Assembly (NCBI GenBank): GCA_030426945.1
Contig: JAUHXL010000009.1
Span: 1 to 40,859, forward strand
Source: a bacterium
Lineage (GTDB): Bacteria; Myxococcota_A; Bradymonadia; UBA7976; UBA1532
Reading direction: 5' to 3'
Length of the DNA: 40,859 nucleotides
Shown in pieces: positions 1-40,859 of the stretch. Position 1 is the stretch's first letter. Each line of letters begins with the position of its first letter. The notes beneath the pieces were generated by a model. That model did no database searches. It was not told where the DNA came from and worked only from the letters and a program-made list of their open reading frames with translations. The translations under genes were made by a program, and so were the position numbers.

Positions 1-30
1 CCCCACCCCCACCTGCTCGAGCCTGGCGGC

Positions 31-3000
31 ATGGGCACCCCACCGAAGCACCCCGCTCCCGCCGCCCCCGGCCTGTACGAAGCGCTCCTCACCGAAGCGC
101 TCGCCACCCACCTCACCGGCCACCCCGGCGTCGAGACCCGCCCCCTCCGCGCCGAAGAGGCCCCCCGCGTCCTGGCGCGCCACCTGGCCGCCTACGTCGA
201 GCGGGCCCTCGCGGCGGCCAAGCCCGACGAGCGCACCACCGTCGTGAACCACCTCATCGGCGCCCTGGCGACCCAGGTGGGTGACTTCGTCCTCGACGGC
301 GACCGCCTCCGTCCGACGCTGCTGACCGCCATCGCGACGCCGCCCGCCCCAGCGCCCGGTCGCCCCGACCTGCCGCTGGCCGAGGCGGGCCTGCTGACCA
401 ACGGCCGCGAGCAACCAAGACTCGGCGCCGAGTTGGCGCGCGAGCTCGAGAGCGCCGACCGGGTCGACCTGCTGTGCGCCTTCCTCGTCTGGAGCGGCTA
501 CGCGGCGCTCCGGTCGGGGCTGCGCGCGTTCGTCGAGCGCGGCGGCCTGCTGCGGGTCATCACGTCGAGCTATCTGGGCGTCACGCAGCCGCGCGTGCTC
601 CAGGACCTCACCGAGACGCTCGGCGCCGAGGTGCGCGTCGCCGAGGACGCCCAGGCTACGCGCCTGCACGCCAAGGCCTGGATCTTCCACCGTAACTCCG
701 GCTTCGACACGGCCTACGTCGGCTCGTCCAACCTGTCGCACGGCGCGCTGCACGACGGGCTGGAGTGGAACGTGCGCCTGAGCGCGGTGGAGAACCGCCG
801 GGTGCTCGAGCAGCTCGCGGCCACCTTCGACACCTACTGGTCCGATCCCGAGTTCCAGCCCTTCGACGCCGCGCGCTTCGCTCGGGCCCGGGCGCAGGCA
901 CAGCCGGACGATACGCTCTCGGTGCTGTTCGAGCTGCGGCCGCGGCCCTTTCAGCGCGAGATCCTCGAGCACCTCGAGGCCGAGCGAACGCTCCACGGGC
1001 GCCACCGCAACCTGATCGTCGCCGCGACGGGCACGGGCAAGACGGTCGTGGCCGCGCTGGACTACGCCGCGCAGTGCGGGCCGGGGCGGCGGCCGACGCT
1101 CCTGTTCGTCGCGCACCGGCAGGAGATCCTGACCCAGGCGCGCGACACCTTCCGCCACGCCGTGGGCGACGGCAGCTTCGGCGAGCTGCTGGTGGGGGGC
1201 GCCGAGCCGGTCGAGTGGCGCGCGGTGTTCGCGTCGGTGCAATCGCTCCGCACGCGCCTGGAGCGTTTCGCGCCCGATCACTTCGCCCACGTCGTCATCG
1301 ACGAGTTCCACCACGCCGAGGCGCCCACCTACGAGGCGCTGCTGACGCACCTGCGGCCGACCGAGCTGGTCGGCCTCACCGCCACGCCCGAGCGCGGGGA
1401 CGGCGTCGACGTGACCCATCACTTCGACGGCCGGGTCGCCGCCGAGATCCGCCTGTGGGACGCCATCGACCGCGGCCTGCTGGTGCCCTTCCAGTACTTC
1501 GTGCTGCACGACGGCGTCGACCTGAGCGACGTCGCCTGGCGCGGGGGGCGCTACGACGCGGGCGCGCTCGATCGCCTGTACACCGGGCACGACCGCCGCG
1601 CCCACCTCGTCGCCAGCGCCGTCGGCGAGCACGTCGCCGATCCGCTCGCGATGCGCGCGCTGGGTTTCTGCGCCGGCGTCCACCACGCCGAGTACATGGC
1701 GCGCGCGTTCACGAGGGCCGGCATCCCGGCGGCGGTCATCACCGGCGGCACCCGCACCGAGGAGCGTCGCCGCCTCTACCACGCCCTGCAGGGCGACGCC
1801 GAGGATCGCCCGCGCGTGCTGTTCACCGTCGACGTCTTCAACGAGGGCGTCGACATCCCGCGCGTCGACACGGTGCTGTTCCTGCGCCCCACCGAGAGCG
1901 CGACGCTGTTCCTGCAGCAGCTCGGCCGCGGGCTACGGCGCGCGCCGCAGAAGCGCTGCCTCACCGTCCTCGACTTCGTCGGCCGCCCGCGCCGCGAGTT
2001 CCGCTTCGACCGCAAGCTGCGCGCGATCACCGGCGAAGGCCGCCGCGCCCTCACGCGGCAGGTCGAGCGCGACTTCCCCTGGCTGCCGGCCGGCTGCGCC
2101 CTGCAGTTCGACCGCCAGAGCCGCGAGATCGTCCTCGAGAGCCTCCGGCAGGCCATCGGCGCGGACAAACGCAGCCTGGTGCGCGAGCTGAAGGCGTTGG
2201 GCGATGTCTCGCTGGCGGACTTCCTGCGCGAGACCGATCTCGACCTGACCGACATCTACCGCAAACGCTCCTACGCCGACCTGCGCCGCGCGGCGGGCTT
2301 GCCGACGCCGCCCGCCGGCCCCGACGAGGACGCGCTCGGCCGCGCGCTGGGCCGGCTGCTGCACGTCGACGACCTGCAGCGCCTGGACGCCTGGCGAACG
2401 CTCCTGGCCGGCGACACGCCGCCGGGTCCCTCGCGGGACGAGCGCGCCCGCCGCCTGCGGATGATGCTCGCCGTGATGCTGTTCGGCGCCGAGGCGGTGG
2501 CCGATGACGCGCTCGCGCCCCTGTGGCGGCACCCAGCCATGCTGGCCGAGCTGCGCGCCCTGTTGGCGCTGCTGCGCGATCGGCTCGACCACCTCGCGCC
2601 GCCCTGGGCCCACGACGCCCCCCTCAGCCTGCACGCCCGCTACGGACGACACGAGATCATGGCCGCCTTCGACGACGTGCGCGACGGCACGCTGTACCTG
2701 CCGCGCGAGGGCGTGCTGTTCGAGAAGCGCAGCGGCTGCAACCTGCTGTTCGTGACGCTGCACAAGGACGAAGAGGACTTCTCGGCCAGCACGATGTACC
2801 GGGACTACGCCATCGCGCCGGATCGCTTCCACTGGGAGTCACAGAGCCGCACCCGCCCGGACGACACCAAGGGTCAGCGCCACGTGCGCCACGCCGAGCA
2901 GGGCGTCACCCCGCTGCTGTTCGTCCGGCACACCCGCAAGGACGACCGCGGTGAGACGACGCCCTTCGCCTTCCTCGGCCCGCTCAGGCTGCTGTCGCAC

Positions 3001-3090
3001 CAGGGCGAGCGCCCGATGAGCATCGAGTGGGCGCTCGAGCACCCGATGAGCGAGGCGCTGTTCCGCCAGGCTCGTGTCGTGGGGGCCTGA
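31..3090 (+). CDS. PLD-like nuclease / superfamily II helicase / DUF3427 protein
   Basis: This 1019-residue protein has three parts. A phospholipase D-like region at about 125-280 carries HAKAW (213) and GSSNLS (231), a single HKD-type site. A superfamily II helicase core at about 300-690 has Walker A ATGTGKT (332-338), a DEFHH box II (424-428) in place of DEAH, motif III TATPER (450) and motif VI QLGRGLRR. The C-terminal third matches the DUF3427 region usual behind such helicases. The fold implies ATP-driven DNA or RNA remodelling coupled to a phosphodiesterase; the substrate is unknown. Members are often found near restriction or defence genes, but no methylase or restriction partner is seen here. 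The frame is open back to base 1 and the ATG at 31 has only a weak ribosome site, so the true start could lie upstream of the window. The DUF4132 gene follows after 103 nt. Confidence 0.85.
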   Translation: MGTPPKHPAPAAPGLYEALLTEALATHLTGHPGVETRPLRAEEAPRVLARHLAAYVERALAAAKPDERTTVVNHLIGALATQVGDFVLDGDRLRPTLLTAIATPPAPAPGRPDLPLAEAGLLTNGREQPRLGAELARELESADRVDLLCAFLVWSGYAALRSGLRAFVERGGLLRVITSSYLGVTQPRVLQDLTETLGAEVRVAEDAQATRLHAKAWIFHRNSGFDTAYVGSSNLSHGALHDGLEWNVRLSAVENRRVLEQLAATFDTYWSDPEFQPFDAARFARARAQAQPDDTLSVLFELRPRPFQREILEHLEAERTLHGRHRNLIVAATGTGKTVVAALDYAAQCGPGRRPTLLFVAHRQEILTQARDTFRHAVGDGSFGELLVGGAEPVEWRAVFASVQSLRTRLERFAPDHFAHVVIDEFHHAEAPTYEALLTHLRPTELVGLTATPERGDGVDVTHHFDGRVAAEIRLWDAIDRGLLVPFQYFVLHDGVDLSDVAWRGGRYDAGALDRLYTGHDRRAHLVASAVGEHVADPLAMRALGFCAGVHHAEYMARAFTRAGIPAAVITGGTRTEERRRLYHALQGDAEDRPRVLFTVDVFNEGVDIPRVDTVLFLRPTESATLFLQQLGRGLRRAPQKRCLTVLDFVGRPRREFRFDRKLRAITGEGRRALTRQVERDFPWLPAGCALQFDRQSREIVLESLRQAIGADKRSLVRELKALGDVSLADFLRETDLDLTDIYRKRSYADLRRAAGLPTPPAGPDEDALGRALGRLLHVDDLQRLDAWRTLLAGDTPPGPSRDERARRLRMMLAVMLFGAEAVADDALAPLWRHPAMLAELRALLALLRDRLDHLAPPWAHDAPLSLHARYGRHEIMAAFDDVRDGTLYLPREGVLFEKRSGCNLLFVTLHKDEEDFSASTMYRDYAIAPDRFHWESQSRTRPDDTKGQRHVRHAEQGVTPLLFVRHTRKDDRGETTPFAFLGPLRLLSHQGERPMSIEWALEHPMSEALFRQARVVGA

Positions 3091-3193
3091 AGGGGCTGGC
3101 ATCGGTGCCGCGTGGCTGCGATGCTCGCGGTGCGGGGGCTCGGCGCGGAGGGCGTCGTGTCCCGCTGGGCTCACGGGTCGATTGGGGGAAGTC

Positions 3194-6100
3194 ATGGAGA
3201 GGATGAACGACGCGGAGATCCGCGCCGCCGCAGCGGCGCACGCGCTGCCCTGCCGAGCGCGGCCCCGACGTGCGCGGGTGGCTTCGAAGGCGAAGCTCTG
3301 GAAGATGCTGCGGGATCGATGGTCGGCGTTGTTGGGACAGACGCGCGGAAATATGCGAGGCAGCCCGCTCGGTGGCACCTCGTTCCTCGAGGCCATGGCG
3401 CTCGGTCGGGACATCCCGATGGATTCGGGCAGCGCGGCCACGGCGCTGCGCTACTTCGAGGTGCGGCTGGCGCGCGCGAACAGTCGGCCCATCGAGAACG
3501 CGGTGGTGGACTGGTGGGTGGCCCTGATGGGCCTGCCGGACGCGGTCGAGGCCGCCGCGCGCTACGCGGACGCGCGTTGGGATTACGGCGCTGCCTACGA
3601 TCCCCTGGCCGTGAGCGTCGAGGGGGTCGAGCCGCTGACCCGCCTGCGCACGCACCTGAGCGCGTGCTCCGAGGCGTCGTGGCGCGCGGCGCTGGCGCGG
3701 GCCGAGGCCCTGCGCATCGTCGGCAGTCAGGCGCAGCGGGTGGCGCTGGCCTTCCTGTTCCCCGAGCGACCCGCCTGGGCGGACGCGCTGGCGGAGGAGC
3801 GCCTCGACCCGTCCGGTTGGTGGCCGCGCTTCTTCCCCATGGCCGGCGCGCTGCTCGGGTCGGTCGGTGACGACCGCATGGTGGGCCGCCTGGCGAAGGC
3901 CCTGCCCGCCGACCGAGAGTGGGCCGTCTCGACGGCCTGGACGCTGCTCGCCAACTTCGGCCCGGCCCTCGGGGCGGACATCCTGACCGTCGCGCGGCCG
4001 ATCGGCATCGAGGCGCTCCTGGCGCCCGACGAGGCCGTCTCGCTGTTGACCGAACGGGTGGGATGGCAGCGTGACGAGCTGGCGCGCGAGTGCATCGAGG
4101 TGGCGCCGCGGCACATCATCCCGCGCATGGCCGCGGGTTCGGAGTCCGTCGTGCGGTCGCTGGGTCGCGTGCTCGCGGCGCTGACGGGCGCCCATCGCGC
4201 GGCGGCGCTGCCGGTCGTCCTCTCGCTCGAGGGGAGCGTCCGGGCCGAGCTGGCGGCGGTGATGGGGGAGCCGTCCGGCGAGGGATCGGTCGGGGTGGAG
4301 GCGGACGTCGCGCCGGCGCCCGCGAGCGCGCTGCCCGAGGCGCTGCGCGTGCCGGCGCATCGTCGGCGACGCCGCGCGGCGTCGAACCCTTTCGAGGCGC
4401 TGGGCAGGATCCCACCGGCCATGGCCTGGCTGCCGGGTGAGCGCGAGGCATGGTTGGCCGAGGTGCCTCCGGCGCCGGCCGAGCCCGCGTCCACGCGGGT
4501 GGCGGGCCTGCTCGAGCACCTGGGCCTGCCCGCGAGCGTCGCGCGCCTGGCCACCGCGGAGGACGACGAGGGGCTCGCCGCCCTGGCGGCCGCTGGGCGG
4601 CGTCGACCACGGCTGGCGCCGGCGACCTTGCTGCCGCACCTGCCGCGGCGACTGGCGCTGCGCCTGTGGAACACGCTGCCGGCCGGCACGTTCGTGGCCC
4701 TCGGGGTCGGCGTCGAGTACTGGCTGGCCACGGTCGAGTTGGCGGCCCTGCCGGGCGTGCTCGCCCTGCTCGACGACCGGGTCGAGCTGGGGCTGTCGGC
4801 GGCGCGCGCCTTCGCGGCGGTGGAGGTGGTGCCCTACGCGGCGAGGTTGTTGGCCGGTGACCGCACCCAACGTGGGCTGGCGCGCAGCTGGCTGCTTCGC
4901 CACGCCGCGGTGTCCGCGCGCTGGGCGTTGTCCGCGGCGAGCGGCGGGGCGAAGGGCCGCGCGCTCGCCCGCGGGGTGCTCGACCTGCTGCGCGACGAGG
5001 GCCTCGCCGAGGTGATCGAGTCCGTGGGCGCCGAGGCCGGGCCGACGGGCGCGGCGACCGCTTTGGCATGGATGCAGGCCTTCCCCAACGACCAGGCGCC
5101 CAAGCGGGCGCCCAAGGCGCCTCCCTGGTGGGAACCCATGCCGTCGCCCCGGCCGACGACGCGCGAGGGCGCCCCGCTGGGCGACGAGGCGATGGAGAAC
5201 CTGCGCATCCTGCTGGCGTCGTGCGAGCCGGACGCGATCTTCGGAGGCCTGGCCGAGGCGCTCGAGGCGCTGGCGCCGGGATCGCTCGACCCCCTTCTGT
5301 GTGCGCTCCTGCGGCGGTGGGACGACGCGGGGCGACCGCCGGCGCAGCGTTGGGTGGTGCACGCCGCGGCGCACGTCGGGGGGCCGTCGGTGTCGCGGTG
5401 CCTGGGTCGACTGGCCGAGCGGTGGGCGAACGCGGACTACGCGGCGGCGACGGACGGCATCGCCGCCTTGGCGCGCTTGGGGCACGACGCGGCGATCGCG
5501 TCGCTGAGCACGATTGAGATCCGCCGCGGTACGAGCGCCGTCGGGCAGCGCGCGGCGCGCGCGGTGGCGGACGTGGCCGCGCGCCGGGGTTTGTCCGAGA
5601 GCGAGCTCTGGGACCGCCGCGTACCGACGCCGCTGCTGCCCGAGGGCGGGGTGCGCCGGCTCTCCTTCGGCAGCCGCAGCTTCACGGCCGAGGTGAACGC
5701 GGCGCTGGGGATCACGCTGCGCGACGCCGACGGACGGGTGCTGGAGAAGCTGCCGCGGCCCCGCAAGGGCGAGAGCGGCGCGGTGGTCACCGAGGCGCGA
5801 GATGCGTTGGACGGGCTCCGGTGGATGGTCGAGCCCTTTGCCCCGATCGTGCGCGATCGCCTGCTCGAAGCGCTGTGGGCGGGCCCGACCTGGACCCGTG
5901 ACGCCTTCGACGCGTTCGTCGTGCGGCACCCGCTGGTCGGGCGGGTGGCGCCGTCCGTGCTCTGGGGCGTGTACGCCGACGAGCAGCTGGTCGACGTCGG
6001 GCTGCTGGAACCCGAGGGCCAGCTGCGGTCGGCCTCGGGGGCGATCATCGAGGTGGGGCCGTCGCAGCGCGTCGGCGTCGTCCACCCCGTGGAGTTGGGC

Positions 6101-6589
6101 GCAGAGGGCGCCGCCGAGTGGGTCGGCCGCTTGCAGACGCGCGGCGCGCCGGACGTGCTGGGCCAGCTGACGCGCCCGGTCTTCACGTTGGACCCGGCGA
6201 GGACCGAGGGCGTCGAGATCGTCCAGTGCGAAGGGACGGTCCTGAGCGACGCGGCGTGTCGGCGGCTGGCCGAGACACCGGCTTGGCGAGCGGTGGGCAG
6301 CGAGGGGCCCTATCGGACGCTGTTGGCGCGCGCGGTGCCGGGTGGCCTGATCGGCGTCGCGCACCTCTCACCGGGGCTGCTCGCCGAGCCGGCGTCGTAT
6401 GCGGCCCCTGCGTCCCAGACGCTGGGGAGGATGGCCTTCGGGTCGCCCGACGGTGTGATGGTGCCGCCCGATACCGTGCGACCGTCGATCATCAGCGAGT
6501 TCGTGCGCGCGTTGCTCGGCGCGGCGCCCGACGTCGCTCACAGCCCCACGCACATGCCATCCTCGGCCAACAGCACCTCGCCCGCGTAG
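3194..6589 (+). CDS. DUF4132 domain protein (MolR/YehI-like)
   Basis: A protein of about 1131 residues, mostly alpha-helical and Ala/Leu-rich with HEAT-like character. Near the C-terminus it has the DUF4132 pattern: LEKLPRPRKGE, then VRHPLVGRVAPSVLWGVY, then GVVHPVELG and LTRPVF. Escherichia coli MolR/YehI belongs to this family; its molecular role is not established. I chose the ATG at 3194 over the track start at 3074 because GGGGGAAG sits just before it and the earlier start would overlap the helicase gene. It lies 103 nt behind the helicase on the same strand, so co-transcription is possible. Its last 52 nt overlap the 3' end of the convergent MBL hydrolase gene. No catalytic motif is visible. 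Confidence 0.8.
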   Translation: MERMNDAEIRAAAAAHALPCRARPRRARVASKAKLWKMLRDRWSALLGQTRGNMRGSPLGGTSFLEAMALGRDIPMDSGSAATALRYFEVRLARANSRPIENAVVDWWVALMGLPDAVEAAARYADARWDYGAAYDPLAVSVEGVEPLTRLRTHLSACSEASWRAALARAEALRIVGSQAQRVALAFLFPERPAWADALAEERLDPSGWWPRFFPMAGALLGSVGDDRMVGRLAKALPADREWAVSTAWTLLANFGPALGADILTVARPIGIEALLAPDEAVSLLTERVGWQRDELARECIEVAPRHIIPRMAAGSESVVRSLGRVLAALTGAHRAAALPVVLSLEGSVRAELAAVMGEPSGEGSVGVEADVAPAPASALPEALRVPAHRRRRRAASNPFEALGRIPPAMAWLPGEREAWLAEVPPAPAEPASTRVAGLLEHLGLPASVARLATAEDDEGLAALAAAGRRRPRLAPATLLPHLPRRLALRLWNTLPAGTFVALGVGVEYWLATVELAALPGVLALLDDRVELGLSAARAFAAVEVVPYAARLLAGDRTQRGLARSWLLRHAAVSARWALSAASGGAKGRALARGVLDLLRDEGLAEVIESVGAEAGPTGAATALAWMQAFPNDQAPKRAPKAPPWWEPMPSPRPTTREGAPLGDEAMENLRILLASCEPDAIFGGLAEALEALAPGSLDPLLCALLRRWDDAGRPPAQRWVVHAAAHVGGPSVSRCLGRLAERWANADYAAATDGIAALARLGHDAAIASLSTIEIRRGTSAVGQRAARAVADVAARRGLSESELWDRRVPTPLLPEGGVRRLSFGSRSFTAEVNAALGITLRDADGRVLEKLPRPRKGESGAVVTEARDALDGLRWMVEPFAPIVRDRLLEALWAGPTWTRDAFDAFVVRHPLVGRVAPSVLWGVYADEQLVDVGLLEPEGQLRSASGAIIEVGPSQRVGVVHPVELGAEGAAEWVGRLQTRGAPDVLGQLTRPVFTLDPARTEGVEIVQCEGTVLSDAACRRLAETPAWRAVGSEGPYRTLLARAVPGGLIGVAHLSPGLLAEPASYAAPASQTLGRMAFGSPDGVMVPPDTVRPSIISEFVRALLGAAPDVAHSPTHMPSSANSTSPA

Positions 6590-7452
6590 CCCTTCGCGAC
6601 GATCGCGCGGATGGGCTTCTGCTGGTGAAGGCTGCGGCCCATCCAGTGCGACAGCGCCACCTTGCCCGGCTTCGTGGCCCGCACCAGCTTGCTCAGCGCG
6701 GTGGGCGTGGCGTGCAGGGCGCGGGCGGACTTGCTGGCCTCGGACGGGATGGCGGCGTGCGCGATCAGCAGGTCGGCGCCGCGGGTGAGGTCGAAGAAGC
6801 GCTGTTGGTCCGCGCGCTGGTCGCCCATGAAGACGATGGAGCGTTCGCCGATCTCCACGCGCCACGCGAGGGCGGGCACGTCGCCGTGGGGCACGGCGAC
6901 GGTCTCGAGTCGCACCTTCCCGTCGTCGTAGGCGGTCATCGCTTCGCCTCGGGACACGGGGATGTCGGCCACCGACACCGCGAACGGATGGGCGTGGTCT
7001 TCGTCGTCGAGGTAGCCGCCGAGGTAGCGCCACGCGCCCTCGTCGGGATCGAACAGGGCGTGCACGAAGGCGCTGGTGGCGGGGAAGTCGGGGCCGCCGG
7101 CCGGGCCGAAGATCGCCAGCGGGCGCTCCCGATCGCCGAACCAGGCCGCCTTCAGCAGCGCGGGCAGGTCGGACGTGTGGTCGACGTGCAGGTGCGTCAG
7201 GGCGATGGCTTCGAGGTCTTCGATCCGTGCGCCGGACGCGGCGAAGCGTTGGAAGGTGCCGCCGCCGGCGTCGACCAGCACGCGGGCGCGGCCGTCGATC
7301 CACACGAGGTAGCCGCTGCTGGCGCGGCCGTCGTCGCCGGTGGGTCCGCCGGAGCCGAGGATCTGGACGGCGATGCCTTCCTGCGGGCAGCCCCTCGGCG
7401 TGGGGGCGGCGAGGACGAGGGCGGCGGCGAGCGCGGTCAGTGTCGCGAGCAT
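6538..7452 (-). CDS. Secreted metallo-beta-lactamase-fold hydrolase
   Basis: This 304-residue protein starts with a signal peptide (hydrophobic stretch to about residue 17, ending VLAAPTP). It has the MBL metal-binding motif THLHVDHTSD (HxHxDH), preceded by VLVDAGGGTFQRF. Downstream are a putative metal His (PHGDVPALAWRVE), the Asp of VFMGDQRADQ and a late His in ALSHWMGRS. The layout is that of the RNase Z/arylsulfatase-like branch of the family. With a signal peptide it would act in the periplasm on an unknown ester or phosphodiester. The start codon lies one base after the stop of the MBL-rhodanese gene, and a GGAGGT ribosome site lies inside that gene's last codons, so translation is probably coupled. 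The 3' end overlaps the DUF4132 gene. Confidence 0.85.
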   Translation of the reverse strand: MLATLTALAAALVLAAPTPRGCPQEGIAVQILGSGGPTGDDGRASSGYLVWIDGRARVLVDAGGGTFQRFAASGARIEDLEAIALTHLHVDHTSDLPALLKAAWFGDRERPLAIFGPAGGPDFPATSAFVHALFDPDEGAWRYLGGYLDDEDHAHPFAVSVADIPVSRGEAMTAYDDGKVRLETVAVPHGDVPALAWRVEIGERSIVFMGDQRADQQRFFDLTRGADLLIAHAAIPSEASKSARALHATPTALSKLVRATKPGKVALSHWMGRSLHQQKPIRAIVAKGYAGEVLLAEDGMCVGL

Positions 7453-7453
7453 C

Positions 7454-8830
7454 TCAGACCTCCAGGGCGCCGGTGATGTCCTCGTCGGCGGCGGCGACGG
7501 CCGCCATCGAGCCGAGGCAGTCTTCGACCTCGTCGAACCCGGCGCGCTTCAGCACCGAGGCCGCGATGATGGCGCGCCGCCCGCTGCCGCAGAACGTGGT
7601 CACCGGGCGGTCGTCGGGCAGGGCCCGCAGGTGCTCCGTCAGCGCGTCCAGCGGCGCGTGGGTCGCGCCGGGCAGGTGGCCGCTCTCCCACTCCTCGTCG
7701 CTGCGCACGTCCAGCAGCACGTAGTCGTCGCCGGGACGGCCGCGCCGCGCCAGCGTCTGCACCGGCACGGCCCGGATGCGATCGTAGGGCCGGCCCGACA
7801 CCTCCCAGGCGGTCATGCCGCCGGCCAGGTAGCCGAGCACCTCGTCGTAGCCCAGGCGCGCGAGGTGGCGGGTGGCCTCGATGGCGTCGTCGGCGTGATC
7901 GGCCACCAAGCCGATGGGTCGGCGCGCCGGCACGAACCAGCCGGCGTAGCTGGGCAGCATGTCCAGCGGCAGCGCCAGCGCGTCGGGCAGGCACGCGCCG
8001 GCGAAGGCCTCCGGGCTGCGGATGTCGACGACGATCATGCCGTCGTCGACGTGGCGCGCGAACTCGCTGACGGACAGGGGCGTCGGGCGCGGTCGGTCGG
8101 GCACACGGGGTGGCCCGGCCAGGTTCATGCGCTCCATGCGCTCGAAGTAGGGCGGCTTGACGTGGTGCTCGGCGACCTTGGCGTCGACGAAGGCGCCGCG
8201 GCTCAACTGCAGCCGGGGGTTGTGCAGGCGCTCGTAGCCCAGCGTGCTCCAGTCGCGATCGGCCATGCCGCTGCCGCAGACCGAGCCCGCGCCGTGGGCA
8301 GGCCACAGCAGGACGTGATCGCCCAGCGGCAGCAGCTTCTGGTGAAGGCTGTCGTACAGCAGCCCGGCCACCTCCTCGGCGCGGTCGGGGTAGAAGTCGG
8401 CGCGACCGACGTCGCCGACGAAGAGCGCGTCGCCGGTGAAGACGCCCAGCGGCGCGTCGCCCGTGCTGCGGTCGCGCAGCACCAGGCTCAAGCTCTCGAA
8501 GGTGTGGCCGGGCGTCTCGAGCACCTCGAGCTCCACGTCACCGAAGCGGAAGGTGTCGCCCTCGCGGCAGGCCTGGCCGTAATCGAAGTCCAGCGCGGCG
8601 CCGTGATGAACCTCGGCGCCGGTGCGCGCGGCCAGCTCGGTCGCGCCGCTGACGAAGTCCTCGTGGCGGTGGGTCTCGAAGATGTGGGTGATCTGCGCGC
8701 CGCGGGCGAGGGCGCGCTGGATGTAGATGTCGCAGTCGCGGCGCGGGTCGATGACCGCCGCGGCGCCGCCGTCGCCCACCAGGTAGGACAGGTGGGCGAG
8801 GCCGTCGTCGTGGAAGGTCTCGTGGAACAT
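7454..8830 (-). CDS. MBL-fold / double rhodanese protein (persulfide dioxygenase-like)
   Basis: A 458-residue protein with an ETHE1-type MBL domain (residues 1-245) followed by two rhodanese domains. The MBL part has THRHEDFVSG, TPGHTFESLSL and GDALFVGDVGRAD, typical of bacterial MBL-rhodanese proteins that oxidise glutathione or protein persulfides. The first rhodanese has ADHADD where the active-site Cys loop should be, so it looks inactive. The second has CGSGRR with Cys about 414 and looks active. The likely role is cytoplasmic sulfide or persulfide detoxification. I chose the ATG at 8830 rather than 8911 because GAGGAGG lies 7 nt before it. It is the first gene of a two-gene operon with the secreted MBL hydrolase. 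Confidence 0.88.
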   Translation of the reverse strand: MFHETFHDDGLAHLSYLVGDGGAAAVIDPRRDCDIYIQRALARGAQITHIFETHRHEDFVSGATELAARTGAEVHHGAALDFDYGQACREGDTFRFGDVELEVLETPGHTFESLSLVLRDRSTGDAPLGVFTGDALFVGDVGRADFYPDRAEEVAGLLYDSLHQKLLPLGDHVLLWPAHGAGSVCGSGMADRDWSTLGYERLHNPRLQLSRGAFVDAKVAEHHVKPPYFERMERMNLAGPPRVPDRPRPTPLSVSEFARHVDDGMIVVDIRSPEAFAGACLPDALALPLDMLPSYAGWFVPARRPIGLVADHADDAIEATRHLARLGYDEVLGYLAGGMTAWEVSGRPYDRIRAVPVQTLARRGRPGDDYVLLDVRSDEEWESGHLPGATHAPLDALTEHLRALPDDRPVTTFCGSGRRAIIAASVLKRAGFDEVEDCLGSMAAVAAADEDITGALEV

Positions 8831-8930
8831 GCTGGGCCTCCTCGTTCGGGTGCGGCCCAGGGTGCGGTGCAATCGGTGGTCCGGCGGCGCGCGTCGGTGT
8901 GATCGGGGCACGGGCGGGGAGCGTAGCCCC

Positions 8931-8954
8931 GGCGCGGGGCGAAGGGCCCCGCCG
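8931..8954 (-). terminator. GC-rich hairpin after the PDAA lipoprotein gene
   Basis: An inverted repeat (left GGCGCGGGGC, loop GAAGG, right GCCCCGCC) lies 6 nt beyond the lipoprotein stop codon. There is no T-tract, so it is at best a weak or Rho-assisted terminator or a 3'-end protecting hairpin. Confidence 0.35.
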
Positions 8955-8959
8955 GGCGC

Positions 8960-10360
8960 TCAGGGGCGCGGGCCGACGCCCGCGGGCGGCTCGGGGAGCC
9001 AATCGTCGGTGCCATCGAACTGGGCGGCGTCATCGGTCTGGACGCTCGGCGCGTCCCCGCCGTAGTGGTTGCCGGCCAGATCGGCGTCGATGTCGCCGCC
9101 GATGTCGAGGACGTCGGCGACGGCGCCGATCAGCGTCGAGCCGGTGATGGTGGCGGTGGTGCGGGCCAGCATCATGGCGTAGGCGGCGTCGTCGAAGACG
9201 CTGGCGGTGACCACCATCCCCTCGGGCGCGCGGGCGACGTGCAGCGGGCAGTGGCAGCCGGTGAACCGCACGTGGTCGAGGACGGCCCCGCCCCCGTTGA
9301 ACAGCGTGCAGTCGGGCGAGCGCCGCGGGTGCTGGAGGTCGATGGTGCTGTCGGTCATGCGCAGCACGCCGCCGCGGACGATGACCGACGCGCCGCGCAG
9401 CACGTCGACGCGCTGCATCTCGGCGCCGTTGGTCAGCTCGAAGGCCCGGCCGCAGTCTTCGAGCCGGGTGTCCGTCAGGCGGACGACCCCGTCGTCGAGG
9501 CCCTGCACGCAGGTCAGGGCGTGGCGCACCCGCAGGTGCGCGGCGTCCAACGTGCCGTTGACGCGCAGGCCGGCCCAGCCGCCGGGGCCCTCGACGCGGA
9601 CCGGGGCGTCGGCGGTCCCCTCGACGCGCAGGGCGCCCGCGACGTCGATGCGGGCGTCTGGGTCGGTGACGGTGATCGTCGAGCCGGCGCACACGACCAG
9701 CGTGGTGTCGGCCCGCACCACGGCCGCGCCGGCGAGCTCGATCGCGCCGCACCAGCGGCCCTCGGCGTCGCCGCCTTCGAAGCGCAGGACGGCGGGCGGC
9801 GCGGCGTCGGCGCGGCCGGCGTCGTCACCGGGCGGGGGCGCGGCGTCGATCGGGCTCGCGTCGCCCGGGGGTCGGGCGTCGCTGGGCGCGCGGGCGTCGG
9901 GGGGTCCGGCGTCCGGTGCGGGGGCGGCGTCCGGTGCGGGGGCGGCGTCCGGTGCGGGGGCGGCGTCCGGTGAGGGGGCGGCGTCCGGTGAGGGGGCGGC
10001 GTCCGGTGAGCGCGCGGCGTCGGGTGAGAGCGCGGCGTCCGGTGAGCGCGCGGCGTCGGCAGGACCACCGGCGTCGAGGGTCGCGTCGGGCGCCGGGGCG
10101 GCGTCGTCGAGCGCGGCGGCGTCCCCCGCCGCCGCGGCGTCCTGGCCGGGTCCGGCGTCGGGCGCCCGCGCGGCGTCAGGCGCCGGCGCGGCGTCGGGCG
10201 CGGCGTCGGCGCCGACGCCCTGCGCGGCGTCCCTACGGCCGCCGTCGAGCGGCGCGCCGACCTCGGCGGGGTCGTCGCCGGGCCCCGACGACGCGCCGCC
10301 GTCGTCGCAGGCCGTCACGGCCAGCGTCAGCACCATCACCGCCCACACGCTGCGTCGCAT
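8960..10360 (-). CDS. Lipoprotein with PDAA-repeat linker and right-handed beta-helix-like domain
   Basis: A 466-residue protein with a lipobox (LAVTAC; Cys 18), so it should be lipid-anchored at the cell envelope. Residues about 40-190 are an Asp/Ala/Pro-rich low-complexity linker built of PDAA units, common in Myxococcota and Bradymonadales lipoproteins. The rest (about 195-440) is a series of short strands with repeating turns such as GALRVEGTADAPVRVEGPGG and VRLTDTRLEDCGRAF, resembling parallel beta-helix proteins with DUF1565/NosD-like repeats. No catalytic residues stand out. The linker is encoded by an 18-bp tandem repeat, so its length may vary between strains. The start codon has a GGGG-type ribosome site. 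Neighbours suggest an envelope-associated role but nothing more specific. Confidence 0.75.
   Translation of the reverse strand: MRRSVWAVMVLTLAVTACDDGGASSGPGDDPAEVGAPLDGGRRDAAQGVGADAAPDAAPAPDAARAPDAGPGQDAAAAGDAAALDDAAPAPDATLDAGGPADAARSPDAALSPDAARSPDAAPSPDAAPSPDAAPAPDAAPAPDAAPAPDAGPPDARAPSDARPPGDASPIDAAPPPGDDAGRADAAPPAVLRFEGGDAEGRWCGAIELAGAAVVRADTTLVVCAGSTITVTDPDARIDVAGALRVEGTADAPVRVEGPGGWAGLRVNGTLDAAHLRVRHALTCVQGLDDGVVRLTDTRLEDCGRAFELTNGAEMQRVDVLRGASVIVRGGVLRMTDSTIDLQHPRRSPDCTLFNGGGAVLDHVRFTGCHCPLHVARAPEGMVVTASVFDDAAYAMMLARTTATITGSTLIGAVADVLDIGGDIDADLAGNHYGGDAPSVQTDDAAQFDGTDDWLPEPPAGVGPRP
9909..10052. repeat. 18-bp tandem repeat, 8 copies (PDAA linker)
   Basis: Eight consecutive 18-bp units of the form GCGTCCGGTGCGGGGGCG. 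The first three are identical; later ones carry one to three changes (GCG to GAG, GGGGG to GCGCG). On the minus strand each unit encodes six linker residues (PDAAPA or PDAAPS type), so gain or loss of units keeps the reading frame. Confidence 0.9.
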
Positions 10361-10483
10361 CGCGACCCCCGCCGGCTTCGGGAGAAGGCCGCGCGCTCGA
10401 CGCGACCGCCCCTCACCCTAGCAGCCCGTGGCACAGTCGGGGCACTGCGCGGTGTTACGGCCCGGAACGCTCGGCTCGGCGTA

Positions 10484-10525
10484 GCGAGCGCGAGGCGATG
10501 TCTTCGGACATCGTCGCGCTCTCGC
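10484..10525. terminator. Long stem-loop with TTCG tetraloop between two minus-strand genes
   Basis: GATGTC-TTCG-GACATC forms a perfect core. It extends outward as GCGAGCGCGAGGC pairing imperfectly with GTCGCGCTCTCGC, giving a stem of about 19 bp. It lies between the DUF11 gene stop (10631) and the lipoprotein start (10360). There is no T-tract on the minus strand. It probably acts as a terminator or RNA-stabilising element for the DUF11 transcript. Confidence 0.45.
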
Positions 10526-10630
10526 GCCTTGATCCGAGCTCTCGGTGGCGCACCCCGCTCGACCCCCCGATGCGCAACAGGCTGCGACCGGGGCGCCGCG
10601 CGCGGTGGCTGCCCGCGTCTGCCGACCCGG

Positions 10631-11419
10631 TCAGGGCTGCAGGCACACCTGGTAGGCCGCGATGTAGCCGGGCGACTGCGGGAAGGCGGTGATGCCCGAG
10701 AAGCAGTCGTTGCCCTCGCCGAACCCGCGGAACGCCGCCACCATCGCGTTGTTGAACGTGTAGGTCATCACCAGGCGATCGGGCGTCGGCTGGGCCCAGG
10801 TGCCGGTGTAGCCGGGGGGCGCGTTCGCGAAGGTCAGGGTGCCGTTCGCCTCGAGCGTCAGGGCGTGGCTGCTCTGGCTGCTGGGGTACAGCAGGCACTC
10901 GAAGAACGACACCAGATCCTGCCCGGTGCAGTGGCGCACGAGGGCGGCGCGCGGGCCGGCGATGGGCGTCGCGACGTAGCTCAGCGACTGGGTGTAGCTG
11001 AGCGCGTTGTTGGCGACGCTGTCCTCGCGCGACGAGGTCTTGGCCTCGACGACGAAGTCGTGGGGCACGCGGCTGACCGGCAGGGCCAGCTCGAAGCTGA
11101 GGGTGGCGCTGGCGCCGCGCCGCAGGCGGCCGAGGTTGCAGGTCAGGTGGGTGTCCTGCAGGGCGCAGGCGCTGTCGATGGCGCCCAGCGTGCCCAGCAC
11201 GTGCACCGTCGGGCTGGTGTGCGTCTCGGGCAGCGCGACGCCGACGATGACGTCGTTGGCCGTGCGGTTGCCGATGTTGTCGACGGTCACGTCGTAGCGC
11301 GCCATCACGTCGGGCAGGGGCGCGGCGGGCCCCTGCAGGTCGACGGTCAGGTCGGCGCGGGCGAAGGCCTGGGGCGCGGCGAACAGCACGGTCAGCAGGA
11401 TCAGCAGTCGAGTGGTCAT
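10631..11419 (-). CDS. Secreted DUF11-domain protein
   Basis: A 262-residue protein with a clear signal peptide (MTTRLLILLTVLFAAPQAFA). The N-terminal half is one DUF11-type Ig-like domain: DVMARYDVTVDNIGNRTANDVIV, then LTCNLGRLRRGASATLSFEL. The C-terminal half is a separate domain with Cys residues in HCTGQDLVSFFECLLYP, NDCFSG and YQVCLQP, which probably form disulfides; I do not recognise it. I chose the ATG at 11419 because the signal peptide begins there and GGAGGGAG precedes it; the track start at 11464 lacks both. It is probably periplasmic or surface exposed and of unknown function. Confidence 0.75.
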   Translation of the reverse strand: MTTRLLILLTVLFAAPQAFARADLTVDLQGPAAPLPDVMARYDVTVDNIGNRTANDVIVGVALPETHTSPTVHVLGTLGAIDSACALQDTHLTCNLGRLRRGASATLSFELALPVSRVPHDFVVEAKTSSREDSVANNALSYTQSLSYVATPIAGPRAALVRHCTGQDLVSFFECLLYPSSQSSHALTLEANGTLTFANAPPGYTGTWAQPTPDRLVMTYTFNNAMVAAFRGFGEGNDCFSGITAFPQSPGYIAAYQVCLQP

Positions 11420-11493
11420 GCGGGTCTCCCTCCGTTGGCGACGGGCCATCTGCCCGACGCTCACGACGGTAGGGGGCGGGGCTGCGCGGGGTG

Positions 11494-11515
11494 CACCCCA
11501 CTTTCGTGGGGGGTG
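11494..11515 (-). terminator. Hairpin directly after the SDR-hydrolase gene
   Basis: CACCCCAC, loop TTTC, then GTGGGGGGTG form an almost perfect stem. It starts two bases beyond the minus-strand stop codon at 11517. There is no T-run, but the position fits a transcript end for the TetR/SDR operon and separates it from the DUF11 gene. Confidence 0.45.
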
Positions 11516-11516
11516 G

Positions 11517-13328
11517 TCAGCGGCTGGGCCCCGACGCGCGGCGCAGCACCTCGGCCAGCTGCACCGGGTGGGTCAGCGGCAGCTGGTGGCCGGCGGCGGG
11601 CACGGTGACGGTGTCGACGTGCGCAGGGGGTGGGCGCACCAGGGGATCGCGCTCGCCGTGCACGAGGGTCACCGGCACCGACAGCGAGGCCAGCTGGGCG
11701 GTCAGCCGGGCCCGCACCGCGGCGCGCGACGCCCACGCCAGCCACCGCGCGGTGGCGCGCGCGACGCCCGGCCGGCGCAGGTGCCCCAGCAGGCGCGCGC
11801 GGGTCGCGGGGTCGGCGCCGGTCAGCTGGGGGGCCGCGGCGCGTCCCGACAGCCAGCGCAGCACGCGCGCGGTCAGCGGCGCCCAGCGCATGAACGGGGG
11901 CGCCGGTCGCTGCAGGAAGAAGGGGGACACCAACACCAGTCCGGCCACGCGCTCGGGGTGGGCGGCGGCGTACTCGACGGCGAAGGCGGTGCCCAGCGAG
12001 TGGGCGACGATGCGCTGGGGCGCGGTCGCCGGCGCCGCGAGGGCGCGCAGCCAGTCGCCGGGCGCGCCGCCGCCGTCGCCGCTGAGCCCCAGGCCGGGCA
12101 GGTCGGGCCGCAGGGACGCGACGTCCTCGCCGGTGGCCGCGCGGGTCGCGTCCCAACAGTCGCCGTCCAGCAGCAGGCCGTGCAGGTACACCGTGGGGGC
12201 GCCCCGCGGCCCGCGGACGAAGGCGCGCGCGCCAGCGGCCTCGACGGTCCGGCCGGTGGCGGCGGTCGCGCCGCCGAAGTCGGCGGCGCGCAGGAAGTCG
12301 ACCCAGCGGCGCAGGGCCACGTCGATGGGGGGCAGCGCCAGGTCCAGCCGCGCGGTGAGGTTGCGCAGGGGGCGGGGGTCGTAGCGATCGGCGCTGATGA
12401 ACGACAGCGACTCGGGGTGCGCGCCGGTCAGGCGGGCGGGCAGGCGGCGCAGCAGCCCCACCGGCACCCGCCACCGCGGCGCGCGCACGCCCAGCAGGTC
12501 GGCGGCGCGGCGCACCAGCGCGGGCAGGGTGGGGGTGGCGTCGTCGAACACGACGACGTGCGCGCCGGCCGAGGCGGCGTCGCCGGGCAGGCGGGCCATC
12601 AGGGCGGCCAGGAAGTCGACGGTCACCGCGGGCAACCAGGTGTCGGCGCCGCCGGGCAGGGCGGGCAGGCGGCCACGGGCCAGCTGGTGCAGGGTGTCGG
12701 CGAGGCCCGTGAACTGGGTGGTCTCGCCCGTGCGGCTGTCGCCGATGACCATCGCGGGGCTGACGCGGGTGAGGGGCACGCCGTGGGTGTCGGCGGCGCG
12801 GGCGACGCGCACGTGCGCCTCCATCTTCGACGCCTCGTAGGCGCCGTGCGCGGCGTAGTGGTGGTCGAGCGCGGCCGCGTCGTCGACGTCGAGGGCGCGG
12901 GCGGGGGCGCCCTCGGTGCGATAGCCGCTGACGTGTACGAAGCGGCGCAGGTGGGGGCGGCCGGCGAGGCGCTCGATCAGCTGCAGCGGGGCGGCGACGT
13001 TGGCCCGGTGGGCCGCGGCGCGGTCGATCCCGAAGCCGAACAACGCGGCGAGGTGGAAGACGGCCTCGGCCCGCTCGAGCGCGGCGTCGCCGTCCGCGTC
13101 GAGGCCCAGGTCCGGGGCGGCGAGGTCGAAGGGGGCGGCGCGCAGGCGGGCTGGATCGCCGCCGCGCGCGGCGATCCAGTCGCGCAGCGCGGGAAGCTGC
13201 GCCGCGGGGCGACGCAGCAGCGCGCACACCTCGACCCCGTGGCGGGTGAGCTCGATCAGCAGCCAGCGGCCGATGAGACCCGTCGCGCCGGTGACCACCG
13301 CGTGCTGTATCTGTAGATTGACCGTCAT
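11517..13328 (-). CDS. Fusion of NAD(P)-dependent epimerase/reductase and alpha/beta hydrolase
   Basis: A 603-residue two-enzyme protein. Residues 1-350 are an extended SDR: Rossmann motif GATGLIGR (13-20) and catalytic YEASK (Tyr164, Lys168), similar to the NAD-binding domains of thioester reductases and ketoreductases. Residues 365-603 are an alpha/beta hydrolase with nucleophile elbow AHSLG (Ser444), acid in GERDP (Asp561) and GHQLP (His581), so the triad is complete. Such fusions suggest sequential reduction and ester hydrolysis of a lipid or small hydrophobic substrate, which is not identifiable here. The start has a GGGAGAA ribosome site. It lies 45 nt behind the TetR gene on the same strand and is probably repressed by it. 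Confidence 0.85.
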   Translation of the reverse strand: MTVNLQIQHAVVTGATGLIGRWLLIELTRHGVEVCALLRRPAAQLPALRDWIAARGGDPARLRAAPFDLAAPDLGLDADGDAALERAEAVFHLAALFGFGIDRAAAHRANVAAPLQLIERLAGRPHLRRFVHVSGYRTEGAPARALDVDDAAALDHHYAAHGAYEASKMEAHVRVARAADTHGVPLTRVSPAMVIGDSRTGETTQFTGLADTLHQLARGRLPALPGGADTWLPAVTVDFLAALMARLPGDAASAGAHVVVFDDATPTLPALVRRAADLLGVRAPRWRVPVGLLRRLPARLTGAHPESLSFISADRYDPRPLRNLTARLDLALPPIDVALRRWVDFLRAADFGGATAATGRTVEAAGARAFVRGPRGAPTVYLHGLLLDGDCWDATRAATGEDVASLRPDLPGLGLSGDGGGAPGDWLRALAAPATAPQRIVAHSLGTAFAVEYAAAHPERVAGLVLVSPFFLQRPAPPFMRWAPLTARVLRWLSGRAAAPQLTGADPATRARLLGHLRRPGVARATARWLAWASRAAVRARLTAQLASLSVPVTLVHGERDPLVRPPPAHVDTVTVPAAGHQLPLTHPVQLAEVLRRASGPSR

Positions 13329-13373
13329 ATTTTTCTCCCGAAGGGCGTCGTGGATACGGGGCCGGGCCGCCGA

Positions 13374-13952
13374 TCAGCGGTCGGGCGGGGTCAGCAGGGG
13401 GCGCAGCGTGGCGGCGACGTCGCGCAGCGGGCCGGCGTCACCGAAGGCGCGGCACATCACCAGCGCGCCCTCGAGGGCGGCGACGGCGCCGCGGGCCAGG
13501 GACGCCGCGGCGGGGGCCGGGTGGCCGTCCGCGCGGAGGCGCTCGGCCAGCGGCGCGGCCCACCGCTCGTAGGCCCGGCGGGTGGCGGCGCGCAGGTCGG
13601 GATCGTCGTTGGCCACCTCGAGCGCGACCACGGTGACCGGGCAGCCCGCCCGGCAGGCGGTGGTCTCGATCTGGCCCGCGAGCCACCCGATGGCGGCCTC
13701 GACGGCGTCGGCGGTGGTGGGCGTCGCGGCGACGACCGCCTCGAGGGCGGCGGCGAACTCGGCCGCGTGCGCCTCGACCACGGCCGCGGCGAGGCCCGCC
13801 TTGCCCTGGGGGAAGTGGAAGTACATCGAGCCGCGGGGCGTGCCGCTCTCGGTGAGGATCTGGTTCAGCCCGGTGGCCGCGTAGCCCTGCGCCTGAAACA
13901 GCCGGCTGGCCGTCTCGATCATGCGCGCGCGGGTCTCGGCGCCTTTGCTCAT
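13374..13952 (-). CDS. TetR-family repressor, LmrA/YxaF (QacR-like) subgroup
   Basis: A 192-residue regulator. The N-terminal helix-turn-helix covers about residues 8-56 (TRARMIETASRLFQ to SMYFHFPQGKAGL). The ligand-binding half has GCPVTVVALEVANDDPDLR and ALEGALVMCRAFGD, the pattern I associate with LmrA/YxaF-type repressors, which respond to small aromatic or drug-like ligands. The operator-like site at 13987-14004 overlaps its own promoter and resembles the known LmrA/YxaF box, supporting the subgroup and autoregulation. GAGGAG precedes the ATG by about 9 nt. It is first in an operon with the SDR-hydrolase fusion. Confidence 0.88.
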   Translation of the reverse strand: MSKGAETRARMIETASRLFQAQGYAATGLNQILTESGTPRGSMYFHFPQGKAGLAAAVVEAHAAEFAAALEAVVAATPTTADAVEAAIGWLAGQIETTACRAGCPVTVVALEVANDDPDLRAATRRAYERWAAPLAERLRADGHPAPAAASLARGAVAALEGALVMCRAFGDAGPLRDVAATLRPLLTPPDR

Positions 13953-13982
13953 CGGGGGGCTCCTCGGGCCGGCGTCGGGTTC

Positions 13983-14011
13983 AAGGTAGACCGGTCATCA
14001 TATTTTGTCAA
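13983..14011 (-). promoter_or_regulatory. Sigma70-type promoter of the TetR operon
   Basis: On the minus strand, TTGACA (14006-14011), a 17-nt spacer and TACCTT (13983-13988) end 30 nt upstream of the tetR start codon. The -35 is a perfect consensus match; the -10 matches at three positions including the first two. The operator described separately covers the spacer and the upstream edge of the -10. Confidence 0.65.
13987..14004 (-). promoter_or_regulatory. LmrA/YxaF-like operator
   Basis: The minus strand reads AATATGATGACCGGTCTA, with the palindrome GACCGGTC. As I recall it, the Bacillus subtilis LmrA/YxaF box is AWTATAtagaNYGgTCTA; this site agrees at about 15 of 18 positions. It sits inside the TetR promoter, so repressor binding would block RNA polymerase. 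The consensus is from memory and should be checked. Confidence 0.6.
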
Positions 14012-14035
14012 GCGGCGGTCGGCGCGCCGGGCGGC

Positions 14036-14986
14036 TCACTCGCAGCCGCACGCCTCGGTGAGGCCCGGCACTGCGAAGGTGGGGATGGGGCTGCAGGTGC
14101 CCTGAAGCTGGAGCGTGGCGACCACGGGCAGGTGACCGCCGGGCGTGACGTCGTGGCCCTCGAGGCAGGCGCTCTTGGCGAGGAACGTGACGTCGTAGGT
14201 GCGCTCGAGTAGCGGCTCGATCCCGGCGGCTGCGATGCACTCGAGGGTGCTCGTCGAGGGCGTGAAGACGCCGCGGGCGGTGTAGTCGACGACGGCGCAT
14301 GGATCGGCGTCGGCCTCGAGCGGCGCCAGCATCTCGGTACGCAGCTCACCCGGCACGTCGGCGTAGACACATCCCGGCCGGTCGAGGCCGTCGGCGAGAT
14401 CGGCGCAGGCGTGCTCTTCCTGGGGCTCCTCGAGCACCAGCTCCACCGTGCGATCGAAGGTCGTGGCCACGCCCTCGACGTCCACGCGCAGCCGCAGCCG
14501 GACCCCGTCGAGGGCCTCCCAGCCGAGCTGCAGCTCGATGCTGCCGGTGTTGAGGGGGCCCGCGCCGCCGTACAGGGTCATGTCGAGGACGGTCTCGCGG
14601 GTGTCGGGTAGGATGTCCGACGCCCACGCAGGCTCGGGATCCACCCGGAAGCGCACGCGCACGCTGTCCCCTTCGGCGAAGCCGGCGTCGTCCGGGAAGT
14701 CGACCCGCGGCTGGATCATCGTGCCGCCCTGCCAGCCCCAGACGTAGGGCACGGTGCCGTCGTCCCCGACGCCGTAGTCGCCGTGGTGGCCAGCGAACCG
14801 GACCTCGAAGGCGTCCGTGCTGGGGAGATCGGGGTCGTCGGGGGCGGGCGCCGGGGCGCCGCCGCTGCCGTCGTCGGATCGGCCAGCCTCGGCCTGGTCG
14901 TCGGCGTCGGCGGGGCCGCAGCCGGGCGCGGCGAGGCAGAGCATCAGCAGGGCGAGCGCGGGCAGGTCGAAGGGCGGCTGGTTCAT
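14036..14986 (-). CDS. Putative lipoprotein, uncharacterised
   Basis: A 316-residue protein starting MNQPPFDLPALALLMLCLAAPGC, a lipoprotein signal with Cys 23. An acidic, Gly/Ala/Pro-rich linker follows (to about residue 55), then a mature domain beginning AFEVRFAGHHGDYG. The C-terminal half is Cys-rich (about nine Cys, ending EACGCE), which suggests disulfides. I recognise no family. I chose the ATG at 14986 because the lipoprotein signal starts there, with GGAAG upstream; the longer track ORF adds 62 residues of non-secretory sequence. It is probably monocistronic, with the RRM gene's terminator between the two. Confidence 0.7.
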   Translation of the reverse strand: MNQPPFDLPALALLMLCLAAPGCGPADADDQAEAGRSDDGSGGAPAPAPDDPDLPSTDAFEVRFAGHHGDYGVGDDGTVPYVWGWQGGTMIQPRVDFPDDAGFAEGDSVRVRFRVDPEPAWASDILPDTRETVLDMTLYGGAGPLNTGSIELQLGWEALDGVRLRLRVDVEGVATTFDRTVELVLEEPQEEHACADLADGLDRPGCVYADVPGELRTEMLAPLEADADPCAVVDYTARGVFTPSTSTLECIAAAGIEPLLERTYDVTFLAKSACLEGHDVTPGGHLPVVATLQLQGTCSPIPTFAVPGLTEACGCE

Positions 14987-15071
14987 GGTGGCTTCCGGTG
15001 GTCGGGTGAGTCGGCTGCACTCGACGCCGGCGTGCCGTGGATCTTTCCACCGGGGGAGAGATGAACCCCCG

Positions 15072-15101
15072 AAACGAAAAACGGGGCCCGAAGGCCCCGT
15101 T
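15072..15101 (-). terminator. Rho-independent terminator of the RRM gene
   Basis: On the minus strand, AACGGGGCC, loop TTCG and GGCCCCGTT form a perfect 9-bp stem followed by a T-rich run (TTTTTCGTTT). It lies 36 nt beyond the RRM stop codon. It is the clearest intrinsic terminator in the window. Confidence 0.88.
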
Positions 15102-15137
15102 CTCGTCGGCGGTACCGACGCGGTCAGACCCGAGGGT

Positions 15138-15443
15138 CTACCAGCGACCACCGCCCGAACGGCCGCCGCCACCGCCGCCGCCGCCGCCGCTGCGACCGCG
15201 GTCCTGCGCCTCGTTCACCTTGACCGAGCGGCCATCGATGCTGGTGCCGTCCATCTCGGCGATGGCGTTCTGCGCCGCGTCCGAGTCGGCGAACGTGACG
15301 AACCCGAAGCCGCGCGAGCGGCCGGTCTCGCGATCGGTGATGACCTTCGCCTCGGTGATCTCACCGAAGGACTCGAAGGCCTGGTTCAGACTGGCATCGG
15401 TGGTGTCCCAGCTCAGGCCACCCACAAACAACTTCTTCGACAT
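15138..15443 (-). CDS. RRM-domain Gly-rich RNA-binding protein
   Basis: A 101-residue protein made of one RNA recognition motif (residues 3-80) and a short Gly/Arg/Ser tail with nine Gly in a row. RNP2 is LFVGGL (5-10) and RNP1 is RGFGFVTF (44-51), both intact with the aromatic RNA-stacking residues. Bacterial proteins of this size (the cyanobacterial Rbp type, also common in myxobacteria) bind single-stranded RNA and are often cold-induced. The ATG at 15443 is preceded by a GAGAG-type ribosome site; the much longer track ORF is a shadow extension. A strong terminator follows, and two hairpins lie in the 5' leader. Confidence 0.92.
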
Positions 15444-15489
15444 CTTGCACTCTCGGCCTCTCGGGCTTTCCCCGGATGGCCTCAGGATA

Positions 15490-15537
15490 CGGGCGAAAGG
15501 CGCCCGACGGACCATCGCGCAGCCAGCGGTGGCTGCG
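15490..15537. promoter_or_regulatory. Two hairpins in the RRM gene leader
   Basis: CGGGCG-AAAGG-CGCCCG (15490-15506) and CGCAGCCA-GCGG-TGGCTGCG (15518-15537) are perfect stems of 6 and 8 bp, lying 47-94 nt upstream of the RRM start codon. A structured leader would fit cold-dependent or autogenous control, but this is inferred from position only. Confidence 0.35.
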
Positions 15538-15688
15538 TCGACGGCGCACTTAGAGCACAGCCACCGACGAGAAAGATAGGCAAATCGACCGAGGGGTCGG
15601 CGCCAGGGGAAACGCGACGGTTGGCGATGGGGCGGGCGAGGCGCCGGCGCGGGCCGGTGAGATCGGCGGCTCGCGCCGGCGGCGCGGC

Positions 15689-17194
15689 TCAGCGGGCGGG
15701 CTCGGCGACCACCTGCAGGTGGACGCCGGCGGGCAGCGGGAGCGCCTGCAGGTCGGCGCGGGCCGCCTCGAGCGCGACGCCGGGCAGGAGCCGGCGTTCG
15801 GCGCGCTGGCCGTCGCGTCGCCGCAGCGGGGTGGGGCCCGCGACCGCGCGCAGCGTCGCCACGGCCGACAGGGGGATGCGCGCGCCCTGGGGCGTGGTCA
15901 ACGTCAGACCCGCAAGGTCGGCCGGCTCCTCGGGCGGGGGGCCCGCGCGGACGATGATCGGGGCGCGCCCGTCGCCGAGGCGGGCCACCCCCACGGGGCT
16001 GCCGGCGGTGGCCGCGCGCAGGGCGCGGGCGATGTCCGCTGAGGTCACGCCGAGGGTCGCGGCCGACGCCGAAGCGCGGGCCTCCAGCGTGGGCGGCGCC
16101 GGGGGGGGACCCAGGGCGGCGGGCCAGCGCGCCTCGATCATGCGCAGGGCCGCGGCGCGCGCGGCGTCGTCGGCGCCGATGACCCAGACGTGCGTGGTGG
16201 GGGCGTCGACGGCCTCGGGGGGGCCGACGCGCACGCCGGGCATGGGGGGCGGCGGGCCGACCTCGCCGGTGTACCAACGCCCGTCACCGTCGGCGGGCAG
16301 CCACACCAGGCCGGTGACGCCGGATCCGAGCGCGGGGCGCGCGGCCGCGGCGGGGGGCAGCCGCAGCGTGCGGCGCGCGCTGGCGGCGACCGGGCGCAGG
16401 TCCTCGGGCCAGGCGGGCGCGCCGTCCACGCGGACGCGGAAGCAGGCGCGCGGGCGGCCGTCCAGCAGGCACGTGCAGTCCGCGCGGCGCTCGAGCTGAA
16501 CCTGGGCCACGTCGCTCAGGCGCACGAGGGGGTTGGCGCGCAGCGCGGCGTCCCCCAACGCTTCGGGGGGCAGGGGGGCGCCGCCGGGCGGGGTGGCGAG
16601 GGCCGCCGCGACCTCCTCGAACGTCACGCCGTAGGCGGCCTGCCGCGCGGCGTCGAGGGTGATCGCGACCGTGCGCTCGTCGAGACCGCAGGTCTCGATG
16701 TCCAGCACCCCGGGCAGCCGCGCGAGGGCGCGGCGCGCGGCGTCCGCCCGCTCGGGATCGGCGGCGAGCAGGTGGATGGGCCCGGTGGGCGCGCGTCGGA
16801 CGCGCGGGGCCTCGGCCTCCGGCGGCAGGGCGACGCCGCGCAGCGCGTCGGCGGCCCGCTCGGCGGCGGCGCGCGGGGCCACCCCGGGCGCGAAGCGAAG
16901 GTGCAGCCGGGCGACCCCCTCTTCGGCGGTCGTCTCGAGGTGGGCCAGGTCCGCCAGGCCCAGCACCGCGGCCTCGAGGGGGCGGACCACGCCGGCCTCG
17001 ATCGCGGCGGGCGTGGCGCCGGCCCAGGGGATCTCGACGTGAATGCTCGGCGGCGGGGGGCCCGCGAAGACGAGCAGCGCCGCCAGCGCGATCACGGGGC
17101 GGCCCGCCCCGCGCGGAGGCGCGGCGAGGGCTGCGGCGAGGCGCTCACCGCACCACCAGCACTGGGCACGGGGCGTGGTGGACCACGCGGTCAC
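15689..17194 (-). CDS. RND efflux porter-domain protein lacking the transmembrane bundles
   Basis: A 501-residue protein with AcrB-family periplasmic porter signatures but no membrane bundle. After a short hydrophobic segment ([12 protein letters not shown], about 34-45) comes a PN1-like start, [20 protein letters not shown], then a PN2-like part with [22 protein letters not shown] and [13 protein letters not shown] second-half PC-like part has [20 protein letters not shown] and [25 protein letters not shown]. It ends [12 protein letters not shown], just where TM helices would follow in an RND pump. A full RND subunit has about 1000-1050 residues and 12 TM helices; only one short hydrophobic stretch is present here. 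The role is unknown, perhaps ligand capture. The ATG at 17194 overlaps the USP gene by 50 nt; a GTG at 17095, just before the hydrophobic stretch, is an alternative start. Confidence 0.65.
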
Positions 17195-17567
17195 TCACCG
17201 AGCCGACCAGAAAGCGTTTGACCGAGGACAGGCCGCGGGAGCCGATCACGATGAGATCGTAGGCGCCCTGCTCGGCGACGCGACACACCGTGTCCGCCGG
17301 ATCGCCCCGTTCGACGCGGCGGTCCCACGGCACGTCGGTCGTGCCGAGCGCCGGCACGACGTCCTCGAAGCGCTGGTCGGCCAGCCAGCGCACGCGATCC
17401 GTGCCTTCCGGCGCGGCCTCGTAGTAGCCGGGCAGGGGACCGAAGTCCTCGACGACCTCGAGCACGGTCACCGCGGCGCCGAGGCGGGCGGCGAGATCGA
17501 GGGCGGCGTCCAGCGCGCGGTGGGCGTCCGGGCTCCCGTCGATGGGCACGAGCAGCTTGGCGAACAT
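17145..17567 (-). CDS. Universal stress protein (UspA family)
   Basis: A 140-residue single-domain USP. It begins KLLVPIDGSPDAHRALDAAL and ends with the ATP-binding signature [21 protein letters not shown] (GxxGx9GS), so it belongs to the nucleotide-binding class, and it closes with [10 protein letters not shown]. These cytoplasmic proteins accumulate in stress or starvation; the exact partner is unknown. Its ATG lies 3 nt after the stop of the amidase-propeller gene, so it is translated from the same message. The next gene in the operon overlaps its end. Confidence 0.93.
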   Translation of the reverse strand: MFAKLLVPIDGSPDAHRALDAALDLAARLGAAVTVLEVVEDFGPLPGYYEAAPEGTDRVRWLADQRFEDVVPALGTTDVPWDRRVERGDPADTVCRVAEQGAYDLIVIGSRGLSSVKRFLVGSVSDRVVHHAPCPVLVVR

Positions 17568-17570
17568 CGG

Positions 17571-19667
17571 CTACTCCGGCAGGTCGATCTCGACGGCGAT
17601 CAGGGCGTCCCCGGCCAGGAAGACCAGGGTGCGTCCGGCGAGCGAGGGCGCGAGCTCGATGCGGTCGGCCGAGCGGGTGAGCGCGCGCAAGGGCAGGTCG
17701 GCGTCGTGCAGATCGCAGAGCAGCAGATCCCCGCCGGTGAGCTGCCCACCCTCGTCGGTCGTCCGCTCGAAGACCAGCCAGCGGCCCGTGGGATCGAAGG
17801 CGGGGTGCCCGCCGGGGCCGAGCGGCGTCGTCTTGCCGTCGGCGACGCGGTACACGGTGAGGCCGGTGCGCAGCCCCCAGAGGACGACGTGGTCGCCGGT
17901 GGGCCCCGCGACGGCGGTGACGTAGCGATCACCGGGCGGGCTGATGCGGTAGGCCACCCCGCGCTGGCGCAGCTCGACCTGATCGTCCGGGGTGAGGCGC
18001 AGGTGGAAGCCGGGGGCGGTCAGCTTGGGGGCGACCTCGGCGCCGCCGAGGGTGCGGGCGCGCAGGGGGACGGCCAGGGCGGACTGACCGGGCGTGCGGA
18101 AGGCGAGGGTGTCGGTGTCCTGCCAGAGGGGGCGGTGGCCGACGCGGGGGCCCTCGACCAGGGCGCGCGGGGGTCCGCCGGCGAGCGGGACGACCATCAG
18201 GGTGGCCAGGTCGCGCGCGGGCACGGCGACGTGGGCGGCGTCCGGGGACAGCAGGGGGGCGGCGAAGTCGCCGCGGGCGAGGATGCGCTCGGGGCCGGCG
18301 GCGACGAGCGGCAGGGCCTCGGTGTCGGGGGCGACCTCGACGCCGCCGGCCGGCACGTCGGGCACGTGGGCGCGGGCGGTCAGGGGCAGGGCCGCCACGA
18401 GGAGCAGGGCCGCGGCGCCCCGGCGACGGCGCAGCAACAGCAGCGGCAGCAAGAGGAGGACGAGCGCGGCCGGTGAGGCGCGGCCCGCGGGCGTGAGGGT
18501 GCAGCCGCCGTCCCCCGACGCCTTCGACACCGCGACGTTCTCTTCCTGCTCGGCGCCCAGGGGCGACGGCGCCACACCGCGATCGAAGAGGCCGCCGACG
18601 CCGCCGTCGCGCGGCGGCGCGGGCGGCCGGGCGTCCGGGCGGGGGAGGGGGCCTACGTCGGCGCCGGGCGGCGCGGCGTCCACCCGCGGCGGCGCGGCGT
18701 CGACCACCGGGCCCACGCCGGCGTCCTCGGGCGGCGGCGGGGGCGGCGCCATGTCGGCGGGCGGCGGCGGATCGGGCGCGTCGCGTTGCAGGCCCACCGA
18801 GCACCACGCCTGCTGGTTGGCCGCGACGGCGCAGGTGCGCTCGGCCGGGACGTAGCCGTCGAGGGTGGCGCGCACGGTGTACTCGCCGGGCGGCAGGCTG
18901 AACTCCCAGCCGCCGGTGCCATCGGCCGAGCGGGTGGTGTCGCCGGTCTGCTGCACGCGCACCTGGGCGCCGCCGAGGCGCACCGAAGGATCCTCGAGGC
19001 CGACGCCCTGATCGGCGAAGACGACGCCGATGAGGGTGCCGCGGTCGTCGCCCGGCTGCGGATCCGGGGGATCGACGCCCAGGTGGCTGGTGACGGCCTC
19101 GGCCATCGCCTGGGCCATGCGTTGGCGGGCGCCGCCGTCGCCGAGCAGGGCGGCGTCGGGATCGCAGCGGTTGATGAAGCCCATCTCGGCGAGGGCCGCG
19201 GGCATGGAGGTGGCGGTGAGGACGGTGAAGTTCTCGCTCTTGACGCCGCGGTCCCGCAGGCCCCAGGCGCGCACCATGGCGGCCTGCACGGTGTTGGCGA
19301 AGCGGCTGGACGCGGCCGAGGCGCCGCGGGCGATCCACGTCTCGGTGCCCGTCGCGGGGTCGCCGCCGTTGGCATTGGCGTGGATGCTGAAGAAGAGCGC
19401 GGCGTTGCGGTCGTTGGCGAAGGCGGCGCGGGCGCGCAGCTCGACGAAGGTGTCGTCGTCGCGGGTGAGGGCGGCGCGCAGGCCCGCGGCGCGCAGCAGG
19501 TCGCCCAGGCGGCGCGAGGTGTCGAGCACCGACGCCTTCTCCTGCAGGCCGCAGCCGACGGCGCCGGGATCACGCCCGCCGTGGCCGGCGTCGACGACGA
19601 CCAGCGGTTGGGCGTGGGCGACGCCGAGCAGGGCCAGGGCGAGGGGCAGCAGCGAGAGCGCGCGCAT
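17571..19667 (-). CDS. N-acetylmuramoyl-L-alanine amidase fused to a propeller, with an internal MYXO-CTERM-like segment
   Basis: A 698-residue protein with a signal peptide (to about 19). Amidase_3 covers about 21-195, with Zn ligands in DAGHGG (His29), LQEKAS (Glu43) and SIHAN (His96) and catalytic Glu161 in LAEMGFINR; it should cleave peptide stems from murein. A carboxypeptidase-regulatory/PEGA-like domain (210-293) contains DGTGGWEFSLPPGEYTVRA. A Pro/Asp-rich linker follows to about 385, then GGC, a hydrophobic run and RRRR (389-416), like a MYXO-CTERM tail. The chain then continues with a second secretory-like segment (LRRRRGAAALLLVAALPLTARA) and a TolB/WD40-like propeller (440-698). 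It may be a fusion of two former genes, or the second part may start at a TTG (18437). GGAGG precedes the ATG. It is first in an operon with the USP and RND-like genes. Confidence 0.82.
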   Translation of the reverse strand: MRALSLLPLALALLGVAHAQPLVVVDAGHGGRDPGAVGCGLQEKASVLDTSRRLGDLLRAAGLRAALTRDDDTFVELRARAAFANDRNAALFFSIHANANGGDPATGTETWIARGASAASSRFANTVQAAMVRAWGLRDRGVKSENFTVLTATSMPAALAEMGFINRCDPDAALLGDGGARQRMAQAMAEAVTSHLGVDPPDPQPGDDRGTLIGVVFADQGVGLEDPSVRLGGAQVRVQQTGDTTRSADGTGGWEFSLPPGEYTVRATLDGYVPAERTCAVAANQQAWCSVGLQRDAPDPPPPADMAPPPPPPEDAGVGPVVDAAPPRVDAAPPGADVGPLPRPDARPPAPPRDGGVGGLFDRGVAPSPLGAEQEENVAVSKASGDGGCTLTPAGRASPAALVLLLLPLLLLRRRRGAAALLLVAALPLTARAHVPDVPAGGVEVAPDTEALPLVAAGPERILARGDFAAPLLSPDAAHVAVPARDLATLMVVPLAGGPPRALVEGPRVGHRPLWQDTDTLAFRTPGQSALAVPLRARTLGGAEVAPKLTAPGFHLRLTPDDQVELRQRGVAYRISPPGDRYVTAVAGPTGDHVVLWGLRTGLTVYRVADGKTTPLGPGGHPAFDPTGRWLVFERTTDEGGQLTGGDLLLCDLHDADLPLRALTRSADRIELAPSLAGRTLVFLAGDALIAVEIDLPE

Positions 19668-19840
19668 GGATCCTCCGCGGCGGGGTGGGCCTCAGGTTGC
19701 CAGAGCCGGGGCGCGCTGTCATGGGCTGGTGGGCCGAGGGCCGCGGGGGCGTGGGCGTCGTCGTCGACCGGCGGCGCCTTCGACAGCGGTTGGCGTCGAC
19801 CGACCACGGCGACGCGTCCCGGCAGCGGGCGGCCAGGCGC

Positions 19841-20611
19841 TCAGCCCACCGGCGCCACGAGCACCAGGTTGCGCTGCCGCGTGCCGTCGACGTCGCGCGT
19901 GTGACTGAAGTAGTCGCCGAAGCCGGGTCGGTCGGGATCGACCAGGCCCGCGCAGGCGGTGCATGCGGCGTCCACGTCGAGTTCCACGCCGGCGCGCTCG
20001 AGCAGCGCGACCGCGATGGCGCGGTGGTCGCAGCCCGCGAAGCCGCGGCGCGGCCCGTGGCGGACCGTGTGCGGCTGACCGACGCCGCCCCAAGCGCGCC
20101 GCAGGCGCTCCACGAAGGCCCGCTCGTCGGCGGTGCGGGTGGGGAAGCCGTGGCAGCACGGCCCCGCGGCCGCGCCCACCCAGGCGGACCACGAGGGCGG
20201 GTCGTCGAGGCCGGCGATCACGCCCTCGAGCAGCGACGGGCCGTCGCTGTCGCGCCACACGCCGCGCAGGCCGAGGTGCAGCGCGACGACCTCACCGTCG
20301 CGGGCGAGGACCGCCGTGGCGCAGTCGGCGCTCGATAGCCCGAAGGCCAGGGTGGGCTCGGCCCAGCGCAGCCCGTCCGCCTCGCCGCGCGTCCGCCAGA
20401 TGGGCCCGTCGAGCGGGATCAGCTCGTCGGCGGACGCCACCCGCCGCGTGAACTCCGCGGCCACCATGCCCACCCGCGCGACCCCGAACGCCGCGGCGGC
20501 GGCCGCTACGCGCTCGGGTCCGCCGGGGTGATCCAGCCGCAGGCTGCCGCCGGCGGCGCCCACGAGCGCCACACGCACCTGCCCACCCAACACCGTCCGG
20601 GTCTCGATCAT
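19841..20611 (-). CDS. Laccase-domain protein (YfiH/PgeF family), divergent active site
   Basis: A 256-residue protein. Diagnostic parts of the polyphenol oxidase/PgeF family are GLSSADCATAVLARDGEVVALHLGLRGVW (Cys and second His kept), GAAAGPCCHGFP and CTACAGLVDPDRPGFGDYFSHTRD. Family members are zinc-dependent purine nucleoside phosphorylases or deaminases, and some act on muropeptides. The usual first His, in a QxH motif before the Cys, is absent: the matching stretch reads VAAEFTRRVASADEL. Activity may therefore differ or be lost. I chose the ATG at 20611 (MIETRTVLGG) over 20656; neither has a strong ribosome site. It appears to stand alone. Confidence 0.78.
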   Translation of the reverse strand: MIETRTVLGGQVRVALVGAAGGSLRLDHPGGPERVAAAAAAFGVARVGMVAAEFTRRVASADELIPLDGPIWRTRGEADGLRWAEPTLAFGLSSADCATAVLARDGEVVALHLGLRGVWRDSDGPSLLEGVIAGLDDPPSWSAWVGAAAGPCCHGFPTRTADERAFVERLRRAWGGVGQPHTVRHGPRRGFAGCDHRAIAVALLERAGVELDVDAACTACAGLVDPDRPGFGDYFSHTRDVDGTRQRNLVLVAPVG

Positions 20612-21013
20612 CGCGCCACCCTGCGCGACGACTCCCGGGCGGCGCAAGCAGGCCACCGCGCGCAGGCGTTGGAGGCGAGGGGAGAGTCCGGACCCCTCGT
20701 CCTGAGAGTCGAAGTCGGTAGGTGCAGTTCCACGGAGTCGGAATGTGCGAAGCTTCAGCGCCGAGGGCCCCGGCCGCGGCGATCGCGGCCTCGAATCATT
20801 CGAACCGACCCGTGGACCTGTGAGCGGCTGATCGCCGCGGCGGATCGCCCCAATCTTGCTGCATTTCAGCGGGCCTCACACTTGGCTGGCGCGTACTACC
20901 GACAGCGGGCGAGCTTGGTCTGGCCAAAGCACTATCCGAGGTCGTACAGTCGCGCGGCGGCCACCAAAGGCGTCGGCAGCGGTCGCTGACAAACTGGCAA
21001 CTGGAGACACGAA
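20612..21013. other. Intergenic stretch, no convincing gene
   Basis: A divergent intergenic region of about 400 nt at the left edge of the low-GC island, presumably holding promoters for the laccase-domain gene and the 194-aa gene. I see a 7-bp stem CGAGGGG/CCCCTCG (20676-20699) and a small palindrome, GCCGCG-GCGAT-CGCGGC. The track ORF 20528..20989 has no family features or ribosome site and looks spurious. No tRNA cloverleaf was found by eye. Confidence 0.5.
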
Positions 21014-21598
21014 ATGGTGATCGAGTCCTCACCACTCGAGCTCTGGCTCGAGTTTCGCGACGCCCTGCGGCAAGTCGTCGCGACGCGACCAAGTGAGGAG
21101 ATTGCCCGAGCCTGGCTCGAGCGAGGTGCGCGCACCAGTTGGTACAGCACCATCATCTTGCCGGCTGTGGCGTCGAAGCTCGGATTGCGGCTGAGGTTGG
21201 AGTTCAAGCGTTTCGACTACGCGTTGTTTCGACCGCACACTCTCGATGAGGATCCCTTGATCCTCATCGAATCCGAAAACCATGCGCGCGAGGCCCACCA
21301 CGAGATCGGTCAATTGTGTGGCGGAGATGTGCCCCTCGGAGTGCTCCTGACTTGCGCGGAGTGGAGCGACGAGCCTGGAGATTGGAAGGGGCCACGGGCA
21401 AAGAAGTGGCTTTCCAAGTGGGCCAGAGTCGTGCGTGATGCTCCCTGCAGTCAGCGCGACTTCGCGCTCGGGATCTGCGTTGCAGAGCACCACGGAGCGG
21501 CCCGCTTCAGGCTCTATTCGACGGCCCTGGACGGAAGCGGTGAGACTTTGGACGCGCATCAGGTCGCCCTCGAACGGAGCGTACCCAAGGCGCGGTGA
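21014..21598 (+). CDS. Uncharacterised 194-aa protein in the accessory island, possible nuclease-like fold
   Basis: A 194-residue soluble protein with a good ribosome site (GGAGACACGAA before ATG). Residues about 67-105 read RFDYALFR, LDEDPLILIESEN and AHHEIGQLCGG. The arrangement of an Asp, then a strand ending in ExE, recalls PD-(D/E)xK nuclease-like domains, but the usual Lys is absent and I cannot name a family. GC content is near 57-60 percent, well below the flanks. It converges on the Rad50/SMC operon across about 460 nt of non-coding DNA, so it may be accessory to that system or an unrelated passenger. Confidence 0.6.
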   Translation: MVIESSPLELWLEFRDALRQVVATRPSEEIARAWLERGARTSWYSTIILPAVASKLGLRLRLEFKRFDYALFRPHTLDEDPLILIESENHAREAHHEIGQLCGGDVPLGVLLTCAEWSDEPGDWKGPRAKKWLSKWARVVRDAPCSQRDFALGICVAEHHGAARFRLYSTALDGSGETLDAHQVALERSVPKAR

Positions 21599-21742
21599 AC
21601 TGCCTCTCCTGCGGTCCACTGAGGGTGTCTTCGTCGCGACAGCGATGTTCGCGGGACTTGGCCGCGGAATCTGTGGTGGGCGCGCCTGCCCTAGTGGCAG
21701 CGAAGGTGGGGCGCGAGCGCCACCGCCTCCCTTCTCTGCCTG

Positions 21743-21795
21743 GCACCGAGGACCGAGGACGGCCGAGGACGGAGGACGGCCTGCACCGAGGACCG
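21743..21795. repeat. Short direct repeat with GAGGAC array
   Basis: GCACCGAGGACCG occurs at 21743-21755 and again at 21783-21795, with three GAGGACGG-like units between them. It lies in non-coding DNA. Confidence 0.6.
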
Positions 21796-21896
21796 GACCT
21801 CCCGGACGTTCCTCGACCGTCGGCCCCTTTCCGATGCAGGACCGAGTCGTTGAGCGACCGAACCCAAGCAGCGGCCCAACAGCGGAGGTGCGCGGT

Positions 21897-21922
21897 GCGA
21901 TCATCCTAACCCCTCAGACCGG
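21897..21922 (+). repeat. Island-flanking repeat, left copy
   Basis: The copy begins GCGATCATCCTAACCCCT and matches the right copy at 28354-28379 at about 21 of 26 positions, in the same orientation. The minus-strand copy at 28205-28220 shares the core ATCGTCCTGACCCC. The two plus-strand copies bracket the Trypco2-ATPase operon. Confidence 0.55.
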
Positions 21923-22059
21923 ACAGGCCGATCGGCACCACCACTACGCGGCTGGAGAGGCTGTGAGTTCTCTGGCTGCCGCTCAAATCCCTACAGGGCC
22001 CCGCCTCCTCTGAACGCTGGGTGCTGTCGGACGACTTCCTGTCCGGTGGCGTCGCACGT

Positions 22060-24840
22060 TCATTCGGGCGCGGCGGGTGGCGCGAAGTGCACCGTCACGC
22101 CATCTCGCGGACCGCCGCGCAGTCGGACGACGCGCAGTGCCGGGCGCGCCCCAATCGGCTGCAGTGGTGACAACTTCTGGTCTACGTGGCGCGCCAGCGC
22201 CTCGCTGGCGGTCGTAACAACGAGCGCGAGACGGCTTCCATCCTGCAGCACCAGCACCCGCAGTAGGTCCAGCATCGCAGTACGGTTCAGATCGTCCAGA
22301 TGTAGGAATGGCTCGTCGAGGAAGAACGTGCCACCAAGGCTCCGAGCGCGAGAGAGGAACACCGCTAGTGCTAGATCCTGCCGCTGCCCCAAGCTCAACT
22401 GGTGCTCCGTGTGGAGCGGCGTATCGCCGGCCATCGCCGTGAACCGAAGCAGTTCCTCTTCATGGAGCTCGATGTCGTCGATCACGGGGTTAGCCTGCGC
22501 ACGCCGGAACGTGGCCGCGATGGTCGCTCTGAGGCGGTCGAGAACGTCCGTGGCGTGGCGACGCTCCGCTTCTGTAATCGCGATGATCGAGCGATCCACC
22601 CGTTCGCGCTCCGCGTCGAGCCGCCCCAGACGTCTCATCAAGTCGCCATCCGTGCGCTCTGCCTGGGCCATCTCTTCGCCAAGCGACAACCGGCGCCGCA
22701 ACCGCTCCAGGTGGGCAGATGCCTCCAGCAGGCTGTCGTGGGTGGCACCCAGCGCAATAGCCTGGGCCTGGGTGTCAGTGTGTGCGTGCTCCACAGCCTC
22801 CTGCGTCGGCTCGCCCTGACCGCCGAGCGCCGCCCAGCGCCCGCGCAGCTGGTTGCGCCGCTCGATCTCGTGTCCGAGCGCTCCCTGTCGCTCCTCCAAA
22901 GCCTGCTTGCGCGCCTGGAGCACCTGCTGCAGCTGTGCGCGGGTCGCCGCGCGCCGCGCACCGGACCCCGCCAGTGCGGCCGTTCTGGTCCTGGCGATGG
23001 ACCTCAGCGCAGCCACGCGGTCCAAGAGCGAGGCCTCGGGCGCTTCCGCACCCAGTTGATTGAGCCGCTCCCTCACGCGCAGAAGGTGCTCCGCTCGCTC
23101 CAAGCGGTTCATCGCCGCATCCACGATCGCGGTGTCTGGTGGGGCCGCGCCTTCCTGGAGATGCAGCGCCGCCGCGGCCGAGCGCCAAGCATCCTGCTCC
23201 CGGTCGAGCTCGGCGAGGCGACTCCTCATGGTCTGGCGCGACCGTTGTGCGACCTCCGCGTCAGCGAGGGCATGCCGCGTCGCATCGAAGGCGCTCTTCG
23301 CCTGCTCGAGTCCGGCCCGCATGTCGGCAAGCCATTGGGGAACGGGCCCGAGCCCTCGGCGCAAAGCGGCGGCCAGTGCGTCCGACGAGAACCAGTCATG
23401 CCCGCAGGCTGGACACTCGTGCTCGTCACGATGGTCTGAGAGCAGCGCCTTGACGGCTTCGCTGAGACGCTCGAGCGGCTCCCCGCGCTCGCGCAGTTGC
23501 CACGCCGCCGCCTCCATCCGCGCCTTCGTCTCCGCGACCGCTTGCCGCGCCTTCTCAAGGTCCGCCGCAGGCGCGGCCAGCCTGGTGGCGAGTGAGGCCC
23601 GTTCGGTGGCGCCCGCGTGGGCACGGGCGGCCAAGTGGCGCGCGCTGAGGAGTTCCTCACGACGGGCGACCCGTTCTTCCGGCGACCACGCCACCTCCGG
23701 CAGCACATGCGACCACTGCGCGGGTGGCATCGCCTCGAGTTCGCCGGATGACGCGAGGTCGAGCTTCCCGACCTCGGACAATAGCCGCTGCGCCTGCTCG
23801 GCCTGCTGGGCGAGCCGCCCGTCCTCGGCGTCGTGCGCCGCCAGTGCAACTTGCGCCTCTCCTCGCGCAGTCTCCGCGAGATCGCGCGCCTTCACGAGCG
23901 CGTCGAACTCGAGCAGTGTGGGCAAGGCCGCACTTAGGTCGGCGAGCTGCTGTCGGCGGACGCCTGCCTCGGTCGCGGCGGCGGAACAATGGGATCGCAC
24001 CACCGCGAGCGCCTCCAAGAGCGCGACAGTAGCCGCAGCGTTCGCCGGCGCGGCGCCCAGGTCTGCGGCCCAGGTAAGCACTGGCCATTGCGCGCGAAGC
24101 GAACGGAGCTGCGTGTTCACGTGGTCGAGCGTGCCCCTAAGCTGCTCAGCATCGGTCGGCGCCTGCTCGTCCAACCTCGCACGCGCCCGCGCGAGGTTGA
24201 GTTCGGCGTCAGCACGGAGACCCCGCAACTCGCGGCGCCTCCGGTCGAGTTGGGTAAGCCACTCGCGCGCCACCTCTCGTTGTTGCTCGAACGCGCCAAC
24301 ACCGAGCAGGTCGGCGAAGACCGCGCTCCGGGCGTCAACATCGTCGTCATCCAGCAGGTGTCCTACCTGTTGGACGTAGAGGAACCTCGCGCCGCGGACC
24401 CAGGCGCGACGCCCGGCGACTGCCCGTTGACCGATCCAGTCACCGACCATGCTCGTTGGCGGCACCAGCAGCTCGAGCAGCTCGGAGTGACCTCGCCGGG
24501 CGAGGTCGCCGGTTCCGCCAAGTAGCTTGACGTCACCGTCAGACGCGAGGTGGGCGGTCAGCGTCAGGCGCTGATCTCCACCGCGCACCGCGGCTGCGAC
24601 AGTCGCGTCGACTTCAGGGTCGAGCGCGGCGCTGCGCAGCCAATTTCTGCGCGCGTCACGCTGTTTCGTACGCTGTACTCTGCCGGTGAGGAGCAGCTCG
24701 GCCGCTTCGCAAAGCGTGGTCTTGCCGGTCCCATTGGGGGCCACGATCAACGTCACCATTGCGTCGAGCGGCACACGGTCCGAGTCCCACACGCTCCGCA
24801 CGCCCCGCACCTCGATCCAGTCAATCCAGGTCGTGCTCAC
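22060..24840 (-). CDS. Rad50/SMC-like ABC ATPase with CPxC zinc hook
   Basis: A 926-residue ABC-type ATPase. Walker A is APNGTGKTTL (34-43). A long coiled coil follows, with a zinc-hook motif ECPACGHDW (Cys476, Cys479) at its middle, then a returning coil. The ABC signature is LSLGQRQDLALAVF (815-828) and Walker B is FFLDEPFLHLDD (Asp842, Glu843). This is the Rad50/SbcC/RecN architecture; such proteins clamp or loop DNA and dimerise through the hook. No SbcD/Mre11-type nuclease is adjacent. Instead the gene overlaps the middle protein gene by GTGA (GTG start at 24840). That places it as last gene of the Trypco2 operon, likely as the sensor or motor of a conflict system like the ABC three-component class. 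Its GC is lower than that of the flanks. Confidence 0.88.
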   Translation of the reverse strand: MSTTWIDWIEVRGVRSVWDSDRVPLDAMVTLIVAPNGTGKTTLCEAAELLLTGRVQRTKQRDARRNWLRSAALDPEVDATVAAAVRGGDQRLTLTAHLASDGDVKLLGGTGDLARRGHSELLELLVPPTSMVGDWIGQRAVAGRRAWVRGARFLYVQQVGHLLDDDDVDARSAVFADLLGVGAFEQQREVAREWLTQLDRRRRELRGLRADAELNLARARARLDEQAPTDAEQLRGTLDHVNTQLRSLRAQWPVLTWAADLGAAPANAAATVALLEALAVVRSHCSAAATEAGVRRQQLADLSAALPTLLEFDALVKARDLAETARGEAQVALAAHDAEDGRLAQQAEQAQRLLSEVGKLDLASSGELEAMPPAQWSHVLPEVAWSPEERVARREELLSARHLAARAHAGATERASLATRLAAPAADLEKARQAVAETKARMEAAAWQLRERGEPLERLSEAVKALLSDHRDEHECPACGHDWFSSDALAAALRRGLGPVPQWLADMRAGLEQAKSAFDATRHALADAEVAQRSRQTMRSRLAELDREQDAWRSAAAALHLQEGAAPPDTAIVDAAMNRLERAEHLLRVRERLNQLGAEAPEASLLDRVAALRSIARTRTAALAGSGARRAATRAQLQQVLQARKQALEERQGALGHEIERRNQLRGRWAALGGQGEPTQEAVEHAHTDTQAQAIALGATHDSLLEASAHLERLRRRLSLGEEMAQAERTDGDLMRRLGRLDAERERVDRSIIAITEAERRHATDVLDRLRATIAATFRRAQANPVIDDIELHEEELLRFTAMAGDTPLHTEHQLSLGQRQDLALAVFLSRARSLGGTFFLDEPFLHLDDLNRTAMLDLLRVLVLQDGSRLALVVTTASEALARHVDQKLSPLQPIGARPALRVVRLRGGPRDGVTVHFAPPAAPE

Positions 24841-25388
24841 CCGACGTTCTCCAACGCAGCGAGCCGAGCATCGAGGGCCTGTTTGCGGTCGACGACGCTC
24901 ATTTCGGTCAGTTCAGAGAGCCATTCGTCGATTTCGAACGAGTCACCTTCTGGGTCGACTACCGCCGCTTCAAGAAGGGTTGGCAGCGCCAAGCAGACCA
25001 CGCGGTGGAGCGCGGACCGCCAGCCATCACACTCCGGCCACAGGATCTGCTTGCGACAAACGGCGGTGTCGAGCTCGATGGTGCGGCGCGTGTCGTTGTC
25101 GGGTGCCGCGTCGGTCAGCAAGACGAGGTAGCCGTCGCGCGTCCCGAGCGGCAGCCTTTCGGCCTCCTCGAGCGCCGACAGCGCCTCATCCAGACGGGCT
25201 TGCAGTTCCTCCCAGTGGGCGAGGCCATCGACTCGAACGACGAAGAGGCCCGCCCAGTTGGAGACCCACCACGCCGACCCGCCACAGGCCTGAAGGCACT
25301 CGGGGTGTTCTGCTTCCACGAAGCCCACCGGCGCTGCGACCTCGGCCAGAGCTTGCCGCCAGTCGGATCGTGAGTTCTCTTCGGTCAT
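24837..25388 (-). CDS. Small middle component of the Trypco2-ATPase operon, uncharacterised
   Basis: A soluble acidic protein of about 183 residues. Visible features are an aromatic N-terminal segment (GGSAWWVSNWAGLFVV), an Ala/Glu-rich helix (LQARLDEALSALEEAERL), a beta segment GYLVLLTDAAPD and TIELDTAVCRKQILWPE. I do not recognise the family. Position and size match the middle component of ABC three-component systems, which links the ATPase to an effector; this is inference from context. The ATG at 25388 overlaps the stop of the protease gene (ATGA), and its own stop overlaps the ATPase start (GTGA). All three are therefore translationally coupled and probably made in fixed ratio. Confidence 0.75.
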   Translation of the reverse strand: MTEENSRSDWRQALAEVAAPVGFVEAEHPECLQACGGSAWWVSNWAGLFVVRVDGLAHWEELQARLDEALSALEEAERLPLGTRDGYLVLLTDAAPDNDTRRTIELDTAVCRKQILWPECDGWRSALHRVVCLALPTLLEAAVVDPEGDSFEIDEWLSELTEMSVVDRKQALDARLAALENVG

Positions 25389-27709
25389 GCCTCGTCCGCC
25401 TCCAACCTCTGGTCCAGCCACCGCCTCGTGGTGGCTGCAGGATCACCGTCGGGGTCAATCAACTGCGGGGCGAGGTCACGCATCCAAAGCACCCGGACGG
25501 AGCCCGGCTGTTCCGGACCGTCGACGTGGCGTCTTCCGCGCGCCGCTGGCGCCGAGACATCGGTTCGGGCGTCGGGGCGCACAGTCGTTGCGTGCCGCTC
25601 CCGGCCGTCCTCGTGCACCCAGCCGTCCGGTACTCGGTCCCTCCGCACGTCGAGGACTGCCACGAGACGGTCAAGTCCTCTGGCGGCCAGCCGCGCCAGC
25701 CGATTGCGCACGCCGCTCCAGCGCTCGCGCGCGTGCCAAACGAGCAGCGCGTGGCCGCTGGGCCACTGCTGCTGCGCCGAGTCGCCTACCGCCCAGCCGC
25801 TCCCGGCGATTCGTAGAGCGGCCAGCACTTCGAGCCCAATCTCGACCCGCTCCAGGTGATCGATTTGGGTGACGAAGTCCACCTGTTTGGCATCCTGCCG
25901 TGGGCGGGGCCCCTCGAGCAGCAAACCAAGTACGCGCGGAACGTCGGGACAGCTGATTTCGCGCACACAGTCGTAGATCCGGAGGCCGGGATGTAGGGCG
26001 GCGCAGCGTTGCCGCACGAATCGCCACAATTCGACTTGGTCGCTCGTTGGTGTCTGCCAGGACTGGAGACCGGTGGGGTCGTCGCGCCAAGCGATGGCGA
26101 TGGCGTTCCAGGGCCAGCGGCCATTGGCGGTGCTGCCGTACGGCGGCACCGTCAGGTCCCCAGCCACAACGCAGGGGGCAGTCTCGCGCAGGAGCGTGCC
26201 CGCGAGTTCGTCCGACACTGGCGCCGCTCGGCTCGACTGAGTGCTCAGCTCACCCCCGCGTGCGCGCGGCAGGAACAGCCCGGATAAATTGCGCCACGCG
26301 TCTTCGGCCGGCTCGGCCTGAACGTCGGCGGCGATGTTGGAGGCGACCACCAACGCGCCGGTGTCGGTGACCTTGCGCAGCGCCGTCCGCCACGCAGGGG
26401 CGGACGGGTCGGGTTGCAAAAGGGCGGCCAGCACGATCTGCGTTCGGCCAGACTCGGGACGGACAGCAGCGCGCAGCGCCGCTACCGGCGCGTCGTCGGT
26501 CGCCTGAACAAGGTCGGCGCAGATCATCGGATGAAGGTCCGCGTCGGCGAGTTCGACCACCACGTGCTGCGCACCGAAGCCCAGGTCGGGCACCAGTCGT
26601 AGCTCGCCGCGCTGCTCGGGGAACCGCTTGGCGACTGCCACGCATCTGGCGATGCCCGCTGCCTTCAGCCAGAGCAGCCCGAGGTTGTAGCGCCGAAGCG
26701 GAGCCGGCCTGTCCAGGTTCGCCAGTTCGCGGCCCAGCGGACCGGGCGCGTCGCGCCAGTTGGTCAGAGTGGTGCCGGTCACAGCCCCCGCTCCGGCGTA
26801 AAGCACCAGCGCCCCGGGGAATAGAGCGACCGCTGCATCGACGGCGGCGATATCGCCGCTGCCAAGCGCGTACTCGGGCAAGACGATCAGCGATGTGCCG
26901 CCGTTGCCTATCTGGCTCAGGCTCGACGGGTGTTCTTCGGACAGCAGCGCCTCGATCCACGCCAAGCTCTCGGGTCGCGAAGCATCCTCAGCGATGGACT
27001 CGGGCGCCGCTCGCGGCGTTTGGGCGATCGCTAGCAGCACCCGGTGGTTTCGCAGGAGCCGCAGCCCCGGCACACGTATCCGCCGGACGGCTTCAGCGGG
27101 AGCGCTCTCTGCGATGCCGGCCAGCCATGTGCTCAGCGCGGGATCGACCAGGATCTGGTCGAGCGGCAGCAAGTCTAGCCGAGCCCTCATCTGTCGTTGC
27201 GCGTTGGTGATGAGGCCGGCGAGCGCAGCGTCGACGAAGACTGGTCCGCCCGAACTGCCCTGCCAACCCTCGACCGCGTCGGCGCCACCGCGCACAACGA
27301 AGACGTGACTGGTGCCGTCGCGTCCGGCGTGGCGCCGCAGGTCGACCGTCCCACGCAGCGGCTCCGCCGGGCGCAGACCTTCATCAGCCGCGGCCGCAGC
27401 GAAACCCCAGGCTACCCCCTCATCCCCATCGGGCTGACCGAGGCGCAGCGCCGCGACCGGCAGTGACCACGCCGGTACGACCCGCAACAGGGCGGCGTCG
27501 ACCCCGACGCCCACTGCGATCACGGTGGCCTCGTGATAGGGCTCGGTGCCTGGTCGATTGATTCGGAGCCGGGTCGCGCCGGTGACGATGTGCGCCGCGG
27601 TCAGAACCCTCTCGCCATCGAGCAGTACACCCGTCCCGAGGCGCGAGCCGTCCGGGTGGAGGGCCACGATGGCGACGACGCGGTCCAGCGGGCGAGGGCT
27701 CTCAGTCAA
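25385..27709 (-). CDS. Trypsin-like protease fused to nitrilase-like (C-N hydrolase) domain; putative effector
   Basis: A protein of about 774 residues. The N-terminal trypsin fold has VLTAAHIV (catalytic His), GVDAALLRV (Asp) and GWQGSSGGPVF (Ser), a complete triad. The next part (about 220-430) looks like a nitrilase/carbon-nitrogen hydrolase: LIVLPEYAL (Glu), VAKRFPEQ (Lys) and HPMICADLV (Cys), with LVVASNIA further on. The last 250 residues are unassigned and could bind the middle protein. No signal peptide or membrane segment is present, so it is cytoplasmic. I favour a TTG start at 27709, 10 nt after the Trypco2 stop; the track start at 27784 would overlap Trypco2 by 65 nt. Upstream Trypco2, a trypsin-co-occurring protein, supports a regulated protease in a biological conflict system. 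Confidence 0.78.
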   Translation of the reverse strand: MTESPRPLDRVVAIVALHPDGSRLGTGVLLDGERVLTAAHIVTGATRLRINRPGTEPYHEATVIAVGVGVDAALLRVVPAWSLPVAALRLGQPDGDEGVAWGFAAAAADEGLRPAEPLRGTVDLRRHAGRDGTSHVFVVRGGADAVEGWQGSSGGPVFVDAALAGLITNAQRQMRARLDLLPLDQILVDPALSTWLAGIAESAPAEAVRRIRVPGLRLLRNHRVLLAIAQTPRAAPESIAEDASRPESLAWIEALLSEEHPSSLSQIGNGGTSLIVLPEYALGSGDIAAVDAAVALFPGALVLYAGAGAVTGTTLTNWRDAPGPLGRELANLDRPAPLRRYNLGLLWLKAAGIARCVAVAKRFPEQRGELRLVPDLGFGAQHVVVELADADLHPMICADLVQATDDAPVAALRAAVRPESGRTQIVLAALLQPDPSAPAWRTALRKVTDTGALVVASNIAADVQAEPAEDAWRNLSGLFLPRARGGELSTQSSRAAPVSDELAGTLLRETAPCVVAGDLTVPPYGSTANGRWPWNAIAIAWRDDPTGLQSWQTPTSDQVELWRFVRQRCAALHPGLRIYDCVREISCPDVPRVLGLLLEGPRPRQDAKQVDFVTQIDHLERVEIGLEVLAALRIAGSGWAVGDSAQQQWPSGHALLVWHARERWSGVRNRLARLAARGLDRLVAVLDVRRDRVPDGWVHEDGRERHATTVRPDARTDVSAPAARGRRHVDGPEQPGSVRVLWMRDLAPQLIDPDGDPAATTRRWLDQRLEADEA

Positions 27710-27719
27710 TCGACTGCGC

Positions 27720-28061
27720 TCAATCCAGCGCCCCCGTGGGCAGCGAACCGCTCGTGTCAGAGACCGCGACGCGCCCACCGGCACCGCTGCGCGGCGTCAT
27801 CCTGATGCGAAAGGTGTGTGTGTCGACGACGGAGGCCTTCGCCGACCCACCCAACTCGATCACCCACGCAGTGAGCTTCCCGCTCCCGCCCGTCTCGCGC
27901 GTGAACGCCACGTTCAGCACGACCTCGGCCTCGTCGACATCGAGCTTCAGATCGGGGTCGTCCTGGGCCGCCTTCATCGCTGCCTTTAGCTCGGTCCTCA
28001 GCGTCGCTAGTGCCTCGGCGAGGGGGTAAGTGTGCGCCGACGCGCTGGTGAGATCTGACAT
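27720..28061 (-). CDS. Trypco2 (trypsin-co-occurring domain 2) family protein
   Basis: A 113-residue protein. It has an N-terminal helix (LAEALATLRTELKAAMKAA), then strands LKLDVDEAEVVLNVAFTRETGG, KLTAWVIELGGSAKASVV and THTFRIRMTP, the characteristic Trypco2 pattern. These small proteins occur beside trypsin-like proteases in bacterial conflict systems and are thought to act as adaptor or regulator; the mechanism is not established. It is the first gene of the operon, with a strong ribosome site GGGAGG and a plausible promoter at 28082-28110. The protease gene follows 10 nt after its stop. Confidence 0.85.
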   Translation of the reverse strand: MSDLTSASAHTYPLAEALATLRTELKAAMKAAQDDPDLKLDVDEAEVVLNVAFTRETGGSGKLTAWVIELGGSAKASVVDTHTFRIRMTPRSGAGGRVAVSDTSGSLPTGALD

Positions 28062-28081
28062 TGGAACCTCCCGGAGGGAGC

Positions 28082-28110
28082 ATCGTAGCCGGATTGGCGG
28101 ACGTCGTCGA
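28082..28110 (-). promoter_or_regulatory. Putative promoter of the Trypco2 operon
   Basis: On the minus strand, TCGACG, a 17-nt spacer and TACGAT lie upstream of the Trypco2 start. Each element matches the sigma70 consensus at four of six positions. Transcription would start near 28075, leaving a short leader that contains the GGGAGG ribosome site. The nucleotidyltransferase promoter nearby has the same TCGACG-N17-TAC form. Confidence 0.45.
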
Positions 28111-28204
28111 TGGCGCCGGGACAGGTGCCGCCCGATTCCGAGGACGCCCGGCCAGGGGCGTGACAGTCGGTGAGCCGATCCGCTGAGCGAGATGGTCAGG
28201 AGAT

Positions 28205-28220
28205 GGGGTCAGGACGATCA
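28205..28220 (-). repeat. Inverted copy of the island-flanking repeat
   Basis: GGGGTCAGGACGATCA on the plus strand. Its core GTCAGGACGATC is a perfect 12-bp inverted repeat of GATCGTCCTGAC at 28356-28367. The pair brackets about 150 nt of non-coding DNA, like the ends of a small non-autonomous element. Confidence 0.55.
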
Positions 28221-28353
28221 CATTGCGCATTTCCATCGCGGGCGGCCGCTGCGGTCCGGCGGCCCCGGTTAGACGATGCCGCCTTCGTTCGTGAGTCGAA
28301 GGCGCCGAACCGGCCAACCCGACCGTCGCGGCGGATCGGCCGAGAAAGCGAAG

Positions 28354-28379
28354 GCGATCGTCCTGACACCTCGGACGGC
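28354..28379 (+). repeat. Island-flanking repeat, right copy
   Basis: The copy begins GCGATCGTCCTGACACCT. It is about 21 of 26 identical to the copy at 21897-21922 and inverted relative to the copy at 28205-28220. Confidence 0.55.
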
Positions 28380-28438
28380 CCGACCCCAGCGGCGACCCCG
28401 GCGTCGGCCTCGGTGGCGCGGGACCGGGGCGATGCCCT

Positions 28439-28984
28439 TCAGCCCTCCAGCTCGAGCAGCGGGGCGAGCAGGTCGAAGCGCAGGCCCACCGCACCGATCA
28501 ACTCCCGCACGAGGTGCGCGCGCGTGACGACGCGGGTGCCGTCGGTCAGGGTCCGGTGGGGCGGCGCCTGGGCGGCGGCCACCGCGAACAGGCGCGGTGC
28601 GCCCGGCCAGGGGCGCACCAGCACCCGGTCGGGTTCTTCCGCCCGCTCGACCAGGCCTGCTTCGGCCAGCGCTTCGACGGCGTCGGCCGGCGCGTAGGCG
28701 TGCACGTCGCCGCCAGCGAGGCAGCCGCCGCCCACGGACAGGCGCATGGCCGTGTCCAGCGCGAAGATGCCGTGGGGGCGGAGCGCGTCGATGATCGCTT
28801 CACGCGGCGCGATGAGTCGCCGCACGCTGAGCGGACCCGCCAGGACGAAGACGGCGGGCACGACGCCGCGGACCTGCCGCCAGAGGGGGCCGGCGAGGTC
28901 GCGCGCCATGCGGTCGCGTTGGACCCGGCGTTGATCGCGGCGCAGACGTCGCAGCCGCGCCTCGGCGGTCATCGGCTCACCCAT
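28439..28984 (-). CDS. AbiEi-like partner of the nucleotidyltransferase (putative antitoxin)
   Basis: A 181-residue soluble protein (177 if the second ATG at 28972 is used). The N-terminus is very Arg-rich (LRRLRRDQRRVQRDRMARDL). The middle has short helix-turn segments and the C-terminus reads TDGTRVVTRAHLVRELIGAVGLRFDLLAPLLE, loosely like the end of AbiEi-type antitoxins where the toxin partner binds. I cannot confirm the family. Its start overlaps the stop of the nucleotidyltransferase gene, so the two are coupled. The order toxin-like then partner is the reverse of classical AbiE. A hairpin downstream (28281-28303) may end the message. Confidence 0.5.
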   Translation of the reverse strand: MGEPMTAEARLRRLRRDQRRVQRDRMARDLAGPLWRQVRGVVPAVFVLAGPLSVRRLIAPREAIIDALRPHGIFALDTAMRLSVGGGCLAGGDVHAYAPADAVEALAEAGLVERAEEPDRVLVRPWPGAPRLFAVAAAQAPPHRTLTDGTRVVTRAHLVRELIGAVGLRFDLLAPLLELEG

Positions 28985-29690
28985 CGAGCAGCTGCGTCAG
29001 CAGTTCGAGGCCGCGCGCCGCGTCCTGCGCCGCGCTGGCATAGCCTTCGGCGCCCCCGTCCCGAAAGGACGGATCGTGCGCGAGCGCCATGAACGCGCCC
29101 TGCGCGTCGGCCAGCGCGTCGTCCAGCCGTTCGGCTTCGAAGTGGCTCAACAGGCCAGCGAGGTCGGCTCGAAAGGCATCGTCGAGGTCGCGCTCGGCGA
29201 TGACCAGCAGCGCCTGGATCTTGTCCTTCGACCCCTTGTGGGCGCGCTCCGTCAGCAGCTTGGAGGCGACGAATCCGGCCGGCGACAGCCCACGGCCGTG
29301 CGCGAGGCGTTGCACGGTTCGCGGGTCGTCGAGCAGCACCGACAGGTCGCGAAACACCATCACCCTCAGGCGCCCGCTTCCGCCGATGTGGTCGCCCAGC
29401 CGAGGGTCGCCGTGGCCCAGGAAGTCGAAGGTGGTGCCGTCGCGCGGATCGACGAAGGTGGCAGAGCCAGCAGGGTGGTCGAAGCCCCGCGCGGACAGCT
29501 CGGCGACGATCGCCTCGCCGTGTGACGCCACCAGCGCCTCGGGCAGCGCGAGGTCGACGTCCTCGGTCAGCGCCGGGACCGCCGTGTCGAAGCCGAACAG
29601 GCCGGACGATTCAACGAGGATCGGGGCGTCGCCGAGGGAGGTCTCGCCGAGGGCCGCCAGCAATCGGTGCGCGGGTGCACGGTCGGACAT
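28977..29690 (-). CDS. Nucleotidyltransferase-fold protein (AbiEii/MNT-like)
   Basis: A 237-residue protein. The N-terminal half contains PALTEDVDLALPEAL, in which DVD could be the metal-binding DxD of a minimal nucleotidyltransferase, followed by GTTFDFLGHGD, which could provide the third Asp. The typical GS motif is replaced by ESSGLFGFD. The middle reads SPAGFVASKLLTERAHKGSKDKIQALLVI, the helical and Lys-rich segment seen in AbiEii-like toxins. Family assignment is tentative. I chose the ATG at 29690 over the track start because TACAAT lies 6 nt upstream of it, so the message would be leaderless; no ribosome site is present, in agreement. It is coupled to the following gene. Confidence 0.6.
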   Translation of the reverse strand: MSDRAPAHRLLAALGETSLGDAPILVESSGLFGFDTAVPALTEDVDLALPEALVASHGEAIVAELSARGFDHPAGSATFVDPRDGTTFDFLGHGDPRLGDHIGGSGRLRVMVFRDLSVLLDDPRTVQRLAHGRGLSPAGFVASKLLTERAHKGSKDKIQALLVIAERDLDDAFRADLAGLLSHFEAERLDDALADAQGAFMALAHDPSFRDGGAEGYASAAQDAARGLELLTQLLDG

Positions 29691-29696
29691 GCGGGC

Positions 29697-29725
29697 ATTG
29701 TAGGGCCGAGCGCCAGAGGCGTCGA
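29697..29725 (-). promoter_or_regulatory. Promoter for a leaderless nucleotidyltransferase transcript
   Basis: On the minus strand, TCGACG (29720-29725), a 17-nt spacer and TACAAT (29697-29702) stand 6 nt before the ATG at 29690. The -10 matches consensus at five of six positions. Transcription should begin at or next to the start codon. Confidence 0.6.
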
Positions 29726-29742
29726 CGGTGGCGCCACCGGAA

Positions 29743-29800
29743 TGGGCGGTCAAACTGGAAAACTGGCCGACTCAGTTTGTCCGTGTGGCACGACCCCGAC
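29743..29800. repeat. IS21-like terminal repeat, copy 1
   Basis: TGGGCGGTCAAACTGGAAAA near the left end and TGGCACGACCCC near the right end. Both ends recur in copy 2, which begins 97 nt further on. Such CAAACTGG-containing multiple repeats resemble those at IS21-family ends, but no istA or istB is present. Confidence 0.55.
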
Positions 29801-29839
29801 GGCGACCTATCACCGACGGGCGCGGCGGCGCCATCGGGG

Positions 29840-29899
29840 TGGGCGGTCAAAGTGGAAATAGGGTCGCGTTCGTTTGTTAGTTTGGCACGACCCCTGCGG
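29840..29899. repeat. IS21-like terminal repeat, copy 2
   Basis: TGGGCGGTCAAAGTGGAAAT on the left and TTTGGCACGACCCC on the right, in the same orientation as copy 1. The middle is diverged, as if the copies are old. Confidence 0.55.
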
Positions 29900-29914
29900 C
29901 CTGCGGCAGGCCGC
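29896..29914 (-). terminator. Hairpin after the VapC-like gene
   Basis: GCGGCCTG, loop CGG, CAGGCCGC is a perfect 8-bp stem ending two bases beyond the PIN gene stop codon. There is no T-tract, so its terminator strength is uncertain. Confidence 0.4.
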
Positions 29915-29916
29915 GG

Positions 29917-30372
29917 TCAGCGCACGACGCTCGGCGGATCCGGGGGCGCCAGCACCCGCGGGCCGCCTTCGCGCGCGAGGCGAGTGAAGTGCGCGGTGTT
30001 GAAGGTGAGCAGGACGTCGGCACCCCACTGCTCGGCGGTGACGAGGTGGAGGGCGTCGTAGAGGGCGCCGGAGCGGTGACCGCGGTCGGAGCACCGGCGG
30101 ATCGCCTCGCGGTACACCGGGGTCGAGATCTCGACGACATCGAGATGCTCGGCGAGTCGCTCGACCACCCGGGCCGCCGCGGTGGGCGCCACGCGGGGCT
30201 CGATGGGGAGCGCGGTGAGCGTGGCCCAGGTCTCGGCGAGCGCGTGCGTGCTCATCGCGCCATCGACCTCGCCGCGCCGGGCGGCGTGCACCCAGGCGAG
30301 CGCGCGGGCCTCGTGGGGGTGGCCGACGATGCTGGCGGCGACCAGCACGGACGTGTCGAACGCGACCTTCAT
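29917..30372 (-). CDS. PIN-domain ribonuclease, VapC-like toxin
   Basis: A 151-residue PIN domain. Acidic active-site residues are Asp6 (VAFDTSVL), Glu47 (HALAETWATL) and Asp106 (ALYDALHLVTA). The fourth position falls in LLTFN (Asn125), as in many VapC proteins. It would cleave RNA, typically tRNA or rRNA, when freed from its antitoxin. The ATG overlaps the stop of the AbrB-type gene by 4 nt (ATGA), giving the usual antitoxin-toxin coupling. It is the third conflict-type unit in a row on the minus strand, after the Trypco2 operon and the nucleotidyltransferase pair. Confidence 0.88.
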   Translation of the reverse strand: MKVAFDTSVLVAASIVGHPHEARALAWVHAARRGEVDGAMSTHALAETWATLTALPIEPRVAPTAAARVVERLAEHLDVVEISTPVYREAIRRCSDRGHRSGALYDALHLVTAEQWGADVLLTFNTAHFTRLAREGGPRVLAPPDPPSVVR

Positions 30373-30641
30373 CGCCGCAGCGCGTAGTCGATCAGATCCC
30401 GCAGCCGCTCGTCGCGCGCGTGCTCGTGGTCGGCGAGGCGCCCGGCGCTCCCGCCGACGTCGATCCCGAGGACGCCGTCTCGTTCGACCAAGGCGGGTTC
30501 GGGACGTGCCGGCGAGATGAGCAGGTGGTCACCTTCTTCGCTGATGTACAGCCGTGTGCCGGCGGTGAGCTGCAGGCGTTCGCGCATCGACTTCGGGATG
30601 ACGAGCCGCCCGGCAGCGTCGATGGTAATTTCGCGCACCAC
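30369..30641 (-). CDS. AbrB/MazE-type (SpoVT-AbrB) antitoxin
   Basis: A 90-residue protein. The N-terminal swapped-hairpin DNA-binding domain reads ITIDAAGRLVIPKSMRERLQL and GTRLYISEEGDHLLISP. The C-terminal tail (RLADHEHARDERLRDLIDYALRR) would wrap the PIN toxin. It starts with GTG (30641, or the next codon at 30638) and has no ribosome site. A TTGACA promoter lies so close that the message may have almost no leader. It presumably represses its own promoter together with the toxin. Confidence 0.85.
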   Translation of the reverse strand: MVREITIDAAGRLVIPKSMRERLQLTAGTRLYISEEGDHLLISPARPEPALVERDGVLGIDVGGSAGRLADHEHARDERLRDLIDYALRR

Positions 30642-30649
30642 GATGGTAA

Positions 30650-30678
30650 GGAGTAGTGCCAGGGCGTGGATGTGTCAA
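30650..30678 (-). promoter_or_regulatory. Promoter of the VapBC-like pair
   Basis: On the minus strand, TTGACA (30673-30678), a 17-nt spacer and TACTCC (30650-30655). The -35 is perfect and the -10 is weak. The expected transcription start is only a few bases upstream of the GTG start. An 11-bp direct repeat, CGTCCTGGCCC (30704-30714 and 30721-30731), lies just upstream and could be a regulator site. Confidence 0.45.
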
Positions 30679-30836
30679 TCGAGCGCTCGGGCCGATCGCC
30701 TTTCGTCCTGGCCCGGGGCGCGTCCTGGCCCTCTGAATCGACCAGATTCGACCACGACGCCACCACGTCCATGCGGCGTCGCCGCTGCGCGCGCCGTCGT
30801 GCTACCCTGCCGCCCCGCTTCGGACGGAGAGGACGC

Positions 30837-31655
30837 TTGGCGGTCTACGCGATCGGCGATGTGCAGGGCTGCTTCGCCACCCTGCAGAAGCTGCTGACCG
30901 AGATTCGGTTCGACCCCGCCGCCGACCGCGTGTGGTTCTGTGGCGACCTCGTCAACCGGGGGCCGCGCTCGCTCGAGGTGCTGCGCTTCGTGCGCGGGCT
31001 GGGGCCGGCGGCGGTGTCGGTGCTGGGCAATCACGATCTGGCCCTGCTCAACCGCGCCGCCGGCACGCCCACGCGCAAGCGGGAGGGTGACCACCTCGAC
31101 GACGTGCTGGCCGCGCCGGACGCGCCCGAGCTGGTCGAGTGGCTGCGTCACCGTCCGCTGCTGCACGTCGAGGGCGACCGCACGGTGGTGCACGCCGGGC
31201 TGCTGCCTCATTGGAGCCGTCAGCAGGCGGTGAAGTGGGCCGAGCGCGCCGAGGTCCAGCTGCGCGGCGACGGCTGGCGCGACTTCGTCCGCGCGCTGCA
31301 CAAGCCGGTCCGCGCCGAGTGGGCGGAGGCCGAGCGCGCGACCCGCCTGCGTCTCGCCGTGGGCGCCCTGACCCGCATCCGGGTGTGCGACGTCGCCGGC
31401 CGCCCGGACTACCGCTTCACCGGCCCGCTGCAGGCCCTGCCCACCGGCCGCTGGCCTTGGTTCGCCGCGTCGCGCGCGGTGCGCCCCAACCGGCTGGTCG
31501 TCTTCGGCCACTGGGCCGCGCTGGGTCTCTACCGCGCGCCCGGCGTCCTCGGCGTCGACACCGGCTGCGTGTGGGGGCGCACCCTCACGGCCGTTCGCCT
31601 CGACGACGGCGTCGTCGTGCAGCAGCCCCTGGTCGATCCGGTCGATCCGATCTGA
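30837..31655 (+). CDS. apaH: Bis(5'-nucleosyl)-tetraphosphatase, symmetrical (ApaH)
   Basis: A 272-residue calcineurin-type phosphoesterase, close to the 280 residues of E. coli ApaH. Metal-site motifs are IGDVQG (GDxxG, near the N-terminus), WFCGDLVNRGP (GDxVxRG), VLGNHD (GNHD), VHAGLLPHW and FGHWAALG. It hydrolyses Ap4A to two ADP, controlling alarmone and NpnN-cap levels. I chose the TTG at 30837, giving MAVYAIGDVQG, because GGAGAGG lies 5 nt before it; the upstream track extension has no family similarity. It converges with a membrane-protein gene after 12 nt. GC returns to the high genome level here. Confidence 0.93.
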   Translation: MAVYAIGDVQGCFATLQKLLTEIRFDPAADRVWFCGDLVNRGPRSLEVLRFVRGLGPAAVSVLGNHDLALLNRAAGTPTRKREGDHLDDVLAAPDAPELVEWLRHRPLLHVEGDRTVVHAGLLPHWSRQQAVKWAERAEVQLRGDGWRDFVRALHKPVRAEWAEAERATRLRLAVGALTRIRVCDVAGRPDYRFTGPLQALPTGRWPWFAASRAVRPNRLVVFGHWAALGLYRAPGVLGVDTGCVWGRTLTAVRLDDGVVVQQPLVDPVDPI

Positions 31656-31667
31656 TCCCTTGACCGC

Positions 31668-32273
31668 TCATGGGCGCACCTCGACCGGCCGTCGGCACAC
31701 CCAGCCGCTCCAGCCGTCCACGTCCACGTCGACCTCGATCCACCACCGGGCGACGCCCTCTCGGCTCGCCGGCACCTCGGCCGGCACCTCGAAGGTGTGG
31801 TCCAGTCGCAGCCGGTCGCCGGCGCGGATCCACTGGGCCATCGTGTGGTCGAACAGGTGCCAGCCGCGGTGAAAGGGCCTCGCCTCGTCGGGCCGCTGGC
31901 CGATGAGGCGGACGCTGACGCCGTTGAGCTGACCGTCCACGAGGGCCTCGATGTCGAGGGCGACGGCGAGCGGCGCGCCGCGTCTCGGCTCGGCCGGGTC
32001 GAGCGCGACCGCCACCTGGGCCAGCGCGCCGCGGGCCTCGCGGGTGACGTACAGCCGCCACAGCGCGGCGCCCGAGAGGGCGGTCGACAGGGTACCGGCG
32101 AAGGCGAGGGCGAACCGGGCCCCCGGCAGGCCCTCGGCCACGGCGCCGAGCACCCAGAGGATGATCCCGCCCAGGAGGAAGGGCATCAGCATCAGCGCCC
32201 ACCACTTCCCACCCACGTGCCGGGCGGGTTCGGACGGCGCCTCGAGCGGCATCGACGGCGAGGTTGTACGCAC
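31668..32273 (-). CDS. Two-TM membrane protein, uncharacterised
   Basis: A protein of about 201 residues. A short cytoplasmic N-terminus leads to two TM helices (ALMLMPFLLGGIILWVLGAV and ARFALAFAGTLSTALSGAAL). A soluble beta-rich domain of about 125 residues follows, reading RGAPLAVALDIEALVDGQLNG, FEVPAEVPA and WWIEVDVDVDGW. It resembles the arrestin-like or Ig-like exposed domains attached to small membrane anchors, but I cannot name a family. I chose the GTG at 32273 because AGGAGG lies 5 nt before it; the inner ATG at 32252 has no ribosome site. It is divergent from the DUF4215 lipoprotein gene. Confidence 0.65.
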   Translation of the reverse strand: MRTTSPSMPLEAPSEPARHVGGKWWALMLMPFLLGGIILWVLGAVAEGLPGARFALAFAGTLSTALSGAALWRLYVTREARGALAQVAVALDPAEPRRGAPLAVALDIEALVDGQLNGVSVRLIGQRPDEARPFHRGWHLFDHTMAQWIRAGDRLRLDHTFEVPAEVPASREGVARWWIEVDVDVDGWSGWVCRRPVEVRP

Positions 32274-32388
32274 GCGCACCTCCTGTCCGGTGGATGCGGG
32301 TCGCCGCGTGAGGTTGCCCGGAGTTGTGGTCGAGCGGCCCGTCGGGGCACCATGCGGCCGGGGGATGCCACCCGAGGGGGACTCGACG

Positions 32389-34814
<2,426 letters not shown>

Positions 34815-34815
<1 letters not shown>

Positions 34816-37800
34816 TGCGCCCCGCGCTGCTGGTCGCCCTGGTCCTGTGCGCCGCGCCCGCCGCCGCGCAGGATCTCGAGCGCGTCTGCCTGCCGAACAA
34901 CGACGAGGGGAACGGCCTCAGCGTCCACGTCGACGGCGCGGGGGTGATGCACCTCGCCCGCGTCGCCCGCATCGGGCGGTCGCTGCTCTATTCGCGCATC
35001 GAGGCGGATCACACGGTCACCACCGAGGTCGCCGCCGAGAACGTCAGCCGACTGCTGACCGCCGAGGTGGAAGACACCGGCATGCGCGTCGAGGACGACG
35101 GCGCCGTCCACATCTGCGTCCACAACGCGCAGCGCAAGCGCATGGTGCTCGCCTCGCGCGCGGCGGGCGTGTGGACGGTCACCACCCTCGAGTCGAACGT
35201 CGAGGGGGGCGGCTGCGACGTCACGCGCTATCGCGGCAACCTGACCGTGGTGTACGAGGACGACGGCGCCCTGGAGGTGGCGACGCAGGCGGCCAACGGC
35301 ACCTGGTCCATCGTCACCGCCGATCAGGTCAGCGGGCGCCGCGTCGGCGTGCGGCCGTCGGTCGCGGTGGGCCCCAACGACGCCATCGCCATCGCCCACC
35401 GGGATCAGACGCAGGGCGCCCTGCGCATCAGCTACCTCAACTTCGGCGCGTGGACCACGACGGTCCCGGCCTCGATGTTCACCGGCGGCGGCGTGCAGGC
35501 CCACGCCAGCTTCGGCTCCGACGGCACCCTGACGGTCGTGCACGGCATCGCCGGCTCCAACCCCGACCAGGAGTCGGACGTCTTCCTGCTGCGCACCACG
35601 GGCACGCCCCTGGGGGGCTTCGCGACCACGCGCACCAACGACTTCAACGTGGGCGGCAGCGTGGGCGGCGCGCGGGGGCAGGGCGTCCACTACACCGCCA
35701 CCCGGCTGCTGACCCGCAGCGCCATCTTCCCGCCCGACGACGGCTTGCTGCTGTACACCAACGACACCGGCTCGGGTGTCTTCCTCGAGCGCAGCTTTCA
35801 GAACCGCCGCCACGTCTACAAGTACGTGCGCGTGGCCGCCGATCCCTTCGATCTGCCGGTGGTGGTCTTCCTCGACGAAGCGAGCGCCTCGTTCAACCTG
35901 CCCGCCGAGGCGCCGGTCTGCTACCACCGGCCCGTCGACAGCGACGCCGACCGCATCCCCGACGCCGTCGAGGCCGACTTCGGCACCAACCCCAACGACG
36001 CCGACTCGGACGATGACGGCCGCACGGACGGTGAGGAGATCCTGATCGACGGGACGGATCCCCTCGTGGCCGCCGCCTGCCAGCCCCGCGCGGAGCTGTG
36101 CAACGGCCTCGACGACGACTGCGACGACGCCACGGACGAGCAGCTCTCGCGCGCCTGCTATCCCGGCCCGGCCGGCACGCAGGGCGTCGGCGCCTGCCGC
36201 GGCGGCAACCAGAGCTGCGTGGGCGGCGCCTTCGGCGTCTGCCAGGGCGCGGTGGTGCCCGTCGACGAGGCCTGCAACGGGCTGGACGACGACTGCGACG
36301 GTCGCGTCGACGAGAACAACCCGGGCAGCGGCGCGGCCTGCAACACCGGCGGCGTGGGCGTCTGCGGGGTGGGCGTGGTGTCCTGCCGCGACGGCGCCCT
36401 GCGCTGCGATCCGGTGTCCTTCGGCGACGACGAGCAGTGCGATGGCGAGGACGACGACTGCGACGGCCGCACGGACGAGGGTCGCCTGGCCTGCGGGGTC
36501 GGGGGCTGCCGGCGCGAGGTCGACGCCTGCCTGAACGGGCAGCCGCGCAGCTGCGTGCCCGGGCAGCCCGCGGCCGGCGACGTCGGCTGCAACGGCGTGG
36601 ACGACGACTGCGACGGCCGCGTGGACGAGGACTACGTGGTCCTGCCCACCCAATGTGGCCAGGGCCCCTGCGCCCGCCAGGGGCAGCGGCGCTGCGAGGG
36701 GGGGCGCGAGGTGGACACCTGCCAGCCGGGCTCGGCCTCGCCCAACGACGCCAACTGCGACAACGTCGACGAGGACTGCGATGGCCGGTTCGACGAGGAC
36801 TTCGCCGAGTTCGCCAGCACCTGCGGCACCGGCGCCTGCGCCCGCCCGGGCCTCGTCACCTGCGCCTTCGGCCGCACCCAGAACGACTGCCAGCCCGGCG
36901 CGCCCGCGCCCACCGATCCCACCTGCGACGGCCTCGACGACGACTGCGACGGCGTGGTGGACGAGAACGTGACGCCCACGGGCACGTCGTGCGGCACCGG
37001 CGTCTGCGCCGCCAACGGGCAGCGGGTGTGTCGGCAGGGCGCCTTCGTCGACACCTGCCAGCCGCGCGTCGGCGCGCCCAGCGATCCCACCTGCGACGGC
37101 GTGGACGACGACTGCGACGGCCGCGTCGACGAGAACTACCAGCCCCTCGCGGTCAGCTGCGGCGCGGGCGTCTGCGCCGCGCAGGGCGAGACGCGCTGCG
37201 TCGCCGGGCAGGTCGTCGAGACCTGCACGCCGCGCCCCCAGACCGGCCCCGACACGGTCTGCGATGGCCTCGACAGTGACTGCGACGGCCGCACCGACGA
37301 GTCGTTCCCGGTGCGGGACACCACCTGCGGCGCCGGCGCCTGCGTGGCCAACGGCCGCCTGCGCTGCGTCGGCGGGCGCGAGGTCGACTCCTGCGTGCCG
37401 CCGGCGCCCGGTGGCGACGACGCGTCCTGCGACGGCGTCGACAGCGACTGCGATGGGCAGGTCGACGAGGACTTCGTCGCCGGACCCACCGCCTGCGGGG
37501 TGGGCGTGTGCGTCGCGCAGGGCGTCTCGACCTGCGTGGCCGGGGCCCTCGGTGATACCTGCCAGGCGGGGCCGACGACCGGCGCCGACGACGACTGCGA
37601 CGGCGTGGACGACGACTGCGACGGCCGCGTCGACGAGGCCTGGGCCCAGCCGGCCACCACCTGCGGGCGGGGCGTCTGCGCCGCCAACGGCGTGCGGCGC
37701 TGCGTGGCGGGCCAGCAGGTGGACACCTGCCGCGCCGGCAACCCGATCGACGCCGACCGCGCCTGCGACGGCACGGACAGCGACTGCGACGGCCGCGTCG

Positions 37801-40800
37801 ACGAGGGCTATCGCGCCCGCGCGACCGCCTGTGGCCAGGGGGCCTGCGTCGCCGCCGGCCAGACCGCGTGCGTCGGCGGCCAGGAGCAGGACGGCTGCAC
37901 GCCGGGCGCGCCGCCGGAGCCCGGCGACGCCACCTGCGACGGCGTCGACGGCGACTGCGACGGCAGCGCCGACGAGGGCTTCGTGCAGCAGGCCACCGCG
38001 TGCGGCGCGGGCGCGTGCGCCGCGGTGGGCACGCTGCGCTGCGTCGGCGGCGCCCCCGAGGACACCTGCCGGGCCGGCGCGGGCGCGGTCAGCGATCCGA
38101 CCTGCGACGGCGTCGACGACGACTGCGACGGTGAGATCGACGAGGACTTCCAGGCCCAGGCGACCGCTTGCGGGCGCGGCGCCTGCGCGGCGGTGGGCCA
38201 GCTCACCTGCGTGGGCGGCGCGGCCGTCGACACCTGCACGCCGGGGGTCACCGGTCTGCCCGACGACACCTGCGACGGGCAGGACGACGACTGCGACGGC
38301 CAGATCGACGAGGCCTTCCCGGTGCAGCCCACCGCCTGCGGCGCGGGCGCCTGCGAGGCGGCCGGCCAGATCGTCTGCGTCGCCGGCCAGGTGCGGGACA
38401 CCTGCGTCCCCAACGACCAGATCGCCGCGGACGATGCCACCTGCGATGGCACCGACGACGACTGCGATGGCACGCTCGACGAGGACTTCGCGGTGGTGGA
38501 CATCGTGTGCGGGCGCGGCGTGTGCGCGGATCCGGGGCAGCGCGTGTGCGTCGACGGCGTCGTCGCCGCGACCTGCGTGCCGGGGCCGCCCACCGGCGAC
38601 GACACCGACTGCGACGGGCTCGACGACGACTGCGACGGCCTCGTGGACGAGGGCTTCCGGCCGCAGGTGACCCGCTGCGGGGCGGGCGTGTGCGCCAGCC
38701 AGGGCCGCACGGCCTGCGTGGCGGGCGACGTGGTCGACGACTGCGCGCCCCTCGCGGCCACCGACGGCGACGTCGGCTGCGATGGCCTCGACGGGGACTG
38801 CGATGGCCGCGTCGACGAGGCCTTCGTCGCCACGCCCACGGCCTGCGGCGTCGGCGCGTGCGCCGCCGTGGGCCAGCGCGAGTGCCGCAACGGGCAGCTG
38901 CGCAACACCTGCGCGCCCGGCGTCGCGGCGCCCGACGATCAGGCCTGCGACGGCGAAGACGAGGACTGCGACGGCAGCGTCGACGAGGGCTACGTCGTGC
39001 GCGACACGGTCTGCGGCGTCGGCGCGTGCGGGGCGAGCGGTCAGACGCGCTGCGTCGCGGGCGCCGAGCAGGACACCTGCACGCCGGGCCAGGCGGCCGC
39101 CGCCGACGCGGCCTGCGATGGCCAGGACGCGGACTGCGACGGCCGCGTGGACGAGGACTACGCCCCCCAGGCGACCGCCTGCGGGCGGGGCGTCTGCGCC
39201 GCGGTCGGACAGCGCACCTGTCAGCTCGGCGTCGAGGTGGACGCCTGCGCGCCCGGCCCCCGCACCGGCGACGACGCCGACTGCGACGGGCTCGACGACG
39301 ACTGCGACGGGCGGGTGGACGAGGCCTACGCGGCCCGCCCGACGAGCTGCGGCGTCGGAGCGTGCGCGGCCACCGGCTTCACGCGCTGCGTGGCGGGCGC
39401 CGAGCAGGACACCTGCAGCCCGCGCGGCGCCGTGGACGGCGACGCCACCTGCGACGGCGTGGACGACGACTGCGACGAGGCCGTCGACGAGGACTACGTG
39501 ACCACCGTCACCACCTGCGGCCGCGGCGTGTGCGAGGGCACCGGCCAGCGTCGATGCATCCTGGGCGACCTGGTCGACACCTGCCTGACCGGCCGGGCGA
39601 CCGGACCCGACAGCACCTGCGACGGCGCGGACGACGACTGCGACGGCCGCGTCGACGAGGCCTACGTCACCCAGGCCACCACCTGCGGCGTGGGGGCCTG
39701 CGCCGGCAACGGGCTGACCGTCTGCGCGGACGGCACGCTGACCGACTCGTGCGTCGAGGGGCAGCCGGCCGACGACGACGCGACCTGCGATCTGATCGAC
39801 GACGACTGCGACGGCCGCACCGACGAGGCGTTCGTCCAGCAGGCCACCACCTGCGGCGTCGGCGCCTGCGCGGCGGGCGGCCGGCTGGTCTGCGCCAACG
39901 GCAGCCTCAACGACACCTGCCGCCCGTTCAGCGGCGCGCCGGACGATCGCACCTGCAACGGCTTCGACGACGACTGCGACGGCAGCACCGACGAGGACTT
40001 CCCGGAGGCGGAGACGACCTGCGGGCGCGGCGTCTGCGCGGGGGAAGGCGCCCTGCGCTGCGTCGACGGCGAGGCCACCGACACCTGCCTCGTGACCGAG
40101 CCCATCGGCGACGATCTCGCGTGCGACGGCGAGGACGAGGACTGCGACGGCTTCGTCGACGAGGACTTCCCAGGGGACGACATCACCTGCGGGATCGGCG
40201 CGTGCACGCGCCGCGTCTTCTCGCAGTGCGTCAACGGCGAGGCCGTCGGGGACTGCCGGCCCGGCGCGCCGGCCCCCGAGGATCGCGCCTGCGACGGGGT
40301 CGACGAGGACTGCGACGGTGAGGCCGACGAGGACGCGATGACGATGCCCACGACCTGTGGCATCGGCGTCTGCGCGCGCGCCGGTGAGATCCGCTGCCTC
40401 CGCGGCGGCTTCACCGACACCTGCGAGCCCGGCTTCCCGACCGGAGACGACGCCAACTGCGACGGCCTCGACGACGACTGCGACGACGCGGTCGACGAGA
40501 TGTGCCCGCCCGACGCTGGGCTGCCGCCGGACGCGGCGCCGGCCGAGGACGCGGCGCCGCCGGCCGACGCGGGGCTCGCGGACGCCGCGCCGCCGACCGA
40601 CGACGCCGCGGTGGGACCGGCGGACGCCGCGCCGGGGCCGGACGACGGGGCGGCCGGCGACGCCGGGCCCGACGCGGAGCCGGGCGCCGACGCGGCGACC
40701 GGCGCCGACGCGGCGCCCGGCGCCGACGCGGCTCCCGGCGCCGACGCGGCGACCGGCGCCGACGCGGCGCCCGGCGCCGACGCCCGCGTCGAGCCGGGCG

Positions 40801-40859
40801 AAGACGGCGGGCCGGTCGAGGGTGATCTGGGCGATCCGGACGGCGGTCTGGGCAACGTG
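34815..40859 (+). CDS. Giant secreted MopE-like repeat protein, open at the window edge
   Basis: An open frame of 2015 codons with no stop by the last base, so the 3' end is missing; it is absent from the ORF track for that reason. A signal peptide (MRPALLVALVLCAAPAAA) is followed by a beta-propeller-like N-terminal domain of about 350 residues (NGLSVHVDGAGVMHLARVAR and similar strands). A thrombospondin type 3-like calcium segment comes next (DSDADRIPDAVEADFGTNP, about 376-420). Then come 27 copies of the MopE/PF11617-like putative metal-binding motif CDGxDDDCDGRVDE, about 56 residues apart (429-1897), each with CGxGxC and DTC between. An Asp/Ala/Pro/Gly tail (1897 on) leads off the window, probably to a C-terminal anchor. 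It should be a long surface protein. Confidence 0.85.
36099..40502 (+). repeat. 27 tandem MopE-like coding repeats, period about 168 bp
   Basis: The core TGCGACGGCGTCGACGACGA recurs every 165-174 bp from 36099 to 40458 with synonymous and conservative changes. It is in frame with the giant protein. Near-identical stretches between units make copy-number change by recombination likely. Confidence 0.9.
40683..40784 (+). repeat. 18-bp tandem repeat in the Asp/Ala tail
   Basis: Five units of GGCGCCGACGCGGCGMCC plus a partial sixth, encoding GADAAT or GADAAP. It is the same linker style as in the lipoprotein at 8960-10360, here on the other strand and with a different base pattern. Confidence 0.85.

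What the first reader, a model, noticed from the sequence alone, without database searches (positions are those of the whole stretch)
17571..19667. MYXO-CTERM-like tail followed directly by a second signal-peptide-like segment within one ORF
Seen: residues 389-416 give GGC, a hydrophobic run and RRRR, the usual end of a sorted myxobacterial protein. The chain then continues LRRRRGAAALLLVAALPLTARA and a propeller. A TTG at 18437 would start a second protein with a textbook signal peptide. Either two genes fused by loss of a stop, or one ORF makes two secreted products.
Basis: partly seen in the sequence, partly recalled or inferred. Interest (0 to 1): 0.6.

Follow-up and report, generated by a model that had tools for sequence, protein, structure and literature searches.

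The report
One gene for two secreted proteins
A single bacterial gene strings together a wall-cutting enzyme and a propeller-shaped protein, separated by a removable "sort me" tail joined directly to a fresh "export me" signal, and the same trick recurs in dozens of genes across the Myxococcota, which suggests that these bacteria make two surface proteins from one chain.

Summary
ORF 19667..17571(-), 698 aa, reads: signal peptide, Amidase_3, CarboxypepD_reg, Pro-rich linker, MYXO-CTERM (387-416), signal-peptide-like segment (417-433, ARA|H), TolB-like propeller. There is no stop, and no usable ribosome site before the second part. It is not a sequencing error or a recent stop loss. The same fused ORF is in 18 Myxococcota genomes, one on a single 10.3-Mb contig. 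Only one family has two genes. The six intact split pairs form one clade (100/100) inside the fused ones, so fission looks derived, and the freed downstream gene carries a Shine-Dalgarno and its own signal peptide. The second signal ends in an SPase I motif here but in a lipobox in 13 relatives, so export is what is conserved. The layout is general: 53 scored ORFs in 37 genomes, in several unrelated protein families, carry an internal MYXO-CTERM running straight into a second signal. This genome has five, plus a myxosortase (MrtP). Best reading: a polyprotein whose hairpin is cut out by myxosortase and signal peptidase, the Arg run serving both signals. Internal MYXO-CTERM is already reported as rare (MXAN_5598, PMC11980579). 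The adjoining second signal, phylum-wide recurrence and derived fission appear new. No cleavage has been measured.

The parts
17571..19667 (-). single ORF, 698 aa: amidase - MYXO-CTERM - second signal - propeller
   Evidence: orthologous fused ORFs
19608..19667 (-). N-terminal signal peptide (residues 1-20, MRALSLLPLALALLGVAHAQ), preceded by GGAGG
   Evidence: by inspection
19089..19601 (-). Amidase_3 zinc amidase domain (residues 23-193); H29, E43, H96, E161 invariant in the fused relatives
   Evidence: PF01520 156.6 bits; CwlV 1jwq E=1.8e-32; alignment
18804..18977 (-). CarboxypepD_reg domain (residues 231-288)
   Evidence: PF13620 34.8 bits
18420..18509 (-). internal MYXO-CTERM: GGC signature, transmembrane run, RRRR (residues 387-416)
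   Evidence: TIGR03901
18369..18431 (-). second signal-peptide-like segment; RRRR (413-416) as n-region, h-region, ARA|H (to residue 433)
   Evidence: replaced by a lipobox signal in many orthologues
17574..18368 (-). TolB/WD40-like beta-propeller (residues 434-698)
   Evidence: family profile A2 hits TolB 7mx5 E=2.7e-7; PD40 in 7 of 8 members; weak model, all listed matches propellers

Best explanation
The gene encodes a two-protein polyprotein for export. (1) Sec exports the amidase half using the first signal peptide. (2) The MYXO-CTERM helix stops in the inner membrane with RRRR in the cytoplasm. (3) The same RRRR acts as the n-region of a second signal, which re-enters the translocon and exports the propeller. 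(4) Myxosortase (MrtP here) cuts beside the CTERM cysteine and sends the amidase to the cell surface. (5) Signal peptidase I cuts after ARA and frees the propeller; in relatives with a lipobox, Lgt/LspA would instead make it a lipoprotein. (6) The small hairpin is discarded. One ribosome pass gives the two partners 1:1 at the same place. Shown here: the open frame, both signals, conservation of the architecture, exchange of the second signal type, derived fission with a new ribosome site, a myxosortase gene in the genome, and recurrence in other protein families. Inferred: the topology, both cuts, surface placement and the 1:1 ratio.
For: Fused ORF in 18 genomes, including single-contig genome G200. 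The split forms form one clade, 100/100, within the fused ones. All six intact split downstream genes have SD scores of 4-6 and their own signal peptide, while TTG 18437 has 0. The second signal is a lipobox in 13 fused orthologues and AxA in 5. Across 53 junctions in 37 genomes, 25 carry a lipobox against a shuffle mean of 6.3 and maximum of 14. Five such junctions occur in this genome. MrtP scores 374 bits against a cut-off of 250. The junction model finds nothing in 30 genomes chosen from amidase hits, nearly all outside the phylum. MYXO-CTERM cleavage by MrtX, the cysteine requirement and the proposal that internal tags are processed are in PMC11980579.
Against: No proteomic or biochemical evidence of either cut. 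For the non-lipobox junctions the AxA[DEQ] motif (16 of 28) lies inside the range of composition shuffles (mean 9.1, max 19), so cleavage by SPase I at the window's own site rests on inspection and on the lipobox relatives. TIGR03901 scores 18.6 bits in the whole-protein scan, just under its cut-off. MrtP's activity is assumed from family membership.
Confidence: 0.76

Rival explanations
1. One uncleaved protein: the two hydrophobic segments form a membrane hairpin that tethers amidase and propeller to the same site.
For: Conserved continuous frame; two adjacent hydrophobic peaks with RRRR between; AxA motifs no more frequent than composition allows.
Against: Lipobox cysteines at the end of the second segment in 25 of 53 junctions, far above shuffles; the halves work as separate genes in the split clade, each keeping its own signal; the CTERM cysteine is kept in the junctions read; a myxosortase is present.
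Confidence: 0.14
2. Two products by internal translation start: the second protein starts inside the tail (TTG 18437 or another codon), and read-through of the frame is incidental.
For: A TTG is in frame at 18437; some relatives have an ATG in the tail.
Against: No SD at TTG 18437; 36 of 47 junctions have no in-frame start with even a 4-base SD match nearby, while all split downstream genes do. If starts were independent, a stop between the halves would be free, yet the frame stays open in 18 diverged orthologues.
Confidence: 0.05
3. Sequencing or assembly error, or a recent loss of a stop codon in this MAG.
For: The window comes from a 75.6%-complete MAG of 772 contigs.
Against: Same fusion in 17 other genomes, including single-contig assembly G200 and near-complete G356; four more junctions of the same design in the same genome.
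Confidence: 0.01
4. The internal CTERM is a decayed relic: only the second signal is cut, leaving the amidase anchored in the inner membrane by its tail.
For: TIGR03901 just under cut-off in the whole-protein scan.
Against: The Cys + helix + R-run is kept in the fused orthologues and in the other junction ORFs, and the split genes end in an ordinary terminal tail.
Confidence: 0.04

Closest known systems
MXAN_5598 of Myxococcus xanthus (Guo, Haft & Wall 2025, PMC11980579)
   Same: Internal MYXO-CTERM in one ORF; authors propose that the N-terminal part is processed and surface-anchored.
   Different: Adhesin + OM barrel/OmpA rather than amidase + propeller. Described as rare and as a likely gene fusion; the passages read name no second signal peptide and no conservation across the phylum.
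MYXO-CTERM / myxosortase sorting (TIGR03901; NF040593, NF040674)
   Same: Same tripartite tag; myxosortase MrtP present in the genome.
   Different: The tag is in the middle of the chain, not at its end.
TraA-TraB of M. xanthus
   Same: MYXO-CTERM protein followed directly by an exported partner (as described in PMC11980579).
   Different: Two overlapping ORFs, not one.
Bradyrhizobium FbcH cytochrome b/c1 polyprotein (from own knowledge; not retrieved)
   Same: Bacterial polyprotein separated at an internal signal peptide.
   Different: No sorting tag; the first half is an integral membrane protein; only one processing enzyme needed.

Membership tests
MYXO-CTERM protein | Cys-containing signature, transmembrane helix, Arg-rich end | tested here: met
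   GGC 387-389, hydrophobic run, RRRR 413-416
MYXO-CTERM protein | TIGR03901 score at or over the cut-off of 20 bits | tested here: inconclusive
   18.6 bits in the whole protein; 24.5 bits in the genome search
MYXO-CTERM protein | tag at the C-terminus | tested here: not met
   282 aa follow
MYXO-CTERM protein | cognate myxosortase in the genome | tested here: met
   MrtP, NF040674 374.1 bits, cut-off 250 (L215)
MYXO-CTERM protein | cleavage and surface anchoring | not testable with these tools
   needs protein work
Sec/SPase I signal peptide (second segment) | positive n-region, h-region, small residues at -3/-1 | tested here: met
   RRRR-GAAALLLVAALPLT-ARA|H, by inspection; cleavage not tested
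Sec/SPase I signal peptide (second segment) | motif beyond chance in the set of relatives | tested here: inconclusive
   AxA[DEQ] 16/28 vs shuffle mean 9.1, max 19; lipobox 25/53 vs mean 6.3, max 14
Amidase_3 (N-acetylmuramoyl-L-alanine amidase) | domain score and zinc/catalytic residues | tested here: met
   PF01520 156.6 bits; H29, E43, H96, E161 invariant; CwlV match
TolB/WD40-like propeller | PD40 repeats or propeller fold | tested here: inconclusive
   window alone PD40 E=0.028, below gathering; family level met; fold model weak, pLDDT 54

The most novel reading that the evidence does not exclude
Myxococcota use a general bacterial polyprotein design. A C-terminal sorting tag and a signal peptide are joined back to back around one shared arginine run, so that two different membrane proteases excise a hairpin and one ORF gives two (sometimes three) separately addressed envelope proteins. 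The second product is switched between soluble and lipoprotein forms during evolution by changing only the end of the hairpin.
Probability: 0.6. Interest if true: 0.78.

Novelty: new variant of a known kind. Interest (0 to 1): 0.64.

Why it matters
Bacterial polyproteins are unusual. If this holds, annotation pipelines miss the second product of these ORFs, and dozens of 'domain fusions' in Myxococcota are really pairs of separately sorted proteins. The internal tag also gives a clean assay for myxosortase, with two products to follow. The conserved pairs (PG amidase + propeller, surface adhesin + OmpA barrel) point to partners that need 1:1 synthesis, and the split clade is a natural experiment with both halves as separate genes.

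Tried and rejected
(a) Sequencing error or stop loss: rejected, since the fusion is phylum-wide. (b) Internal start: no SD. (c) A first reading of minus-strand loci gave false 'internal' tails, because genome loci are not turned to the match strand; corrected. (d) Automatic SPase I site calling picked early AxA triplets; those positions are not used. (e) AxA enrichment alone does not beat composition shuffles. (f) L206, L199 and L167 in the own-genome survey are not CTERM-second-signal cases (no CTERM Cys, multi-helix, or a low-complexity run-on). (g) The genome-contig scan with the fused alignment returned mostly unrelated amidases. (h) The propeller fold model is weak (pLDDT 54). (i) The second half of L249 looked propeller-like by eye but had no sequence support. 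(j) One search used the wrong family accession and is used only for genome facts. (k) Searches found no paper on fbcH or on such polyproteins in the held library; Haft's 2024 in silico paper on myxosortases is not held.

Full report
WHAT IS THERE. The ORF at 19667..17571(-) is a single open frame of 698 aa. It has a signal peptide (1-20), Amidase_3 (23-193, 156.6 bits), CarboxypepD_reg (231-288), a Pro/Ala/Asp-rich linker, a MYXO-CTERM (387-416), a second hydrophobic segment directly after RRRR (417-433, ending ARA|H), and about 265 residues of beta-propeller type. The amidase resembles CwlV (1jwq, E=1.8e-32), and H29, E43, H96 and E161 are invariant in the fused relatives. The propeller family matches TolB (E=2.7e-7), and PD40 is found in 7 of 8 members. 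The window's own copy is too weak for Pfam, and its fold model is poor (pLDDT 54), though all listed structural matches are propellers. Third-position GC is 0.95 and 0.97 in the two halves.

THE ORTHOLOGUES. In the class, amidase and propeller occur in the same genomes. The one exception is G033, where only the amidase was found, on a short contig. The fused form is in G000 (window), G002 and G019. A phylum search and reading of the regions add G356, G230, G193, G212, G329, G200, G228, G208, G178, G372, G135, G260, G242, G346 and G377, making 18 genomes. G200 is one contig of 10.33 Mb. In G149 the amidase part is frame-shifted, but CTERM, second signal and propeller share one frame. In G007 the two parts lie on different contig ends. 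Separate genes occur only in family f4. Six intact pairs there have a CTERM gene ending in RRR(R) plus a few residues, then a stop, then a propeller gene with its own signal peptide, from 4 bases of overlap to 25 bases apart. In a maximum-likelihood tree these six form one clade (100/100) nested within fused forms, so the parsimonious history is fission of a fused ancestor (midpoint root, so direction is inferred).

WHY TWO PRODUCTS. First, all six freed genes have SD scores of 4-6, while the window's TTG 18437 has none and 36 of 47 junctions have no in-frame start with even a 4-base SD match. The second half is therefore most likely made by reading on from the first. Second, the second segment is a type I-like signal in five fused orthologues but a lipobox signal in 13, so the export function is kept while the protease changes. 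Third, the split clade shows that the halves can work apart, each keeping its signal. Fourth, the genome encodes myxosortase MrtP (374 bits, cut-off 250).

IT IS A GENERAL DESIGN. In this genome 75 MYXO-CTERM hits were followed downstream. Most end 0-13 aa before a stop. Five run on into a second signal: the window; C228 (LVAC|ADS); C442 (LGGC|SPK, then FG-GAP/ASPIC); C280 (PARA|YD, TSP3 half then a barrel-like protein); C301 (AEA|DD). Junction models built from these (A4, A5) find more across the class and phylum, read. Altogether 53 ORFs in 37 genomes were scored, plus two f60 ORFs with a longer linker. Several unrelated families are involved: amidase-propeller; a large lipoprotein followed by a lipoprotein (L248, L253, L260, L263, L314, L315); TSP3/adhesin followed by OM barrel/OmpA (for example L306, OmpA 76 bits); M23 peptidase-FG-GAP followed by a lipoprotein (L249); and others. 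In almost all, 0-7 residues lie between the last Arg and the second hydrophobic run. A lipobox is present in 25 of 53 against 6.3 expected from shuffles (max 14 of 1000). The SPase I motif alone is within shuffle range, and this is the weakest point. The model finds nothing in 30 genomes chosen from amidase hits, nearly all outside the phylum. One search scored only 24 candidates per genome, so counts are lower bounds.

MECHANISM. By positive-inside topology the CTERM helix ends with RRRR in the cytoplasm and the second segment starts there, so one Arg run serves as the end of the tag and the start of the next signal. Myxosortase and signal peptidase I (or Lgt/LspA) would then remove the hairpin. 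MYXO-CTERM cleavage by MrtX, its need for cysteine and its activity in E. coli are published (PMC11980579). The rest is inference.

RELATION TO THE KNOWN. That paper says internal MYXO-CTERM motifs occur in rare cases, names MXAN_5598, suggests a gene fusion, and proposes that the N-terminal part is processed. The idea that an internal tag works is therefore not new. MXAN_5598 is listed as an 'OmpA domain protein' in vesicle proteomics (PMC4158809), which does not resolve the halves. What I did not find in print, within the held library, is the immediately adjoining second signal, the exchange of SPase I and lipobox types, the phylum-wide recurrence and the derived fission.

LIMITS.

Noticed in passing
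L257 (G016:C148:14000-31000) and L258 (G016:C59:22000-27108): Long ORFs with an internal MYXO-CTERM plus lipobox signal and a second MYXO-CTERM at the very C-terminus: two tagged products in tandem in one chain.
   Followed up: partly
window 17145-17567 (-): A UspA-like universal stress protein gene starts 3 bases after the stop of the fused ORF, on the same strand, so probably one transcript.
   Followed up: no
window 15138-16277 (-): The C-terminal part of this frame reads as a small glycine-rich RRM RNA-binding protein ([24 protein letters not shown]...), overlapping other long GC-rich frames.
   Followed up: no
L249 1333-4437 (+) (G043:C263): Peptidase_M23 + FG-GAP - MYXO-CTERM - lipobox signal - unknown domain: another peptidoglycan hydrolase in the same two-product layout.
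   Followed up: partly
L300 (G012:C17) and L301 (G009:C47): Orthologous ORFs with internal MYXO-CTERM then lipobox and a large C-terminal lipoprotein half (GIGRRGS(L/M)MHDGCG), conserved between two genomes of one genus.
   Followed up: no
L360 (G149:C210:1000-6500): Amidase half and CTERM-propeller half lie in different frames, overlapping in the linker: a frameshift in the genome or an assembly error.
   Followed up: no
L364 (G217:C519), L365 (G305:C22): Amidase genes with a terminal MYXO-CTERM-like tail and no propeller after them; L365 has two amidase genes close together.
   Followed up: no
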